Assembly: GCF_032714615.1 (NCBI RefSeq)
Contig: NZ_JAWDKA010000001.1
Location: 62,001 to 126,000, forward strand
DNA from: Methanorbis furvi
GTDB lineage: Archaea; Halobacteriota; Methanomicrobia; Methanomicrobiales; Methanocorpusculaceae
Direction: 5' to 3'
DNA: 64,000 nucleotides
Of the stretch, positions 1-64,000 are shown one piece after another (position 1 is the first letter of the stretch; every line of letters begins with the position of its first letter). The notes under the pieces were generated by a model that ran no database searches, was not told the origin of the DNA, and saw nothing but the letters and a program-made list of their open reading frames with translations. Position numbers and translations under genes: made by a program.

Positions 1-50
1 TTGTCCCCAAACCAAAAACACATAATCTGTGAGAAACAGAACTACTCCTC

Positions 51-344
51 ATGACAACCGCTCCTACCCCGGAAGAGATTGCAGCTCTTGTCCCAAAGAT
101 CCGTGCGGACAGTGAAAAGTTTGCCAAACTGAAAGGTTGGACACTCAATCCCAATGATCCTATCACCGAATCCGTTCTGGAAGGACTTGCCCGCAACAAA
201 CTGATGAGGGGAAAACGTTTCTGCCCCTGCCGGCTTCCGAGCGGTGACCCTGAAGTTGACAAACACTACATCTGTCCGTGCCGGGATCTCGAAGAGGATA
301 TGGAGAGGGACGGCCACTGCCACTGTTATCTCTATATGAAATAA
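51..344 (+). CDS. Ferredoxin-thioredoxin reductase catalytic chain
   Basis: A 97-residue protein that ends in the three paired-cysteine motifs of the catalytic chain: CPC at residues 58-60, CPC at 75-77 and CHC at 90-92. In this family these bind a [4Fe-4S] cluster next to a redox-active disulfide and pass electrons from ferredoxin to thioredoxin-like proteins in the cytoplasm. The length fits the family's core domain with no extension. No variable-chain gene is next to it, as is usual in methanogens where the catalytic chain acts alone. Spacing between the motifs differs slightly from plant enzymes, but all six cysteines are present. Confidence 0.9.
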   Translation: MTTAPTPEEIAALVPKIRADSEKFAKLKGWTLNPNDPITESVLEGLARNKLMRGKRFCPCRLPSGDPEVDKHYICPCRDLEEDMERDGHCHCYLYMK

Positions 345-587
345 TTTCACTCTGAAAATGGGTTTGTCCATAAATTTGTTTTTTATCAACCGATGTTTGT
401 CACCGACCGCAGCTTCGCAGAAAAAAACTGAGCATGTGGAATTTTGCGGAACTCACGTTTGAAACGATATTTTTGCGTTATTCAGTTAATCTATGGGAGA
501 TGGGATTTTATGGGCGGCACTTTTGGAAATAATCATCATTTTCCATGTGGTAAATAATTTATATTGATTAAATCCTATGTTACTGGC
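345..587. other. Intergenic region with a decayed type A repeat remnant and promoter
   Basis: No gene is visible. Around 405-480 a degraded piece resembles the inner part of the type A repeats (a GCTTCGCAG fragment, then a stretch close to the GAACTCACATTTGAAACAATATT segment seen at 13738-13760). An AT-rich TATA-like box at about 553-563 lies roughly 25-30 bases before the ATG at 588, which suggests a leaderless transcript for the next gene. Confidence 0.45.
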
Positions 588-1445
588 ATGGATAAAAAAG
601 TGCTCTATGGGATGGCAGGTCTCTGCCTTCTTTTCGCAGTCCTGATGGCTGGGTGTGTGACCACGCCGGGGGATGACGATAAGAAGACCTATATTGTCGG
701 TATTGACGCTGATTACCCGCCGTTTTCGTACCTTGGCGACAATGGCCAGTTCATTGGTTTTGATGTTGAGTCGGTAAAGTGGATCGCTGAACAGCAGGGA
801 TTCAATGTTGAGATTAAAGCTGTTGCATGGGACGGCATTATTCCGGCACTGCAGACCGGCAAGATTGACATGGTCTACTCGGGTATGACCATCACGCCGG
901 AACGTGCGGAAAAAGTGAACTTCACAATCCCGTACTGGCAGGTGAACCAGGGTATTGCAGCAAAGAACGGCTCAACATTTACCGTTGAACAGTTCAAGAA
1001 CAATGAGCTGATAATTGGTGTACAGCGCAGCTGTTCTGCAGACCAGTGGATGCAGGACTTCTTTGGCGATGAGAAGTACAATCAGATGATAAAGGATGGA
1101 AAGATCAAACTCTATGATACCTTCCCGATGTCGATGGTTGCTCTTGAACAGGGACGTGTCCAGACCGTCATCTTCGATGACGTCAACATTGAGAACTACA
1201 TTACATCCAAGCCTGATCTGACAATTATCGGTGTCATTGAAACTGAAGAGTTCTATGGCGTTGCAGTTCGCAAGGATGATAACGAGCTTCGCGAGACGAT
1301 GAACGCGGGTCTTACCAAACTCATGAGCTCTGAGAAGTGGAACGAGCTTATTCAGAAGTACATTATCACTGAAGAGCCAACCGTTGTGCTGATCGAAGGG
1401 GAAACCACCCTGGATCTGACAAACGATACGGCAACTACTGCGTAA
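588..1445 (+). CDS. Extracellular solute-binding lipoprotein (amino-acid ABC family 3)
   Basis: A 285-residue substrate-binding protein. Residues 1-23 form a lipoprotein signal ending in a lipobox (LMAGC), so the mature protein should be lipid-anchored on the outer face of the membrane. The rest follows the polar amino-acid binding family: a start like YIVGIDADYPPFSY, then GFDVE, MVYSGMTITPERAEKVNFT, and a C-terminal lobe. The ATG at 588 is preferred over a TTG at 564 because it starts the signal peptide directly and sits at leaderless distance from a TATA-like box. No permease or ATPase gene is adjacent, so its transporter partners must be elsewhere. The ligand cannot be read from the sequence. 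Confidence 0.88.
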   Translation: MDKKVLYGMAGLCLLFAVLMAGCVTTPGDDDKKTYIVGIDADYPPFSYLGDNGQFIGFDVESVKWIAEQQGFNVEIKAVAWDGIIPALQTGKIDMVYSGMTITPERAEKVNFTIPYWQVNQGIAAKNGSTFTVEQFKNNELIIGVQRSCSADQWMQDFFGDEKYNQMIKDGKIKLYDTFPMSMVALEQGRVQTVIFDDVNIENYITSKPDLTIIGVIETEEFYGVAVRKDDNELRETMNAGLTKLMSSEKWNELIQKYIITEEPTVVLIEGETTLDLTNDTATTA

Positions 1446-1455
1446 ACAGGGTTGC

Positions 1456-1489
1456 AATCTGCCAATCGGCAGATTTTCTTTTTTTATTT
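1456..1489 (+). terminator. Hairpin and T-run after the solute-binding protein gene
   Basis: AATCTGCC (1456-1463) pairs with GGCAGATT (1468-1475) around a 4-base loop and is followed by a T-rich tract. It lies 10 bases after the stop codon. Confidence 0.65.
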
Positions 1490-1490
1490 C

Positions 1491-1635
1491 CGCCCACGGA
1501 AAAACGGAGCACGCGGAATTTCACTGAAAAATATCACGAAGCAGACGTGAACATCACTGAATCCAAAAACAATTCATTTCCATGATGTTTTTTTCTGTAA
1601 TATTTTTCTGTGTGTTCAGTGTTTTCCGTGGGCGG
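1491..1635. repeat. Type A inverted repeat element, copy 1
   Basis: Long imperfect inverted repeat between convergent genes. The left arm starts CGCCCACGGAAAAACGGA and runs through a TCACGAAGCAGACGTGAAC block; the right arm ends GTTTTCCGTGGGCG. The same arms recur at 3957, 13668, 17962, 32723 and 56263. Confidence 0.85.
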
Positions 1636-1659
1636 AAATAAAAAATAGTTAAAATAAAA

Positions 1660-2052
1660 TTACTGCATCAGCGAAAGAATTCTGTGCGCCATATGGGCAG
1701 CATTTTCTCCGCCGTCCACAGCCATACAGGCTACCGGCACACCTTTTGGCATCTGGGCGATCGAGAGCAGGGCATCAAGTCCGCCGGCAATTTTTCCTGA
1801 AACCGGAACACCGATCACAGGTTTTTCTGTTCGCGCCGCAACAACTCCCGGAAGTGCAGCAGACATACCGGCAATGCAGATGAAGATCTTCGCATCGCTC
1901 GCTTTCACATAGGAGTCAAGCCTGTCTGCATCGCGGTGCGCTGAGATAATCTGCATATCATAACTGATCTTATACTGCGCGAGAGTGCCAGTGACTTTAT
2001 CGATAATTGCCTGATCTGATGCTGATCCGGCAATAACTGCAACATCTGCCAT
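1660..2052 (-). CDS. purE: 5-(carboxyamino)imidazole ribonucleotide mutase / AIR carboxylase
   Basis: A 130-residue PurE. It makes 4-carboxy-5-aminoimidazole ribonucleotide in purine synthesis. Visible family blocks are the N-terminal phosphate-binding stretch AGSASDQ, SAHRDADRL, the AGMSAALPGV loop and the C-terminal PKGVPVACMAVD segment. The start at 2052 (MADVAV) is chosen because the first 49 codons of the longer reading frame do not look like PurE and run into the upstream region of the divergent gene. It is a single-domain PurE with no PurK nearby. Whether it uses bicarbonate-derived N5-CAIR or CO2 directly cannot be decided from the motifs. It is one of five purine genes dispersed over the window. 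Confidence 0.88.
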   Translation of the reverse strand: MADVAVIAGSASDQAIIDKVTGTLAQYKISYDMQIISAHRDADRLDSYVKASDAKIFICIAGMSAALPGVVAARTEKPVIGVPVSGKIAGGLDALLSIAQMPKGVPVACMAVDGGENAAHMAHRILSLMQ

Positions 2053-2101
2053 TAGTATAAGTATTGTCTCTTCACATATATGTACAAACATCCCTGATAC
2101 C

Positions 2102-3693
<1,592 letters not shown>

Positions 3694-3734
3694 CCGGCAG
3701 AAAAGACTATATGATCTCCCTGTGAGGTATTCAT

Positions 3735-3920
3735 ATGAAGAACGTTGACATGAAACTTGACGGAAACATTCTGACCATCAAAGTGGACATCTCCAAAGAG
3801 TTTGGTGTGTCCGGCTCCGGTAAATCGATCATCATCGCATCAACCGAAGGAAACCAGTCCATTGTTCCTGACCATGATGTCAAGATCGGGCTGAATGTGT
3901 ACCGCAAGAACACCAACTAA
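3735..3920 (+). CDS. Conserved small protein of unknown function
   Basis: A 61-residue protein preceded by a good ribosome site (GAGGT at 3724-3728). The pattern is a short beta-rich start, then SGSGKSIIIASTEGN and a C-terminal KIGLNVYRKN. Small proteins with this same ASTEGN / VKIGLNVY layout occur widely in bacteria and archaea, so I take it as a real gene. GSGKS resembles a P-loop by chance only; the protein is far too small for a nucleotide-binding domain. It has no known role. Confidence 0.75.
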   Translation: MKNVDMKLDGNILTIKVDISKEFGVSGSGKSIIIASTEGNQSIVPDHDVKIGLNVYRKNTN

Positions 3921-3956
3921 TCTTTTTTCATTTTCTGTTTTATTGCGTTCACAGCT

Positions 3957-4216
3957 CCGCCCACGGAACACACTGAACACACGGAAATTTCACAGAAAAA
4001 ATATCACGAGCAGACGTGAACATCACGGAATGATATCAAAAAAATTAATCTGTGATTTTCTTCTCATCATGCCTACTCAACCACCACTCAGTTTATATTT
4101 TTGTTCGCGTGTTTCAGAAATCACACTATGTAACTCCCATATAATTCCGTGCTGTTCACGTCTGCTCCGTGATATTTTTCTGTGAAATTTCCGTGTGTTC
4201 CGTTTTTCCGTGGGCG
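3957..4216. repeat. Type A inverted repeat element, copy 2 (long form)
   Basis: Arms start CCGCCCACGGAACACACTGA and end TTTTTCCGTGGGCG, enclosing the CACGAGCAGACGTGAACATCACGGAA block and its complement near 4140-4170. The 110-base AT-rich centre is not shared with the other copies. It fills most of the 387-base gap between the small protein and lysC. Confidence 0.85.
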
Positions 4217-4249
4217 ACTTGGAAAGAATCCAAAACCTATTCACTGGAT

Positions 4250-4300
4250 AATTTATATCAGTTCACAAAACCCATCACATACACACTATCTCACAGGTGC
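4250..4300 (+). promoter_or_regulatory. Promoter of lysC-purM
   Basis: A TATA-like box (AATTTATATCAG, 4251-4262) lies about 50 bases before the lysC start and would place transcription near 4286. CAGGTG at 4294-4299 can act as ribosome site for the ATG at 4308. Confidence 0.5.
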
Positions 4301-4307
4301 TAATTCG

Positions 4308-5705
4308 ATGCGACTCGTAATGAAGTTTGGCGGAACCTCTGTTGGCGATGAAAAAAGCATTGCCAACGTGGTCAAGATCATCAAGGAATCCCGCGACGCC
4401 GGTAATGAAATCGCAGTCGTTGTCTCGGCAATGACCCGCGTCACCGATCAGCTTATCGCAACCGCAGAAGAGGTCATCAACTGCAAACAGAAACCGGCTC
4501 TTGATGCATTCATTGCGTCCCTGCGCAGCCGCCACATGAAAGTGCTCGAAGCGGTCGCCCCGGACTACATGGACGAGATTGGTGAGTATCTTGACTCAAG
4601 ATTTATGAAACTCTCCAACATCCTTCTCGCAGTCCATAACCTCCGCGAGTTGACCCCGAGATCCAGAGACTACATCATCTCGTTTGGCGAACGACTGTCA
4701 GCTCCCATCATCTCCGCGGCACTTCGTCAGGGCGGCATCCTAAGCAGCTACATGAGCGGCTGTGACGCAGGAATTCTCACCGACGGCGTGCACAACGGAG
4801 CAACCGCACTTCCGGAGAGCTACCCGAGAATTCAGGCACGCGTCGGCGCACTCCTCACCGAACAGGTGCCGGTCGTCATGGGATACATGGGCTGTTCCGC
4901 AGACGGCGCAGTCACCACACTCGGCCGCAGCGGCTCGGACTACTCGGGCGCAATCATTGGTGCAGGAATTGATGCTGATGAGATCCTCATCTGGACCGAC
5001 GTTGACGGTGTCATGACCACCGACCCGCGTCTGATTCCTGAAGCACGCGTGATCAACTCCATCTCCTTCCTTGAGATGATGGAGATGTCCTACTTTGGCG
5101 CAAAGGTCATCCATCCGCGTGCCCTTGTTCCGGCAATGCAGAAAAATATCCCGGTCCGCGTCAAGAACACCTTCAACCCCATGCACCCGGGCACCGTCGT
5201 GATCCGCGAACCGCATGCTGACAAGAGAGTCGTGAAGGCGATCTCGTTGATAAAGAATGGCTGTCTCATCAAAATCAGCGGCGCAATCATGGCAGGGAGA
5301 CCGGGCGTTGCCGGAGAAATTTTCACCGCTCTTGCCGAAACCGGAGTCAATGTCATGCTGATATCGCAGGGCTCCTCAGAGATGACCATCTCGTTGATCA
5401 TCACCGAAGAGCAGCTTGACGCAGCCCTCACGGCGCTTGCCGACGTAAAGAGAAGAGGCGTCATCCGCGAGTTCGACTTTGACCGCGACGTTGCGGTCGT
5501 CTCGGTTGTCGGTGCAGGAATGGCAGGGACGTACGGGACCCTCAGCAGAATTTTCCACGGCCTTGGTGTCGGCGGCATCAATGTGATGATGCTCTCGCAG
5601 GGGTCTGAGGTCAACGTCTCGTTTGTCGTGAAGGAAGCTGACGGCGTCAAAGCGGTTCGTGCAATTCACGAAGAGTACCATCTGGAGGCAGAGGAACAGG
5701 CATGA
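4308..5705 (+). CDS. lysC: Aspartate kinase
   Basis: A 465-residue aspartokinase, the first enzyme of the threonine, methionine and lysine branch. The N-terminal kinase domain has the signature VMKFGGTSVGDE, then FGERLSAPIIS, GRSGSDYSGA and WTDVDGVMTTDPR. The C-terminal third holds two ACT-type regulatory segments (around 315-385 and 395-460, each with a VMLISQGSSE / VMMLSQGSEV pattern), so feedback inhibition by an amino acid is likely. The start at 4308 is chosen because it has a ribosome site and begins the conserved domain; 42 upstream codons in the same frame fall inside a repeat. It overlaps purM by four bases. Confidence 0.93.
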   Translation: MRLVMKFGGTSVGDEKSIANVVKIIKESRDAGNEIAVVVSAMTRVTDQLIATAEEVINCKQKPALDAFIASLRSRHMKVLEAVAPDYMDEIGEYLDSRFMKLSNILLAVHNLRELTPRSRDYIISFGERLSAPIISAALRQGGILSSYMSGCDAGILTDGVHNGATALPESYPRIQARVGALLTEQVPVVMGYMGCSADGAVTTLGRSGSDYSGAIIGAGIDADEILIWTDVDGVMTTDPRLIPEARVINSISFLEMMEMSYFGAKVIHPRALVPAMQKNIPVRVKNTFNPMHPGTVVIREPHADKRVVKAISLIKNGCLIKISGAIMAGRPGVAGEIFTALAETGVNVMLISQGSSEMTISLIITEEQLDAALTALADVKRRGVIREFDFDRDVAVVSVVGAGMAGTYGTLSRIFHGLGVGGINVMMLSQGSEVNVSFVVKEADGVKAVRAIHEEYHLEAEEQA

Positions 5706-6697
5706 GCAAAAAATATTCGTACAAGGATGCGGGAGTGGACATCGATCTGGAAGCAGATGGTGTCAAGTCACTGATCCGCCAGCTGAGTTTCCGGAGAAGC
5801 GGCGAGCACGGTATGGTCGGCGGCGTCGGCCACTTTGCCGGACTGATCGACTTCGGACCAAAGGTTCTCTCGCTGTGCACTGACGGTGTCGGCACCAAAA
5901 TGCGGGTGGCTGATGATCTCCGCGACTGGTCAACGGTCGGCATCGACTGTATTGCGATGAACGTCAACGACATGTACGTGATGAACATCGAGCCGGTTGC
6001 GTTCGTTGACTACATCGCAACCGAAGGCATCAACACCGAACAGATGATTCAGATCGGTGTCGGTCTCAACGAAGGTGCGAGGCTCTCGAACATGAACATC
6101 ATCGGCGGCGAGACGGCGACGCTGAAAGGTATGGTGAACGGTCTGGATCTTGCCGGCACCTGTCTTGGCGTGCAGGACCGTGACCGCGTGGTGACCGGTG
6201 AAAAAGTGAAACCCGGCGATGTGGTCATCGGTGTTGCAAGTACCGGCGTTCACTCAAACGGCTACACGCTTGCAAGAAAAGTTGCCACTGAAAACGGCGG
6301 TTACTCGGTAAAGCTGCCGTCCGGAAAAACGATTGGAGAGGCATTAATCACGCCGACCCGTATCTACTCCGAGGTCCTAGATGTCTGCCGTGCGGTTGAG
6401 GTCCATGGGATGTGCCATGTTACCGGCGGAGGTCTGCTGAATTTCCTGCGCATCAGTGAGTACGGTTTTTCGATCGATGATCCGATGCCGGTTCCTGAAG
6501 TTCTGCAGTGGATTGCAGAGAAGGGAGAGCTTGAGATAAACGAGCTTTACCGGACCTTCAACATGGGCATGGGCTTTGCGTTCATCGTTTCTGAAGCAAG
6601 TGTTGCAAAAATTCTCGCAATGGTTGACGGCGCCAAAGTGGTCGGCCGTGTTATTGAGGAACACAAGGTCCTGTTGAAAGGCGTTGAGATCCTCTAA
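5702..6697 (+). CDS. purM: Phosphoribosylformylglycinamidine cyclo-ligase (AIR synthetase)
   Basis: A 331-residue PurM, the ATP-dependent ring closure that gives aminoimidazole ribonucleotide. Family marks: YKDAGVDIDLEADGV at the start, HFAGLIDFG, TDGVGTK, VNDMYVMNIEPVAFVDYIA, IGGETA and the C-terminal MGMGFAF. The start codon overlaps the lysC stop in an ATGA, so the pair is co-translated even though the pathways differ. Length is normal for the family. Confidence 0.94.
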   Translation: MSKKYSYKDAGVDIDLEADGVKSLIRQLSFRRSGEHGMVGGVGHFAGLIDFGPKVLSLCTDGVGTKMRVADDLRDWSTVGIDCIAMNVNDMYVMNIEPVAFVDYIATEGINTEQMIQIGVGLNEGARLSNMNIIGGETATLKGMVNGLDLAGTCLGVQDRDRVVTGEKVKPGDVVIGVASTGVHSNGYTLARKVATENGGYSVKLPSGKTIGEALITPTRIYSEVLDVCRAVEVHGMCHVTGGGLLNFLRISEYGFSIDDPMPVPEVLQWIAEKGELEINELYRTFNMGMGFAFIVSEASVAKILAMVDGAKVVGRVIEEHKVLLKGVEIL

Positions 6698-6769
6698 ACT
6701 TTTTTTTGTCAGCGATTCATCTTTTTTTCCACCCGCAATCTCTATCTCATCTCCTGCCGATACATCTCT

Positions 6770-7264
6770 ATGAAATACCAGCTACTACTGGCAGCTGTTC
6801 TCCTTGCCTGCATGATTTTTTCCGCCGGATGTGTTAATGATGGCGGCGATCAGACCGGAACAGTAACGCCTACACCAACCCCGGCATCAGTTCTTGAGTC
6901 GGTGACAATTTTACCGGAGATCCCGGGCATTACCTACTCTCTCACCGCGAAGCAGTCTGCTGAACAGGGAAATGTTGAGATGCGCCTCAAAGCAGTTGCG
7001 GCACGCGACCTGAGAAAGGACGGCTACAACATCAGGTACACCTTCTTTGTCTACAACACCGACTCTGTTGCAAAAGACTGGACTCCTCAGAGTTACGAGG
7101 ATGTTGTCAACGCAGGCATTCCCTATGTGACCAAGATTGATCGGATTTACCCGGCAAACGAGCGGGTGATCGATGTAATGCTCCCGCGAGACGCCAGTGT
7201 GAAATCATTTGATGTGACAAAGCCGTATATCTACGGTGTTGTCGGGGTGGACGTCACTGTCTAA
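6770..7264 (+). CDS. Lipoprotein of unknown function
   Basis: A 164-residue protein with a clear lipoprotein signal (lipobox FSAGC, cysteine 21), followed by a Thr/Pro-rich linker (about residues 30-42) and a compact domain. The domain contains VEMRLKAVAARDLRKDGYNIRY and a paired-strand end, compatible with a small beta-sandwich displayed outside the cell. It is followed at 39 bases by another secreted protein on the same strand. I do not recognise a family. Confidence 0.7.
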   Translation: MKYQLLLAAVLLACMIFSAGCVNDGGDQTGTVTPTPTPASVLESVTILPEIPGITYSLTAKQSAEQGNVEMRLKAVAARDLRKDGYNIRYTFFVYNTDSVAKDWTPQSYEDVVNAGIPYVTKIDRIYPANERVIDVMLPRDASVKSFDVTKPYIYGVVGVDVTV

Positions 7265-7303
7265 ATCCAAAACACTATATCCTTCCCTCTCCACTATTTT
7301 TCA

Positions 7304-8515
7304 ATGATAAAAAAATACCAGACAACAATACTTCTTCTTCTCCTCCTTGCCGCAGCCGCTTTGATTCCGGCAGCCTCGGCAAGTGATCTGAGCCTGTCCG
7401 GTCCGTCCAGCATTATTGCAGGAAATGACTTCACGCTCTCTGTTGCCGGCGGCAACCCGCTTGGGACGGTAACGCTTTCGATGACCTCGGGCGACCGGCC
7501 TGATCTGCAGTTGCTCCCGGGTCAGGTGGGTGTGTCAGGCTCGGCAGGTTCTGCAAGCGTGGTGCTGGATGCATCCGGTCGTGCCCGCGTTGAGTACACA
7601 ACACAGTCGGGCGGCGAGGAGTCCACCTGCCGGTTTTCCGTCTCTGATGGTTCGAGTTCCGACACAACATCAGTTACGATCACTCGCGGTACCGTGAGCG
7701 CAACCGCAGTCTCAACGCCGCGACCTGCGTCAAACACGTACCCGATCGGCTCAGAGATCACGCTTTCGGGTGCGGCTCCCGGAACCAGCAAGGTGTACCT
7801 GTTTATGACCGGCCCGAACCTCCCGGCAGGAGGCGTGAAACTTTCGAACCCCTCGGTCGCTTCGGTGACAGGAGATCCCGACACCTTTGACTCGCGGCCG
7901 GTGAACAATAATATGTGGACCTACAAGTGGCAGACCTCGGGCCGGCTTGACCCAGGTACTTACACGATCTACGCAGTAGACCGTCCGGCAAACCGGTACT
8001 CTCTGTCCGATGCAAGCTACTCGACCTACTCAGTCACACTCACGCGTCCGGGAATGACCGCAGGAGTTTACGGCGGCATCCCTGAAACGTCCGCAACCGC
8101 GGCAACTCCTGTTCCAACCGAGCCGGTTGTAATCGGCCCGGAAGAGCCGGTTGAGACTCCGGTCCCTAGCATCTGGGATCAGATCGCTGCATGGTTCTCC
8201 GGTCTCTTCCGCGCTTCAGCAGCAGAGCCGGTCGGCTATGTTCTGAAGGATGGAGCGATCACCATCTCGGGCGAGACCATCTTTTCAACCGAGAAGGAAT
8301 TTGCCGTATCGATCGAGCCGTACTTCACCGCAGCTCCGAAGGGTTCCGCTGAACTCTCAGGATGGTCGGGAGTGGTGCCGGTAGTTGCAGGTGCCGGAGG
8401 TATCAACGTCTGGTCAGCAACCGCCGCAGTTTCTCCGGGCAATTACATCGTGACGGTTGAACCGATCGGCGGCGGTCAGATGATGAGCTGGGAAATTACG
8501 GTTGTTGATGCGTAA
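7304..8515 (+). CDS. Secreted Ig-like surface protein
   Basis: A 403-residue exported protein. Residues 1-26 are a Sec signal peptide. Two or three beta-sandwich stretches follow, each starting with an LSGPSSIIAGNDFTLS- or YPIGSEITLSGAAPG-type strand, as in secreted Ig-like proteins of Methanomicrobia. A Pro/Thr/Glu-rich linker (about 262-290) leads to a segment WDQIAAWFSGLF and a last beta domain ending in YIVTVEPIGGGQMMSWEITV. There is no C-terminal membrane anchor or PGF-type sorting tail, unlike the surface proteins at 27.7-29.2 kb. The gene ends just before a type B repeat. Confidence 0.65.
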   Translation: MIKKYQTTILLLLLLAAAALIPAASASDLSLSGPSSIIAGNDFTLSVAGGNPLGTVTLSMTSGDRPDLQLLPGQVGVSGSAGSASVVLDASGRARVEYTTQSGGEESTCRFSVSDGSSSDTTSVTITRGTVSATAVSTPRPASNTYPIGSEITLSGAAPGTSKVYLFMTGPNLPAGGVKLSNPSVASVTGDPDTFDSRPVNNNMWTYKWQTSGRLDPGTYTIYAVDRPANRYSLSDASYSTYSVTLTRPGMTAGVYGGIPETSATAATPVPTEPVVIGPEEPVETPVPSIWDQIAAWFSGLFRASAAEPVGYVLKDGAITISGETIFSTEKEFAVSIEPYFTAAPKGSAELSGWSGVVPVVAGAGGINVWSATAAVSPGNYIVTVEPIGGGQMMSWEITVVDA

Positions 8516-8527
8516 ATTATTTTTTAA

Positions 8528-8647
8528 AACGCGAATTGAATAGCTCGAATAAAAAAATCGCCACTGGCGATTTTTCAAAAAAAAATAATTTTAGTAACTT
8601 CTTGAAAATCGCCATTGGCGATTTTTTATTCGCGCTATTCGCGTTTC
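8528..8647. repeat. Type B inverted repeat element, copy 1
   Basis: Outer arms ACGCGAATTGAATAG-like and ATTCGCGCTATTCGCGTTT enclose two hairpins with the core ATCGCCANTGGCGAT (8566-8577 and 8608-8623) and an AAATAATTTTAGTAA spacer. It separates convergent genes; the T-run after each hairpin could also end transcription. Confidence 0.85.
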
Positions 8648-8656
8648 AGAAAAAAA

Positions 8657-10054
8657 TTATTTTTTATTTTTTTGCGGCCGGCCTTTACCGGTCCACATCG
8701 GTTTTTTCCCGTACTTTTCCTTCAGCGCCGCAAGTTTGTCAGGCACTTTTGGTCCTGCGACTCCCACAATCATCCGCGTGAAACTCTCAGGCCCCATCAG
8801 CAGATTGTAGGCCTTCTGATCTTTGTTGAACCTGACCAGCACCGAATCGATCGCAACAACCGAACCGTACGGTGCTGAGAGCAGTGCTTCGTGCTCAGGG
8901 TTCCGGTGATGTGCAGGCAGTGCAACATATGCCGGAACCTCACCGGTTCCGTCGCAGACAAGGTACAGATAATTTTTCGCGTCCCCGATATCAGCAGACA
9001 TCACCGACACGGTCACATGAATGCGTTTTCCCAGATGTTTTTTCAACTGCGATAATCTCGCACGCTTCGCCGCCGCAGGAACACGATAACCGCATCTGCG
9101 GTGTCCGTCCTTCCTGAGAACCGCATAGGAAAATTTCACATCCGTGTTCACGAACCGGTATTTTTCCTCGCCCTCGCCAAGCGCCAGCATCAGCTTCGTG
9201 GGCCAGATATCCTCATACGTCACAAACGTCCAGCAGGGAGACACCATGCAGGGAACCCCGCGGATATCATTGCACGGCGCATAGAGAGTGAGCCCGCGTT
9301 GCTTCAGAGTGCGTGAGAGATTTCGAAGCATGGTTGCATTTGAAAGATCCGCAGGCTCAAGCAGAATCAGATTTCCGTCGGAGGCGAGGTGCTCGGAGAG
9401 CCGCATCATAATCTCTGCACGTTTCTCATCATCAACCGCCAGCTCGTTTATCATGTTTGAGCAGACGATCAGATCAAACTCGCCGTCAGGAATTTTTTCC
9501 ATGATGTCTGCGGCGACCGGTTTGTGTGCTGTTACATGGCCGCCGGTTTTTTTCACAAACTCAGGCACCACATGTAAGTACGCCTCGCGGTGAATCTCGG
9601 ACCGCTCAAGAGCGGTGACCTCTGCAGTCATCCCCTCGCACTGATCCAGCACGCGGGCGATTGCGACTGTGACCGTTCCGGGGCCGGCTCCCACATCCAG
9701 AACTCTGATATGATCGCGAATGAGTCCGTCACGAATGAGCCGGACGAAAAATTCTGTGAACTCTGCAACGTAGCCCGGCATCTGGTACGCCATGTAGGCG
9801 AGGACACTGTACCCGCCTTTGTACTGCACAACGCGGCGTTCGCCCTCCTTCCAGTAGGCATCCTTCTGGGAGCTGACCGCATGACGGATTTTTTCGAGAA
9901 CCGTTTCATCCTTCCATGGTTTTCCGGAGACCTTTTCGATGTACGAGAGGGTAAGGGCATCCAGCCGCTGATCAGTTCCGCGGTTTTTGATCAGATTGTC
10001 GAGCCGCTTCTCCTCCTCTTCTGTGAGAGCGTGCCGCTTTGGTAATGAATCCAT
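8657..10054 (-). CDS. Rsm22-like SAM-dependent methyltransferase with four cysteines and an OB-like C-terminus
   Basis: A 465-residue protein of the ribosomal small-subunit Rsm22 family. The SAM-binding loop is VLDVGAGPGTVT (118-129), with CSNMINEL (198-205) as the family's post-II motif. Four cysteines, C261, C269, C274 and C321, sit where mitochondrial and yeast members hold an iron-sulfur cluster. After about residue 335 comes a separate segment (LGKRIHVTVSVMSAD ... DGTGEVPAYVALP) that looks like an OB-fold nucleic-acid-binding domain, and a basic tail. It is the last gene of a minus-strand operon with PUA, SepF and ZPR1 proteins, which supports a role in ribosome maturation. The methylation target is unknown. 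Confidence 0.78.
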   Translation of the reverse strand: MDSLPKRHALTEEEEKRLDNLIKNRGTDQRLDALTLSYIEKVSGKPWKDETVLEKIRHAVSSQKDAYWKEGERRVVQYKGGYSVLAYMAYQMPGYVAEFTEFFVRLIRDGLIRDHIRVLDVGAGPGTVTVAIARVLDQCEGMTAEVTALERSEIHREAYLHVVPEFVKKTGGHVTAHKPVAADIMEKIPDGEFDLIVCSNMINELAVDDEKRAEIMMRLSEHLASDGNLILLEPADLSNATMLRNLSRTLKQRGLTLYAPCNDIRGVPCMVSPCWTFVTYEDIWPTKLMLALGEGEEKYRFVNTDVKFSYAVLRKDGHRRCGYRVPAAAKRARLSQLKKHLGKRIHVTVSVMSADIGDAKNYLYLVCDGTGEVPAYVALPAHHRNPEHEALLSAPYGSVVAIDSVLVRFNKDQKAYNLLMGPESFTRMIVGVAGPKVPDKLAALKEKYGKKPMWTGKGRPQKNKK

Positions 10055-10069
10055 AAATCAGAAAAGAGT

Positions 10070-10624
10070 TTATGCCAGCGGATGAATCGTACATCCGTCC
10101 GGCTCGGCCTCCACGTCAAGCTTTGTTCGTACGGCCTTTGATGAGACAATGCCGGAGTTTCCGGACGGATCAGTAATGATCACCGTCACAGGAATCTCTG
10201 ACTTTCTTGCCAGCTCAATCTGTTCCAGCAGTTCGAGTGCGGTTTGGATCTCTTCTCCCTCGCAGGAGGTGAGCGCACGACGCACGGCATCCTCAGCACG
10301 AAGGAGAATACCTTCGACGTTGGAGACAAAACCGCTGCATGCAGGACCCGGATGAATGTTTATGCCGAACTCAGGGATATCGATCTCCCCCTGCATGCTG
10401 CGGACGACGCGTGCATTCAGATCATCGGGTGTTTCCACCTTCATCTCCCAGCGGCACGGCTCGCGGTCATTGAGCACCATCGTGTCAGTAACGCGGAAAC
10501 CGCAGTCCGGACAGACGCCGCTCAGCAGAAGAATATCGGAAAAATAGGGAATGTTTTCCGTATCGTAAATGTATTCGATATCCTTGCCGCAGTCTGGGCA
10601 GGGGCCTGGAACAACCTGACGCAT
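10070..10624 (-). CDS. ZPR1-type zinc finger protein
   Basis: A 184-residue single-module ZPR1 protein. A C4 zinc finger is formed by CPDCG (9-13) and CPDCG (38-42), followed by the ZPR1 domain with GEIDIPEFGINIHPGPACSGFVSNVEGIL. Eukaryotic ZPR1 binds EF-1A and helps its folding; archaeal forms have a single module and a less defined role, presumably also with elongation factor 1A. It sits six bases after SepF and 15 bases before the Rsm22-like gene, all on the minus strand. Confidence 0.88.
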   Translation of the reverse strand: MRQVVPGPCPDCGKDIEYIYDTENIPYFSDILLLSGVCPDCGFRVTDTMVLNDREPCRWEMKVETPDDLNARVVRSMQGEIDIPEFGINIHPGPACSGFVSNVEGILLRAEDAVRRALTSCEGEEIQTALELLEQIELARKSEIPVTVIITDPSGNSGIVSSKAVRTKLDVEAEPDGCTIHPLA

Positions 10625-10630
10625 CGGAGT

Positions 10631-11005
10631 TTACATGCCTCCGATCTTCTCGCGGGAGATGCGAACGCCGGTCGGCGTAATGATGACATAGCGCTGGTCG
10701 CCAAGACCAATGATGTCGCCGTTCACATCCTTTGAGACCGCACGGAGATCACCCATCACGCGGTCGAACATGATCTTGTCGAGTTTGAGTTTGGTAATGT
10801 CAACGATGACAATATTGTTATTGTAGACCTCGTCCTTGACACGCGGACAGTCTTTGATGTCAGCGATGCTTGCAACTTTTACGTACATGACTGCCGGCTC
10901 TTCCGCGCCTGCGACTCCTTCGTAGGAGGCGAGGTCCAGCTTCATGTAGTCATCTTCGGAAGGGGTATCCTTCTTTGATCCGAAAACTCCGTCAAGAAAT
11001 CCCAT
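10631..11005 (-). CDS. sepF: Archaeal SepF-like cell division protein
   Basis: A 124-residue SepF. The N-terminus MGFLDGVFGSK is an amphipathic membrane-targeting helix, followed by an acidic linker and a compact core with YVKVASIADI, NNNIVIVDITKLKLDK and the C-terminal GDQRYVIITPTGVRISRE. In archaea with FtsZ but no FtsA, SepF anchors the FtsZ ring to the membrane. Its neighbours are translation-related genes, which means division and ribosome assembly may share a transcript. No FtsZ gene is in the window. Confidence 0.88.
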   Translation of the reverse strand: MGFLDGVFGSKKDTPSEDDYMKLDLASYEGVAGAEEPAVMYVKVASIADIKDCPRVKDEVYNNNIVIVDITKLKLDKIMFDRVMGDLRAVSKDVNGDIIGLGDQRYVIITPTGVRISREKIGGM

Positions 11006-11055
11006 ATGAAAAATAGTTTATTTGTTGTTTATTTAATGCTTTGTATGCCAGAGGC

Positions 11056-11553
11056 TCAGAGTTCAAGGTTCCAGAGTTCATCACCGATGTAATGCAGATT
11101 CTTTGCGGCCTTTCCCTTCTCCAGCGCAATGATTCCTGCAGCATCGTAGAGTGGAATGACGACTGCAAGAGGCTTGCCGTGGCTTTCATCCACGACGAGT
11201 GCCGGAAGTCCGGCACGGACGTCGTCAGTGACCGAAACAATGCCGGGCCGCATGACATCAGCGCCGTTGATCATGTATGGGACCGCGCCCATATCAACCG
11301 AGATACGCCTGCCGGAAAAGGGTCTGAGGACTGCACCGCGAAGTGTCGGAAACGCCCACTCTTCCTGTTCCATGACAAGAGGTTTTTTGTCGATGATATA
11401 GATGTTGAACTTGGAAGCGGTTTCGGCAATCTCAATCATCTGGGCGTTGTAAAGCGCGGCGTCTTCGCCGATGCTTTCACCGAGTTTTTTCATGAGTGAT
11501 GCGAGCTGACTCTTTTTTATTGCGTGACGTTTTTTGATCGTGAGTTCTACCAT
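11056..11553 (-). CDS. PUA-domain RNA-binding protein (MCT-1/Tma20-like)
   Basis: A 165-residue protein with an N-terminal domain of the archaeal MCT-1 group (start KKRHAIKKSQLASLMKKL, then YIIDKKPLVMEQ) and a C-terminal PUA domain (VSVDMGAVPYMINGADVMRPGI ... GKPLAVVIPLYDA, roughly 83-150). Eukaryotic relatives act in translation initiation and ribosome recycling. It is the first gene of the PUA-SepF-ZPR1-Rsm22 operon and is divergent from the Sm/L37e operon. Confidence 0.85.
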   Translation of the reverse strand: MVELTIKKRHAIKKSQLASLMKKLGESIGEDAALYNAQMIEIAETASKFNIYIIDKKPLVMEQEEWAFPTLRGAVLRPFSGRRISVDMGAVPYMINGADVMRPGIVSVTDDVRAGLPALVVDESHGKPLAVVIPLYDAAGIIALEKGKAAKNLHYIGDELWNLEL

Positions 11554-11691
11554 TTGTTCTATATCCGTTTTGTCATGGGAAATTATAATGCTTCAGTTTC
11601 TCATAGTATTGCGGTTCAGGATAAACGATGCCATAACCCTGCTCTGCGCTATCTTTATGTGGGACTGAAACGAATACATTAAGCACTCTTC

Positions 11692-11997
<306 letters not shown>

Positions 11998-12017
11998 ACT
12001 TGAGGTGAATTACAACA

Positions 12018-12191
12018 ATGACAAAAGGCACGCCATCAATGGGTCTGCGGAACAAGCACTCCCACATCATCTGCCGCCGCTGCGGAAAACAGTCCTTCCA
12101 CGCACGGCACGGTGTTTGTTCCTCATGCGGATTTGGCAAGAGCGCTAAGATCCGCGGGTACAGCTGGACGAAAAAAGCAGCAGATAACTAA
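12018..12191 (+). CDS. rpl37e: 50S ribosomal protein L37e
   Basis: A 57-residue ribosomal protein. It begins [20 protein letters not shown] and has the two zinc-binding pairs CRRCG (residues 19-23) and CSSCG (35-39), then a basic tail with [10 protein letters not shown]. It lies between the Sm gene and the PurF paralogue on the same strand; AGGTGA at 12002-12007 may serve as ribosome site. The length equals that of archaeal L37e. Confidence 0.95.
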
Positions 12192-12203
12192 AAAGGTTGT
12201 TGT

Positions 12204-13604
12204 ATGAGTGGTATTGCCGGCATCGTCGATTCACGCGGTGTCGCCTACCCCCTATATTATGCTCTGCATGCCCTCCAGCACCGAGGTCAGGAGGCAGCAG
12301 GCATATCTACTTTTGACGGGAGAGACTTGTCTTTGTACAAGGGTCCCGGACAACTTTCCGAAGTGTTTAACGAGTCAGTTCTGGCAAAACTCCCGGGCAA
12401 TGTTGGAATTGGTCAGGTTTTGTACACACAGAAGGCTCATCGCGGCAGACCGGAAAATATCCAGCCGCTGAAATTTTCTTTTCAGGGTCATGTGCTGTCG
12501 ATTACGGTAAGCGCTGCACTGGTGCAGGACAATCGCGAGGCTCTTCGGACTGAGTATGAGGGGAAGGGACACATCTTTTCGACGACCACAAATGCTGAGC
12601 TGATTGCGGCGATGATTGCTCATGAGCTCATTTCAGGAGAGAATGCAGAGAACTCGTTTGTCAATGCAATGCGGCGGCTGAAAGGAGCCTACGCGGGTGT
12701 TGCAATTCTCGATGGTGTTTTGTATGCGTTCCGCGATCCTCTCGGAACAAAGCCGCTGTGTCTTGGAAAACTCGCTACCGGTTACATTGTTGCTTCGGAA
12801 AGTGTGGCAATCGATACGCTTTCGGGCATGCTCATCCGCGATGTTGTGCCGGGAGAACTTGTCACTATTACCGGAGACAGTGTCAGCGGCCGTCAGGTGC
12901 TTGAGGCTGATCATCGTGCGTTCTGTGTGTTTGAGTATGTCTACACCGCACGGCCCGACTCGGTTATTGATGGTGTTCTGGTGTATGATGCCCGCAGAAA
13001 AATCGGTGAAAAACTTGCGAAGAATCCGGTGCAGGCTGATCTTGTCTCGCCGGTGCCGGACTCGGGCACGGCGTTTGCAACAGGATTTGCTGATATGTCC
13101 GCCATTCCATACATGGAAGGTCTTTTGAAGAACCGGTATGTCGGACGAACGTTTATCATGCCGGCCCAGAGTCTTCGGGAGAATGCTGTGCGGATGAAAC
13201 TCAATCCGGTCCGTCGGCATGTTGAGAACAAGTCGGTTGTTTTGGTGGATGACAGTATTGTCCGCGGCACAACATCGCTCAGGATTGTTGAGATGGTCCG
13301 TGATTTCGGTGCGGCCGAGGTTCACATGCGTATTGGTTCCACTCCGATTATTGCGCCCTGCTACTTTGGTGTGGACCTGCCGACCCGCGAGGAGCTGATC
13401 GCGAACGGGAGAAGTGTTGAAGAGATCCGAAAAATGATTCATGCAACAACGCTTGAGTATGTTTCTGAAGAGGATCTTGTGGACTCTGTCGGTATCCCGG
13501 GCGTTGATCTCTGCATGGCCTGTGCCTGTGGTAAGTATCCGCTTGCAATTCCGGGCGAGCCTCAGTGTGCGTGCCGCAGAGTGTATCCGGCAAAGGATAA
13601 CTGA
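12204..13604 (+). CDS. PurF paralogue with inactivated glutaminase site
   Basis: A 466-residue homologue of amidophosphoribosyltransferase. The phosphoribosyltransferase half looks intact, with the PRPP signature VVLVDDSIVRGTTS and the four cysteines for the structural iron-sulfur cluster (FCVFEY, APCYFG, LCMAC). The N-terminal glutaminase half has lost every key residue: the nucleophile Cys2 is Ser, the glutamine-binding Arg73 is Leu, the oxyanion-hole HNGN is VSAA (102-105), and the SDTE Asp is Asn (130). The intact copy at 33062 keeps them all. It follows L37e by 12 bases, a position where other archaea can carry the normal purF. It may use free ammonia, act on another amine, or regulate the intact enzyme; these are guesses. 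Confidence 0.85.
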   Translation: MSGIAGIVDSRGVAYPLYYALHALQHRGQEAAGISTFDGRDLSLYKGPGQLSEVFNESVLAKLPGNVGIGQVLYTQKAHRGRPENIQPLKFSFQGHVLSITVSAALVQDNREALRTEYEGKGHIFSTTTNAELIAAMIAHELISGENAENSFVNAMRRLKGAYAGVAILDGVLYAFRDPLGTKPLCLGKLATGYIVASESVAIDTLSGMLIRDVVPGELVTITGDSVSGRQVLEADHRAFCVFEYVYTARPDSVIDGVLVYDARRKIGEKLAKNPVQADLVSPVPDSGTAFATGFADMSAIPYMEGLLKNRYVGRTFIMPAQSLRENAVRMKLNPVRRHVENKSVVLVDDSIVRGTTSLRIVEMVRDFGAAEVHMRIGSTPIIAPCYFGVDLPTREELIANGRSVEEIRKMIHATTLEYVSEEDLVDSVGIPGVDLCMACACGKYPLAIPGEPQCACRRVYPAKDN

Positions 13605-13667
13605 TCGGCATTTGCCTCACTTCTATTTTTTTGAAAACAGATCGGTGTTGCATTTTTAATCATGAGT

Positions 13668-13826
13668 CGCCCACGGAAAAACGGAGTACACGGAAATTTC
13701 ACAGAAAAAAAAACATCACGGAGCAGACGTGAACATCACGGAACTCACATTTGAAACAATATTTCTGTGATGTTCACGTCTGCTCCGTGATGTTTTTTTC
13801 TGTGTGTTCCGTTTTTCCGTGGGCGG
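13668..13826. repeat. Type A inverted repeat element, copy 3
   Basis: The cleanest copy of the family. The arm CGCCCACGGAAAAACGGAGT continues through ATCACGGAGCAGACGTGAAC, a short centre with GAACTCACATTTGAAACA, and then its complement back to TTTTTCCGTGGGCGG. It occupies about half of the 307-base gap before cofD; the rest holds the cofD promoter (TCTATTTAG near 13899). Confidence 0.88.
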
Positions 13827-13911
13827 CAGGGTCTAAATAGGCAACACTTATTGCCGATCTACCAAGAATTCGCTATCTTGATTACGGCACAACACCTTTC
13901 TATTTAGTATC

Positions 13912-14826
13912 ATGATTACGGTACTGTCCGGCGGAACCGGCACACCGAAACTCATCCGCGGACTCCGTCAGATTCTGCGTGACAACGAGATCACGGTCGT
14001 GGTCAACACGGCCGAGGATATGTGGATGTCGGGGCTTTATGTTTCGCCTGACATTGATACCGTGCAGTATCTTTTTTCCGGTCTTCTGAATACTGATTCC
14101 TGGTGGGGCATCAGAGGGGATTCGTTTGAGACGTTTCATGCGATGGAAAAACTCGGTTATGTTGAACCCCTCCCGCTCGGCGACAAGGACCGTGCGACCA
14201 ATATCTGCCGTGCCGAGTTTCTCAGGCAGGGCATGACGCTTACTGCGACGACGGAAAAAATTGCCAGAGCTTACGGAGTGCAGGCAACAATTCTGCCGAT
14301 GTCTGATCAGGAGGTGACAACCTACGTCAAAACCGAAGACGGCAGCCTCATGCATTATCAGGAGTACTGGGTGGGCAGGCGCGGGAATGTGCCGATCACC
14401 GGAATCGTCCGAAAAACTGCGAACGATGCTCCACTTGCGGCAACTCCAGAAGTTATCGCAGCAATTGAAAACAGTGACGGCGTCATCATCGGCCCGTCCA
14501 ATCCGGTTACCAGCATCGGCCCGATTCTTGAGTGTACGGGAGTGCGTGAAGCTCTTGCAAAAAAGTTCACGATTGCTGTAAGTCCGTTTATTGGGAATCG
14601 TCCGTTCAGCGGTCCGGCCGCTGCCCTTATGCGGGCATGGGGGCATGAGCCGACCTCGTACGGTACATGGCAGGTGTACAAGGACTGCGTCAGCATGTTT
14701 ATTCAGGACACCCGCGACACCGAGATCGAGGTCCCGGGAGCTCACCGGCTTGATACGATGATGACGAATGAAAAGAAGGCCGAGTCCCTTGCATGGGATT
14801 TGCTCTCATACTTCCCGCGGAAATAA
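13912..14826 (+). CDS. cofD: 2-phospho-L-lactate transferase (F420 synthesis)
   Basis: A 304-residue CofD. It joins the phospholactate moiety from LPPG (or the phosphoenolpyruvate analogue) to FO to give F420-0. Family marks: the start ITVLSGGTGTPKLIRGLR, VVVNTAEDMWMSGLYVSPDIDTV, LGDKDRA, and GPSNPVTSIGPIL. Length and layout are standard. It is monocistronic here, between two repeats; its pathway partner cofG is 40 kb away. Confidence 0.95.
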   Translation: MITVLSGGTGTPKLIRGLRQILRDNEITVVVNTAEDMWMSGLYVSPDIDTVQYLFSGLLNTDSWWGIRGDSFETFHAMEKLGYVEPLPLGDKDRATNICRAEFLRQGMTLTATTEKIARAYGVQATILPMSDQEVTTYVKTEDGSLMHYQEYWVGRRGNVPITGIVRKTANDAPLAATPEVIAAIENSDGVIIGPSNPVTSIGPILECTGVREALAKKFTIAVSPFIGNRPFSGPAAALMRAWGHEPTSYGTWQVYKDCVSMFIQDTRDTEIEVPGAHRLDTMMTNEKKAESLAWDLLSYFPRK

Positions 14827-14852
14827 ACTATTTCGATACAGGATGAGATCTT

Positions 14853-15070
14853 GAAACGCGAATAGCACGAATAATAAAAAAATTTCTTGTGTTTTTCTTG
14901 GCGTGTAAATCTATCTAAAATAAATTATTTTAGTAATTTCTCAAAAATCGCCATTGGCGATTTTTTTTATTCGCGCTATTCCGCGAAGCTGCGTAGCAGT
15001 GAGCACGACGGAACGGCGTGCGAAGCGGTGAGCAGGCCGAAGGCATGTGACTCGCGCTATTCGCGTTTCA
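14853..15070. repeat. Type B inverted repeat element, copy 2, carrying the shared GC-rich module
   Basis: Outer arms TGAAACGCGAATAGCACGAA and ATTCGCGTTTCA. Inside are the hairpin AATCGCCATTGGCGATTTTT (14946-14965) and a GC-rich block (about 14989-15050) with GCGAAGC and GGCCGAAGGCATG. The same block occurs in copy 4, in type A copy 6 and in the short forms. Confidence 0.85.
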
Positions 15071-15085
15071 AAAAAAAATATTTTT

Positions 15086-15724
15086 TTATCTTGCCCGCAC
15101 ACGGAACTCGTGTGCCGCAGCCTTCGGGTCGGCAGCCTCATAGATCGCACGACCAACGATGATGCCGTCCACATATTTTTTCACGTCTTCGGGTTGTGCT
15201 CCCTGCGCACCAACACCTGGCGAATAAATTTTCATCGAAGAGCCGATGATGGTACGAAGAGTTGCCGTCCGCTCAGGTCGCGTCGCCGGAGCAATGATGC
15301 CGTCAGCTCCCGCAGCCTTTGCCATCCGTGCCATCCTTTCTGCATTCTCTCCCGAGAGGAAATCAAGAGCTCCCGGATGACTCATCTCGCAGACCACAAA
15401 ACAGACACCGCCGTGATCATGTGACGCGTCCACACATGCCGCAAGCGAGTCTGACCCGCAGAACGCATGCGTAATGATGCCCGCACATCCTGCACCAAAC
15501 ACCTCCTCACAGATGAGGGAGTTGGTGTTTGGAATATCAGCGACCTTGAAGTCTGCGATGATCGGGATCTCTGACTTTGCGAGATCCTTCACAATCTCAA
15601 GGCCGGTTGAAAGCACCAGCGGATACCCGATCTTGATCGCATCAAGCTCACCCGTGCACGCAGTTGCCACACGGACCGCCTCGGCCTTTCCCTTCACATC
15701 CAGTGCGAGAAGAAGATCCGCCAT
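15086..15724 (-). CDS. pyrF: Orotidine 5'-phosphate decarboxylase
   Basis: A 212-residue OMP decarboxylase, the last step of UMP synthesis. It opens LLLALDVKG and has the catalytic lysine/aspartate block ADFKVADIPNT (DxKxxD). Near the end come SPGVGAQG and GIIVGRAIYEA, which bind the phosphate. The start lies directly after the stop of the deoxyhypusine synthase gene with no gap, so both are probably made from one transcript. Confidence 0.94.
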   Translation of the reverse strand: MADLLLALDVKGKAEAVRVATACTGELDAIKIGYPLVLSTGLEIVKDLAKSEIPIIADFKVADIPNTNSLICEEVFGAGCAGIITHAFCGSDSLAACVDASHDHGGVCFVVCEMSHPGALDFLSGENAERMARMAKAAGADGIIAPATRPERTATLRTIIGSSMKIYSPGVGAQGAQPEDVKKYVDGIIVGRAIYEAADPKAAAHEFRVRAR

Positions 15725-16669
15725 TTACTTTCTCTCCAGCCGTTCAAGCGTTGCCGTTGCAAGAATCGGCAGCGTGATCGTTGCATCGCCGTACACCGTA
15801 ACGCCGACACCGCCCTCGCCGATTTTTCCCCAGGACTTTGCCTCATCCAGCGTTGCCCCGGACAGTCCGCCGAGATCGGGTCGGTCGCCGGTCAGCTGAA
15901 CAACATACGTGAACGCATTTTCCGTCATCAGCATCGTCTGCAATGTGAAGTTCTTGGGAACACCGCCGCCCACAAGAACAGCTCCTGCCTTCTTCACATT
16001 GAATGCCGTATTGAGCAGATCATGCATGTCGCCGATCGCATCCAGAATTGTTTTCTTGTGGAACTGGGAAAACATCCAGTATTGGAGTCCTAAGACTGAG
16101 TCCTGGAATGCCGGGCAGTAGACCGGAATATCATGCTTTGCTGCGGTCGCAAGAATTCCTGTATCCAGCTGCTCGCCTATCACCCGCAGAAGTTTACTGA
16201 TCGTGATCGGCTGTTCCGGGAGACCGGTGTAGACATCCTGAATGAAATCCTCCAGCTCCTCATAGGCTTCGTTCGGGAGGAAAATGTCATAGATGCGGTT
16301 GATCTCCTCTTTTCTCAGCTCAAGATCATCGCACTCAACCTTTCCGTGATAATGGTGGCAGCCGATTGCCTCGATTAAATCATGCGTGAGGTTTGCACCT
16401 GTTGAGGTGAGAATGTCGATGTGCCCCTTTTCGATCAAAGTTGAGACGATGCCGCCCATTCCTGCCGGAACCATTGCCCCCGACAGCCCGAAAAACTTCG
16501 TCATATCCGGGTCGGTGAGCATTTTCTCATAGACATCGACCGCGTGGAAGAGGCTGCCGCCGTTGTAAGCTCCCGCACCCCCCATCTCGGAAACAAGTTC
16601 GTTCACCGTCATGCCTGCGCGGGGGATGAACTGTTTTACCGGATCATTACAGTGTTTGTGCATATGCAT
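15725..16669 (-). CDS. dys: Deoxyhypusine synthase
   Basis: A 314-residue deoxyhypusine synthase that moves the aminobutyl group of spermidine to a lysine of initiation factor aIF5A. Typical blocks are GLSGAMVPAGMGGIVSTLIE, STGANLTHDLIEAIG, VLVGGGVPKNF and the catalytic lysine in AKSWGKIGEGG. The start is put at ATG 16669 (MHMHKH); ATG 16663 is an alternative. The longer frame to 16870 crosses a repeat fragment and is unlikely. A TATA-like sequence on the minus strand near 16705 fits this start. The polyamine substrate links it loosely to the arginine decarboxylase at 31.9 kb. Confidence 0.92.
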   Translation of the reverse strand: MHMHKHCNDPVKQFIPRAGMTVNELVSEMGGAGAYNGGSLFHAVDVYEKMLTDPDMTKFFGLSGAMVPAGMGGIVSTLIEKGHIDILTSTGANLTHDLIEAIGCHHYHGKVECDDLELRKEEINRIYDIFLPNEAYEELEDFIQDVYTGLPEQPITISKLLRVIGEQLDTGILATAAKHDIPVYCPAFQDSVLGLQYWMFSQFHKKTILDAIGDMHDLLNTAFNVKKAGAVLVGGGVPKNFTLQTMLMTENAFTYVVQLTGDRPDLGGLSGATLDEAKSWGKIGEGGVGVTVYGDATITLPILATATLERLERK

Positions 16670-16970
16670 TGTATTGTGTACCTGCCTAAAGCGAGTAATA
16701 TACCATTTGGCGAGACTGAGCAATAAGATATTGGAAAACTTGACGAACCGCCCACGATTCGCATACCTTCCACACGCCGCTCCGTCGTGTTTAACTCCTC
16801 CATTCAGGAGTCGCTTCGGCATGCTTACTGCTTCGCAGGAAAAACGGAGCGCGCTGATATCAACAAACAAATTCAGTTACAAAGCCGGAAAACAGTTATG
16901 GGTGTGGTGAGGGCAGCAGTATCCACACTGCTTTGTACTCCACATCCCCCACCTAGCTATACTATTTGCG
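16670..16970. other. Intergenic region with a rearranged piece of the repeat module
   Basis: No gene is seen. On the minus strand 16749-16850 reads GCGAAGCAGTAAGCATGCCG, an AACACGACGG fragment, GGTATGCGAATCGTGGGCG: the GC-rich module of type B copy 4 joined to a type A arm end. The rest holds the promoter of the deoxyhypusine synthase gene. Confidence 0.55.
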
Positions 16971-17891
16971 TTAACAACTTTTAATCTTGCCGTCTCTGCC
17001 CTTGATGAATCCCTGTTTACGGAGATCGTTGAGGACGCCTGAGAGGTAGTCGGCGGTGAGGTCAAACGAGATCACATCGGTTGTGTCGCCGAGAGGGAAG
17101 GCTGGTGCATCAAACGCTTTGAGAAGTGCGTCTTCGGTTGTAATGCCGCCCACGATAAGTTCGTGAATTTTTGCGATTAATGCCTGTTTGAAGAATATTG
17201 CGTCCACAAACCGTCCTGCCTCGTCGTCGTCGACGTCAAGGTGTTCGAGGACGTCGCCCAGATCGTCAATGCCTGAGGTGAGCATGATCTCAGGGCCTGT
17301 GGTGATCACGTAGCCTGTTGTTGACGAGGTGCGTATGTGGCTGGTAATACCGGAGCCATCCAGGTCTTCGGGGGTGATTCCGGCAAGATCGGTGTAGGCG
17401 TACATGACGCGCATCTCTTTGGGATCTTTGATGCCGGTGAGTGTGTACTCAGGTGTTTCTCCTGCGACGTTTAAGAGTTCGTTGTCCTCAAGAGTTCCAA
17501 GAATCATCAAAGAGTTGACGAATTTTTCTGTGGCGGTCTTCTGAATGTCTTCGTTGCCGTTTGCTTCAATGGTCTCCAGCTGTGCGAGAAGCTGTGAGGG
17601 GGTTGCGTCGGTTAAGACATCGCCGACTTTGTGTTCTGCAAAAAATTCGGTGAGGGTTTTTTCACGGCTGAGCAGATCAGCTTTGATCTCCGAGAGTTCG
17701 CTGTCCTCTTCTTTGGCGATGATGGTGTCGATGAGTGTTGCAAATGCTGCGATGGTTCCTTCAAAGTACGGGGTTCCGGAGAAGAGGTGCTCTACTGATA
17801 TGCGGGCAGAGCAGTCCTTTTCCTTGAGATATTTCTGGAACTCTGCGGCATTCTCCCGCGAGTAGAATGTGATCTTTTCCTCAAGCGTCAT
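16971..17891 (-). CDS. Hypothetical acidic cytoplasmic protein
   Basis: A 306-residue acidic protein with no signal peptide or membrane segment. The N-terminal half is mostly helical with long charged stretches (EEDSELSEIKADLLSREKTLTEFF); the C-terminal part has a winged-helix-like end (VISFDLTADYLSGVLNDLRKQGFIKGRDGKI). The last 50 residues could therefore bind DNA, but this is weak. It stands alone between two intergenic repeats. I do not recognise a family; it is probably confined to close relatives. Confidence 0.6.
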   Translation of the reverse strand: MTLEEKITFYSRENAAEFQKYLKEKDCSARISVEHLFSGTPYFEGTIAAFATLIDTIIAKEEDSELSEIKADLLSREKTLTEFFAEHKVGDVLTDATPSQLLAQLETIEANGNEDIQKTATEKFVNSLMILGTLEDNELLNVAGETPEYTLTGIKDPKEMRVMYAYTDLAGITPEDLDGSGITSHIRTSSTTGYVITTGPEIMLTSGIDDLGDVLEHLDVDDDEAGRFVDAIFFKQALIAKIHELIVGGITTEDALLKAFDAPAFPLGDTTDVISFDLTADYLSGVLNDLRKQGFIKGRDGKIKSC

Positions 17892-17961
17892 GGTTGTAGT
17901 ATATTTTTGACGCGGAAGGGGTTATCTTTTCCGACGCGTGCGGTGCATTCGAACTCATGAG

Positions 17962-18196
17962 CCACCCACGGAAAAACGGAACACACTGAATTCCACTGAA
18001 AAAAATCACGGAGCAGACGAGAACATCACGGAAATATATTGTACGATACCACAAAAAAATTCATTTGGATTCGTTTTAAAAAATTTTCATGACATCGCGC
18101 ACAAATAATAAATCATCTTTGGATACCGTGATATTCTTGTCTGCTCCGTGATTTTTTTCAGTGGAATTCAGTGTGCTCAGTGTTTTCCGTGGGCGG
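17962..18196. repeat. Type A inverted repeat element, copy 4
   Basis: Starts CCACCCACGGAAAAACGGAA and ends TTTTCCGTGGGCGG four bases before the tiaS stop codon. The inner block is CACGGAGCAGACGAGAACATC, with its complement at 18128-18152. Confidence 0.85.
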
Positions 18197-18200
18197 GATC

Positions 18201-19412
18201 TTACATCCGCACAACCGGTTTTGCGAGATGCCTTCGTGCGCCGGGCGGGACTTCGTACCATCCCTCCCTCATATCCCTCGGCATCTCCACAGCATCACGG
18301 ACGCGGCCCGAACAGTTGCGGCATTTGTATCCTTTACCGCGGCCGGCAGAGGTCATGCGGCCACCGCAGACCGGACACTTGGGTGATGTGCGGAGCTCTG
18401 CTGCTGCGATCGTGTGCAGGCAGAACTTTTCCAGATGCAGAACACCGTTCTGATAACTGCCGCAGAGCGTGACGATGTCTCCCGGGAGAAGTTTTCGCAC
18501 CATATGCCGAAACTCCTTGGTCGGCTCAAACGCAAACACCGTGAATTTTTGTTCGCCGATCTCCGGCTGAAAGAGGAACTGCACATGCCCGCCGCGCTCG
18601 GTCTCCGGCGTACTCGCAACCGTGCCGAATACTTTGTATGAAAATCCCTCTTCCGGTGCTCCGGCATACTCGATCAGATGCGCATCGGTTCCCTGATTGG
18701 TTTTCCAAATTTTTGTGAGCGAAGGCTGTTCGGTTTCAAGCATCTCTGCTGATGCTGCAACCCATTCGGGCGACTCGCCGCGGATACCGTAAAGCACCGG
18801 ATCCTTTCCATGCGGCACGCACACAACCGTTTCTGCGGTGAAATCAACCGTATCCCAGGTGTGCGGAGCGGTTGCTTTGGCTGATACAAAAAAACTCTCA
18901 GGCTGAATGGTTCGCGGTGTCCCGAACCGGTCCTTCGACCGGTATGCGAGATACTCGTAGGTTGCGTCCGGCAAAACCGACGACACCGCCGCAAGAGCAC
19001 CGATGAGCCCGCGCCCGCATTTGTATCCCCGGTATTGTGCCTTGATTGCATCCAGCCGCTGAATAGTTTCCTCGATGGTGCAGAATCTTTGCAGAGCCTG
19101 ATAATAATACTCAGGATCAGGTTTTTCCTCAACCACCACCACACCCGGATTGGTCTTCTCGCAGTCGAACTCTGCGAACTCTTCGACTAATTCGCACGCG
19201 ACGGCAAACACCTCCTCTGGTTTTCCATCCAAAACCTCCAGACACACTGCCGCATTCCCCCGTGTTTTCCACACCACATTCGGATTCAGTCTGACCAGCC
19301 GCAGCTCCGCTACGATGCAGCCTGCGCGCTGAAGTTTTTCAGCGAGCATCGCGCCTAAATACGTAGTGCACATCCCGTCTACGGAGTCGGTGTCATCCAT
19401 TCCGATGAACAT
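18201..19412 (-). CDS. tiaS: tRNA(Ile2) 2-agmatinylcytidine synthetase
   Basis: A 403-residue TiaS. It attaches agmatine to C34 of the tRNA that reads AUA codons, using ATP. It begins MFIGMDDTDSVDGMCTTYLG, the characteristic catalytic start, then has LNPNVVWKTRGNAAV, an OB-fold (about 270-345, DIVTLCGSYQNGVLHLEKF) and a C-terminal zinc ribbon (CPVCGG ... CRNCSGR). All domains are present. Agmatine for this reaction is the product of the arginine decarboxylase encoded at 31.9 kb. Confidence 0.94.
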   Translation of the reverse strand: MFIGMDDTDSVDGMCTTYLGAMLAEKLQRAGCIVAELRLVRLNPNVVWKTRGNAAVCLEVLDGKPEEVFAVACELVEEFAEFDCEKTNPGVVVVEEKPDPEYYYQALQRFCTIEETIQRLDAIKAQYRGYKCGRGLIGALAAVSSVLPDATYEYLAYRSKDRFGTPRTIQPESFFVSAKATAPHTWDTVDFTAETVVCVPHGKDPVLYGIRGESPEWVAASAEMLETEQPSLTKIWKTNQGTDAHLIEYAGAPEEGFSYKVFGTVASTPETERGGHVQFLFQPEIGEQKFTVFAFEPTKEFRHMVRKLLPGDIVTLCGSYQNGVLHLEKFCLHTIAAAELRTSPKCPVCGGRMTSAGRGKGYKCRNCSGRVRDAVEMPRDMREGWYEVPPGARRHLAKPVVRM

Positions 19413-19464
19413 ACTATCGATACTATTTTATTGAACTGCATTACTATTACGATTATACCATTTT

Positions 19465-20415
19465 ATGTCCAACGACCGGCTGCTTCAGAACGTGGTCAGC
19501 ATCCTGATCATGGCAGGCTATGATGTGTCGGAACGCTGCGAGATTCGTCCGCGGAGTTTCGATCTGATGACGTCAGACGGTGAACATCTGCTCGTTATCA
19601 AGGTCGTGTCCCAGATCGACAGCGTCAACGAAGACATCGCCTGGGACCTGGACAAAATTGCGCGGCACCTTGGAGCAATTCCTTTGATAATTGGTGAGCG
19701 TGCACGAGACGCTCCTCTTGAACGCGGCGCAATTTATCTTCGCTACAGCATCAATGCCGTATCATCCGCGACCCTCTACGATTATCTTGCCGAAGGAGAA
19801 CTGCCGCTCGTCTATGCCTCGCCCGGCGGTCTCTATGTCAACATCGATGCAGACAAACTTCGCGAACTTCGCGAAGAGCAGTCGATGTCCCTCGGAGACC
19901 TCGCCCATCTCCTCGGTGTGTCCCGCCGCACCATCAGCAAGTACGAAGGAGGGATGGGCACAACGCTTGATGTTGCCATGCGGCTTGAAGAGCTGTTCAA
20001 CGATGACATTGTGATGCCGATCGATCTCTTCCGGTACACGCCGGCAGCAGAAGTCAAGAGTCCGGCCTCACTTCCGGCTGGCCACAGCACGGATGCTGAC
20101 GCACATCAGCAGCCTGCCGACCGGCTGCGGTCGATCGGGATCAGCGTTCATGAACTTCGCCGTGCCCCGTTCCATGCGTTTGCGGTGTTTGAGGATGAGA
20201 CCATTCTCACCTGTTACGGCACTGCGCAAAAAACCGTCCGCCGTGCGGAACTTGTTGGCAACATTTCCCAGATATCAGGTACGCACTCGCTCTGTGTCGT
20301 CTCTGATTACCGGAAGGAAAAAAAGATTGGAAAAACGCTCGTGATTGGGGAAGAGCGGTTGAAGGATGTCTCCGACGGATCAGATCTTCTGGAGATGGTT
20401 GCAGATAAACAGTAG
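19465..20415 (+). CDS. Archaeal XRE-type HTH regulator with N-terminal nuclease-like domain
   Basis: A 316-residue regulator of the conserved archaeal family represented by MJ0586. Residues 1-110 resemble a restriction-endonuclease-like fold (SFDLMTSDGEHLLVIKVVSQID). A lambda-repressor-type helix-turn-helix lies at about 130-190 (LRELREEQSMSLGDLAHLLGVSRRTISKYEGG). The C-terminal third is a separate domain with FHAFAVFEDETILTCYG. It is divergent from tiaS. Its targets are not known. Confidence 0.85.
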   Translation: MSNDRLLQNVVSILIMAGYDVSERCEIRPRSFDLMTSDGEHLLVIKVVSQIDSVNEDIAWDLDKIARHLGAIPLIIGERARDAPLERGAIYLRYSINAVSSATLYDYLAEGELPLVYASPGGLYVNIDADKLRELREEQSMSLGDLAHLLGVSRRTISKYEGGMGTTLDVAMRLEELFNDDIVMPIDLFRYTPAAEVKSPASLPAGHSTDADAHQQPADRLRSIGISVHELRRAPFHAFAVFEDETILTCYGTAQKTVRRAELVGNISQISGTHSLCVVSDYRKEKKIGKTLVIGEERLKDVSDGSDLLEMVADKQ

Positions 20416-20438
20416 GGGCAGAGGGGGCTGCCCCGGGA

Positions 20439-20993
20439 TTATATTTTTGTCGGGTAAAAGATGTTCTTGCCTGACGAGTTGAGCGGAATGCCGTAGACCA
20501 TGGTACATGCATCCATCAGATGCAGCCGCTGTGCAACAACGCCGACGGTGTACATAATCCGGTTGTCCACATTGTTCTGGCTCGCACATTTCACTGCCGA
20601 GCCGAGCGCAACACCCAGATCCGTTACTTTGATGACACAGTTCGGGCCAGGGTACTCTGAGTACTCGGTTGGCGGATGACTCCGCACCGCTTTGGTAAAC
20701 TCCTTGCAGGTGTGGTAACCGCATCCGCCGCAGTTTGCACCAACTACCATCCAGCCTTTCACGCCGATCAAAACGATCGCATCACACTTTCGGATCTGTT
20801 TTGCGTTGTCGCTGAAGTATCCTACACCCTTTTCCTTAGCGTACTCTTCCATTTCGGTGGCAAGCCGTGCGATGTCATTTCCGTAGACAACGGTTGCAAT
20901 AATTGAGTCAAACCCCATCGCCTTCGGGGCGGTTCTGGCTGCAACGACCATGAGACCTGCGACAGATTTGACTACTTCTGTTTCTGAAACCAT
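20439..20993 (-). CDS. DUF2148 ferredoxin-like protein, copy 1
   Basis: A 184-residue protein of the DUF2148 family. It carries a cysteine cluster GANCGGCGYHTC (C-x2-C-x4-C) and further cysteines in YPGPNCVIKVTD and VKCAS, so an iron-sulfur cluster is likely. The start MVSETEVV at 20993 is preferred over a longer frame to 21029 because copy 2 begins at the same point with the same length. It is divergent from an HxlR-type regulator, and the pair is repeated at 21956-23062. The role is unknown; redox-dependent functions fit the cysteines. Confidence 0.82.
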   Translation of the reverse strand: MVSETEVVKSVAGLMVVAARTAPKAMGFDSIIATVVYGNDIARLATEMEEYAKEKGVGYFSDNAKQIRKCDAIVLIGVKGWMVVGANCGGCGYHTCKEFTKAVRSHPPTEYSEYPGPNCVIKVTDLGVALGSAVKCASQNNVDNRIMYTVGVVAQRLHLMDACTMVYGIPLNSSGKNIFYPTKI

Positions 20994-21041
20994 GGTTGTT
21001 CTTTTGTTTTTTGAACGAAAAAATAGCAAAAGTAATGCTGA

Positions 21042-21056
21042 TGATACAAGGTATCA
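21042..21056. promoter_or_regulatory. Operator-like dyad between DUF2148 and HxlR, pair 1
   Basis: The perfect dyad TGATACAAGGTATCA lies between the divergent genes. Half-sites TGATAC/GTATCA recur in the matching region of pair 2, which makes it the likely site of the HxlR regulators. Confidence 0.6.
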
Positions 21057-21151
21057 TTGAGGTGATCATGAAAGAAATTTGTCAGGGTCCGAGGAGATAT
21101 ATGAGATGAGGGATTAATTCCTAAATATCGAAAAAACGCCGCAGGTATGTA

Positions 21152-21568
21152 ATGACCGTTCGAGATAAATCACCAGAGTGGCCGATCGAAGCCGCATTTG
21201 ACTGCATCAGCGGAAAGTGGAAATCACTGATCATCAGATGCATTGCGTACGACAGGGTCCGGTACTCTGATATCAAGGCAAGTCTTGTGACGATCAGTCC
21301 GCACATTTTGTCCCGTCAGCTGAAAAGTCTTGAGAGTGACGGCCTCATCATCAGAACACAGTACGAGGAGATGCCCCTGCGGGTCGAGTATCATCTGACG
21401 CCGGCAGGTCTTGAACTTCTGCCAATACTTGAGTATCTCTGCTGCTGGACTTCACTGCATTTTCCCGAGAGGATCACATCCCCTGCCGGGAAAACCCGCA
21501 GGAGATTTTTTTGTCAGGATAGTTCTGAAAATTTTTCTTCCTGCTCACCTGCGGAAAATATTTTTTGA
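21152..21568 (+). CDS. HxlR-family transcriptional regulator, copy 1
   Basis: A 138-residue winged-helix regulator of the HxlR family. The core runs from WPIEAAFDCISGKWKSLII to LIIRTQYEEMPLRVEYHLTPAG, with the recognition helix in ISPHILSRQLKSLE. The cysteine that normally opens the family (CPVEAA, present in copy 2) is replaced by Trp-Pro, while a new cysteine appears six residues later (FDC). Redox behaviour may therefore differ between the copies. It is divergent from DUF2148 copy 1, and its stop codon touches the left end of a type C element. Confidence 0.85.
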   Translation: MTVRDKSPEWPIEAAFDCISGKWKSLIIRCIAYDRVRYSDIKASLVTISPHILSRQLKSLESDGLIIRTQYEEMPLRVEYHLTPAGLELLPILEYLCCWTSLHFPERITSPAGKTRRRFFCQDSSENFSSCSPAENIF

Positions 21569-21938
21569 AATAGGAGTTACGCGGTGGGGTTTTGCAGTAT
21601 GCTATTTTGCTTGGAATAACCACGGAATGCACGGAGTACACAGAGCTTCACTGAATGCACGGAGAACGCCTGCGGCGCCGGAATGCACGGAAGAGCTAAG
21701 GAAGTTGGCTCTTTAACCAATAACAGACACATATACTCATGCTCTTAGTTTTTCCGTGCATTCCGGCGCCGCAGGCGTTCTCCGTGCATTTTTGCGAAGC
21801 AATGAGCAGACCAAAGGCATGCGATTTCATTTTTTTCCGTGAAGGTCTGTGTACTCCGTGCATTCCGTGGTTACTCCAAGTGAGGTCAAGGACAGAAAAA
21901 TTTCAAACGATGAAACTCATCACCGCGTAAGTCCTACT
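21569..21938. mobile_element. Type C element with terminal inverted repeats and a long internal palindrome
   Basis: Ends are AATAGGAGTTACGCGGTG (21569-21586) and the near complement CACCGCGTAAGTCCTACT (21921-21938). Inside, 21611-21700 and 21741-21880 form a large inverted repeat built on CACGGAATGCACGGAGTACA, with GGCGCCG blocks and a GCGAAGC-type piece at 21794. No coding frame is evident, so it would be non-autonomous. It lies exactly between the two DUF2148/HxlR pairs. Confidence 0.6.
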
Positions 21939-21955
21939 GAAAAAAAAATATTTGT

Positions 21956-22510
21956 TCAATGCATCACAGCATCTGCAAAGAAAATATTTTTTTCCGACGC
22001 TTTGAGAGGGATGCCGTAGACAATGCTGCACTCATCCATCACCTGAAGTTTTCGCGCCGCAACTCCTGCGGTGTACATGACTCTGTTGTCCACATTGTGT
22101 GACGCCGCACACTTCACCGCAGACCCTACTGCGATGCCGAGATCGGTTACTTTGAAGATACAGTTCGGGCCAGGATAATCTGCGTCCGCTTGCGCAGCCC
22201 TGACTTCTTTTCCAAACTCCGCACAGGTAGAGTGACCGCATCCGCCGCAGTTTGCACCAAGCGGCAGACAACCCTTCACACCAATCAGAACCATCAGATC
22301 AGCAGCTCTCAGATGATTTGCATTGGTATTGAAAAATGTCATGCCGGTCTGTTCCCCGATCTCATCCATCTTTGTTGCAAAACTTTCCAGTTCCTTGGCC
22401 GGAACGATTTTTGTTACGATCGAATCAATTCCCATTGACTTCGGTGCGGTTCGGGCTGCGACCGTCATCAGTCCTGCAACAATTTCCACGGTATCAATCT
22501 CGGATATCAT
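21956..22510 (-). CDS. DUF2148 ferredoxin-like protein, copy 2
   Basis: A 184-residue DUF2148 protein, the same length as copy 1 and similar throughout. It keeps the cysteine cluster GANCGGCGHSTC, YPGPNCIFKVTD and VKCAASHNVDNR. The start at 22510 (MISEIDTVEI) aligns with copy 1. It is divergent from the second HxlR gene. The copies differ most in the central region, so they diverged some time ago and are not a recent assembly duplicate. Confidence 0.82.
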   Translation of the reverse strand: MISEIDTVEIVAGLMTVAARTAPKSMGIDSIVTKIVPAKELESFATKMDEIGEQTGMTFFNTNANHLRAADLMVLIGVKGCLPLGANCGGCGHSTCAEFGKEVRAAQADADYPGPNCIFKVTDLGIAVGSAVKCAASHNVDNRVMYTAGVAARKLQVMDECSIVYGIPLKASEKNIFFADAVMH

Positions 22511-22567
22511 GCATACTTCTTTTGCGATTTTTCCATAAATACAAAAAAGTATCAGCGAACAGATTCG

Positions 22568-22583
22568 GTATCATCACTGATAC
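22568..22583. promoter_or_regulatory. Operator-like dyad between DUF2148 and HxlR, pair 2
   Basis: GTATCATCACTGATAC is a 6-base dyad with the same half-site as at 21042, in opposite order. A single half-site AGTATCAG lies at 22549-22556. Confidence 0.55.
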
Positions 22584-22642
22584 TGTGTTTTTCCACGAAA
22601 ACATAAATGGCATGAGGATACACCTATTGCACAAGCCACCCC

Positions 22643-23062
22643 ATGACGAAAAATACCAGAAAACATCCGTACCACTGCCCGGTCGAAGCAGCGTTTGACC
22701 GCATCGGCGGACGGTGGAAGGCAAGCATCATCTGGATCATCGGTTACGGCAGTATCCGGTACTCAAAGATCAAAGACACCATCCCCAACATCACCGCGCA
22801 CATGCTCTCACTACAGCTGAAAAGCCTTGAAGAGGACGGCCTCATCATCAGAACACAGTACGAGGAAATCCCTCCAAGGGTCGAGTACTGCTTAACAGAA
22901 TCAGGGCTCGCTCTTCTGCCGGTTCTCTCCACCTTGTGTGACTGGGCTGCGCTTCACTACCCTGATCAGATTCCTGCCGGCTATATCAGAAAAAGTCCGG
23001 GCGGAGAAATCTGTCCTGATGCACATCCCTCATGTTCCTCAGGCACAAATGATCAGATCTGA
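22643..23062 (+). CDS. HxlR-family transcriptional regulator, copy 2
   Basis: A 139-residue HxlR regulator with the standard opening CPVEAAFDRIGGRWKASII and the wing LIIRTQYEEIPPRVEYCLTESG. The family cysteine is kept. It is nearly identical to copy 1 around the wing (EDGLIIRTQYEE versus SDGLIIRTQYEE), so both may recognise the same operator. The unique tail after residue 115 is probably disordered. Confidence 0.85.
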   Translation: MTKNTRKHPYHCPVEAAFDRIGGRWKASIIWIIGYGSIRYSKIKDTIPNITAHMLSLQLKSLEEDGLIIRTQYEEIPPRVEYCLTESGLALLPVLSTLCDWAALHYPDQIPAGYIRKSPGGEICPDAHPSCSSGTNDQI

Positions 23063-23139
23063 GATTTTGGGCGCGCCTCAAACAGATGTGATTCCCCTCA
23101 GGCATTCGTCCCACTTTTTTTGTCTCCATGAAATTGCAA

Positions 23140-23213
23140 TATAATCAAATTTATATAGAACCACAAAGCAACCTAATCTGCATACATTACTCTGCACGGC
23201 AGAGTACTTGGAG
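23140..23213 (+). promoter_or_regulatory. Thermosome promoter and leader hairpin
   Basis: A strong TATA box (AATTTATATAG, about 23148-23158) would start transcription near 23183. Directly after that point TACTCTGC (23188-23195) pairs with GCAGAGTA (23199-23206) around ACG, and a GGAG ribosome site follows at 23210. The hairpin would sit at the very 5' end of the mRNA, where it could protect the message. Confidence 0.6.
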
Positions 23214-23223
23214 ATAAATAATC

Positions 23224-24879
23224 ATGTCAGCACAACTTGGCGGACAGCCTATTCTGATTCTTAAAGAAGGCGGATCCCGTACCCGCGGACGGGACGCACA
23301 GAGCATGAACATTGCTGCAGCAAAGGCAGTTGCCGGTGCAGTAAGAACCACTCTTGGTCCGAAAGGTATGGACAAGATGCTCGTCGACACCATTGGTGAC
23401 GTCGTTATCACCAACGACGGTGTAACCATCCTCAAAGAGATGGACATTGAGCACCCGGCAGCAAAGATGATGGTCGAGGTCGCAAAGACCCAGGACGACG
23501 AAGTCGGAGATGGAACCACCACCGCAGTCGTTATCGCAGGCGAACTTCTGAAGAAATCCGAAGAGCTTCTTGAGCAGGACGTTCACCCGACCGTTATCAC
23601 GCTCGGCTACCGCCAGGCAGCAGAGAAAGCACAGGAGCTTCTCAAGACCATTGCAGTCGATGTCAAAGCAAAAGACAAAGAAATTCTTTCCAAGATTGCA
23701 GGAACCGCAATGACCGGCAAGAATGCCGAGGCATCCAAGGACAAACTCTGCGACTTAATCGTTCGTGCAATCACTCTCGTCGCAGACGCAGACGGAACTG
23801 TTGACACCGAGAACGTCAAAGTCGAGAAGCGTGTCGGCGGTGCAATCGAGGACTCCGAGATTGTCGAAGGCATGATCATCGACAAAGAGCGTGTCCACCC
23901 TGGTATGCCCAAGACCGTGAAGAATGCAAAGATTCTCCTCCTCAACGCAGCAGTCGAGTACAAGAAGACTGAAGTTGACGCAGAGATCAGCATCACGAGC
24001 CCGGACCAGCTCCAGATGTTCCTCGATGAGGAAGAGCGCATGATTAAGGGCATCGTCGAGAAGATTAAGGCATCCGGCGCAAATGTTCTCTTCTGTCAGA
24101 AGGGTATCGACGACATTGCACAGCACTACCTTGCAAAGGCAGGTATCTTTGCAACCCGCCGTGTCAAGAAGTCTGACATGGAGAAACTCGCCCGTGCAAC
24201 CGGCGGCGCACTGATCTCCTCTATTGATGCAATCAGCGGTGACGAGCTTGGTATTGCAGGCCTTGTTGAGGAACGCAAGGTCGGCGGCGAAGAGATGATC
24301 TTCGTTGAGAAGTGCAAGAACCCGAAAGCAGTCTCCATCATCATCAAAGGCGGAACCGAGCACGTTGTTGACGAGCTTGGCCGTGCACTTGAGGACGCAC
24401 TCCGCGTTGTCGGTGTTGTTGTTGAGGACAAGAAGGTCGTTGCAGGCGGAGGAGCACCGGAAGTTGAGTTATCCCTCAGACTCCGTGAGTACGCAGCAAC
24501 CCAGGGCGGACGTATCCAGCTCGCAATTGAGGCATTCGCATCCGCACTTGAGATCATCCCGAGAACCCTTGCAGAGAACGCAGGTCTTGACCCGATCGAC
24601 AAGCTTGTTGAGCTCCGTGCAGCTCACGAGAAGGGCAAGAAGACCTTCGGTCTTGATGTCTTCAAGGGCGAGCCGGTTGACATGTGGAAGGAAGGCGTTG
24701 TTGAGCCGCTCCGCGTGAAGACCCAGGCAATTGCATCCGCAGCAGAAGCAGCTGTCATGATTCTCAGAATCGATGACGTCATTGCATCCGCAAGATCCGC
24801 AGGTCCGTCTCCGGAAGAGATGGCCGCAATGGGCGGAGGCATGGGTGGAATGGGCGGCATGCCACCTGGAATGATGTAA
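23224..24879 (+). CDS. thsA: Thermosome subunit (group II chaperonin)
   Basis: A 551-residue group II chaperonin subunit that forms the archaeal folding cage. Key motifs are [10 protein letters not shown] (43-52), ITNDG, the ATPase loop GDGTTT (95-100) and [12 protein letters not shown]. The C-terminus ends in the Gly/Met-rich repeat typical of thermosomes. Codon use is strongly biased and the promoter is strong, as expected for an abundant protein. Only one subunit gene is in this window; others may lie elsewhere. Confidence 0.97.
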
Positions 24880-24922
24880 AACTCAAATAATTTTTTTCTT
24901 TTTTTGCCCATTACGTTCTGCT

Positions 24923-24981
24923 CCGCCCACGGAAAAACGAGACGCATGCCTTCGGCCTGCGTCTCGTTTTTCCGTGGGTGG
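24923..24981. repeat. Short type A element (single hairpin)
   Basis: CCGCCCACGGAAAAACGAGA, a loop with GCATGCCTTCGGCCTGC, then the complement to TTTTTCCGTGGGTGG. Only the outer arm and a piece of the GC-rich module remain. It lies between convergent genes just after the thermosome. Confidence 0.85.
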
Positions 24982-24996
24982 CTCAGATTTTTCCCG

Positions 24997-25242
24997 TCAG
25001 GCTCCGGCATTCCTTCTGGGGAACAGATGAGAGAGTATCCGCACAAAAATCCAAAGCACCAGAACAAACAGATTGACGGCGATAAAGTTCCCGATCCATG
25101 CCGCAAGCATGTACATCCATGCGGTTTCAGGGGACGGTATCCCAAGCAAAAACAGATACGGCAGTGTCAAAATTGTTGATATCACCAGCACGGCAAGGAG
25201 ATATCTATCTGCGGTGAGATATTCAGAATGTCTCATATCCAC
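24997..25242 (-). CDS. Small membrane protein
   Basis: An 81-residue protein with two clear hydrophobic helices (about 14-36 and 45-70), separated by a short polar turn, and a basic C-terminal end (LFPRRNAGA). Its start overlaps the end of the secreted-protein gene upstream by 20 bases, so the two are likely co-expressed. No family is recognised. Confidence 0.6.
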   Translation of the reverse strand: MDMRHSEYLTADRYLLAVLVISTILTLPYLFLLGIPSPETAWMYMLAAWIGNFIAVNLFVLVLWIFVRILSHLFPRRNAGA

Positions 25243-25672
25243 TTGTCACCTCCCCGTCTTTTGTACAGTCTATCCACAGGTACCAGTGTCGGTGAAGCGG
25301 AATGATCATATCAGTTGTTGCTTCTGCCTGCAGCGTTAGTTTCGTCTCCAATGTGTTGTAGTACGGCACAACCCGAACAGTTTTTTGAACCTTGCTCAGA
25401 GAGTCAGCCTTTGCATATTGTTCGGTGATTACTCCTTCGGGAGTATCAACGCCGTTATAGCGGAAGTAGCCGGACAGGATAATTTTTCCTACCTCACTCC
25501 CGAAAATATTTTTCACCGGAACTTCTTTTGTGTACGTGTCCGTGTACTTCCAGCCGGTTTTCATCTCTTCCCCTGAAAGAAATGGCGTGTTGTCAGTAAT
25601 TGGTCCTGCCGACACCGCTCCAACGGCAATGCAGCAGACAATAAGGCCAATGATGATGAAAAGTTTCTGCAT
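25223..25672 (-). CDS. Secreted protein of unknown function
   Basis: A 149-residue exported protein with an N-terminal signal sequence (residues 1-22, ending AVSAG). The mature part is rich in beta strands and polar residues (KTGWKYTDTYTKEVPVKNIF ... VRVVPYYNTLETKLTLQAEA). There is no membrane anchor or lipobox, so it may be soluble outside the cell or bind the small membrane protein encoded by the overlapping gene. No family is recognised. Confidence 0.6.
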   Translation of the reverse strand: MQKLFIIIGLIVCCIAVGAVSAGPITDNTPFLSGEEMKTGWKYTDTYTKEVPVKNIFGSEVGKIILSGYFRYNGVDTPEGVITEQYAKADSLSKVQKTVRVVPYYNTLETKLTLQAEATTDMIIPLHRHWYLWIDCTKDGEVTSGYETF

Positions 25673-25794
25673 GATTCTTTACGTATCCCAACAGTTCAAT
25701 GTGATACTATACTCATCGAGCTATCAAGAATGTTGTGATCACAAAGTCACCCCTGAAACGCTATATTCTCCTGCGACCAACATTAAAGCAGTTC

Positions 25795-26346
25795 ATGGAT
25801 CCGCTGACCGTTCTTTTCGCATACTTTTCCCTCTGGGTTAATACACTCAACTACACCCTCGGTGCAGCGGTCATCGCCCTTGCCATAGTTTACTTCACAA
25901 AAAGTCTCCCAGTTGTCCAGAGAATTCTGATTCCTGCGGTAATCGGAATAATCGTCTCCATAATCGGAACCGGCATTCTGATCCCGGCATCCGTTCTCCC
26001 GCAGCTTGGCTATCCCCTCTGTCTGTTTGCTCTCGGCAGCGGCTGTGCAGTCAGCTATCTTGCGGTTGCATCGTTAACGAAACGCAATCTCGGCTGGATT
26101 TTGATCATCATCTGCTCTCATCTCGCCGCGTACTGCGTGATGCTCTCCTCTGCATTTGTTTCGCTCGTAGGAGAATCGATCTTCGGATTTTTTATCGGGG
26201 CCGCAATCTTTTCTGCAATCATCTGCTCAATTGCCACATGGTGTGTACTGCACTGGAATCCGGCATGGACACCGTGGTGGATCTCAGGCGACCGCGAAGG
26301 ACGCAACGCATTTCTCCGAAAAATTCGAAGAAAGAAAAATACCTGA
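25795..26346 (+). CDS. Multi-pass membrane protein of unknown function
   Basis: A 183-residue protein with about five or six hydrophobic helices and a basic C-terminal tail (FLRKIRRKKNT), which should face the cytoplasm. The ATG at 25795 is preferred over the frame start at 25735: it begins directly before the first helix and lies about 30 bases after a TATA-like CTATATTC (25761-25768), fitting a leaderless transcript. The tail also contains WNPAWTPWW. The family was not recognised. Confidence 0.6.
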   Translation: MDPLTVLFAYFSLWVNTLNYTLGAAVIALAIVYFTKSLPVVQRILIPAVIGIIVSIIGTGILIPASVLPQLGYPLCLFALGSGCAVSYLAVASLTKRNLGWILIIICSHLAAYCVMLSSAFVSLVGESIFGFFIGAAIFSAIICSIATWCVLHWNPAWTPWWISGDREGRNAFLRKIRRKKNT

Positions 26347-26450
26347 ACTTCAGGTATCTGCATAGTTTCCACAAGCCAGAGTGCCGTGTACATTTACTAA
26401 GTTTAACTAAGAAACAGCACCAATATACTCCCAGTATTTAGGACGATACT

Positions 26451-27725
26451 GTGCGACACGACGTTCTCTACGAATACGATCTCCCGATTGAAGTTCTGGA
26501 TGATATTCCTCCGACCGAAGAGGTGTTGGAGGTTTTATATGCCCGCAGCAGTGACAACTATCATCTGCCGATTTTGTTCACCCGCCTGCGCATTCTCGGA
26601 GCATATCCCGAGACCTCGGTGACCTACCGGCTGTTTGTGATAAATTATGTGGACCTGGCCCAGGTTCATGTGAAGTTCACCCGCGGTCTCTCCACCGTTC
26701 TCACCCTCACCCGCATTGACGGCGAGAAAAATATTTTCAACGGTGTTCGAAACAGTGCTGAGGAGATGCGCAGGATGCTGCTCACGCTTCGCGAGGTGAT
26801 GCTTGAGAAGGTTGGCGGCGAGTGGAAGTTTTTGCATCGCCAGAATATTTTGTTCGACGAGTATATGCTGAGGGAAAATGATCCGGTGCTGTCTTCAGTT
26901 CCGACCATTCCTTCCGAGGATCTGTTTGAGGACAAGGAGATGCCGGGCATCGGGTGTTATGAGTCAACCGAGAAGCTGTTCGATCACTTCCCGCCCGAGG
27001 CTGCGGACGAGGATGTGTTTGAGGAGCCGGCCGAGTCGGTCTCGGCTGCTGCTGAGGAGATGAACTCGGTTGCGGTGAACTCCCGCATTCAGCGGATGGT
27101 GGAGACTGCTGAGATTGCAGCTGATGCGGAGGAGCGGGGGCTTGATCCTGATTCTCCTGTGAACGATGCGACTGTTCTTGATAAGGGTGCAGGGGTTACG
27201 GATGATCAGTGGGCGAATGAGGAAGGGGGCGATGCTTTGATCCTGCCGGACAGCCATTCGAAGTCCAAGACCCCGGGTGCCGGACGGCTTGCAAAGCTTG
27301 CAACCGAACCTCTGGTCCCTGCCGATGAGGATGATTCCGAGGTGTATGTGTCGGCGACAAAGCCGCTCTCAAAGAAAGAGAAACTTGCGGCTGAGGCGGC
27401 GGCGGTTATTTCAAAGGAGTTGGAGAGTCTGCCTGTCCCAAAGGAGCCGGAGAGTAAGGAGCCGGTCAAGTCTCTGCTTCCAACGCCGTTGCCGCGTGCG
27501 GCTGCGGTTTTGCAGGAGCAACCTGCTGCAGTGAAACAGCCGCAAGCGACGGAGACGAAGAAGAGTATTCCTATGTCGATTACGCTTGAGCCGCAGGATG
27601 CGATCGAGGAGGAGATGATCGATGCGTGCCTTGATTCGCTGAAGCTTCTGCGGGATACTGGTGTGATCACCGAGGCGGAGTACAAGGAACGGTGTCTCCG
27701 CCTCTTCAAAGAGACCGGTCTCTGA
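26451..27725 (+). CDS. Acidic protein with a SHOCT-like C-terminal segment
   Basis: A 424-residue protein starting at GTG. Residues 1-145 form a globular domain (YRLFVINYVDLAQVHVKFTRG ... NSAEEMRRMLLTLREVML). The middle, about 150-375, is a long low-complexity stretch rich in Glu, Ala, Pro and Ser and is probably disordered. The last 35 residues (ACLDSLKLLRDTGVITEAEYK) fit a SHOCT-type helical hairpin, a small module found at protein ends. No catalytic motif is seen. It may be an adaptor, but this is speculative. Confidence 0.6.
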   Translation: MRHDVLYEYDLPIEVLDDIPPTEEVLEVLYARSSDNYHLPILFTRLRILGAYPETSVTYRLFVINYVDLAQVHVKFTRGLSTVLTLTRIDGEKNIFNGVRNSAEEMRRMLLTLREVMLEKVGGEWKFLHRQNILFDEYMLRENDPVLSSVPTIPSEDLFEDKEMPGIGCYESTEKLFDHFPPEAADEDVFEEPAESVSAAAEEMNSVAVNSRIQRMVETAEIAADAEERGLDPDSPVNDATVLDKGAGVTDDQWANEEGGDALILPDSHSKSKTPGAGRLAKLATEPLVPADEDDSEVYVSATKPLSKKEKLAAEAAAVISKELESLPVPKEPESKEPVKSLLPTPLPRAAAVLQEQPAAVKQPQATETKKSIPMSITLEPQDAIEEEMIDACLDSLKLLRDTGVITEAEYKERCLRLFKETGL

Positions 27726-27735
27726 TCTTTTTATT

Positions 27736-28241
27736 TTATTTTTTGCGCAGTAAACTCATGACGACAGCTGTGGTGAATGCAAGTACGAGTATGCCTAAGC
27801 CGAATCCGGGGGTTTGTGTCTGGTTGGAAGATGGTATAATCAGATTGTAGGTTGTTTTATTCCAGGCTGTCGTGTCAAGGAAGTAGATTCTCGTGGTAAA
27901 GTTGTTCTCTTTTCCGCACCGTGATGTATCGACGGATGTGTACCAGATGTTTGTATCTCCGGTACTTTTTTGCACTTCCAATACTCTTGAAAATACACCA
28001 TCGTCGGATGATCGGATATATAATCGCGTGTTATCGCGACATTTTTTATCGCTCGTCCATACATGTTCAAAGAGCAGTCTGCTTCCAATCGGCAAATTTG
28101 TCTCTCCGTTGATTATGTAGGTTGAGCCGAGCATCTGATCCGGAATCGGATCAATGGTTATCCAGTACTCTTCGTCTGCCGCAACCCCTGCGGAAAAGAT
28201 CAGCAGTCCGCACATCAGTGCCGCGAAAAATATTTTTTCAT
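27736..28241 (-). CDS. PGF-CTERM-type surface protein, signal peptide interrupted by a frameshift
   Basis: The continuous frame (27736-28215, 159 residues) begins inside a signal peptide, at MCGLLIFSAGV. The proper start, ATG at 28241 (MKK), is out of frame: it is followed by six A residues (T-run 28233-28238) and would stop after eight codons; one extra A would join both parts into a normal signal like that of the next gene (MKKLF). The mature protein has one WITIDPIPDQ-type Ig-like domain and ends TPGFGLGILVLAF plus basic residues, a PGF-type archaeosortase tail. It may be a pseudogene, vary by slippage in the A-run, or start at 28215. Confidence 0.6.
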
Positions 28242-28311
28242 TCCTAATTCCCTGTTTCTTTTTGTGGTATGCTCACGTGAGATGTATACATAAAATCTGA
28301 CCAAATTCTCA

Positions 28312-29184
28312 TCACTTCCGTCTGAGCATCACTGCCGCAGTTCCTCCAAGAAGTACCATAATGAACGTGAAGCCCGGGGCCTGTGTCGGCGTAGTTTCTG
28401 CCGATGAATATTTGTTCAGGTCAATCTCCTTTCCTTTCCAGGTGATCACGTTAGGATCAGCTGTCGGTTTTTTTGTGATCTCTTTTGTCGGCACTAGCGT
28501 TGTGGAACCCGCCGGATAGACCATGAAATGTTCCGTTTTGGTTACATCCACTTCGATACCGTTCAGCTTGATAGTGAACTCCTTGGAAGGGAAACCAGTG
28601 GTATCGATCGTAGCATTCCATGTCTGAGTTCCGTCATTTCCCTCAAGAACATTCGTTGTGAGTGAACGTCCAAAAATATTGTTCATCCCGCACAGAGTGG
28701 CATCCGAGTTCATGACCTCAACAAGAATCCGGAGGCCCGGGGCGAGATTGGTTGTCCCTGAAAATGTCACGTTCATGCCCTCGGTGACGAATGGAATCGG
28801 ATCGATGGTGATCCATGGATCAGGTACCACAATTTCTCTGTCAACAGACACCGAGGAGTTTCCTGACTGGCCAGTGATTGTTATCCTGCAGACTCCGGGA
28901 AAATAATAATCCATGTCTACTGAACCACTCCAGATATTTACTCCATTCTGGCCTTGCAGCACCGGTACGATTATGGTTTTTGGATAATTACTTCCAAGAG
29001 GCATCAGATTGATCTTCAAAAGTGTTCTGGGCTCAAGATTTGTCGTTCCAGACAGCGTCACCGGCACGCCAACCGTCACATTTTCAAGAGGATCAACCTC
29101 TATCCAGTACTCTTCGTCTGCCACAACCCCTGCGGAAAAGATCAGCAGTACACAGAGCGTCGCTATCAAAAACAGTTTTTTCAT
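28312..29184 (-). CDS. PGF-CTERM-type surface protein with two Ig-like repeats
   Basis: A 290-residue surface protein. Signal peptide 1-22 (IFSAGVVADEEYW), then two related domains: one starts YWIEVDPLENVTVGVPVTLSG (about 26), the other PWITIDPIPFVTEGMNVTFSG (about 124). A Thr/Pro linker leads to the tail TQAPGFTFIMVLLGG and a basic end, a PGF-type sorting signal that archaeosortase would cleave and lipid-link. Several N-x-S/T sites may be glycosylated. It is paralogous to the frameshifted gene downstream. Confidence 0.78.
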   Translation of the reverse strand: MKKLFLIATLCVLLIFSAGVVADEEYWIEVDPLENVTVGVPVTLSGTTNLEPRTLLKINLMPLGSNYPKTIIVPVLQGQNGVNIWSGSVDMDYYFPGVCRITITGQSGNSSVSVDREIVVPDPWITIDPIPFVTEGMNVTFSGTTNLAPGLRILVEVMNSDATLCGMNNIFGRSLTTNVLEGNDGTQTWNATIDTTGFPSKEFTIKLNGIEVDVTKTEHFMVYPAGSTTLVPTKEITKKPTADPNVITWKGKEIDLNKYSSAETTPTQAPGFTFIMVLLGGTAAVMLRRK

Positions 29185-29250
29185 CTCACGTAAACTCCAA
29201 TGCTGATATGTAGATCAAAATAGTATAAAAAAAGATTGACCAAAGTCTCA

Positions 29251-29340
29251 TCACTTCCGTGCGAGCAGTACTGATGTCCCCGCCCCAACAAGCAGCAAAA
29301 CAATCAGAATACAAAATATCATCCATCTCAGAACAGACAT
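29251..29340 (-). pseudogene. Remnant membrane tail of the surface-protein family
   Basis: A 29-codon frame whose hydrophobic stretch ends VGAGTSVLLARK, close to the last residues of the gene at 28312 (LGGTAAVMLRRK). The DNA around its stop (TCTCATCACTTCCGT) matches the 3' end of that gene (28309-28321). It looks like the leftover 3' end of a third copy. It could also be a genuine one-helix peptide. Confidence 0.4.
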
Positions 29341-29492
29341 TCTGCCAAAAAAGTATAAAAAAGATTGATCAAACCCCAATCAACCGTGTCCGAACCTGCG
29401 AAGCAGGTTTTCCGTCCGAGCCGGTTTGTTTCTGTGGGGTTGCCCGCCCGGGAACCGGGCGGCAACCCCACTTTAGAAATAAAGCGGGGCGG

Positions 29493-31700
29493 TTAGCTGC
29501 ACCCGCTCCAGCCGCAGTGCTTACAGATGCCCATATTGCATCCCTCGCCGAAGTCCAGCGGCTCCCCGCACTCAGGACACGGATTTCCCTTCTTCACACC
29601 AGGCGTCACCGTCTGAACCACCCAGTTGTCCAGCGTCGTAATCGCCTGATTCGTTGCCGCAAGCTCAATGCATTTGCCCACCACATCAGCACAGGAGATA
29701 CCCTCCGAACTTCTGTTCCGCACCGCTGAAATACAGTTCACTTTTGCAAACTGCTTCACGAACTTTTCGTACGGCACACCATTCTGTAAACCGGTGCTGA
29801 TACTTCTTCCAAGAGCATTGCTGCTTGCCTCACATCCTGCACCGACCGTCCTGATGAACACCTCCATCGGCTTGCCTGCAAGCGTGTTCACCGTAATATA
29901 GAGACGGCAGCATCCGGACTGGGCGAGGAACGTCCTTCCATCCAGCTCACGCGGGCGGGAGAACAGCTGCTGCACAATCTGCGGCTCGGGAGTTGCCGCT
30001 GCCGGCTCAGCCTTCTTCTCCTCCTTCTTCTCAAGAGCCAACACCACATCCTCACGCGATCCGGTCCGGTAGAGCGTCATACCCTTAATGCCCTCCTGCC
30101 ATGCCAAGATAACAGCATCTGCCACCTGCTCCTTCGTTGCAGAGAACGGCATATTGATCGTCTTTGAAATTGACGCATGCACATGCTTCTGGAACACCGC
30201 CTGCATCAGAACATGATCGCGCCACTTGATATCAAGCGCAGTCTTGAACACCGCACGGAACGTCTCCGGCAGCCAGGCAACATCCTGCACCGACCCGGTC
30301 TCATGAACATGATTAATTACCTCATCACGCTTTGCCTCGGCAGCATCACCGGAGAAACCGAGTCCTGCAATCACGCGGCGGAGCTCGGACTCAAAGTAGG
30401 GATGCACCATAATGAACGTTTTGTTGACCGTGTTGCGGCGCGTGTACGCATACGAAAACACCGGCTCAATACCTGACGAACATCCGGCAAGAAGCGAGAT
30501 CGTTCCGGTCGGCGCAATCGTCGTGAGGGCAGAGTTTCGCATAATGCGTCCCTGGTTGTCCCAGACCGAACCCTTGTAAGCAGGGAACGTTCCCCGCTCC
30601 TTGCCAAGCCGCTCGGACTCCTCCATCGCCACATCATTGATGCGTGCCATGATCTCCTCACAGAAGTTGCGGCCTGCCTCGGAGTCGTAGGGAATCCTGA
30701 GCATCAGCATCGCATCATGCACACCCATCAGACCAAGGCCAACCTTTCTCGTGCGGTTGGTCGCCTCTTTGATCTGTTCGATCGGGAACACATTCTTCGT
30801 GATGACCGCGTCTAAGAACCGGACCGCCATCCGTGTCATCTTATCCAGAGCTTCGTAGTTCACACCATCCGCACGGATGAACATTGCAAGGTTGATGCTG
30901 CCTAAAACACAGGACTCAAACGGCAGCAGCGGCTGCTCGCCGCAGGGGTTCGTCGTGTCGATCGGGCCAAGCTGCGGAGTAGGGTTCTTTGAGTTTATCG
31001 TATCATAGAAGAGAATGCCCGGCTCGCCGTTCTTCCAGACTCCTTCCACAATACCATCCCAGATCTCACGGACCGTAACGGTCTCGCCTTCAGCAGTCTT
31101 CAGCCACTCGCGGTCCAGATCTCCTGCTGCAACGGCCTTCATGAACTCATCGTTCACCATCACCGAGATATTGAAGTTCGAGAAGTCGCCTTCCGTGGCC
31201 TTGCTCTTGATGAACTTCATGATGTCTTTGTGCCAGACATTGAGGATGCCCATGTTCGCGCCGCGCCTGCGTCCGCCCTGCTTGATGACATCGGTCGCCG
31301 CATTGAAGACCCGCATAAATGAGACGGGACCTGATGCAACACCGTCTGTCGATCTGACCGGAGAACCTTCAGGACGGAGATGAGAAAAGTTGTAGCCGGT
31401 GCCGCCGCCGGACTGGTGAATGATTGCACCCCAGCGGATGGCATCAAAGATCTCAGGCAGAGAGTCGTTTACCGGCAAAGTAAAGCAGGCAGAGAGCTGG
31501 CCGAGCGGCGTGCCCGCGTTCATGAGTGTCGGTGAGTTTGGAAGAAACTCGAGGTTCATCATTGCCTCGAAATATTCTTTAGTCTCTTCCGGAGTTTCAC
31601 CGAGAGCGTCTGCCACACGCCTGCAAACATCCTCAAAGGATTTCTCGCCTGCACGGTAATACCGCGCGGCAAGAATACTGTCAACAACTGAGTCCGCCAT
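29493..31700 (-). CDS. nrdJ: Class II (adenosylcobalamin-dependent) ribonucleotide reductase
   Basis: A 735-residue B12-dependent reductase that makes deoxyribonucleotides without oxygen. Motifs: FLPNSPTLMNAG and GQLSACF at the N-terminus, TNPCGEQPL (the active-site cysteine loop), APTGTISLLAGCSSGIEP in the barrel, and a C-terminal cysteine-rich end CPECGEPLDFGEGCNMGIC, which resembles a zinc ribbon and holds the cysteines that re-reduce the active site. It is a single polypeptide of normal length. A divergent promoter region separates it from the arginine decarboxylase gene. Confidence 0.95.
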   Translation of the reverse strand: MADSVVDSILAARYYRAGEKSFEDVCRRVADALGETPEETKEYFEAMMNLEFLPNSPTLMNAGTPLGQLSACFTLPVNDSLPEIFDAIRWGAIIHQSGGGTGYNFSHLRPEGSPVRSTDGVASGPVSFMRVFNAATDVIKQGGRRRGANMGILNVWHKDIMKFIKSKATEGDFSNFNISVMVNDEFMKAVAAGDLDREWLKTAEGETVTVREIWDGIVEGVWKNGEPGILFYDTINSKNPTPQLGPIDTTNPCGEQPLLPFESCVLGSINLAMFIRADGVNYEALDKMTRMAVRFLDAVITKNVFPIEQIKEATNRTRKVGLGLMGVHDAMLMLRIPYDSEAGRNFCEEIMARINDVAMEESERLGKERGTFPAYKGSVWDNQGRIMRNSALTTIAPTGTISLLAGCSSGIEPVFSYAYTRRNTVNKTFIMVHPYFESELRRVIAGLGFSGDAAEAKRDEVINHVHETGSVQDVAWLPETFRAVFKTALDIKWRDHVLMQAVFQKHVHASISKTINMPFSATKEQVADAVILAWQEGIKGMTLYRTGSREDVVLALEKKEEKKAEPAAATPEPQIVQQLFSRPRELDGRTFLAQSGCCRLYITVNTLAGKPMEVFIRTVGAGCEASSNALGRSISTGLQNGVPYEKFVKQFAKVNCISAVRNRSSEGISCADVVGKCIELAATNQAITTLDNWVVQTVTPGVKKGNPCPECGEPLDFGEGCNMGICKHCGWSGCS

Positions 31701-31873
31701 AGCATCAACCTAATAGTATTGTTCAGTCTGTGTCGTGAGGGGCACGACTGACTGAGATGTTTACTAGTTAGAGTTCCCTGATATTTATCTTGGTCATTTG
31801 CTCCCACATGGGTCATGAGTGTGGCAGGTGAAACACAATTATTATTGAATCAGACAGCAACTTGTATTGAAGT

Positions 31874-32431
31874 ATGGCTGTTCCCGAAAAGGTATTCTTT
31901 ACAAAAGGCACCGGAGTCCACAAGGACAAACTGGTATCTTTTGAAATGGCTCTCAGGAACGCCGGGCTCGCGCCGTACAATCTTGTGACGGTCTCATCCA
32001 TCATGCCGCCGGATGCTGATATCATCAGCCGCGAGGAGGGACTCCCCCATCTCTCCCCGGGTGAGATTGTGTTCTGTGTGATGGCGCGGGACCAGACCAA
32101 TGTTGCGGGACAAAAAGTCGCGGCATCAGTCGGACTTGCTGTCCCCCAGATTCATGACAAGCAGCACGGGTACCTTTCCGAGTATCATGCACGCGATGTC
32201 TCCTCACGCGAGTGCGGTGAGTACGCCGAGGACCTCGCGGCGACGATGCTTGCGACGATCTTTGATATTCCGTTTGATCCGGAAACTGCCTGGCAGGAAC
32301 GTGAACAGATCTATCTTGCGAGCGGCAAGATCATTAAAACCAGCAATGTCGCTGCATCGGCCACCTGCACTGATGGTGCGTGGACGACAGTGGTTGTTGC
32401 GGCTGTATTCATTATGCCAAACCATGGGTGA
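31874..32431 (+). CDS. pdaD: Pyruvoyl-dependent arginine decarboxylase
   Basis: A 185-residue proenzyme that cuts itself between Ser41 and Ser42 (LVTVSSIMPP) to create a pyruvoyl group, then decarboxylates arginine to agmatine. Other family marks are FFTKGTGVHKDKLVSFE and the conserved end with AVFIMPNHG. Agmatine feeds polyamine synthesis (for deoxyhypusine, 15.7 kb) and tRNA modification by TiaS (18.2 kb). Its last eight bases overlap the next gene. Confidence 0.95.
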   Translation: MAVPEKVFFTKGTGVHKDKLVSFEMALRNAGLAPYNLVTVSSIMPPDADIISREEGLPHLSPGEIVFCVMARDQTNVAGQKVAASVGLAVPQIHDKQHGYLSEYHARDVSSRECGEYAEDLAATMLATIFDIPFDPETAWQEREQIYLASGKIIKTSNVAASATCTDGAWTTVVVAAVFIMPNHG

Positions 32432-32687
32432 ACTGTCTCTTCTTCCAAACATCGGCAAAGTGGTCGAAGACCAGCTGAACGCGGTCGGCATCTTTACTGC
32501 AGCAGATCTGTGTGCTGCAGGCAGCAGGGGCGCGTGGCTGAAGATTCGCGCTATCGATGACTCAGCCTGCATTCACCGGTTGTATTCTTTTGAAGGAGCG
32601 ATCCGCGGCATAAAAAAGTCCGAGCTCCCCCCTGAGGTAAAGGCTGAACTGAAAGCATTCTATCAGAGTTTCGCTAGCCAAGTCTGA
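32424..32687 (+). CDS. TfoX C-terminal-domain protein
   Basis: An 87-residue protein formed only of the TfoX C-terminal domain: LPNIGKVVEDQLNAVGI, then GSRGAWLKIRAIDDSACIHRLYSFEGAIRG and LPPEVKAELKAFY. In bacteria the domain occurs with the TfoX/Sxy competence regulator and also alone; it contains a helix-hairpin-helix-like motif. It overlaps the arginine decarboxylase gene by eight bases, so the two are translationally coupled. Its role in archaea is not known. Confidence 0.85.
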   Translation: MGELSLLPNIGKVVEDQLNAVGIFTAADLCAAGSRGAWLKIRAIDDSACIHRLYSFEGAIRGIKKSELPPEVKAELKAFYQSFASQV

Positions 32688-32722
32688 TCTTTTTTATCGG
32701 GCTTTTCATCTTAATTCACGAG

Positions 32723-32953
32723 CCGCCCACGGAAAAACGGAGTACACGGAAAATTCCACGGAAAAAACATCACGGAGCAGACGTGAACATCACGGAAATA
32801 TAATTTCGTTGGTTTTTTTCAACAGAAAAACTGAAAATTATTTTGCGAGAGTACATAAAAATAATTTTGAATGAGAGTTCCGCGCTGTTCACGTCTGCTC
32901 CGTGATGTTTTTTTTCTGTAAAATTTCCGTGTTTTCCGTTTTTCCGTGGGCGG
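32723..32953. repeat. Type A inverted repeat element, copy 5
   Basis: Arms CCGCCCACGGAAAAACGGAG and GTTTTTCCGTGGGCGG. The AT-rich core (about 32797-32870, with TTCGTTGGT and TGAAAATTATTTTGCGAGAG) is shared, in inverted orientation, with copy 6 at 56263. Confidence 0.87.
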
Positions 32954-33061
32954 AGCAGTATGCAGGAGGGAATCATGCGTCTCGTGAGCGACTCATGAAT
33001 AATAATGCGATACCTCAATCAGAAACATAACTAAATCCCCACAGCACCAATACTTCTCCAC

Positions 33062-34459
33062 ATGTGCGGTATCGCAGGCATCGTCGCAAACATCGAGGTA
33101 TCGGGTTCCTTGTATCTGGCGCTGTATGCTCTTCAGCACCGGGGACAGGAAAGCGGTGGCATCTCCACCTATGACAACGGAACTGTCCACAAACACAAAG
33201 GATACGGACTGGTTTTTGAGGTATTTTCCCAGGAAATTCTTCAGAGCCTCTCCGGCAAAACAGGACTTGGCCACGTCCGGTATCCGACAACCGGCGGCTC
33301 AAAACCGGAGAACATCCAGCCGTTCAACTTCATGTTCCGCGGCCACACCCTCTCGGTTGTGCACAACGGCAACCTGGTCAACACCGACGAACTCAGATAC
33401 GAGTACGAAGGGCGCGGCCACATCTTTTCCACCACATCAGACACCGAAGTGATCTCCGCAATTCTTGCAAACGAGATCATTCACGGCCACACCGTCGGCG
33501 AAGCCATCAGTTTCTGCATGCGCACCATTCGCGGATCGTATGCTGTCATCTTCATGCTGGACGGTGCTCTCTACGCATTCCGCGACCCGCTTGGCATCAA
33601 ACCGCTCTGCATCGGCGTACTTCCGGACGGCGGCCACATCGTCGCATCCGAAAGTGTTGCCCTTGACGCAGTCGGCGCAGAGTTTCTCCGTGACGTTGTC
33701 CCCGGAGAAAGCCTGCTTTTAAAAGCCGACAAAGTTTACCCGCGACAGATAATGTCGGCAAAATCTCCTGCGCACTGTGTCTTTGAGTACATCTACTTTG
33801 CCAGAGCCGACTCGGTCATTGACGGCGTCTCGGTCTACAATGTCCGCCAGAAAACCGGAGCACTGCTCGCAGGCGAAGCCCCTGCAAAGGCCGACCTCGT
33901 CTCACCGGTTCCTGACTCAGGAATTGCTGCTGCGACCGGTTATGCTGATGCGTCCGGCACGCCGTTCCGCGAAGCATTGATCAAAAACCGGTACACCGGC
34001 CGCACCTTCATCATGCCGACGCAGGAAAAACGCGAGATGGCTGTCCGCATGAAACTCAATCCGGTCCGCGGCCACATCACCGGAAAATCCGTGGTGCTGG
34101 TTGACGACAGCATCGTCAGAGGCACAACCTCGCGCCGCATCATCGCCCTTGTCCGTGAGTTCGGCGCTGAAAAAGTTCATCTCCGCGTCGCATCCCCGCC
34201 AATTATTGCGCCCTGCTATCTTGGAACCGACTTCCCGACAAGAGAGGAGCTGATCTCCCATTGCAAAAATGTCGAAGACGTCAGAGCAGCAATCAATGCA
34301 ACAAGCCTTGCACACATCTCTCTTGACGGCCTCGTCGAAGCCATCGGCCTTCCCTGCAACCATCTCTGCACCGGCTGCCTTACCGGAAAGTATCCGCTGG
34401 CTATCAATGACGAAGAAGAGGATCCGCGCGAAATCGAGAAGATTGATCCGTATAAGTGA
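33062..34459 (+). CDS. purF: Amidophosphoribosyltransferase
   Basis: A 465-residue PurF, the first committed step of purine synthesis (PRPP plus glutamine to phosphoribosylamine). The glutaminase site is complete: Cys2 at the start (MCGIAGIV, exposed after Met removal), the RYPTTGG arginine, HNGN and SDTE. The phosphoribosyltransferase half has VVLVDDSIVRGTTS, and the four cysteines for the structural iron-sulfur cluster are in HCVFEY, APCYLG and LCTGC. The stop and the next start overlap (TGATG). The paralogue at 12204 has lost the glutaminase residues. Confidence 0.94.
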   Translation: MCGIAGIVANIEVSGSLYLALYALQHRGQESGGISTYDNGTVHKHKGYGLVFEVFSQEILQSLSGKTGLGHVRYPTTGGSKPENIQPFNFMFRGHTLSVVHNGNLVNTDELRYEYEGRGHIFSTTSDTEVISAILANEIIHGHTVGEAISFCMRTIRGSYAVIFMLDGALYAFRDPLGIKPLCIGVLPDGGHIVASESVALDAVGAEFLRDVVPGESLLLKADKVYPRQIMSAKSPAHCVFEYIYFARADSVIDGVSVYNVRQKTGALLAGEAPAKADLVSPVPDSGIAAATGYADASGTPFREALIKNRYTGRTFIMPTQEKREMAVRMKLNPVRGHITGKSVVLVDDSIVRGTTSRRIIALVREFGAEKVHLRVASPPIIAPCYLGTDFPTREELISHCKNVEDVRAAINATSLAHISLDGLVEAIGLPCNHLCTGCLTGKYPLAINDEEEDPREIEKIDPYK

Positions 34460-34965
34460 TGAAACAGAGAAAACGAACCCTGATGCAGACCTTCAAAGCC
34501 CTTCAGCCGCTGAAAGAGCTTACTGCACAACAGGATCGAAAAACACTGATTCTCTGGGCGCTTGACTGCGCTGATCTGGTCCTCCCTATTTTTACCGAAC
34601 GTTATCCTGAGGATGTTCGCCCTTGGGAGGCGGTTGCCGCAGCACGTGCATGGTCCCGCGGCGAGATCAAAATGCCTGAGGCACGACGGTATGCCCTTGC
34701 GTCGCACAGTGCCGCAACCGCTGTTGCAGATACAGACCCTGCCGCCTGTGCAGCAGCCCGGGCCGCAGGTCATGTTGTCGGCACTGTGCATGTCGGCACC
34801 CACTCCATGGCGTTTGCCCCCTACGCAGTCAACGCACAAATATTTGCAGCAGACCCTGTTGACCCTGATGCTTTCTGTGCCGAGCAGTGCATCCTTCTCA
34901 TGAATCGTCTGGAGCACTGGTCAGAGATTGACAAGTCAGAGATGGTGTGGGCATCGTTTTTGTAG
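34459..34965 (+). CDS. Imm5-like putative immunity protein
   Basis: A 168-residue, largely helical protein of the Imm5-like type. Recognisable features are KTLILWALDCADLVLP, the FTERYPEDVRPWEAVAAARAW motif, RGEIKMPEARRYA, and a repeated-alanine stretch AACAAARAAGHVVGTVHVGTHS. The family is named for its frequent place beside toxin genes in bacteria, but no toxin gene is near here. The start shares one base with the purF stop, so it is co-expressed with purF. A GTG at 34456 is an alternative start. Function in this archaeon is open. Confidence 0.75.
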   Translation: MKQRKRTLMQTFKALQPLKELTAQQDRKTLILWALDCADLVLPIFTERYPEDVRPWEAVAAARAWSRGEIKMPEARRYALASHSAATAVADTDPAACAAARAAGHVVGTVHVGTHSMAFAPYAVNAQIFAADPVDPDAFCAEQCILLMNRLEHWSEIDKSEMVWASFL

Positions 34966-34970
34966 AAAAA

Positions 34971-35123
34971 AAAACGCGAATGACGCAAATAGCGCGAATA
35001 AAAAATCGCCAATGGCGATTTTTGAATAATTATCTGCATAACGAAACACCGATGTTCTTTTTTCCTTTGGGAAAATCGCCATTGGCGATTTTTTATTCGC
35101 GCTATTCGTGCTCTTCGCGTTTA
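34971..35123. repeat. Type B inverted repeat element, copy 3
   Basis: Starts AACGCGAATGACGCAAATAG and ends ATTCGTGCTCTTCGCGTTT; two hairpins ATCGCCAATGGCGAT and ATCGCCATTGGCGAT are separated by about 60 bases. It starts about six bases after the stop of the Imm5-like gene. Confidence 0.85.
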
Positions 35124-35533
35124 AAATGCATGAATCCACAGAAGAAAATACTAAAAAAGAAAAATTGGGGGGTTTTGAGAGTGGTACGTGTGTCATTAAC
35201 CGTTTTGTTTGGAGGTGTGATGATATCGTATTGGTGGCAGACCCGAGAAGACGCCCGCACGGAAATGGCTGGTGTGTAGGTGTGATGAGGTGTGTCTCTC
35301 TCTTCAAGAATCGTGTGTGGTGTAAATATTCCTGAAACTTTGACTGCATGGAATGAACATTTTGCGTTTGTTCCGCAGGTCTGTCCGCGGCCGGTGGTAT
35401 CATCACCGGCTGCTACTACTCTATTCGCAGTTATCAGTTATAAATGTATGTTTCATTGCACGGCATTGACGTGTGGCATCATAGCCTCGCCATGAAGAAA
35501 GCATTATCACGATTCAGGATTAATGAATGAGTA
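35124..35533. other. Intergenic region without a visible gene
   Basis: No convincing coding frame or RNA gene was found. A GC-rich dyad GCGGCCGGTGGTATCATCACCGGCTGC lies near 35387-35413. The promoter of the PAS regulator should be in the last 100 bases; a TATA-like TTATAAATG is at 35438-35446. Confidence 0.4.
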
Positions 35534-37705
35534 ATGAGCGAGTCGGCGGGCGATTTTACCGATATTCTTACCCTTCTCAAGGACAATCCCCGCGGGATGT
35601 CCGTCACCGAGATCGCAGACGCCGCTCACCTCAACCGAAACACCATTGCACGCTACATGGACAATCTCCTCGTCTCCGGCCAGGTTGAGATGCGAACCTT
35701 TGGCAAAGCAAAGGTCTTCTTCATCTCAAAACGCGTGCCGGTCTCTGCAATGCTCAACCTCTCCTCAGAGATGGTGCTCTTAATCGACGAGAACCTGAAG
35801 ATCATCCAGGCCAACGAAGCACTTCTCTCATTCCTCTCCGTCGACGCCGAAGGTGTCGTTGGTTCGCTTGTCTACAGCGGCCCCTGCAATCTTCTGTGCA
35901 GCGACATGCTCGCGGATCATATCAGACGCGCACTTAGGGGCGACACCGTTCGCGGGGAGCTGCGGGTCTTTCATGAAGGGCGCGAGTGCTATCTTGATCA
36001 AAAGATCTACCCGATGGTGCTTGCCGACGGCAGGCCGGGGGTGACCGTCGTCCTTGACGACGTCACCGACCACAAAAACGCGGAGGCCGCCCTTGAACGA
36101 AGCGAAGCAATGTTCCGCCGTCTGGTCGAAACCGTCCGGGACTGTATCTGGTCGCTGGACGAGGACTCACTCATCCGCTACATCAGCCCCCAGATAACCG
36201 AAATATGCGGATACGCACCCGAGGAGCTGATCGGCCGCTCCTTTACTGAGTTCATGCCGCCGGGTGCAGGCTCACGTTTTTCCTGGGAACTTTCCGCGGA
36301 ACTTTCCAAAGAGACCGGGTTCACGCTTCTTGAGTTCCCGTTCATCTGTAAGGACGGCAGCCGCATCTACTGCGAGTTCTCAGGCACACCAGTGATCCTT
36401 GACAAAGAGTCAGGGATGTTCCTTGGCTACAACGGAGCGCTTCGCGATGTCACCGACCGCAGAAATGCTGAGCAGAATGTGAAGCGGTGGAAGCTGTTTC
36501 TTGATGGTGTGATGCACAATATTCCGGGCATCATCATCGTTACCGATACGAAGACCAACAAGATTGTGTACACGAACCGCGGGGCTGAACAGTATCTTGG
36601 CATCAACCGCGCCGAGCTGCGGAGCCTGTCCATCCCGAAGCTTCTCTCCCGTTTAGGGTCCACGCATCTTGCTGATGCGCATGATAAGGTGAAGGCGTTT
36701 GCAAAGCCGGTGAATGTTCCTGAGGACCGGATTGTGGTGAACGGCGATGTCCGTTATGTTTCTGCCCGCGTGCTGCCAATGGTTCTCTCCGCTGACCGCG
36801 AGTATCTGCTCACGATGGCAACCGACATCTCCGATGAGGTTGCTGACCGGAATCGGCAGCTTCAGACCCGCGAGCTTGCGTTTGTGCTTGAGGGTGTGAC
36901 GACGACGCAGGAGATCTGGAACTCGGCTCTGGAGATGCTGCCAAAGATCAGCGGGTTTACTGCGGTCGCGGTCTATCAGCGCAGTATTTTTGATGATTAT
37001 ATTCTCTTTATGTCAAAGAACGGCAGGTTTGCCCCGGCAATTCCTCTCGACTCGATTGTGGACCGGATCATCCGCAAGGGCGAGCCGGTGATCTTTGATG
37101 CGTATCGTATGGAGCTTTTTCCGGAGGGGACGCTGTCAACGATGGATGGTGCTGCGTCGCTTGTTCTGATGCCGGTGGTTCATGAGAGCAGGACGGTTGC
37201 CTGTATTGTGCTCGGTTCCACCGCCCCCCAGTCGCCGGACACGGTGCTCCGAGGTATTCTTATGTCAACGTCGTTTCAGATCAGTACCGTTGCTTCCCGC
37301 TGTCTGTTGCAGGAGAAACTGCAGCGCGAACGCGACCGGACACAGAGTTATCTGAATATTGCGGGTGTGATGCTGGTTGTGGTGCGCCGCGACGGGGTGA
37401 TTGAGATGATCAACCGGTACGGGGCAAAGATTCTCGGCTACAGTGAGGCTGAGCTGATTGGCAGGAACTGGTTTGAGGATGTTGTTCCGGCCCATGCCCG
37501 CGAGGCACGCCTTCAGGCGTTTGAGCAGCTGATCTCAGGCATGGTGGATGTGGAGGACCATGTCTACAGCGGCACGGTTCTGTGCAGTGACGGCACGGAA
37601 AAATCGATCCGGTGGCGCAACTCGCTTCTTCGCGAGGAGTGCGGAACGGTTGCGGGCGTGGTGTCCTCAGGGGAAATTATTCCTGATGAGGGTGCCGGGC
37701 AGTAA
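35534..37705 (+). CDS. PAS/GAF sensor with N-terminal helix-turn-helix, no kinase domain
   Basis: A 723-residue cytoplasmic protein. Residues 1-65 form a winged helix-turn-helix (GMSVTEIADAAHLNRNTIARYMDNLL). Then follow PAS domains at about 72-180, 190-310, 320-435 and 605-720, with a GAF-like domain at about 445-600. Typical PAS marks are YISPQITEICGYAPEELIGRSF and ILGYSEAELIGRNWFED. No histidine kinase, cyclase or response-regulator domain follows, so it probably senses a ligand or redox state and acts directly on DNA, a layout common in Methanomicrobia. There are no membrane segments. It is monocistronic. Confidence 0.85.
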   Translation: MSESAGDFTDILTLLKDNPRGMSVTEIADAAHLNRNTIARYMDNLLVSGQVEMRTFGKAKVFFISKRVPVSAMLNLSSEMVLLIDENLKIIQANEALLSFLSVDAEGVVGSLVYSGPCNLLCSDMLADHIRRALRGDTVRGELRVFHEGRECYLDQKIYPMVLADGRPGVTVVLDDVTDHKNAEAALERSEAMFRRLVETVRDCIWSLDEDSLIRYISPQITEICGYAPEELIGRSFTEFMPPGAGSRFSWELSAELSKETGFTLLEFPFICKDGSRIYCEFSGTPVILDKESGMFLGYNGALRDVTDRRNAEQNVKRWKLFLDGVMHNIPGIIIVTDTKTNKIVYTNRGAEQYLGINRAELRSLSIPKLLSRLGSTHLADAHDKVKAFAKPVNVPEDRIVVNGDVRYVSARVLPMVLSADREYLLTMATDISDEVADRNRQLQTRELAFVLEGVTTTQEIWNSALEMLPKISGFTAVAVYQRSIFDDYILFMSKNGRFAPAIPLDSIVDRIIRKGEPVIFDAYRMELFPEGTLSTMDGAASLVLMPVVHESRTVACIVLGSTAPQSPDTVLRGILMSTSFQISTVASRCLLQEKLQRERDRTQSYLNIAGVMLVVVRRDGVIEMINRYGAKILGYSEAELIGRNWFEDVVPAHAREARLQAFEQLISGMVDVEDHVYSGTVLCSDGTEKSIRWRNSLLREECGTVAGVVSSGEIIPDEGAGQ

Positions 37706-37761
37706 GTGCGTTTTTTCCATTAATTCGTTTATCGGTAAACACTGTTCGAATTTGGACAGCT

Positions 37762-37821
37762 CCGCCCACGGAAAAGCGGAACGCAGGCCGAAGGCATGCG
37801 TTCCGTTTTTCCGTGGGAGGC
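37762..37821. repeat. Short type A element (single hairpin)
   Basis: CCGCCCACGGAAAAGCGGAA, loop GCAGGCCGAAGGCATGC, complement to TTTTTCCGTGGGAGG. Very close to the short form at 24923, in the opposite orientation. Confidence 0.85.
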
Positions 37822-37869
37822 CAGAAATTAATAGGCAACACCAAAAAAAAATTATAAAAAAAATCCTTC

Positions 37870-39135
37870 TCAGATCTTCTTCTCGAGCGCCTTCTCAACG
37901 ATCTTAATCGCACACAGATCCCCGCACATCGAACAGGTCTCGCATGCACCATCGCGGTCATGCACCGCACGGGCATGATCACCAAACAGCGACAACGCAT
38001 ACTGCCCTTCCCAGTCAAGCGTTCTGCGTGCCTCAGCCATCGCCGCCTGACGCGGCAGCTCAGCCTCACGCCTGCGGGTCAGATCGCCCACATGCGCCGC
38101 AACCTTCGCAACCCGCGTCCCCTCAATAATATCCCTCGTATCAGGCAGCGCCAGATGCTCTGACGGCGACACCATACACAGGAAATCGGCCCCCGCAGCT
38201 GCTGCCGCAGCCCCGCCGATAGCGCCCGTAATATGATCATACCCGGGAGCAATATCAGTTACCAGCGGCCCGAGCAGATACAGCGGAGCAAAACCTGTGA
38301 TCTCCTTAATCATCTTCACATTATACGAAATCTCATTATAGTCCATGTGCCCCGGACCCTCAATCATCCGCTGCACACCTTTCGCGTGCGCAACACGGGC
38401 AAGTTTCCCGAGCGTCAGATACTCCTGCGACTTCGCAAGCCGTGTTGAGTCCACGTATGCGCCGGGCCGCATCCCATCCCCAAGCGACAGCGCAATCTCA
38501 TACTCATCCAAAATCTCCAGCAGATACTCATACTCAGCATACAGCGGATTCTCCTCGCCGGACGCAAGCATCATCGCCGTATGAAACGAGCCTCCGCGGG
38601 AGACAACGCCCATCACTCTTGGGTCCAGACGCAGCGTCTCCACCACCTCAAGATTCACCCCGCAGTGCAGCGTCATAAAATCCACGCCCTGCTCAGCCTG
38701 CTCACGGATAACCTTGAACAACAGATCAGCAGACAGATCAATCACATTGCCAGCACGCCGGACCGCCTCGTACACCGGCACCGTTCCGACCGGAATCGGG
38801 AGCTTTAGAATCTCCTTACGCATTGCTGCAAGATCGCCGCCGGTCGAGAGATCCATAATCGCGTCCGCACCGTTTGCAATCGCTGCGTTCGCTTTTTCTA
38901 TTTCCATCGTCGGATCGCACCGCTGACCCGACGTTCCGATATTCACGTTGACCTTCACCCTCGCCCCTTCTCCGATCACGCAGGGAGTATAGGGACGGCG
39001 GGCATTCTTCAGAAGAATCGTTCTGCCCGCGGCAATATTTCCGGCAAGCGCCTCAGGCGTCATGCCCTCGGCCTTTGCTGCCTCCACCAGACCAGAAAGG
39101 TCGCCGTTTCGGCAGTCACGAAGAATTGAGTGCAT
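37870..39135 (-). CDS. thiC: Phosphomethylpyrimidine synthase
   Basis: A 421-residue radical-SAM enzyme that rearranges AIR, an intermediate from the PurM reaction, into the thiamin pyrimidine. The conserved core has NVNIGTSGQRCDPTMEIEKA, GADAIMDLSTGG, RGGSFHTAMM and MIEGPGHMDYNEI. The C-terminal cluster motif CSMCGDLC (C-x2-C-x4-C) binds [4Fe-4S]. It lacks the N-terminal extension of the E. coli enzyme, as usual for archaea. No TPP riboswitch is seen upstream. Confidence 0.95.
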   Translation of the reverse strand: MHSILRDCRNGDLSGLVEAAKAEGMTPEALAGNIAAGRTILLKNARRPYTPCVIGEGARVKVNVNIGTSGQRCDPTMEIEKANAAIANGADAIMDLSTGGDLAAMRKEILKLPIPVGTVPVYEAVRRAGNVIDLSADLLFKVIREQAEQGVDFMTLHCGVNLEVVETLRLDPRVMGVVSRGGSFHTAMMLASGEENPLYAEYEYLLEILDEYEIALSLGDGMRPGAYVDSTRLAKSQEYLTLGKLARVAHAKGVQRMIEGPGHMDYNEISYNVKMIKEITGFAPLYLLGPLVTDIAPGYDHITGAIGGAAAAAAGADFLCMVSPSEHLALPDTRDIIEGTRVAKVAAHVGDLTRRREAELPRQAAMAEARRTLDWEGQYALSLFGDHARAVHDRDGACETCSMCGDLCAIKIVEKALEKKI

Positions 39136-39173
39136 TCGAATATATCATTTGTCCTCACGACTCATTATAGTGT

Positions 39174-39776
39174 ATGAGTGAACCCATTCGCTGGCTGCGT
39201 GAGATAGGCTGGCGTTCCAACTCCTATGTATGCGGCAGCATTCTCGTCGATGCTTCCCAGCCGGTGACAACAGTCGCCCCCTATAAAGACCAGATCGAAA
39301 CGATCGTCTTAACCCACGGCCATTATGATCATATGGCCAATGTCCGCGCTCTTGCAGACCTCTGCAATGCAGAGGTCTGTGTCGGTGCGGGCGATCTGAC
39401 ATTTCTTTCTGACGACTCGCTCTGCCTCTCAACACACTTCGGCGAGCATGCCCCAGGCATTTCAGCAACCCCGTTGAACAACGGGGACCGCGTCGGTGAG
39501 TTCGTGGTCATCAACACTCCCGGTCACACCCGCGGCAGTATCTGTCTCTACCGCGAGGAGGACGGTGCGTTAATTGCAGGGGATACGCTGTTCCCGCACG
39601 GTTCATTCGGCAGAACTGATCTCCCGACCGGCAATCACGCTGATCTCATCGCATCCGTGAACCGGCTTGCGGAGCTCCGCATTGAGTCACTCTGGTGCGG
39701 TCATGATATGCCTGTTCCGTCCGGTGCGATGCGTGATGTTCTCCTGTCTCAGGCGGAAGTCCCGAAGTATGGATAA
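39174..39776 (+). CDS. MBL-fold metallohydrolase
   Basis: A 200-residue metallo-beta-lactamase-fold protein of the glyoxalase II-like group. Metal ligands are visible in LTHGHYDHMAN (HxHxDH), INTPGHTRGSICLY, LIAGDTLFPHGSFGRTDLPTG, and the final histidine in LWCGHDMP. The substrate is unknown. Its last eight bases overlap the DUF123 gene, and it is divergent from thiC. Confidence 0.88.
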   Translation: MSEPIRWLREIGWRSNSYVCGSILVDASQPVTTVAPYKDQIETIVLTHGHYDHMANVRALADLCNAEVCVGAGDLTFLSDDSLCLSTHFGEHAPGISATPLNNGDRVGEFVVINTPGHTRGSICLYREEDGALIAGDTLFPHGSFGRTDLPTGNHADLIASVNRLAELRIESLWCGHDMPVPSGAMRDVLLSQAEVPKYG

Positions 39777-40221
39777 GGGGATCTACTGTCTGATTCTTGA
39801 GTGTACTGCTCCGCAGACGGTGCGAGTCGGTGCTCTTGGGGAACTGGATTTTCCTTCAGGCTGGTATCTGTATGCAGGCTCGGCCCTTGGGAGCGGCGGG
39901 CTCTCGCGGGTCAGCCGCCATGTCCGGTTCTATCGCGAGCAGTACCGAAAACCGAAGTGGCATATCGATTATCTTCTGGCGTCGCCTGAGGTCCGGCTCT
40001 GCAGGACGGTCTGTGCAAAGACCGAGTCGGATCTTGAGTGTGTGCTTGCGGCTTCTCTTGGAGGGGACGGGGTTCCTTCCTTCGGCTGCTCAGACTGCGA
40101 CTGTGCGACGCATCTGTTTTATCGGAAAGAGATGCCGGAGGCTGAGGTTCTTGCGGCGTTTGAGAGAACAGGGCTGTGCGGGTCGGTGCATGTGGTTGAT
40201 GAGATTTTGAAACGCGAATAG
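39769..40221 (+). CDS. DUF123 GIY-YIG-like nuclease-domain protein
   Basis: A 150-residue protein of the archaeal DUF123 family, related to GIY-YIG nucleases and in some species fused to endonuclease III. Marks are GIYCLILEC, FPSGWYLYAGSALGSGGLSRVSRH, KPKWHIDYLLA and FGCSDCDCATHLFY. The start at 39769 is inside the end of the MBL gene (8-base overlap). Its last four residues (LKRE) and stop are encoded by the end of a type B repeat. Confidence 0.85.
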   Translation: MDKGIYCLILECTAPQTVRVGALGELDFPSGWYLYAGSALGSGGLSRVSRHVRFYREQYRKPKWHIDYLLASPEVRLCRTVCAKTESDLECVLAASLGGDGVPSFGCSDCDCATHLFYRKEMPEAEVLAAFERTGLCGSVHVVDEILKRE

Positions 40222-40439
40222 CGCGAATAAAAAAATAATCTATGAATATCTAAACGAAAAATTCTGCCAAAAAAAAAAAATAAATAATTTTGATAATTTA
40301 TTAAAAACCGCCATTGGTGATTTTTTTTATTCGCGCTATTCCGCGAAGCGGTAAGCAGGCCGAAACGACTCCCGAAGGGGGAGTTTAACACGACGGAACG
40401 TCGTGTGGAAGGCATGCGATTCGCGCTATTCGCGTTTCA
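40208..40439. repeat. Type B inverted repeat element, copy 4, reaching into two genes
   Basis: The ends TGAAACGCGAATAGCGCGAA and ATTCGCGCTATTCGCGTTTC enter the 3' ends of the flanking convergent genes and provide the last codons and stops of both (LKRE-stop in each). Inside are a weak hairpin with CCGCCATTGGTGATT and the GC-rich module (GCGAAGCGGTAAGCAGGCCG ... GGAAGGCATGCGA). Confidence 0.88.
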
Positions 40440-41373
40440 GAGATTCTAATCTGGCCCCGACACTCAGATAATGTCCGTTCACCAGCTCAAACCCTGGCAT
40501 CTCCTTCTTTCCTTCCGGTTTCGCCGACAGAATACACAAAGCCCCGTCTCCGGTCATCACCACCGGCCCTTTTCGTTTCAGAACGTCCACCACCTGTCCG
40601 GGCTCCCCTGCATGCTCCCCGAAAACCCGCTCGCTCCGGTAGACCAGCAGCCGCTTTCCGTCAGGAAGCCTCGTGTTCGCACACGGCGCCGGCGACAGCC
40701 CGCGAATCCGGTTATGAATCATCCTCGCAGGCATCGACCAGTCAATCACACACTCCTCCTTTGTGATCGACGGAGCAAACGTCGCCTTCGCATGATCCTG
40801 CGGCGTTGCGCAAACATCTCCGGATGAAACTCTCTCCAGCGCTTCAACGAGCGCCTTGGCCCCGAGAGCTGCGAGCCGGTCATGCAGCTCCCCAAACGTC
40901 TCATCGCCCCCTACTGCAAGCGACTTTGAGAGAATCACGTCCCCTGCATCCAGGTCCTTTGTGATGTACATGATCGACACTCCCGCCTCCTCATCCCCAT
41001 TCAGCACCGAGTACTGCATCGGCGCTGCTCCGCGGTAGCGGGGCAGCAGAGAGCCATGAATATTGATGATCTTCTGCGGCGGCAGATTGATGATCTCATC
41101 AGGAATCATCATGCCAAACGCCACCACCACGCCGATATCAGCATGCAGCGCCGCAAGATCCGCGAACAACTGCGGATCCCTCATCGACTCAGGCTGAAAG
41201 ATCGGAATATCATGCGCAAGCGCATACTCCTTCACCGGCGAAAAAACAATCTTGTTCCCGCGTCGGTTCGGTTTGTCCACCCTTGTCACCACACCGACGA
41301 TCTCATGCTCAGCCGCGACCGCCTCAAGAGCCGGAACCGCATACGCAGGCGTCCCCATAAACAGAACTCTCAT
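40426..41373 (-). CDS. fmt: Methionyl-tRNA formyltransferase (bacterial type)
   Basis: A 315-residue protein equal in length and layout to bacterial Fmt. The N-terminal formyltransferase domain starts MRVLFMGTPAYAVPAL. The catalytic triad is Asn104 and His106 in IINIHGSLLPRYRGAAP and Asp142 in KDLDAGD; the SLLP loop is intact. The C-terminal OB-like tRNA-binding domain is present (IDWSMPARMIHNRIRGLSP). The gene overlaps def by four bases. Archaea normally start translation with unformylated methionine, so this pair is unexpected and probably acquired from bacteria. The formyl donor in a methanogen, and whether the initiator tRNA is really the substrate, are open. Confidence 0.88.
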   Translation of the reverse strand: MRVLFMGTPAYAVPALEAVAAEHEIVGVVTRVDKPNRRGNKIVFSPVKEYALAHDIPIFQPESMRDPQLFADLAALHADIGVVVAFGMMIPDEIINLPPQKIINIHGSLLPRYRGAAPMQYSVLNGDEEAGVSIMYITKDLDAGDVILSKSLAVGGDETFGELHDRLAALGAKALVEALERVSSGDVCATPQDHAKATFAPSITKEECVIDWSMPARMIHNRIRGLSPAPCANTRLPDGKRLLVYRSERVFGEHAGEPGQVVDVLKRKGPVVMTGDGALCILSAKPEGKKEMPGFELVNGHYLSVGARLESLKRE

Positions 41374-41861
41374 TCGGCCTTCTCCCCAGCAAGCCGCTCC
41401 AGATCGCGGGCTACCATCTTGCGTGCGATCGGTGTCAGCCGGTCGACGAACAGAACCCCGTCCAGATGATCATACTCATGCTGAAACACCCGTGCCGGAA
41501 AGTCCTTCAGCTCCTCTTCGATCGTCTCTCCGGTCTCGTTCTGATACCGCACCAAAATCCGCTTCGGTCTCCGGACTTTTTTGTGAACGCCCGGTATCGA
41601 GAGACATCCCTCCTCCATCTCAGATGTGGAGTTGCCGGCTGAAAGGATCTCGGGATTGATCACTTTGCGGAGTTTGTCGCCTGCATCCATCACAAAAAAA
41701 CGCTGAGGGACACCTATCTGCGGCGCGGCAAGCCCGACGCCGCGGCTGTTCCGCATGAAAGGCACCATCTCCTCGAGCTGTTGCACCAGTTCCGGCGTTA
41801 TTGCATCGACCGGCGTGCATCCGGCGGACAGGACCGTTTCTCCGTATATATAGACCCGCAT
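41370..41861 (-). CDS. def: Peptide deformylase
   Basis: A 163-residue peptide deformylase with all three active-site motifs: GVGLAAPQ (41-48), EGCLS (84-88, metal ligand C86) and HEYDH (128-132, metal ligands H128 and H132 and the catalytic glutamate). It removes formyl groups from the N-terminal methionine of new proteins. The start at 41861 (MRVYIYG) is chosen by family length; an ATG at 41891 is possible. It is directly coupled to fmt, the usual bacterial order, which supports joint function and joint transfer. Peptide deformylase is not part of the normal archaeal gene set. Confidence 0.9.
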   Translation of the reverse strand: MRVYIYGETVLSAGCTPVDAITPELVQQLEEMVPFMRNSRGVGLAAPQIGVPQRFFVMDAGDKLRKVINPEILSAGNSTSEMEEGCLSIPGVHKKVRRPKRILVRYQNETGETIEEELKDFPARVFQHEYDHLDGVLFVDRLTPIARKMVARDLERLAGEKAE

Positions 41862-41923
41862 GTATGGAATATATTGAACGGCAGAAATCATGAACACTTT
41901 GTTTTGGGGAATATTTCTGATAA

Positions 41924-41941
41924 AATAGGACTTATGCGGTG
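41924..41941. repeat. Single type C end
   Basis: AAAATAGGACTTATGCGGTG-like sequence, matching the ends at 21569, 21921 and 51308. No partner end was found nearby, so it is a solitary remnant upstream of def. Confidence 0.5.
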
Positions 41942-41999
41942 ACAAGTTGTGATACCACGAAAAGATTTAGTCGATTTTTTTGTGAGAGTACATGTTTCA

Positions 42000-42038
42000 G
42001 CCCACGGGACGCACGCCTGCGGCATGCATCCCGTGGGC
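42000..42038. repeat. Minimal type A hairpin
   Basis: GCCCACGGGACGCA, a loop with CGCCTGCGGCATG, then TGCATCCCGTGGGC. It is an outermost arm with a reduced GC-rich core, in the 327-base gap between def and the helicase-like gene. A TATA box CTATATATAGG (about 42101-42111) in the same gap probably serves the following gene. Confidence 0.7.
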
Positions 42039-42197
42039 ATCTCAAACATAATAGTACAACAACAACCAAAAATATACAATTATCATCTCAGAGAGCGCTA
42101 TATATAGGTCCGGGTTCTGACCCGTTGAACTCCCGCCAGCATAATCGAAGCGGAACCATTCCCTCACCTCCACTCACCCACTCCCAAGGTGATATTC

Positions 42198-43883
42198 ATG
42201 CCAAGTAGCGAACAAATCCACCCCAAAAATGCAGGTTCGGACTTCGGCAATCTTGCCGATTTCCTGACCCCGTTCGAACACAGTCAAAACGCCGTCTCTC
42301 CTTCCGAGGAGTCTCCGGTGTTTCCCGCTGTGTTCTATCTTCATGAAAAGATCACTGATTCAGTGAAGCAGGTGCATCTTGCACTCGCGCGGTTCAATGC
42401 CTCAGGCCATGGGCCTACGGTATTCCGACAGGACGGACATCTCGTCCGTGTTGTTCAAAACGAGGACGGCAGCTACGCTGTTGTCCCGCTGGACCGCAAC
42501 CGGCTTCGCCTGATCCTCTCGGAAGCCGGCACATGGAAACGCTTTTTGAAGGACGTCATCGTCGAGCCGCACAATGCCCTGCTGGATGCGGCGATCGCCG
42601 CTCCTTCGGAGCGGTATCGGCTGATTCCGGTGCTTGCCGGTCTGCACTCCGGCGTCCTCCTCAGAGCTGACGGAACGATTGCATGCACGGCAGGGTTTGA
42701 TGCGGCATCAGGATTTTTTCTGACAGCAACGCACACGCTTCCGCCAGTGCCCGAGCATCCGAGTGAATCGGATGTCGGTTTCGTCCGCGAGATGCTTGCC
42801 GATATTTTCGGCGAGTTTTTGTTTGCCGGTCCTGCGGACGCAGCGAACGCGGTTGCGGCATTGATGACTGCCGTTCTTCGTCCGACCATGCAGGGCCCGG
42901 TTCCTATCTGGGCGATCGACAAGAACACGCCGCGTGCCGGCGGAAGTCTTCTTGCCCTTGCGGTGGGCGCTCTTGCGTACGGCGAGGTTCCGATCGTGCA
43001 TGCGACGAGCCGTCGCCGCGATGAGATGGAGAAGATTGTGCGGATGACGGTCCGCGAGAATCTCGGATACGTTGTTCTGGACAATGTGGTTGCCGGAACC
43101 GACTGGACGCCTGAAGTTCTGCTTTCGGCGACTTCGGGATCCGGACGGGTGATGTCCCGGAACATGGGAACCTACTCTTCGTTTACCGGAAAAACTCCGG
43201 CGTTTTTTGTGGTGAACGGGGTGCATCTGAACATCCGGGCTGACGTGACCGGCAGAATGTTTCTGGTGCGGCTCGCTGCACCAAAGGCCTGGCAGGAGAT
43301 TCGTTTCTCCCGCACAAAGACCGAGCTGCTGGAACTTGCGTCCGCGATGCACCCGCAGGCGGTCTGGGGCGTTGCGGTGCTGCTCCGGTTTTGGCAACAG
43401 GCAGGCGAGCCTGCATTCAGGCTCGTGTCCGGGAATCTGTCGGAGTTTCCCGAGTGGCTGCGTGTGGTGGGCGGCGCTCTTGCGCACGCCGGCTGGTCTG
43501 CGGTTCTGGCCAATCAGGGCGAGATGCAGAGCGAGGAGAACGAGGCGGATGTTGAAGGGGCTGAGTTGGTGGCGGCGCTGTATGCGGTGTTTGGCGAGAG
43601 AGCATTTTCAGCGAAGGCGCTGCTGAAGATTCTGGTTGCGGAAGGTGCCGCCCGAAAGAGCGGGACCGGGCATGAGGGTCTGCTGAATTATGCGGATGAG
43701 GCGATGATCCGGTCCGCGGTTTCTGGCACGCTCTCTTCGGTGAAGGTGGGAATGTGGCTGAAAGAGTATGTGGGGACACGGTTTGCAGGAGCAGAGTGGT
43801 ATGTGGAGAGATCTGATGTTAGAATCGAAAACGTTCGACAGTATCATCTCGTTCCGGTGGAGAGTCAAACTGTCCTCTGCTAA
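42198..43883 (+). CDS. Plasmid/phage-type helicase-like ATPase with degenerate P-loop
   Basis: A 561-residue protein that follows the layout of large plasmid and phage primase-helicase ATPases: a beta-rich N-terminal part with VLLRADGTIACTAGFDAASGFFL, RPTMQG before the ATPase domain, Walker B-like YVVLDNV (about 291-297), an arginine region SGRVMSRNMG, and VNGVHLNIRADVTGRMFLVRL. In the place of the Walker A motif it reads TPRAGGSLLA, where relatives have a GTGKS-type sequence; the lysine is missing. ATP hydrolysis is therefore doubtful. It starts at ATG 42198 after GGTGAT. No integrase or replication gene is beside it, so it looks like a remnant of an integrated element or a domesticated gene. 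Confidence 0.68.
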   Translation: MPSSEQIHPKNAGSDFGNLADFLTPFEHSQNAVSPSEESPVFPAVFYLHEKITDSVKQVHLALARFNASGHGPTVFRQDGHLVRVVQNEDGSYAVVPLDRNRLRLILSEAGTWKRFLKDVIVEPHNALLDAAIAAPSERYRLIPVLAGLHSGVLLRADGTIACTAGFDAASGFFLTATHTLPPVPEHPSESDVGFVREMLADIFGEFLFAGPADAANAVAALMTAVLRPTMQGPVPIWAIDKNTPRAGGSLLALAVGALAYGEVPIVHATSRRRDEMEKIVRMTVRENLGYVVLDNVVAGTDWTPEVLLSATSGSGRVMSRNMGTYSSFTGKTPAFFVVNGVHLNIRADVTGRMFLVRLAAPKAWQEIRFSRTKTELLELASAMHPQAVWGVAVLLRFWQQAGEPAFRLVSGNLSEFPEWLRVVGGALAHAGWSAVLANQGEMQSEENEADVEGAELVAALYAVFGERAFSAKALLKILVAEGAARKSGTGHEGLLNYADEAMIRSAVSGTLSSVKVGMWLKEYVGTRFAGAEWYVERSDVRIENVRQYHLVPVESQTVLC

Positions 43884-44227
43884 TACTCTGCTACCCTTAT
43901 CATCTTTTTTTTGGTTGAATCTTGGTATTTTTTGCTATGGGATGTTTCAATTAGATATTGCTAGGTTGCCTGATTGAGTGTATTTATGGTTTGGATCATA
44001 TGGTCCTCTTCTGTTGTCATTTTTGAAGGTTGTGAAATTCCTCTGAACCTAGCAACATAGCAATTACATTATTTTTGTGGGTAAAATTTCTGTTTGAGAG
44101 AGAAACAATCCTATCTCTTGTTGGAATGGCTAGCATGTGGATAGTGTTTTTTGTGACATTTTTATAAGATATTATATATTCAATTGTGATACGAATATTT
44201 ATCATTGAAAAAAAATAATTATCACAT
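43884..44227. other. AT-rich intergenic region
   Basis: No gene is visible. Base composition changes sharply to AT-rich, marking the start of a segment that differs from its surroundings. A TATA-like ATTATATATTC at about 44169-44179 should drive the next two genes. Confidence 0.45.
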
Positions 44228-44656
44228 ATGTTGCCGTTGTGGGTATGGATATCTGCCACCTGTGTTATAGTTGGTTTGATTCTGTTAGCTGTTGATTATG
44301 AACTGAACAGTAACAAAGGCAATGTATCAGGCGGACATCAATTATTCATCCAGGCACAACTTCGACAAAAACATCGAAATGACGCTGATTTTTGTGTTTT
44401 CTGTGATCTCAAAAATTACCACTCTTCCACTTTGATCAATCTCACCCTGCATATCAGTGCTGATGCTCCTACAGAGGGGTCAGACCAAGTCTGGGATCAA
44501 ACCACTCTTTCCATCGGCAATTTTCCGGGGAATTCTTCTCAGACATTTCAGGAATATCTTACAGTGCCACTTGGTGTCACCACTGCATTTACCGCAACAC
44601 TTACCGGCAATAATATTTCTCCATTATCGGTGACAACAGAGAGGATTATGGTATGA
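44228..44656 (+). CDS. Membrane-anchored protein of unknown function
   Basis: A 142-residue protein with one N-terminal membrane helix (about 5-23) and an extracellular part that resembles a small beta-sandwich (LINLTLHISADAP ... FQEYLTVPLGVTTAFTATLTG). It contains CVFC in the exposed part, possibly a disulfide. It ends ten bases before the transglutaminase-like gene, and the two probably work together. The region is richer in AT than the flanking genes. Confidence 0.65.
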   Translation: MLPLWVWISATCVIVGLILLAVDYELNSNKGNVSGGHQLFIQAQLRQKHRNDADFCVFCDLKNYHSSTLINLTLHISADAPTEGSDQVWDQTTLSIGNFPGNSSQTFQEYLTVPLGVTTAFTATLTGNNISPLSVTTERIMV

Positions 44657-44666
44657 GGTGTGGTCA

Positions 44667-45473
44667 ATGACATTTCTGAAATCTGTGGGTATATGGCTCG
44701 TTGTTTTTGGTATCGTATTCGGATTCTGGCAAAGTGGTGTCGTCGGTGTTGTTTTTGATTCTGTGTTAGGGGGAAATTCCAATACTGTTCCGATCGTTGC
44801 GGCGCCAACACAAAATATTCCTGTCTCCACATCGGGATACGCCTCCCCTACAAATGCGATGATGCGAACAGCGAGTCCAACACCCACAGAGGCGGGGTAT
44901 TATGATCGAGAATATACTTGGAAATATAAGGGGACAACGTGGTATTATTCCATATCAATTCCGAAGAGTACATACAATTATTATCGGAATCTGGATCATA
45001 CCTCTCGCGATTATTCTAAGTATGGTTCAGACGAATATACTAAAAAATATCTGGGCAATCTTGCCAAGATGTTTAAGGACAAGGGGAGGGAGTACGGATA
45101 TTCTGATTCGGAAAATGTCATGAATGCAGTTGCTTTTGTTCAATCACTTCCCTATACGTCAGACAAGGTGACCACAGGCTATGATGAGTATCCGCGATAT
45201 CCGATTGAGACACTCGTGGACAACGGTGGAGACTGTGAGGATACCGCTATCTTTACCGCGGCTTTACTGCGGCAGATGGGATATGGAGTAGTGCTGATTA
45301 ATCCACCGGGTCATATGGCTGTCGGAGTGAAAGGTGGGGAAAATGTTCATGGTACCTATTATAATTATAATGGAGTAAAGTACTTCTATTTGGAAACAAC
45401 AAGTAGTGGTTGGGATATTGGACAAATGCCCTCGGAATATAAAAATACGAAGGTGAAGATTATCCCAATATAA
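44667..45473 (+). CDS. Membrane-anchored transglutaminase-like protein
   Basis: A 268-residue protein with one N-terminal membrane helix (about 4-28), a Thr/Pro-rich linker and an extracellular transglutaminase-like domain. The catalytic triad can be assigned to Cys in VDNGGDCEDTAIFTAALLR, His in PPGHMAVGV and Asp near the end in TSSGWDIGQMP. Such domains cut or cross-link proteins or cell-envelope polymers. ATG 44667 is preferred over GTG 44658 because GAGGTG (44655-44660) is well placed as a ribosome site. Its partner is the anchored protein just upstream. Confidence 0.8.
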   Translation: MTFLKSVGIWLVVFGIVFGFWQSGVVGVVFDSVLGGNSNTVPIVAAPTQNIPVSTSGYASPTNAMMRTASPTPTEAGYYDREYTWKYKGTTWYYSISIPKSTYNYYRNLDHTSRDYSKYGSDEYTKKYLGNLAKMFKDKGREYGYSDSENVMNAVAFVQSLPYTSDKVTTGYDEYPRYPIETLVDNGGDCEDTAIFTAALLRQMGYGVVLINPPGHMAVGVKGGENVHGTYYNYNGVKYFYLETTSSGWDIGQMPSEYKNTKVKIIPI

Positions 45474-45526
45474 TTCCTACATATTTATTGTCCTGTTTTT
45501 CTGATATCAATAGGTGTGATCTCTCT

Positions 45527-46171
45527 ATGCCCGACTCCTTCCCCAAAGCCGTCATCTTCGACCTCGACAACACCCTGCACAGCCTCCTCCTCGCCCGCAT
45601 CCGTGCAGCAGAAGTCCTGGCAATCCATCTCGACGACCCTTTGGGCGAACTGACCCTCCGGTTTTTGAACGGCGACAAACCAACGCTCGTCACTGATACT
45701 CTCACACCGTATCTTGCGGAGCGTGACAACCTCTCCGAAGACCTGCTCGCCCAGTGCAGCTGGCTCTACTTTGCCGTTGAACGAAATTGCCTGGAACCAT
45801 TTGTTGGCATCGCAGAACTTCTCGCCACCCTGCACAGTACCGAAGTTCGGCTTGCTGTCATCACCAACTCCAAAGAAACCGATGCTCTTGACCGGTTGAA
45901 AACTCTTGGACTCTTCGAATACTTTACCGCAGTCGTCGCCCCCGAGACCTTCGGCGTCAAAAAACCAAACCCGCTTGTCTATCAGAAAACCCTTGAGCTG
46001 CTTGGCGTTTCAGCTGATGAAGCAGTCATGATCGGCGACCGGCTTGATCGCGACGTAATTCCGGCCCGGGAAGCAGGCATGCGTGCGGTTCACGTAGTCT
46101 ACGGATCATTTGAGGCGGGCGAGGAAGGAGCGGTGAGAAAGGTGGAAGAGATATTGACGTCCTTTCTGTAA
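45527..46171 (+). CDS. HAD-family hydrolase
   Basis: A 214-residue HAD phosphatase. Motif I is VIFDLDNTLHS with the nucleophile aspartate, motif II is AVITNSKE, motif III the lysine in FGVKKPNPLVY, motif IV GDRLDRDVIPAREAGM. A cap domain lies between motifs I and II, as in phosphoglycolate phosphatase-like members. The start at 45527 begins the domain and has AGGTGTGAT upstream. The substrate is unknown. Confidence 0.86.
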   Translation: MPDSFPKAVIFDLDNTLHSLLLARIRAAEVLAIHLDDPLGELTLRFLNGDKPTLVTDTLTPYLAERDNLSEDLLAQCSWLYFAVERNCLEPFVGIAELLATLHSTEVRLAVITNSKETDALDRLKTLGLFEYFTAVVAPETFGVKKPNPLVYQKTLELLGVSADEAVMIGDRLDRDVIPAREAGMRAVHVVYGSFEAGEEGAVRKVEEILTSFL

Positions 46172-46273
46172 TATAACATATAAATGTATTGTAACCCGAA
46201 AATCTCCCTCCAAACTCATCTGATGTATTTTTCGGTGTTTTTCGAAATTGCGCCAAATAATTTACCTGAATTA

Positions 46274-46291
46274 TATGTAATGGATATGTAA
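46274..46291. repeat. 18-bp direct repeat, left copy
   Basis: TATGTAATGGATATGTAA, identical to 47947-47964. It lies just beyond the 3' end of the Schlafen/AlbA-type gene. Confidence 0.75.
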
Positions 46292-46298
46292 CACCATT

Positions 46299-47762
46299 CT
46301 ATCCCCAATAAGGGAGATACTTGCGATTCCGTGCAGACCTCCCCTCTCCTTCAGGATCCTGAATCTTAATTAATCCTTTCTCCTGAGTTTGTTTCAAGAC
46401 TCGCGACGCCAGCGGATAGTTCCTCTCTTCAATACCCAACCTATTGCGCAACGTCGTATTCGTCATGTACTCCCGCTTCACATAACACAAACAACTATGC
46501 TGATAACAAGCTCGAACTTTATCCTGTTGTCCCATTTCCGCTAACGTCTCATACGCAAACATCGTCACTCGGAAATATCCATTTCCCTCCTCAAAATCCG
46601 GTGCTGGCAACTGATAATCCTCAATCGCCGTAATCGCACGATCCACCCCGCTTCCCCGTTCCTCACACATTCTCATTCTCCTCATCAATCGTGCCAGTCG
46701 TTCATTTCGGGACCTCGGTGCACAATCAATCAAACGATCAATCGCAACCAGTGGTTTACCTGGATTCATGATCTCCATCCTCTTGGAAAACAGCTCTACC
46801 ATTGGGCTGACACCTGTCTCCAAAAAATCCTGATGAATCACTGCATTTGCCAGAAATTCACGTATTGCCACAGTAGGGTACATCTTTGCATCCTTGCGGA
46901 GAGCCCCTTCAATAATTTCATTTGACGGCAACTGATCCTCGATTATCGTAATTGCTCGCTGTAAAGAAAGAGCATACCCTTCAGGTAAAACCCACTCTTT
47001 CTTCGCATGCAACCGATCCGAACCAGAGTAGAGAATAATTCTCAGCATTTTTCGTCCCAAATTCGGGAGCCTGTCCAGATTCCTGGCAAAGAGAATTGCA
47101 CCAAGATTTGTGATACTATAGCGATTTCCAATCCGTACAATCAAATTTTCCTGACCGAGTCGTTCCATCTGAGCATCCTTTGTCTCTGGCAAAGGAAGTT
47201 CCAGCAACGAAAACACCTTCGGAACGTCAAGAATCTCATACACCTCATTCAAAGTCAGATTATCCGCAGCAGGATCCGCTTCAAATCTTCTCTGTTCCAG
47301 TTTCTTCCACAATTCCCTCTCCTTAAGAGGATAATCATCTAGACGACCAGTTGTGGTATCTATCCGAATATATTTCACCTTCTCAAAACTCACCGGCTGA
47401 AGATATGCTGCCGGGATCTCGAAAATCACAACCTGTTTTTCCTCCAGAACAAGTTCACGGACCTCAAAATCTAATCTCGGAGTAAGAAGACGAGTAAGCC
47501 AGGGAATCAGATCCTCATTCCCTTCCCCTTTTACTGTTTTTGGCCGAAATGTGGTCCCCACAATCTCGTGTGTTTTATCATCCACACCATATATGAGATA
47601 CCCATGCGTCTGATCTGCGAGTGTTGCCGCATTGCTTAGTGCTGATATATCTCTTCCAATCTTTCTTGGTTCAGCATAATTTGTTTTGAAATCATAGAAG
47701 GTATCTTCCCGCTCATTTCTACAGAATCCCCGTATTAGTTCGGATAATGTTTCTGTTTTCAT
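46299..47762 (-). CDS. Schlafen/AlbA-type putative DNA-binding protein
   Basis: A 487-residue protein of the Schlafen AlbA_2 / ATP-dependent DNA helicase-related group. The N-terminal domain has ERREDTFYDFKTNYAE-like sequence (E-x-x-x-D-F-K), ISALSNAATLADQTHGYLIYGVDD and VKYIRIDTTTGRL. The middle and C-terminal parts have IREFLANAVIHQDF, MEIMNPG and ERGSGVDRAI, as in the HATPase_c_4 part of this family, followed by a winged-helix end. Members often sit in genomic islands and may act in defence or regulation. It is flanked by perfect 18-bp direct repeats and uses more AT-rich codons than ileS next to it, consistent with insertion as a unit. Confidence 0.82.
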   Translation of the reverse strand: MKTETLSELIRGFCRNEREDTFYDFKTNYAEPRKIGRDISALSNAATLADQTHGYLIYGVDDKTHEIVGTTFRPKTVKGEGNEDLIPWLTRLLTPRLDFEVRELVLEEKQVVIFEIPAAYLQPVSFEKVKYIRIDTTTGRLDDYPLKERELWKKLEQRRFEADPAADNLTLNEVYEILDVPKVFSLLELPLPETKDAQMERLGQENLIVRIGNRYSITNLGAILFARNLDRLPNLGRKMLRIILYSGSDRLHAKKEWVLPEGYALSLQRAITIIEDQLPSNEIIEGALRKDAKMYPTVAIREFLANAVIHQDFLETGVSPMVELFSKRMEIMNPGKPLVAIDRLIDCAPRSRNERLARLMRRMRMCEERGSGVDRAITAIEDYQLPAPDFEEGNGYFRVTMFAYETLAEMGQQDKVRACYQHSCLCYVKREYMTNTTLRNRLGIEERNYPLASRVLKQTQEKGLIKIQDPEGEGRSARNRKYLPYWG

Positions 47763-48036
47763 GATTTGTTTGATCCCCCCATCTGCATCACGTATATATG
47801 TGTTGTAGTTGGCATATGTTATGTATTTGTGTTCCTTTAATGGAGTTCTGATATATATTTGTTATGTAACTGATGTGTTTTTGCTAACAAAATTTTCTTA
47901 TTTTATCTGCCAGATTCGATCTTAGGGCTTGAATTTCTTGATTTTGTATGTAATGGATATGTAATTTCTCTTTCCCAAATCCCTATCTACCATCACCGCC
48001 AACCTATACAGACACTATACCCGAGGGAACAATACC
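47763..48036. other. AT-rich gap with repeated TATGTAA-like elements
   Basis: Contains the right 18-bp repeat and near variants such as ATATGTTATGTATTTGTG (47813) and TTATGTAACTGATG (47863). The ileS promoter and its GAGGGA ribosome site (48023-48028) are at the right end. No gene is seen. Confidence 0.5.
47947..47964. repeat. 18-bp direct repeat, right copy
   Basis: TATGTAATGGATATGTAA, identical to 46274-46291, 1673 bases apart and in the same orientation. It may be a target-site or attachment-site duplication, or an operator pair. Confidence 0.75.
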
Positions 48037-51000
48037 GTGAAAGAAATCACCGAAAGCTACGTCCCTGCAAACGTAGAAAGCGGCGTCCGCACCTACTGGG
48101 ACGCCAACGACACCTATCGAAAAACCCGTGAACTCCGTTCCGGCGGAAAACCCTGGCTGTTCGTCGACGGCCCGCCCTACACCACCGGCTACATCCACTT
48201 AGGAACCGCCTGGAACAAAATCCTCAAAGACAGCATTCTCCGCTACCACTCCATGACCGGCAAAAACATCGTGGAACGTGCAGGATACGACATGCACGGC
48301 CTCCCGATCGAGGTCAAAGTCGAAGAAAAACTCGGATTCAAAAACAAGGCCGACATCGAAAAACACGGCGTCGCAAACTTCATCGAAGAATGCCGCACCT
48401 TTGCTCTCACCCACAAAGACCTCATGTCCGAGCAGTTCAAAAACCTCGGCGTCTGGATGGACTTCGACGACCCCTACCAGACGGTCGACTCCGGCTACAT
48501 CGAAGCTGCCTGGTACACCCTGAAACGGTGCGAAGAAGAAAAAATGCTGGAACGCGGCAGCCGCGTCGTCAACTGGTGTCCCCGCTGCGGAACCGCCATC
48601 GCCGACGCCGAAGTCGAATACTGGGACGAAACTGACCCCTCCATCTTCGTCAAGTTCCCGATTACCGGCCGCGAAAACGAATACCTCGTCATCTGGACAA
48701 CCACTCCCTGGACCCTTCCGGCAAACGTCGCAGTCGCTGTTGGCGCTGACTTCGTCTACGCCAAAGTCCGCGCAGTCAAAGACGGTGCCTCCGAAGACCT
48801 CTGGATCGCCAAAGACCTTGCCGAGCAGATCCTCAAATACGGAAAATATCAGGACTACTCGATTATTGAGACCAAGACCGGCGCTGAACTTGCCGGAACC
48901 AAATACACATCCCCGCTCGCAGAGCATGTCCCGGTCCAGCAGCAGGTAGAACACCGCGTCGTCATTGCAGACTACGTCGCGCTCGAAAACACCGGAATGG
49001 TCCACATCGCGCCCGGTCACGGATGGGACGACTACCTTGTCGGTCTCCGTGAGAACCTTCCGATCATCTGCCCGGTTGACGGCAACGGCAACTTCACCGC
49101 TGATGCAGGTATCTTTGCAGGCAAATATGTCAAGGATGAAGAGACCAACAACGCAGTAATCGAGGTGCTCGGGACAGCCATGCTTGCGAAACGCAAGATC
49201 ACCCACCGGTACGGACATTGCTGGCGGTGCAAGACCCCGATCATCTACCGCGCAACCTCGCAGTGGTTCCTCAGAGTCAAAGAGGTCCGCGACAAGATGC
49301 TTGCCGAGATCGCTGACGAGGTCACCTGGTATCCGGAATGGGCAGGTTCTGCCCGGTTCCATGACTGGATCGAGGAGGTTCGCGACTGGTGTATCTCCAG
49401 ACAGCGGTACTGGGGAATCCCGATTCCGGTCTGGGTCTGTCCGGTCTGCAACAAGTATCATGTGATCGGCAGATATGCCGAGCTTGAACAGATGTCTGGT
49501 CAGAAGATGACCGATCCGCACCGACCGTATGTGGATGATATTACGATTCCCTGCGAATGCGGCGGTGCGATGCGGCGTGTGCCCGACATCTTTGATGTCT
49601 GGTATGACTCCGGTGTTGCGTCCTGGGCAACCCTGCACTTCCCGCAGGAGACCGAGGCGTTTGAAAACTCCTGGCCGGCTGAGTTCATTCTTGAAGGACA
49701 GGATCAGACCCGCGGCTGGTTCTACTCGCAGCTGGCGCTGTCAACGATTGCGTTTGGCAAAGCTCCCTACAAGTCTGTGCTGATGCACGGATTTTCGCTG
49801 GACTCAAACGGGAAGAAGATGAGCAAAAGCCTGGGGAATGTTATCACTCCCGAGGAGGTTGTTGCCCAGTTTGGTGTGGACGTTCTTCGCCAGTATATTC
49901 TTTCGGCAAGTGCGCCGTGGGATGATCTGCGGTTCTCGATGGAGGGCGTGAAGACGGTGCACCGGATGTTCAATGTGCTGTGGAATGTTTACCGGTTCCC
50001 GCTGCCGTATATGCAGCTGGACGGCTACACTCCGGCAACGACTGCGGCAGGAGTCTGGGATCCGTCTGTGGTGGAGGATCATATTGCGGAATTCGGTCGT
50101 GAGGACCGCTGGCTGGTCAGCCGCGTGAACTCTCTTGCAGAAGCTGTTACAAAAGAGATGGCGGTCTGCAATCTGCACCGTGCAACGCGTCCGATTGCGA
50201 CGTTCGTGCTTGACGAGCTGTCGCGATGGTATGTGCAGCTTGTCCGTCCGCGGATGTGGCTTGAGGAGGATTCAGTTTCAAAGCGTCAGGCGTATGATAC
50301 GATGTACTACGTGCTGCGGAGACTGATGACGATTTTTGCGCCGTTCGCCCCGCATATCACAGAAGAGATGTATCAGAATCTGAAGTGTGCAGGCGACTCT
50401 CCTTCGGTTCATATGCAGGACTGGTTCTCCGGTGTTCCGCAGTTGATCGATTCTGCTCTTGAGGAGGAGATGACGATTGTGCAGGAGTTTGATGAGGCGG
50501 TGGCAAATGCCCGGCAGAATGGTAAGCGCAAAGGGCGCTGGCCGGTTGGCGAGGTTGTGGTTGCTGCTGCGTCTCCTGCGGTTGCGAATGCGGTGCTGGT
50601 GATGAACGATCTCTGCTGCGATCGTGCGAATGCACGGTCGGTGCGTGCGGTTTCCGGCATCTGGGACAGGGTTGAGTGGACTGCTCTGCCGGTGATGAAG
50701 GTTATTGGTAAGCAGTTCGGCCGCGATGGTCCGAAGGTGAAGGCGTTTATTGAGGAGTCGGACGGAACAGCCCTGAGGGCAGCCCTCGCCGCTTCCGGTA
50801 AGGTTGCGATGGAGAAGGATGGTTTTGCTACCGAGCTTACTGATGAGCATATGACGTTCGAGGAGCGGATGCCGGAGAATGTGTTCTCTTCTCCGCTCGG
50901 CGACGGCAGTATGGTGTATGTGGATGTGACGCTGACTGCTGAGCTTGAGTCTGAAGGATATGCCCGCGAGGTTATCAGGCGGATTCAGGAGATGCGCAAG

Positions 51001-51243
51001 CAGGCTGATCTTGCGGTGGATGCGAAGATTTCGTGCGAGGTTGTGGTGATGGATGAGCGTGTTGCGAAGCTCGTTGATGCGAAGCATGATCTGATTGCTG
51101 ATGAGGTTCGCTCTTCGTGTCTGAAGATCCGGTCGCCTGAGGAGAAGCCGTGTTCGTGTTGTGTTGCCGAGCATGCCCTGCTTTCGATGGAGTGGGAGAT
51201 TGATGAGCTGAAGCTGTCGATCAGTATTGCGAAGGCAAACTGA
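48037..51243 (+). CDS. ileS: Isoleucyl-tRNA synthetase
   Basis: A 1068-residue class Ia synthetase starting at GTG. The HIGH-type motif is in PPYTTGYIHLGTAWNK, and KMSKS is in GKKMSKSLGN. Between them lies the large editing domain with WTTTPWTLPANVAV and HIAPGHG, which removes mischarged valine. The C-terminal part has the anticodon-binding helices and a final domain with AREVIRRIQEMRKQ. Length is normal for archaeal and eukaryotic-type enzymes. The gene is monocistronic. Confidence 0.96.
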   Translation: MKEITESYVPANVESGVRTYWDANDTYRKTRELRSGGKPWLFVDGPPYTTGYIHLGTAWNKILKDSILRYHSMTGKNIVERAGYDMHGLPIEVKVEEKLGFKNKADIEKHGVANFIEECRTFALTHKDLMSEQFKNLGVWMDFDDPYQTVDSGYIEAAWYTLKRCEEEKMLERGSRVVNWCPRCGTAIADAEVEYWDETDPSIFVKFPITGRENEYLVIWTTTPWTLPANVAVAVGADFVYAKVRAVKDGASEDLWIAKDLAEQILKYGKYQDYSIIETKTGAELAGTKYTSPLAEHVPVQQQVEHRVVIADYVALENTGMVHIAPGHGWDDYLVGLRENLPIICPVDGNGNFTADAGIFAGKYVKDEETNNAVIEVLGTAMLAKRKITHRYGHCWRCKTPIIYRATSQWFLRVKEVRDKMLAEIADEVTWYPEWAGSARFHDWIEEVRDWCISRQRYWGIPIPVWVCPVCNKYHVIGRYAELEQMSGQKMTDPHRPYVDDITIPCECGGAMRRVPDIFDVWYDSGVASWATLHFPQETEAFENSWPAEFILEGQDQTRGWFYSQLALSTIAFGKAPYKSVLMHGFSLDSNGKKMSKSLGNVITPEEVVAQFGVDVLRQYILSASAPWDDLRFSMEGVKTVHRMFNVLWNVYRFPLPYMQLDGYTPATTAAGVWDPSVVEDHIAEFGREDRWLVSRVNSLAEAVTKEMAVCNLHRATRPIATFVLDELSRWYVQLVRPRMWLEEDSVSKRQAYDTMYYVLRRLMTIFAPFAPHITEEMYQNLKCAGDSPSVHMQDWFSGVPQLIDSALEEEMTIVQEFDEAVANARQNGKRKGRWPVGEVVVAAASPAVANAVLVMNDLCCDRANARSVRAVSGIWDRVEWTALPVMKVIGKQFGRDGPKVKAFIEESDGTALRAALAASGKVAMEKDGFATELTDEHMTFEERMPENVFSSPLGDGSMVYVDVTLTAELESEGYAREVIRRIQEMRKQADLAVDAKISCEVVVMDERVAKLVDAKHDLIADEVRSSCLKIRSPEEKPCSCCVAEHALLSMEWEIDELKLSISIAKAN

Positions 51244-51263
51244 TTTTTTTTCTTTTTTTGTGA

Positions 51264-51307
51264 TAAACGCGAATAGCGCGAATAAAAAATCGCCAATGGC
51301 GATTTTC
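51264..51307. repeat. Half type B element, copy 5
   Basis: AAACGCGAATAGCGCGAATA followed by one hairpin ATCGCCAATGGCGATTTT. The right half is missing; a type C element begins at exactly this point, as if inserted into it. Confidence 0.8.
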
Positions 51308-51442
51308 AATAGGAGTTACGCGGTGTACTGTTAAGCAGTGAAGTGTCGTCTCGTAATTCCCACTCACCACTAACCCGATCAACATTTTTCAGAAAAAAAA
51401 ACGGATAAGTTTTCCTTGACATCACACCGCATAACTCCTATT
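51308..51442. mobile_element. Short type C element with terminal inverted repeats
   Basis: Ends AATAGGAGTTACGCGGTGT (51308-51326) and ACACCGCATAACTCCTATT (51424-51442) are near-perfect inverted copies around about 97 bases that encode nothing. Size and structure fit a MITE-like element. Confidence 0.65.
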
Positions 51443-51927
51443 CAAATAAAAAAAATTATTTGTGTTTTTCTGAAAATTATTTTGCAGTGTCACATTCCAT
51501 GCCTGCAATCCTTCGTAGAATCCGCAAAAATATTTGTTTCTGCGGATATTTTCTATTCCTAGAATTTACGGGAATATTTTTCATATCCCTTTTGTTTCGC
51601 AGGGCCTTCTGAAAGTCACCATGTAAATTTTCTGCAAATTCCTAAAACAGACCCTAACCAAACGCAAATCTCAAATTCCGCTTCATTCAATAGCGCTCAC
51701 CCCCAACCTCATACATATCCCCACCAAATTTTTTCATCCGACAACACTATTTTTCCTCGACTCAGTCATGATTCAAGAAAATTATCCCCACAACCCTGCA
51801 TCACAGCACGAAGGAGTATATATGTTCTCTGACCAAAGTCTCGATAGTAACAATGTGAACCTTCAAATCAACCACAAACATCGCTCACATTCCTGATCTA
51901 AACCTCAAAAAAAGTTATTTGTCTATT
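51443..51927. other. AT-rich intergenic region without a visible gene
   Basis: No coding frame or RNA is convincing. It contains a TGAAAATTATTTTGCAGTG piece (51470-51488) like the inner core of type A copies 5 and 6, and a run of CATCACAAC-like AT-rich sequence. Confidence 0.35.
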
Positions 51928-52584
51928 TCACTCAGACACACGCGAAGCTGCCGCAAGACGTGCACCCAGCTCAAACGCCTTTTTGCAGTCGAGAGGGAAC
52001 ACCTCCTCACGCTGTTTCGTCTTTTCCGCAACATTCCATACTGACGAAACCACTTTGGCATAGTCCGCAAACTGATAGGTGTTGAAGCTGAGAAGTGCCT
52101 CGGTCGGGCCGAATGTCCTCTCAAGCGCCATTGTGTTGAACGCAATATGCGAGTCAAGTCCTGACTGTTTCATCTGTTCCTCGGTAATATTCATCGTATA
52201 GATGAATCCGGTCTGCATCTTCCTTGGAAACAGCGTCACCTTTGGCCCGTACTCCAGATACTGAAACACCAGCCGATCCAAAAATGCCGCCATCTCGCCG
52301 GACACGCGGCCCAGATAGATCGGAGACCCAAATATTACTGCATCTGCCTCCTCCACTTTCGCAAAAATCTCCTGAAGATCGTCAGACACCGCACATCTTC
52401 CGTAACTTTTTCCTCCAATCATCTTGCAGGCAAAACAGCTTTTGCATCCCTTAAAATTCAGATCATACAGATGAATCAGCTCGGTCTCCGCCCCTGTCGC
52501 GTCAGCTCCTTCCAGAGCATTCTTCAGCAGGGTTGCCGTGTTCCAGGACTTTCTCGGACTTCCATTGAACGCAAGAACTTTCAT
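51928..52584 (-). CDS. Iron-sulfur flavoprotein / NADPH-dependent FMN reductase family
   Basis: A 218-residue flavodoxin-like protein. It begins KVLAFNGSPRKSWNT, the FMN phosphate loop, and has IFGSPIYLGRVSGEMAAFLDR. A cysteine cluster CKSCFACKMIGGKSYGRC (C-x2-C-x2-C-x10-C) matches the compact [4Fe-4S] motif of methanogen iron-sulfur flavoproteins, with a slightly longer last spacing. Such proteins move electrons from ferredoxin to oxygen, peroxide or other acceptors. It stands alone. Confidence 0.88.
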   Translation of the reverse strand: MKVLAFNGSPRKSWNTATLLKNALEGADATGAETELIHLYDLNFKGCKSCFACKMIGGKSYGRCAVSDDLQEIFAKVEEADAVIFGSPIYLGRVSGEMAAFLDRLVFQYLEYGPKVTLFPRKMQTGFIYTMNITEEQMKQSGLDSHIAFNTMALERTFGPTEALLSFNTYQFADYAKVVSSVWNVAEKTKQREEVFPLDCKKAFELGARLAAASRVSE

Positions 52585-52634
52585 AGCTACTATATGCTCT
52601 CTTGCTCTACAAAAAGGAGATGAATGGAGATAAT

Positions 52635-54137
52635 TTAGAGCAGCGGTGAGACCAGCCGGCAGATACCTTCCTTGAACTTGATCCAGTTCGGCCGGTTGTT
52701 GTAGATCTCAGCTGTCACCAGCGTGCACTTCTCTTCCATCTCTTTGGTCATGATATCATTCATCATCTGCCCGAACGTCTCATCATAGACGAAAGCGTTC
52801 GTCTCAAAGTTCAGCTTGAAACTGCGGATGTCCCAGTTTGCCGTGCCGATCGTTGACGCAACCCCGTCGATGATTGCTGTTTTGCTGTGGATGAACCCGT
52901 TGTCATAGGTGTAGCCCTTTGCTCCCGCACGAACGAGATCGCCCAAGTACGAGTAGCTTGCCCAGTAGACGAACGGATGATCCGGCTTGCAGGGAATCAC
53001 AATCCGCACATCAATTCCTGCACGGATTGCGAGCAAAAGTGCGGTGAAGATCGTCTCGTCAGGAATGAAGTACGGGGTGTGAATATAGATCGATTTTCTC
53101 GCATGGCCGATGAGGCTCACAAACCCTGAGTAAATTGCCCTGCCTGCACCATCAGGCCCGGAGGATGCAATCTGGACTCCCGAGGTTCCGTGCGGTGCGA
53201 GAAGTTCCTTTAGCGGGTAATACCGGTTGTCGGTGTCTTTGTGCGAGCCGAGAACTACCGGAGCGTCCGGGACGGTGTAGTTCCAGTCCATGATGAACCG
53301 CGTCTGTAACGACGCGACTGATGCCCCGTGAATCCGTAAGTGTGTATCGCGCCAGTAGCCCAGAGGTCCTTTGCCGAGATACTCGTCACCGATGTTGAAG
53401 CCGCCGATGAATCCGGTTTTTCCGTCAACCACGAGAATTTTTCGGTGGTTGCGGAAGTTGATGCGGGTATTGAGGAACGGAATTTTCAGCGGGAAAAAGA
53501 TCGCGACCCGTCCACCTGCTTTGGTCAGGTTTGCATAGAACTCTTTTTTGACCTTCTGGACACCGACCGCATCAAAGAGTACCCGCACCTCAACGCCTGC
53601 TGCGGCACGTTCTGCGAGAAGATCGATGATCTCTCTTCCGAGTTCGTCTGCACGGAGAATGTAATACTCCATGTGGATGTGATGTTCTGCGGATTTGATC
53701 GCTTCTTTAAATGCGGCGAACTTGTCTTCTCCGTGAGTGTAGACGTCAACCTGGTTATTGTCAGAGTATGCGGCATCGTCCAAGTTGAGGAGAAGTGCAA
53801 TCGCGCTGTCGAAGCGTTCGATCTCGGCTGGAAGTCTCAGGGTTTTTTCCTGAATCTGTTTGTACTGGTACTGGGCAATTTTTGCGAATCCTTCGTCGGC
53901 GACGGTCTTTTTGCTGAAGATGTGTTCTCCATACAGGTGTCTGCCAAAGAACAAATAGACGACGAATCCGATTATCGGAACGAGCAGGATGAGCAGCAGC
54001 CAGCCGGCGACCACCTGCGGGTTTCGCCGTTCAAGAAAGAGCAGGGTTACAATGGCCCCGATATTCACGAGGATGACGATGATTGCAACAAACCATACGA
54101 CTCCTTCCCCGATAAGATTCCAGAGAATATCAATCAT
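52635..54137 (-). CDS. cls: Cardiolipin synthase (phospholipase D family)
   Basis: A 500-residue membrane enzyme with two N-terminal helices (about 10-60) and two HKD motifs: HRKILVVDGKTGFIGGFN and HSKTAIIDGVASTIGTANWD. These match bacterial-type cardiolipin synthases. The archaeal homologue characterised in Methanospirillum makes glycerol-bridged dimeric archaeal phospholipids, so the same role is inferred. The start at 54137 (MIDILWN) is preferred to the longer frame, which crosses the promoter (ATATAATT on the minus strand near 54150). Confidence 0.9.
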   Translation of the reverse strand: MIDILWNLIGEGVVWFVAIIVILVNIGAIVTLLFLERRNPQVVAGWLLLILLVPIIGFVVYLFFGRHLYGEHIFSKKTVADEGFAKIAQYQYKQIQEKTLRLPAEIERFDSAIALLLNLDDAAYSDNNQVDVYTHGEDKFAAFKEAIKSAEHHIHMEYYILRADELGREIIDLLAERAAAGVEVRVLFDAVGVQKVKKEFYANLTKAGGRVAIFFPLKIPFLNTRINFRNHRKILVVDGKTGFIGGFNIGDEYLGKGPLGYWRDTHLRIHGASVASLQTRFIMDWNYTVPDAPVVLGSHKDTDNRYYPLKELLAPHGTSGVQIASSGPDGAGRAIYSGFVSLIGHARKSIYIHTPYFIPDETIFTALLLAIRAGIDVRIVIPCKPDHPFVYWASYSYLGDLVRAGAKGYTYDNGFIHSKTAIIDGVASTIGTANWDIRSFKLNFETNAFVYDETFGQMMNDIMTKEMEEKCTLVTAEIYNNRPNWIKFKEGICRLVSPLL

Positions 54138-54200
54138 GAGATACTTTGTAATTATATGTCCAGAGGGATATATTTTACACACACGGCTGGTGAGATATCG

Positions 54201-54398
54201 ATGACACTTTCCTACAAACAGTTTTGTCTACTCTGGGGCAAGGGGCTGCTCGTTGCAGCGATTATTGCGGCGGTGGCAGGTCTGCTGCTCGGCGACGGCG
54301 ACTGGGTGATTGTTCTGTATCAGGGAGCGGCAATTTTGCTGGTGCTTGCAGTGGTATTTCTGGTAATAGGACGGATGATGAAGGAGCTGCACGAATAG
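54201..54398 (+). CDS. Small membrane protein
   Basis: A 65-residue protein with two hydrophobic helices (about 12-32 and 38-58) and a short charged end (MMKELHE). It has a GGTGAGA ribosome site at 54188-54194 and is divergent from cls. No family is recognised. Confidence 0.55.
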   Translation: MTLSYKQFCLLWGKGLLVAAIIAAVAGLLLGDGDWVIVLYQGAAILLVLAVVFLVIGRMMKELHE

Positions 54399-54488
54399 TC
54401 ACGGTGTGCGATGGCATTTCTCCTATGCATTCTTTTTTGAGAAATCGATCAGATTAATATCCCCTTGCAACCCAATCTTAGAAGAGCT

Positions 54489-55463
54489 ATGGCCCAGACG
54501 ATTACGTTTTCCCGCAACGTGTTTCTCCCGCTAACCAATGTGTGTGCGAATGCCTGCGGCTACTGTTCGTTTAAAGCGCCTGTTGGGGACGGCTGCGTGA
54601 TGCCGGAGTCTGAGGTTCTCGCAACACTTAAGCGCGGCAGTGAGTTCGGCTGCACCGAAGCGCTGTTCACGTTCGGGGAGCGGCCGGAGAACGAACCCGG
54701 GTTCAGGCAGTATATCGAGAGAGCCGGGTATCCTGATATTTTGTCGTACTGCATGGCAATGAGTCGGGCCGCAATCGACCTTGGGATGCTGCCGCACACC
54801 AACGCAGGTATCCTGACGTATGAAGAGATGGAACGGCTGCGGAACGTGAACGCAAGCATGGGACTGATGCTTGAGACGACCGCCGAAGTTCCTGCTCACC
54901 GCCACAGTCCGGGAAAAGATCCTGCCGTTCGAATTCAGATGCTTGCTGATGCAGGCAAGCTGAAGATTCCATTCACGACCGGTCTCCTGCTTGGCATCGG
55001 CGAGACCGTTGCGGACCGCGAGGAGTCGCTTATGGTGATCCGTGACCTGCAGAAGCAGTACGGCCACATTCAGGAGGTCATCATCCAGAACTTCTGTCCA
55101 AAACCGGGAACCGAGATGGCGGATACGCCGGGCGCAACTGCAGACGACATCCGCGAGACCCTGATGATGGCTGCTGAAATTCTTCCAAAAAGTATCTCGA
55201 TTCAGATCCCGCCGAACCTGGCGGACGCATCAGCACTGCTCTCGTGCGGTGTGACGGATCTTGGAGGCGTCTCTCCGGTAACGATTGATTACATCAATCC
55301 CGAGCATCCCTGGCCGGCGCTTGATGCACTTCGGGATATTGCATCAGGATACGAGCTGCGCGAGCGGCTGTGCGTGTATCCGCAGTACTGCAATGCGGAG
55401 TGGATTGCGCCGGAACTTCTGCCGCTGGTCCAGAGGCTTGCCAATCAGACATATGGTCTGTGA
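54489..55463 (+). CDS. cofG: FO synthase subunit 1 (7,8-didemethyl-8-hydroxy-5-deazariboflavin synthase)
   Basis: A 324-residue radical-SAM enzyme. The cluster motif is C19-x3-C23-x2-C26 in LTNVCANACGYCSF. Further family marks are FTFGERPE, LPHTNAGILT, GLMLETTAE, GLLLGIGET and QNFCPKPGT. With CofH it builds the deazaflavin core of coenzyme F420. ATG 54489 is chosen over TTG 54465 since it starts just before the conserved TFSRNVFLP and follows GAAGAG. CofH is not in the window. Confidence 0.93.
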   Translation: MAQTITFSRNVFLPLTNVCANACGYCSFKAPVGDGCVMPESEVLATLKRGSEFGCTEALFTFGERPENEPGFRQYIERAGYPDILSYCMAMSRAAIDLGMLPHTNAGILTYEEMERLRNVNASMGLMLETTAEVPAHRHSPGKDPAVRIQMLADAGKLKIPFTTGLLLGIGETVADREESLMVIRDLQKQYGHIQEVIIQNFCPKPGTEMADTPGATADDIRETLMMAAEILPKSISIQIPPNLADASALLSCGVTDLGGVSPVTIDYINPEHPWPALDALRDIASGYELRERLCVYPQYCNAEWIAPELLPLVQRLANQTYGL

Positions 55464-55509
55464 TGTGTGCTAACACTTATCACAACTCCGGTGAAATATA
55501 TGGGATAGT

Positions 55510-56223
55510 ATGAAGCAGGGCGATCTTCTCTATTTGGGTAAGGCAAAGTCCGTGTATCTGACCGACAAACCGGATGAACTTCTGGTGGTGTTTCGCGATG
55601 ATATCACTGCGTTTGACGGGCAGAAAAAGAACGTCCTGTTGGGAAAGGGAGTTTACAACGCGAAAGTTACCGCGTATCTGTATCCGCTGCTTGAGGCTGC
55701 ACATATTCCGACGCATTTTCTTTCTGCCGTGTCAGAAAACACCCATCTGGTCAGGAAACTTTCCATGATTCCGCTGGAGGTCATTGTCCGCAACCGTGCG
55801 GCAGGTTCTCTTGTGAAAAACTATGGATTTTCCGAAGGCCAGGTGCTTTCCCCGCCGGTGATTGTTCTTGATCTAAAAGACGATTCACGTCACGACCCGA
55901 TGGTGAACGATGATATCGTTACGGCTCTCGGGATTGCGACCACCGGCGAACTTCGTGAGATCAAACGGCTTGCTCTTGCGGTGAACGATGTGCTGCGTGA
56001 AAATCTTGCGAAAAAGGATCTGGATCTCATCGATATGAAGTTCGAGTTCGGCAGGGATGCGAGCGGCGTGATCCGGCTAGGAGACGAGATCAGTATGGAC
56101 TCGATGCGGCTGTGGGATCACGGCTCTGTCGGTGCATCACTTGACAAGGATGTCTACCGCAAAGAGCTGGGCGATGTGATGGAGACCTATGCTGCTGTTG
56201 CAGAGCGCATCTGCAGCGAATAA
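55510..56223 (+). CDS. purC: Phosphoribosylaminoimidazole-succinocarboxamide synthase
   Basis: A 237-residue SAICAR synthetase, which joins aspartate to CAIR, the product of PurE, using ATP. It opens LLYLGKAKSVY and contains FRDDITAFDGQKK, PLEVIVRNRAAGSLVKNYG and LIDMKFEFG, then GDEISMDSMRLWD. Length is standard. It lies 46 bases after cofG on the same strand, so it could share a transcript. Confidence 0.95.
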   Translation: MKQGDLLYLGKAKSVYLTDKPDELLVVFRDDITAFDGQKKNVLLGKGVYNAKVTAYLYPLLEAAHIPTHFLSAVSENTHLVRKLSMIPLEVIVRNRAAGSLVKNYGFSEGQVLSPPVIVLDLKDDSRHDPMVNDDIVTALGIATTGELREIKRLALAVNDVLRENLAKKDLDLIDMKFEFGRDASGVIRLGDEISMDSMRLWDHGSVGASLDKDVYRKELGDVMETYAAVAERICSE

Positions 56224-56262
56224 TTTTTTTCGATGTGTTGGTGCTTGTAGCTTTATTCATAG

Positions 56263-56533
56263 CTCCGCCCACAGAACACACTGAACACACAGAATAGGCA
56301 CGGAAAAAAACATCACGGAGCAGACGTGAACATCACGGAACCCTCATTGAAAATTATTTTTATGTACTCTCGCAAAATAATTTTCAGCTCTCCTGTTGAT
56401 AAAATACCAACGAAATTATATTTCCGTGAAGTTCTCGTCTGCTCCGTGATGTTTTTCTGTGAAATTTCCGTGTGTTCTGTTTTTCCTGCGAAGCAGCGAG
56501 CAGGCCGCAGGCATGCGAATCGTGGGCGGAGCT
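56263..56533. repeat. Type A inverted repeat element, copy 6, with the GC-rich module
   Basis: Left arm CCGCCCACAGAACACACTGA, block ATCACGGAGCAGACGTGAAC, an AT-rich core that is the inverse of copy 5 (56343-56430), then the complement. The right end is replaced by GCGAAGCAGCGAGCAGGCCG plus CAGGCATGCGAATCGTGGGCGG, i.e. the module also present in type B copies 2 and 4. Confidence 0.87.
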
Positions 56534-56544
56534 GCGAAGTGATC

Positions 56545-57381
56545 CTATCTTCGAAGCCGCATTTTTCCCTGCCTGAGATGCACGGCAAGGCCCGGGCCAA
56601 GATAGGGCACGTATTTGGCGAGGACCTGCGTTCCCATCAGGAGATTGTTGGCAGGCCCGCGTTCGCAGCCGATGACATCAGTTCTCTGGAGGCGGACTGC
56701 TTCAAGAAACTCTGGTACCGGAAGCATTTCATCTGCAACCGTTACGGCGCGTCCCACTTCGCGAAGCGTGTGGGCGTCTGAACCTCCGGTCATGCAGAAG
56801 TTATTTGCAACTGCGTAGGCTTCGGCACGGGTGTTGAGCGAGTGTGAGAGGCCGCCGCAGATGACCTCAAGCCCGTCGATGTCATCGAGTACTGTTGGAG
56901 ACACCATGCCGACATCAATTGCCTTGAGAACACCGCGAACCAGCATGGCGTAACCGTACGGATGTGCGGCGGCGACGAGACCGCCGCTTTCGTTTGCTTC
57001 GCTGACAATTTTTTCCGTGACAAGATCGGTTGCCATGTGGGGACAGGCCCCCTGATGACCGCTTATTGATGACTCGTAGTAGGACTGCAGGTCGCGAACT
57101 GTGTCAAAGTAGATGAGGAGATGTGGGCCGTCAGCGGCAGAGACCTCAATGCCCGGGATGATTCGATCGTTCGCATCGTCATGCTCGTAGGCTTCGCGGA
57201 CGCCTGTAATGGTGTTGTGATCCGTTATTGCGGCACAAAGATTTCTGCGTCTGAGGTAGGCAAGGAGTTCGGGGATGTGAACAAGCCCGTCTGAGTGGCT
57301 GGTATGGACATGCATGTCGAATGCACTGCCTTTGCTGAATACAAGCGGGCAGGAGGATTCATACTGGACGGACCCGGACAT
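56545..57381 (-). CDS. PHP-domain metallo-phosphoesterase
   Basis: A 278-residue PHP protein. Metal-binding motifs are DMHVHTSHSDG, AITDHNTITG, the central IPGIEVSAADG and AAAHPYGYAML, and MTGGSDAHTL near the end. Members hydrolyse phosphates of nucleotides or act with polymerases; the substrate here is not defined. It is a stand-alone gene of normal length. Confidence 0.87.
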   Translation of the reverse strand: MSGSVQYESSCPLVFSKGSAFDMHVHTSHSDGLVHIPELLAYLRRRNLCAAITDHNTITGVREAYEHDDANDRIIPGIEVSAADGPHLLIYFDTVRDLQSYYESSISGHQGACPHMATDLVTEKIVSEANESGGLVAAAHPYGYAMLVRGVLKAIDVGMVSPTVLDDIDGLEVICGGLSHSLNTRAEAYAVANNFCMTGGSDAHTLREVGRAVTVADEMLPVPEFLEAVRLQRTDVIGCERGPANNLLMGTQVLAKYVPYLGPGLAVHLRQGKMRLRR

Positions 57382-57506
57382 AACTGTTCTGTATGTTGGC
57401 TGGCGAAAAAGAAAAAGTAGTTTATCCTGGTACTCTTTTTGAGAGATTAATTATGTATAGCATTATGTCCTTAGTACAGGAATATTAGATTTTTCGGAAA
57501 AATCGC

Positions 57507-57717
57507 ATGATGTCAAAATATTCTCTCTGTATGATACTTTCGCTCATTCTGTTTCTCCTCACCCTCACGTCAGGGTGTGTGGAGGTGAATCTTTGGTTTC
57601 CGGAGGACGGAGGATACTTCATCACTGGATGATGCAATACCGAGAAGAGAAGTAAACCTGATTATCAGGGGGTACGCTACAGTTACTGAAGAGAAATTCA
57701 CACCTGTGTTAACGTAA
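57507..57717 (+). pseudogene. Frameshifted small lipoprotein gene
   Basis: An open frame of 41 codons starts with a good lipoprotein signal (LTLTSGC) and stops at 57632. A second frame, shifted by one base after about 57613, continues with DDAIPRREVNLIIRGYATVT and ends at 57717. Joined, they would form a lipoprotein of roughly 65-70 residues. It seems to be a broken gene rather than an active one; a real 41-residue lipopeptide cannot be excluded. Confidence 0.4.
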
Positions 57718-57769
57718 CTGACCGACCCCCCTCTGTTTTTATATTTTTTAGGGAAAAAACGCTATTTTA

Positions 57770-57815
57770 CACTACAGTTAGTGTAAAATCATCATTAAAT
57801 AGTTAATTAGGATAC
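57770..57815 (+). promoter_or_regulatory. Operator/promoter of the SDR-transporter genes
   Basis: TTTTACACTACAGTTAGTGTAAAA (57764-57787) is a 9-base dyad, followed by CATTAAATAGTTAATT. The same block, CTACAGTAGCTGTAAAA plus GCATTAAGTAGTTAGTT, lies at 61053-61089 before the F420:NADP oxidoreductase gene. A MerR regulator is encoded between them and is the likely binder. Confidence 0.6.
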
Positions 57816-57957
57816 ATATTATCAGCCTACATTTGACCGTTGGAATGCTGACAACCGAATATGCCGACCAAAATTTGTTTCTCGACATCACTCCCCGTAT
57901 CAAAAGCAGCGAATCCAGCTGTTGGGTTTAGGTACTTTAGGAATGGAGAAAGAAAAA

Positions 57958-58695
57958 ATGAGATTAGAAGATAAAGTAACAATTGTTACCGGATCAACTT
58001 CTGGTATGGGACTGGTTGAAGCTGAAGTACTTGCCAAAGAAGGTGCAAAGGTAGTTGTAGTCGGCAGAAATGAAAAAGCCCTGAAAGAAGTCACAGAAAC
58101 CATCATTAAGAATGGTGGTGAAGCCATTGGCATTCGAGCAGATATCACCACTGCAGCAGGAGTACAGGAATTATTTGATAAAGTAATGTCAACTTATGGA
58201 CGTGTGGATGTCCTTGTCAATAACGCAGGAGTATTTGACAAATACACAAAACTGCTCGACACGTCAGATGAATTATGGGACTCCATTTTCACGATCAACC
58301 TGAAATCCATCTACTGGTTAACGAAATTGGTTTTGCCGCAGATGATTGAGCGGCAGAGCGGAGCGATTGTTAATATCGCATCAGTTGCCGGCCTTGTCGC
58401 TGGAAAAGGAGGAGCATCCTACACTGCATCCAAACACGCAGTGATTGGATTAACCAAGCACATGTCCTCAGAGTACGCACGTTTCGGTATCAAAATCAAT
58501 GCAATCTGTCCGGGTACGATTGTTACCCCATTGATTGCAGATTCAGTAGACAACATTCCAAAAGATCTTGTACCAACGAGATGCTTTGGTCAACCCGAAG
58601 AGGTTGCCGATTTATGCGTATTCCTTGCTTCCGATGAAGCAAAGTTCATGAATGGCTCTATAATCCCGATTGATGGTGGATACACCATCCAGTAA
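57958..58695 (+). CDS. SDR-family oxidoreductase
   Basis: A 245-residue classical short-chain dehydrogenase. Cofactor loop TGSTSGMG (11-18), NNAG (88-91), catalytic Ser142, Tyr155 and Lys159 (GGASYTASKH). An Arg directly after the second strand (VVVVGRN) suits NADP(H). A GGAG ribosome site precedes ATG 57958; ATG 57943 (five codons longer) is possible. It is followed at 28 bases by an OFA-type transporter. A substrate such as a secondary alcohol, ketone or hydroxy acid is plausible, but not shown. Confidence 0.87.
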   Translation: MRLEDKVTIVTGSTSGMGLVEAEVLAKEGAKVVVVGRNEKALKEVTETIIKNGGEAIGIRADITTAAGVQELFDKVMSTYGRVDVLVNNAGVFDKYTKLLDTSDELWDSIFTINLKSIYWLTKLVLPQMIERQSGAIVNIASVAGLVAGKGGASYTASKHAVIGLTKHMSSEYARFGIKINAICPGTIVTPLIADSVDNIPKDLVPTRCFGQPEEVADLCVFLASDEAKFMNGSIIPIDGGYTIQ

Positions 58696-58723
58696 ACATA
58701 CCCATATCATTAATTGGTGTAAA

Positions 58724-59962
58724 ATGATAGAGTTAAAATCTAATCGTTGGCTGGTTCTGCTGGCAGGGTTCATATTCAACTTCTGTCTCTCTGGCACCAG
58801 TGCATTTAGTACCTTTGTCTCACCGGTAATGGATACTACTGGATGGGATATGGGTTCCGTTACTCTTGCATATACCTTCTACAATATTATGATTTGTGTG
58901 TTTGGTATTGTAATCGGAGTTCTTGGACCACGGATCAATTCAAAACTTCTCATGTACGTGGGCGCGACTCTTTTCGCAGCAGGATGGATAATTACCGGAT
59001 TTGCTACTGAAATATGGATGTTTTGGCTCGGTTTCGGAATTATTGCCGGTATCGGAGGAGGATGCCTTTACAATTTCTCAGTCACAAACACTCTCAAGTG
59101 GTTCCCTGACAAGAAAGGTCTCATTTCCGGTCTCCTGTTAGGGGGTGCAGCAATAGGTCCTGTTTTCAGTGCCCCGCTCGCCACTGCCCTTCTTGGCGAC
59201 GTTGGAGTTATGGCAAGTTATCAGATTATTGGTATCATCTATGGTATTCTCATGTTTGCAGTTGGCTGGATGGTCTCAGTTCCACCAGCAAATTACAAAC
59301 CGGACGGTTGGGAACCTGATACCTGTGGAACTTCTGGAGCAGCAAACGTTGTCTCCACGAAGGATTACACTTGGAATGAGATGCTCAAAACCCCAACTTT
59401 CTGGCTACTCTTCTTAGTATTTGCCTTTGCCTGTACACCGTACATGATGATGCTCAGTGCAGTATCAACCATTGGTCAGCAACAAGCAGGCATGACTCTT
59501 GCAATGGCAGCAATAGCCGTTAGTCTATTGGCAATCTCCAATTTTGTCGGTAGACTTCTATTCGGTGCTGTTTCAGATAAACTTGGAAGATACAAAACAC
59601 TCCTGATTGCAGTCGCGATTGATGTCATCGCAATTGTCATGCTAGGTACAATTACCGAGCCGATTCCATTCATGGCTGTTATGTGTATTCTTGGAGCATG
59701 TGGAGGTGCGCTGCTGGTTATGTTCCCGCCAATCACCTCTGATAACTTCGGAAGTAAAAATTCTGGTCTGAATTATGCGATTATGTTTGTTGCATATTCA
59801 ATGGCAGCTCTTATCGGACCTCAACTTCTTGCTTATTTCAAAAACACAACTGGTGCCTACACGCTGGCATTTAGTTTCTCGGCAGGACTTATGCTTGTTG
59901 CAGGAGTGATCCTGTTTATAGTCATGTTTAAAAGAAAACGTGAATGTGAATACACCACATGA
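58724..59962 (+). CDS. MFS transporter, oxalate/formate antiporter (OFA) type
   Basis: A 412-residue membrane protein with about twelve helices. OFA-family features are the start RWLVLLAGFIFNFCLSGTSAFSTF, GGCLYNFSVTNTLKWFPDKKGLISGLLLGGAAIGP and a second-half GRLLFGAVSDKLGRYKT. This group exchanges or imports carboxylates such as oxalate, formate or lactate. It likely shares a transcript with the SDR gene and could carry its substrate or product. The start at 58724 follows the TM-free MIELKSN. Confidence 0.87.
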   Translation: MIELKSNRWLVLLAGFIFNFCLSGTSAFSTFVSPVMDTTGWDMGSVTLAYTFYNIMICVFGIVIGVLGPRINSKLLMYVGATLFAAGWIITGFATEIWMFWLGFGIIAGIGGGCLYNFSVTNTLKWFPDKKGLISGLLLGGAAIGPVFSAPLATALLGDVGVMASYQIIGIIYGILMFAVGWMVSVPPANYKPDGWEPDTCGTSGAANVVSTKDYTWNEMLKTPTFWLLFLVFAFACTPYMMMLSAVSTIGQQQAGMTLAMAAIAVSLLAISNFVGRLLFGAVSDKLGRYKTLLIAVAIDVIAIVMLGTITEPIPFMAVMCILGACGGALLVMFPPITSDNFGSKNSGLNYAIMFVAYSMAALIGPQLLAYFKNTTGAYTLAFSFSAGLMLVAGVILFIVMFKRKRECEYTT

Positions 59963-60065
59963 TTTCAGCAGAAATCAATCACTTTTTTTTGATTTTTTTC
60001 ACAGATATGTGGCAAATATTTATGTATGATGCCAGATATATTGACATTCTGGGGAGAGTATGATC

Positions 60066-60968
60066 ATGGATGAGGTAAATGTTTTGCAGAATGCCGATGG
60101 TGATATGTCGCAACCGATTTATTCAATCGGTGTTGTTTCCAAAATGCTGGACATACATCCGCAGACGATTCGCTATTTTGGCACTCAGGGTATTATATCA
60201 CCGTGCCGGGATGAGAAAAATGGAGAACGAAAATATTCCATATACGACATCTATAAGCTGATGCTTAGGAAACAGTATCGGAATATCGGTTTTTCTGTGA
60301 AAGATTCGGAAGATCTTCTGAATATGTACCAGTTAGATGAGGTAATCCAAAAATTTGAACTGGAACAAAAGAAACTGGAAAAACAGATGCAAGAACTCGA
60401 ACTTCGGCAAAAAGGGCTGATATCCATTCTTACACGGAGTAAATCCATCAAATCTCAAATAAACAAGGTATTTTATGCAGAACGCCCGGCATTCTGGCAG
60501 CACGCTCATATGCGGGGAAAGAAACTACTCATGGATGAAAACTCCCTGAAAGCACGGCAGATTGCCATGAAATTAATGCCGCTCTCATTTTATTCTTTCT
60601 GTATCAACAGAGACGAGATAAAGGATGAGATGTGGGAGAAAAATATTCCCATTTATGACTGGAACCTCGGATTAGAGGATGAATTTTCTGAAATTATGGG
60701 ATATAATGAGATTGACGGATCTGAGCATATTCCCAAGATGATGTGTCTTTACTCAATATTCTCCGTTGAAGGAACAATGTTTCTGCAGGGTTCAATGCTT
60801 GATTCAATATGGAAATTCATGAAAAATAATGACTTCAGCATTAATGGAAACATTTACGGTCGACTAATTTTGAGTTCTACGAACAAACTGAACAATGCAG
60901 AGCGGTTTTTTGAAGTATGGGTGCCATTCAAAAAAAGAGCACATTTTGCGGGGAGATACAGTTACTGA
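60066..60968 (+). CDS. MerR-family transcriptional regulator with large effector domain
   Basis: A 300-residue regulator. After a short leader comes a MerR winged helix (YSIGVVSKMLDIHPQTIRYFGTQGI ... NGERKYSIYDIYKLMLRKQYRNIGFS, about 18-85), a dimerising coiled coil rich in Glu, Lys and Gln (95-130), and a C-terminal domain of about 170 residues that probably binds an effector. ATG 60066 has the better spacing from GGGGAGAG (60051-60058); ATG 60060 is two codons earlier. Its likely sites are the dyads at 57764 and 61053. Confidence 0.85.
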   Translation: MDEVNVLQNADGDMSQPIYSIGVVSKMLDIHPQTIRYFGTQGIISPCRDEKNGERKYSIYDIYKLMLRKQYRNIGFSVKDSEDLLNMYQLDEVIQKFELEQKKLEKQMQELELRQKGLISILTRSKSIKSQINKVFYAERPAFWQHAHMRGKKLLMDENSLKARQIAMKLMPLSFYSFCINRDEIKDEMWEKNIPIYDWNLGLEDEFSEIMGYNEIDGSEHIPKMMCLYSIFSVEGTMFLQGSMLDSIWKFMKNNDFSINGNIYGRLILSSTNKLNNAERFFEVWVPFKKRAHFAGRYSY

Positions 60969-61039
60969 AGTCAGAAACAGTATGCAGAACAGCACACAAA
61001 CCAAATAAGTCTCATTTTTTCAAAAATGATTGAAAAATA

Positions 61040-61095
61040 TTGCGAAATCAGCCTACAGTAGCTGTAAAAATAGCATTAAGTAGTTAGTTTGTGAA
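61040..61095 (+). promoter_or_regulatory. Operator/promoter of the F420:NADP oxidoreductase gene
   Basis: The dyad TACAGTAGCTGTA (61054-61066) is followed by GCATTAAGTAGTTAGTT, matching the block before the SDR gene almost base for base. The coding start is about 200 bases downstream, so a long leader or a second start site is expected. Confidence 0.55.
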
Positions 61096-61293
61096 CATAC
61101 TACTAACCTGAGTCTGGCAATCTGATGATAATGACGAAGTGACATGAAGATATTGAGCAGTTAGAATCTGCCCAAAAAAATTACACATCACCGTTGTTTC
61201 AAATCAATGGGAAATCTCTAGTACCCTTTAGTCAACCTCAGGCGAAAGAGATCGTAACTATCACGAAGGATGTTCATTGAGGATGTAAACAAA

Positions 61294-61965
61294 ATGAAAG
61301 TAGGAATAATGGGTGGAACCGGTAATATCGGCGAAGGTCTTGCACGCAGAATTTGTCTAGGAGGCAAATACGATGTGGTGATAGGATCACGCGAAACGTC
61401 AAAAGCTGAAGTCGCAGCAGACGGTGTTGTGTGTTGTTTAAAGGAAAACAAATGCACTCTTACCACATGCTCCGGCGCGACAAACGCTGATGTGTGCGAC
61501 TGTGACATAATAATCATGTCACTTCCATTTGACAAGTTAGAATCGACCATTGAAACCATTGGAAAATCAAAATTTGAGAACAAAATTGTCGTATCTTTAA
61601 TAAATCCTATGATTCGAAACCCAAAAGAGAAGTATTTCCTTCCAGACTGTCCTACAGAGGGCTCGGCAGCACTTGCTCTGAAAAAACTGTTACCTGAATC
61701 TGCTAAGATTTGTACTGGATTCAACAATGTTGCAGCAGGAAAATGGATGCAGTTGGAAGAGGAGTTAGACTACAGTGTTGTTGTCTGTGGGGACGACGCA
61801 GATGCAAAGAAGAGGGTAATGGATCTTGTTTCAAGTGTATCCAAACTTCAGCCGTTAAATGGCGGACCACTTGCTGTTTCAGGGATTATCGAAAGTATCA
61901 CACCACTGGTGATAACCCTTGCAATGAACAATGGTCTAAAGGACGTGGGTGTTTACTTTAGATAG
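61294..61965 (+). CDS. fno: F420H2:NADP oxidoreductase
   Basis: A 223-residue reductase that exchanges hydride between F420 and NADP. It starts KVGIMGGTGNIGEGLARR, the NADP fold loop, with VIGSRE after the second strand and a C-terminal half similar to the characterised archaeal Fno. ATG 61294 is used, after a GAGGATG ribosome site; a longer frame from 61270 is less likely. A cysteine-rich stretch (VVCCLKENKC ... CSGATNADVCDCD, six cysteines in about 30 residues) is not usual for this enzyme. With the SDR enzyme it could move hydride from an alcohol through NADPH to F420. Confidence 0.88.
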   Translation: MKVGIMGGTGNIGEGLARRICLGGKYDVVIGSRETSKAEVAADGVVCCLKENKCTLTTCSGATNADVCDCDIIIMSLPFDKLESTIETIGKSKFENKIVVSLINPMIRNPKEKYFLPDCPTEGSAALALKKLLPESAKICTGFNNVAAGKWMQLEEELDYSVVVCGDDADAKKRVMDLVSSVSKLQPLNGGPLAVSGIIESITPLVITLAMNNGLKDVGVYFR

Positions 61966-62278
61966 GCAGTGTTCAAATAATACACACCAGATCACTAAGG
62001 ATGATTTACCAGGATAAACACACATTGAATGGATGCATTTGAGTTATTCATTCAATATCCTTTTTTAGAATATGATGCATGTATCAATAACGTCGAATAT
62101 TTTTCTGTAAAATATTCACTCAAGGAATCACTCGAGATATTTGGAGATGTGGAGAGGGTCTGGGAGTGAATGGGACGCGACGTATGATTGATCTTCGAAA
62201 ATAATTTTTTTTCAAAAACCGTGATTGAAAAAAAGTACCGGAGGATTTCCCCGGTTTTCCCAAGAGAGTTTGTATTGA
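61966..62278. other. Intergenic region without a visible gene
   Basis: AT-rich sequence between convergent genes. Only T-runs that may end transcription (near 62205-62215) are evident. Confidence 0.4.
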
Positions 62279-63040
62279 TTATTCAATGAAGGTCAGATTC
62301 ACGGTGAACTGCTCAGCCGCAGTCGTTTCCCACGAGCGCTTGTACTCTGCACCGAAGGTGTAGGTTCCTGCATTCTCTGCGGTCACGTACCAGACGTAGG
62401 TTCCGCCAACACCGGTCATACCCTCTTCATGCTCGTCAGGGAGGTACTCTGATTTCAGAATCTTCAGACCGTCTGCTGCGGCTGCGTTCCAGACATAGCC
62501 GGTTGTCGGATTGCCGGGAACAATGATCTTTACCACTTCATTTACCTGCGGATTCATCATTCCGTCAAAGGAGATGACATATACCGGCTCCTCTGCTGCT
62601 TCGCCTGAAGACTCCGTCACGACGACCGTCTGGGTAAAGGTATAGACTGGCTCTGCATCAGTTTCCCATGACCGTTTGTACTCAGCGGTGAAGGTGTAGG
62701 TTCCTGCGTTTTCTGCTGTCAGGACAAAGACCTGCCAGCCTCCAACTCCGACCATGCCTTCTTCCTGAGTTGCCTGGATAAACTCCTCGGTCACGTTCAG
62801 ACCGTCGGCATCTGTTACAATCCAGCGGTAGCCGGTTGTCGGATTACCGGGAACGATGAACTTCACCTGTTCGCCTGCGGAAACAGTTGCAGTCTTTTCA
62901 ACGGAGACGATGAGTTCCGGAGTTATTCCTGTGGTGTTATTGTCCTGCGGCTCATGACTGGCCGCAATTGCCGTGCCTACAATGCCCACTGCGAGCACTG
63001 CACAAACAAGGCCAATGAAGAGTATAATGTTTTTCTTCAT
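62279..63040 (-). CDS. Secreted double-domain chagasin-like protease inhibitor
   Basis: A 253-residue exported protein with a signal peptide (1-27). Two homologous domains follow, about 45-145 and 155-253, each with the three binding loops of chagasin-family inhibitors (I42): NPTTGY, a glycine loop (EEGMVGVGG / EEGMTGVGG) and KRSWE in place of the usual RPW. The family blocks papain-like cysteine proteases. The duplication suggests two binding sites on one chain. A PilA/lipobox motif is not present. Confidence 0.87.
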   Translation of the reverse strand: MKKNIILFIGLVCAVLAVGIVGTAIAASHEPQDNNTTGITPELIVSVEKTATVSAGEQVKFIVPGNPTTGYRWIVTDADGLNVTEEFIQATQEEGMVGVGGWQVFVLTAENAGTYTFTAEYKRSWETDAEPVYTFTQTVVVTESSGEAAEEPVYVISFDGMMNPQVNEVVKIIVPGNPTTGYVWNAAAADGLKILKSEYLPDEHEEGMTGVGGTYVWYVTAENAGTYTFGAEYKRSWETTAAEQFTVNLTFIE

Positions 63041-63258
63041 AGGATATCATTATCTCGCAGGAGATAAACCGTTTCCGTAAACTACAACTTAATTCGCAGT
63101 TATTTTCGGAAAATTCCTTTAGAAATTGGTTATTTTTCTGTGATGAAAGACATCTCTTGCAGCATCGCAAAGGAAAACAAAGAAAAAAAGATAACAGAGG
63201 AAGGGGTTGACTCCCGAATTTCCCGGGAGAAGTATTCTCTGTATAATTTTCCGAAAAA

Positions 63259-64000
63259 TTACTCGAGGTAATCCTTCGGGGTTGGGATCTGGTCTTTGAG
63301 ACCCTTTCTCTTTCTGATACCGATAACGATCTCAGAAAGCATACCCTGCGGAACCGGAGAGAATCCTGCGAACTCAGTAGACCACATGGCGCGGCCTTCC
63401 GTTGCAGAGCGGATATCTCCAGCGAAACCGAACAGCTCAGCAACCGGTGCCTCGCCGTTGACCACAATCTGGTCACCCTCGGCCTCGGTCGTGGACAGCT
63501 GACCACGGCGTCCCTGAATCTGGGAAATTGCCGCACCCATCTGATCCTGCGGAACAGTGATCTGGATTCTCTGCATCGGCTCAAGCAGCGTGTCGCCTGC
63601 CATCAGAAGAGCAGCCTTCAGACCGCCGCGGACCGCCGGAATAACCTGTCCCGGACCACGGTGGATAGCATCCTCGTGCAGCTTCACATCGTGGAGCTTA
63701 ATGAGAACATTCTGCACCTGCTCATCTGCAAGCGGTCCGCCGTCCAGTGCCTCGTGCAGACCATCAATGACTAACTCCATCGTCTCATTCAGGTACTGAA
63801 TACCTTTCGTGCAGTCGATGAGCATGTTCGAGCCATAGATATCCTTCACGTTCTTTGCCTCATCCTTGTCAAGACCAAGTGCTGCGAGTGCATCACGGCG
63901 GGCAATGTTGTCCATATTCATCGAAACTTCGTTCGACTGAATTGCCTCAAGAATATTCTGCGGCATCGGCTCAACAGACAGGAAGAACCTGTTGTGTCTG
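63259..64000 (-). CDS. fusA: Elongation factor 2, C-terminal part (cut by the window edge)
   Basis: About 247 C-terminal residues of archaeal EF-2, the translocation GTPase. The frame runs through the window end without a stop. Visible are the diphthamide loop LHEDAIHRGPGQVIPA, domain V with LLEPMQRIQITVPQDQMGAAISQIQGRRG and the C-terminus KRKGLKDQIPTPKDYLE. The GTPase part lies beyond base 64000. Confidence 0.95.
   Translation of the reverse strand, partial: RHNRFFLSVEPMPQNILEAIQSNEVSMNMDNIARRDALAALGLDKDEAKNVKDIYGSNMLIDCTKGIQYLNETMELVIDGLHEALDGGPLADEQVQNVLIKLHDVKLHEDAIHRGPGQVIPAVRGGLKAALLMAGDTLLEPMQRIQITVPQDQMGAAISQIQGRRGQLSTTEAEGDQIVVNGEAPVAELFGFAGDIRSATEGRAMWSTEFAGFSPVPQGMLSEIVIGIRKRKGLKDQIPTPKDYLE

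Follow-up and report, generated by a model that had tools for sequence, protein, structure and literature searches.

A bacterial-type formyltransferase and deformylase pair conserved in the archaeal genus Methanocorpusculum, and a putative N-formylmethionine cycle on an archaeal initiator tRNA

All 14 Methanocorpusculum genomes analysed carry a bacterial-type methionyl-tRNA formyltransferase gene (fmt) next to a peptide deformylase gene (def), and we consider it likely that this genus has horizontally acquired and retained a bacterial N-formylmethionine cycle, in which Fmt would act on the archaeal Met-tRNAi, the deformylase (DefA) would remove the formyl group and formate-tetrahydrofolate ligase (FTHFS) would supply the donor. 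According to reviews, archaea are without FMT and generally without canonical PDF (PMC13234167, PMC9976931), and archaeal initiation is not formylated (PMC9976931). The pair had been noticed in a sequence-only reading of the window, the whole stretch of 64,000 nucleotides analysed; beyond that reading, we describe here a second putative deformylase (DefB), an exchange of FolD for FTHFS, the conservation of the pair throughout the genus and an initiator tRNA that is unchanged.

Both genes lie on the minus strand, with def (positions 41370..41861, 163 aa, start codon ATG at 41861) preceding fmt (40426..41373, 315 aa). The Fmt protein is full length, contains both the Formyl_trans_N (PF00551) and Formyl_trans_C (PF02911) domains and in profile searches scored 289.6 bits against TIGR00460, the curated equivalog cut-off being 201.5, while DefA (PF01327) scored 146.2 bits against TIGR00079 (cut-off 103.95) and has all three metal-site motifs intact (GVGLAAPQ, containing GLAAPQ; EGCLS; and HEYDH). 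In a full-length alignment with the E. coli enzyme (1FMT), N104, H106 and D142 fall on the catalytic Asn, His and Asp, and R38 corresponds to Arg42, which is conserved in the tRNA-binding insertion loop. These active-site residues and the loop arginine are invariant across 15/15 aligned archaeal Fmts; two further proteins beyond those aligned (L111 and L112) have HGSILP or HGSVLP instead of HGSLLP, with the Asn and the His retained. The two genes overlap by four bases, ATGA, from which we infer that they share one transcript. Thus the complete bacterial-type pair, the overlap and the catalytic triad described in the sequence-only reading were all borne out. On the other side of def, a plus-strand ORF of 564 aa (42189-43883) adjoins the pair and has no match in Pfam or NCBIfam.

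The distribution of the pair was analysed in a class sample of 149 genomes and a phylum sample of 393 genomes. In the genus Methanocorpusculum, which includes M. petauri and M. parvum and one member of which is called Methanorbis by NCBI, fmt scored above the cut-off and had def immediately upstream in 14/14 genomes, two of them assembled as a single contig (G038 and G049). In most of the genus loci read the two genes overlap by four bases, and in the rest they lie 1 base apart. In Candidatus Methanorbis basalitermitum (L115) def is present with GLASPQ as motif I, a variant missed by the automatic pattern. Neither fmt nor the def pair was found in the sister genus (0/8 genomes of the class sample), and the only other complete pair in that sample belongs to Methanomicrobium mobile BP (G105), where def ends 18 bases upstream of fmt. 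In the phylum sample no genome outside the genus exceeded the fmt cut-off, the weaker matches from Halobacteriota staying below it.

These results bear directly on the possibility that the pair is assembly contamination or a transferred island in decay, which might be suspected when bacterial-type genes appear in a draft archaeal assembly of 26 contigs. Contamination is ruled out by the occurrence of the pair in every genus genome sampled, including the single-contig assemblies and the named isolates M. petauri and M. parvum; absence from other assemblies, which the sequence-only reading had named as the sign of contamination, is excluded. As for decay, the reading frames are intact, and pairwise dN/dS values of 0.04-0.14 for fmt, defA and defB indicate that all three genes are under purifying selection, which together with the invariant active sites agrees with the earlier view that the pair is in use. 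We therefore regard contamination or decay as a wholly improbable explanation.

The ancestry of Fmt is bacterial. In a careful tree, whose bacterial rows comprised Bacillota, Pseudomonadota, Mycoplasma and only one Fusobacterium, the archaeal Fmts form a single clade (bootstrap 100, SH-aLRT 99) that joins Fusobacterium (100/98) amid the Bacillota and Pseudomonadota rows, so that the comparison with bacterial sequences proposed by the earlier reading places the archaeal clade nested among bacterial Fmts. Searches of the plasmid collection likewise gave Fusobacterium as the best match to Fmt (45.8%), DefA (49.4%) and DefB (41.6%); it is a likely neighbour, and with bacterial sampling limited this does not name the donor. 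The position of the M. mobile protein is less firm: in a quick tree it and the Methanocorpusculum rows branched from one open fork, and in the careful tree its placement as their sister had support of only 82/37, which does not fix the direction of transfer between these two archaeal lineages. In the scenario that we favour, the genus would have gained the bacterial fmt-def pair through horizontal transfer and then kept it.

Is the archaeal initiator tRNA adapted to such an enzyme? Among the Fmt determinants, a mismatch at 1:72 is the major one and the others are minor (PMC9976931, PMC13234167). The sequence-only reading had proposed looking for a C1:A72-like mismatch, which is not there: the chromosomal initiator tRNA (AGCGAGG...CCTCGCTA) has A1:U72 instead, a weak pair and no mismatch, while the remaining listed determinants are present (G2:C71, C3:G70, G4:C69 and A73). 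The acceptor stem is identical in fmt-carrying and fmt-less genomes, implying that there has been no bacterial-style co-adaptation of the initiator tRNA, and aIF2 gamma is kept in all genomes tested, implying that initiation can proceed without need for the formyl group. The elongator tRNA-Met that was read has G1:C72, so Fmt might discriminate the initiator by its weak A1:U72 pair as against G1:C72, together with G2:C71, C3:G70, G4:C69 and A73. E. coli Fmt is able to formylate eukaryotic A1:U72 initiators in vitro.

Extra initiator-like tRNA-Met genes with U1:A72 were observed in two proviruses, one in the source genome (L138 903-977, G000:C13) and one in G038 (L140 6515-6589, G038:C1). An archaeal integrase, overlapping a tRNA-Phe gene, is present in the provirus of the source genome, and a HerA/terminase-like ATPase in both. 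A third extra initiator-like tRNA-Met, on a viral contig (L181), keeps the usual A1:U72. We considered whether the U1:A72 tRNA of the source genome might serve the module as a dedicated second initiator and rejected this, since it sits in a provirus and, among the other sampled genomes, only G038 has a comparable one.

The identity of the formyl donor had been raised as a question, given the use of tetrahydromethanopterin by methanogens, and a search for 10-formyl-tetrahydrofolate enzymes had been suggested. The source genome encodes PurN, which implies the presence of 10-formyl-THF, and it also encodes FTHFS (PF01268; L137 4639-6318, G000:C11), matched over its full length (894.7 bits, positions 2-556 of 556). 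With PurN and a full FTHFS in the same genome, 10-formyl-THF can be made from formate and the donor need not be tetrahydromethanopterin. FTHFS was found in 13/14 genus genomes versus 0/16 relatives, while FolD showed the reverse pattern (0/14 genus genomes versus 16/16 relatives tested); in a wider sample of the genus, FTHFS was present in all 12 genomes with a completeness of 90% or more, and every genome without it was less complete than that. The best match to the genus FTHFS in the plasmid collection, from Monoglobus, shares about 63% identity with it, which suggests that FTHFS may be a further bacterial acquisition, alongside the loss of FolD. M. mobile carries fmt together with FolD, without FTHFS, and because all genus genomes share one ancestor, the co-occurrence of fmt and FTHFS rests on few events. 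In the proposed cycle, FTHFS would convert formate to 10-formyl-THF, standing in the genus where relatives have FolD.

A second deformylase-like gene, defB, is located in the source genome just ahead of the start of the window (G000:C1:61145-61600), and was found in 14/14 genus genomes, in M. mobile and in G110, with a partial copy in G138. G110 belongs to the genus of M. mobile, and neither fmt nor DefA was found in this 89%-complete genome of 130 contigs, in which an absence is insecure. All 13 DefB sequences read have the motifs GLSAPQ, EGSPC and HE-x-DH; EGSPC is without the metal-ligand Cys position of EGCLS, the Cys having moved two positions. The protein scores 97.8 bits against TIGR00079, below the cut-off of 103.95, and its predicted fold, obtained with plasmid-derived rows left out of the input, is that of a deformylase (pLDDT 95.7), the top PDB matches all being PDF. 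In the tree DefB forms a long-stemmed clade with DefA as its nearest neighbour, and it may be a duplicated and altered deformylase; a viral origin was rejected after a scan of viral contigs gave no relative. Type 3 PDFs, whose activity is reduced or absent, are found in Archaea (PMC12690207), and DefB resembles them in having motifs I and II substituted (GLSAPQ and EGSPC) with HEKDH intact. Unlike them, it retains the PDF fold and is under strong purifying selection, and in complete genomes it always occurs alongside a canonical DefA plus Fmt.

What, then, is the substrate of the pair? We infer formylation of Met-tRNAi, with the archaeal initiation machinery accepting the resulting fMet-tRNAi at all times or only in some conditions. 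With 10-formyl-tetrahydrofolate as the donor, Fmt would formylate the archaeal initiator Met-tRNA, and DefA would remove the formyl group again from nascent chains, clearing the way for N-terminal processing. Alternatively, Fmt and DefA could serve a formyl-transfer and deformylation cycle of their own that does not involve the initiator tRNA, its substrate being for instance a peptide or a different amine, a reading that fits an initiator lacking the C1:A72 mismatch and unchanged with respect to fmt-less relatives, as well as the activity on sugars of related ArnA-type formyltransferases, of which the Halobacteriota relatives have examples below the fmt cut-off. We think this unlikely, since the protein scores far higher as Fmt than as ArnA (only 150 bits, cut-off 777), which led us to reject an ArnA-type sugar formyltransferase, and since it retains the C-terminal tRNA-binding domain and the loop arginine, and the genes have the standard bacterial order. 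Moreover a deformylase partner would be superfluous for a gene formylating only a small molecule, which also counts in favour of Met-tRNAi.

It is also conceivable, if quite improbable in our estimation, that the initiator tRNA is formylated only under certain conditions, as a signal of stress or formate status and not for bulk translation. The full retention of aIF2 gamma and of the archaeal initiator would suit such a role, as would the production of the donor straight from formate, which is also a methanogenic substrate (PMC3035222), and conditional cytosolic formylation in yeast offers a parallel (PMC13234167); the universal retention of the genes and the strong purifying selection on them fit constitutive use equally well. 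Whether the genus starts its proteins with fMet on the unmodified archaeal initiator, with the formyl group coming from formate via FTHFS and initiation thereby tied to the formate supply, is a specific proposal that we hold to be evenly balanced between true and false.

Compared with known systems, the archaeal pair is like the bacterial def-fmt operon (EC 2.1.2.9 and EC 3.5.1.88) in its full-length enzymes, its catalytic motifs, the position of def directly upstream and scores above the equivalog cut-offs, and differs in its archaeal host, the A1:U72 initiator and aIF2. In the bacterial records compared, def-fmt is flanked by rsmB, rlmN or priA, none of which was recognised among the few neighbouring ORFs scanned beside the archaeal pair. 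A precedent comes from eukaryotes, where mitochondrial Fmt retained in the cytosol produces fMet-tRNAi that starts translation (PMC13234167). As with yeast cytosolic Fmt1, a bacterial-type Fmt here stands beside e/aIF2-type initiation and a non-bacterial initiator tRNA; unlike it, the archaeal Fmt is genomically fixed in a prokaryote, has a deformylase partner and would draw on a formate-driven donor route. The M. labreanum genome paper does not mention deformylase or formyl, and the Methanocorpusculum species paper mentions neither; the comparison paper on Methanomicrobiales leaves deformylase unmentioned and uses formyl for formylmethanofuran or its dehydrogenase, plus one passage on AICAR transformylase. 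In the open-access PMC literature we found no published discussion joining deformylase and Methanocorpusculum, an earlier mention elsewhere being possible.

With these genes, a culturable archaeal genus breaks the genomic side of the domain-level rule that archaea have no FMT and generally no canonical PDF. Two questions thereby become testable: whether fMet-tRNAi can sustain aIF2-based initiation, and which features an A1:U72 initiator requires for formylation. A further prediction is that these methanogens would be sensitive to deformylase inhibitors such as actinonin.
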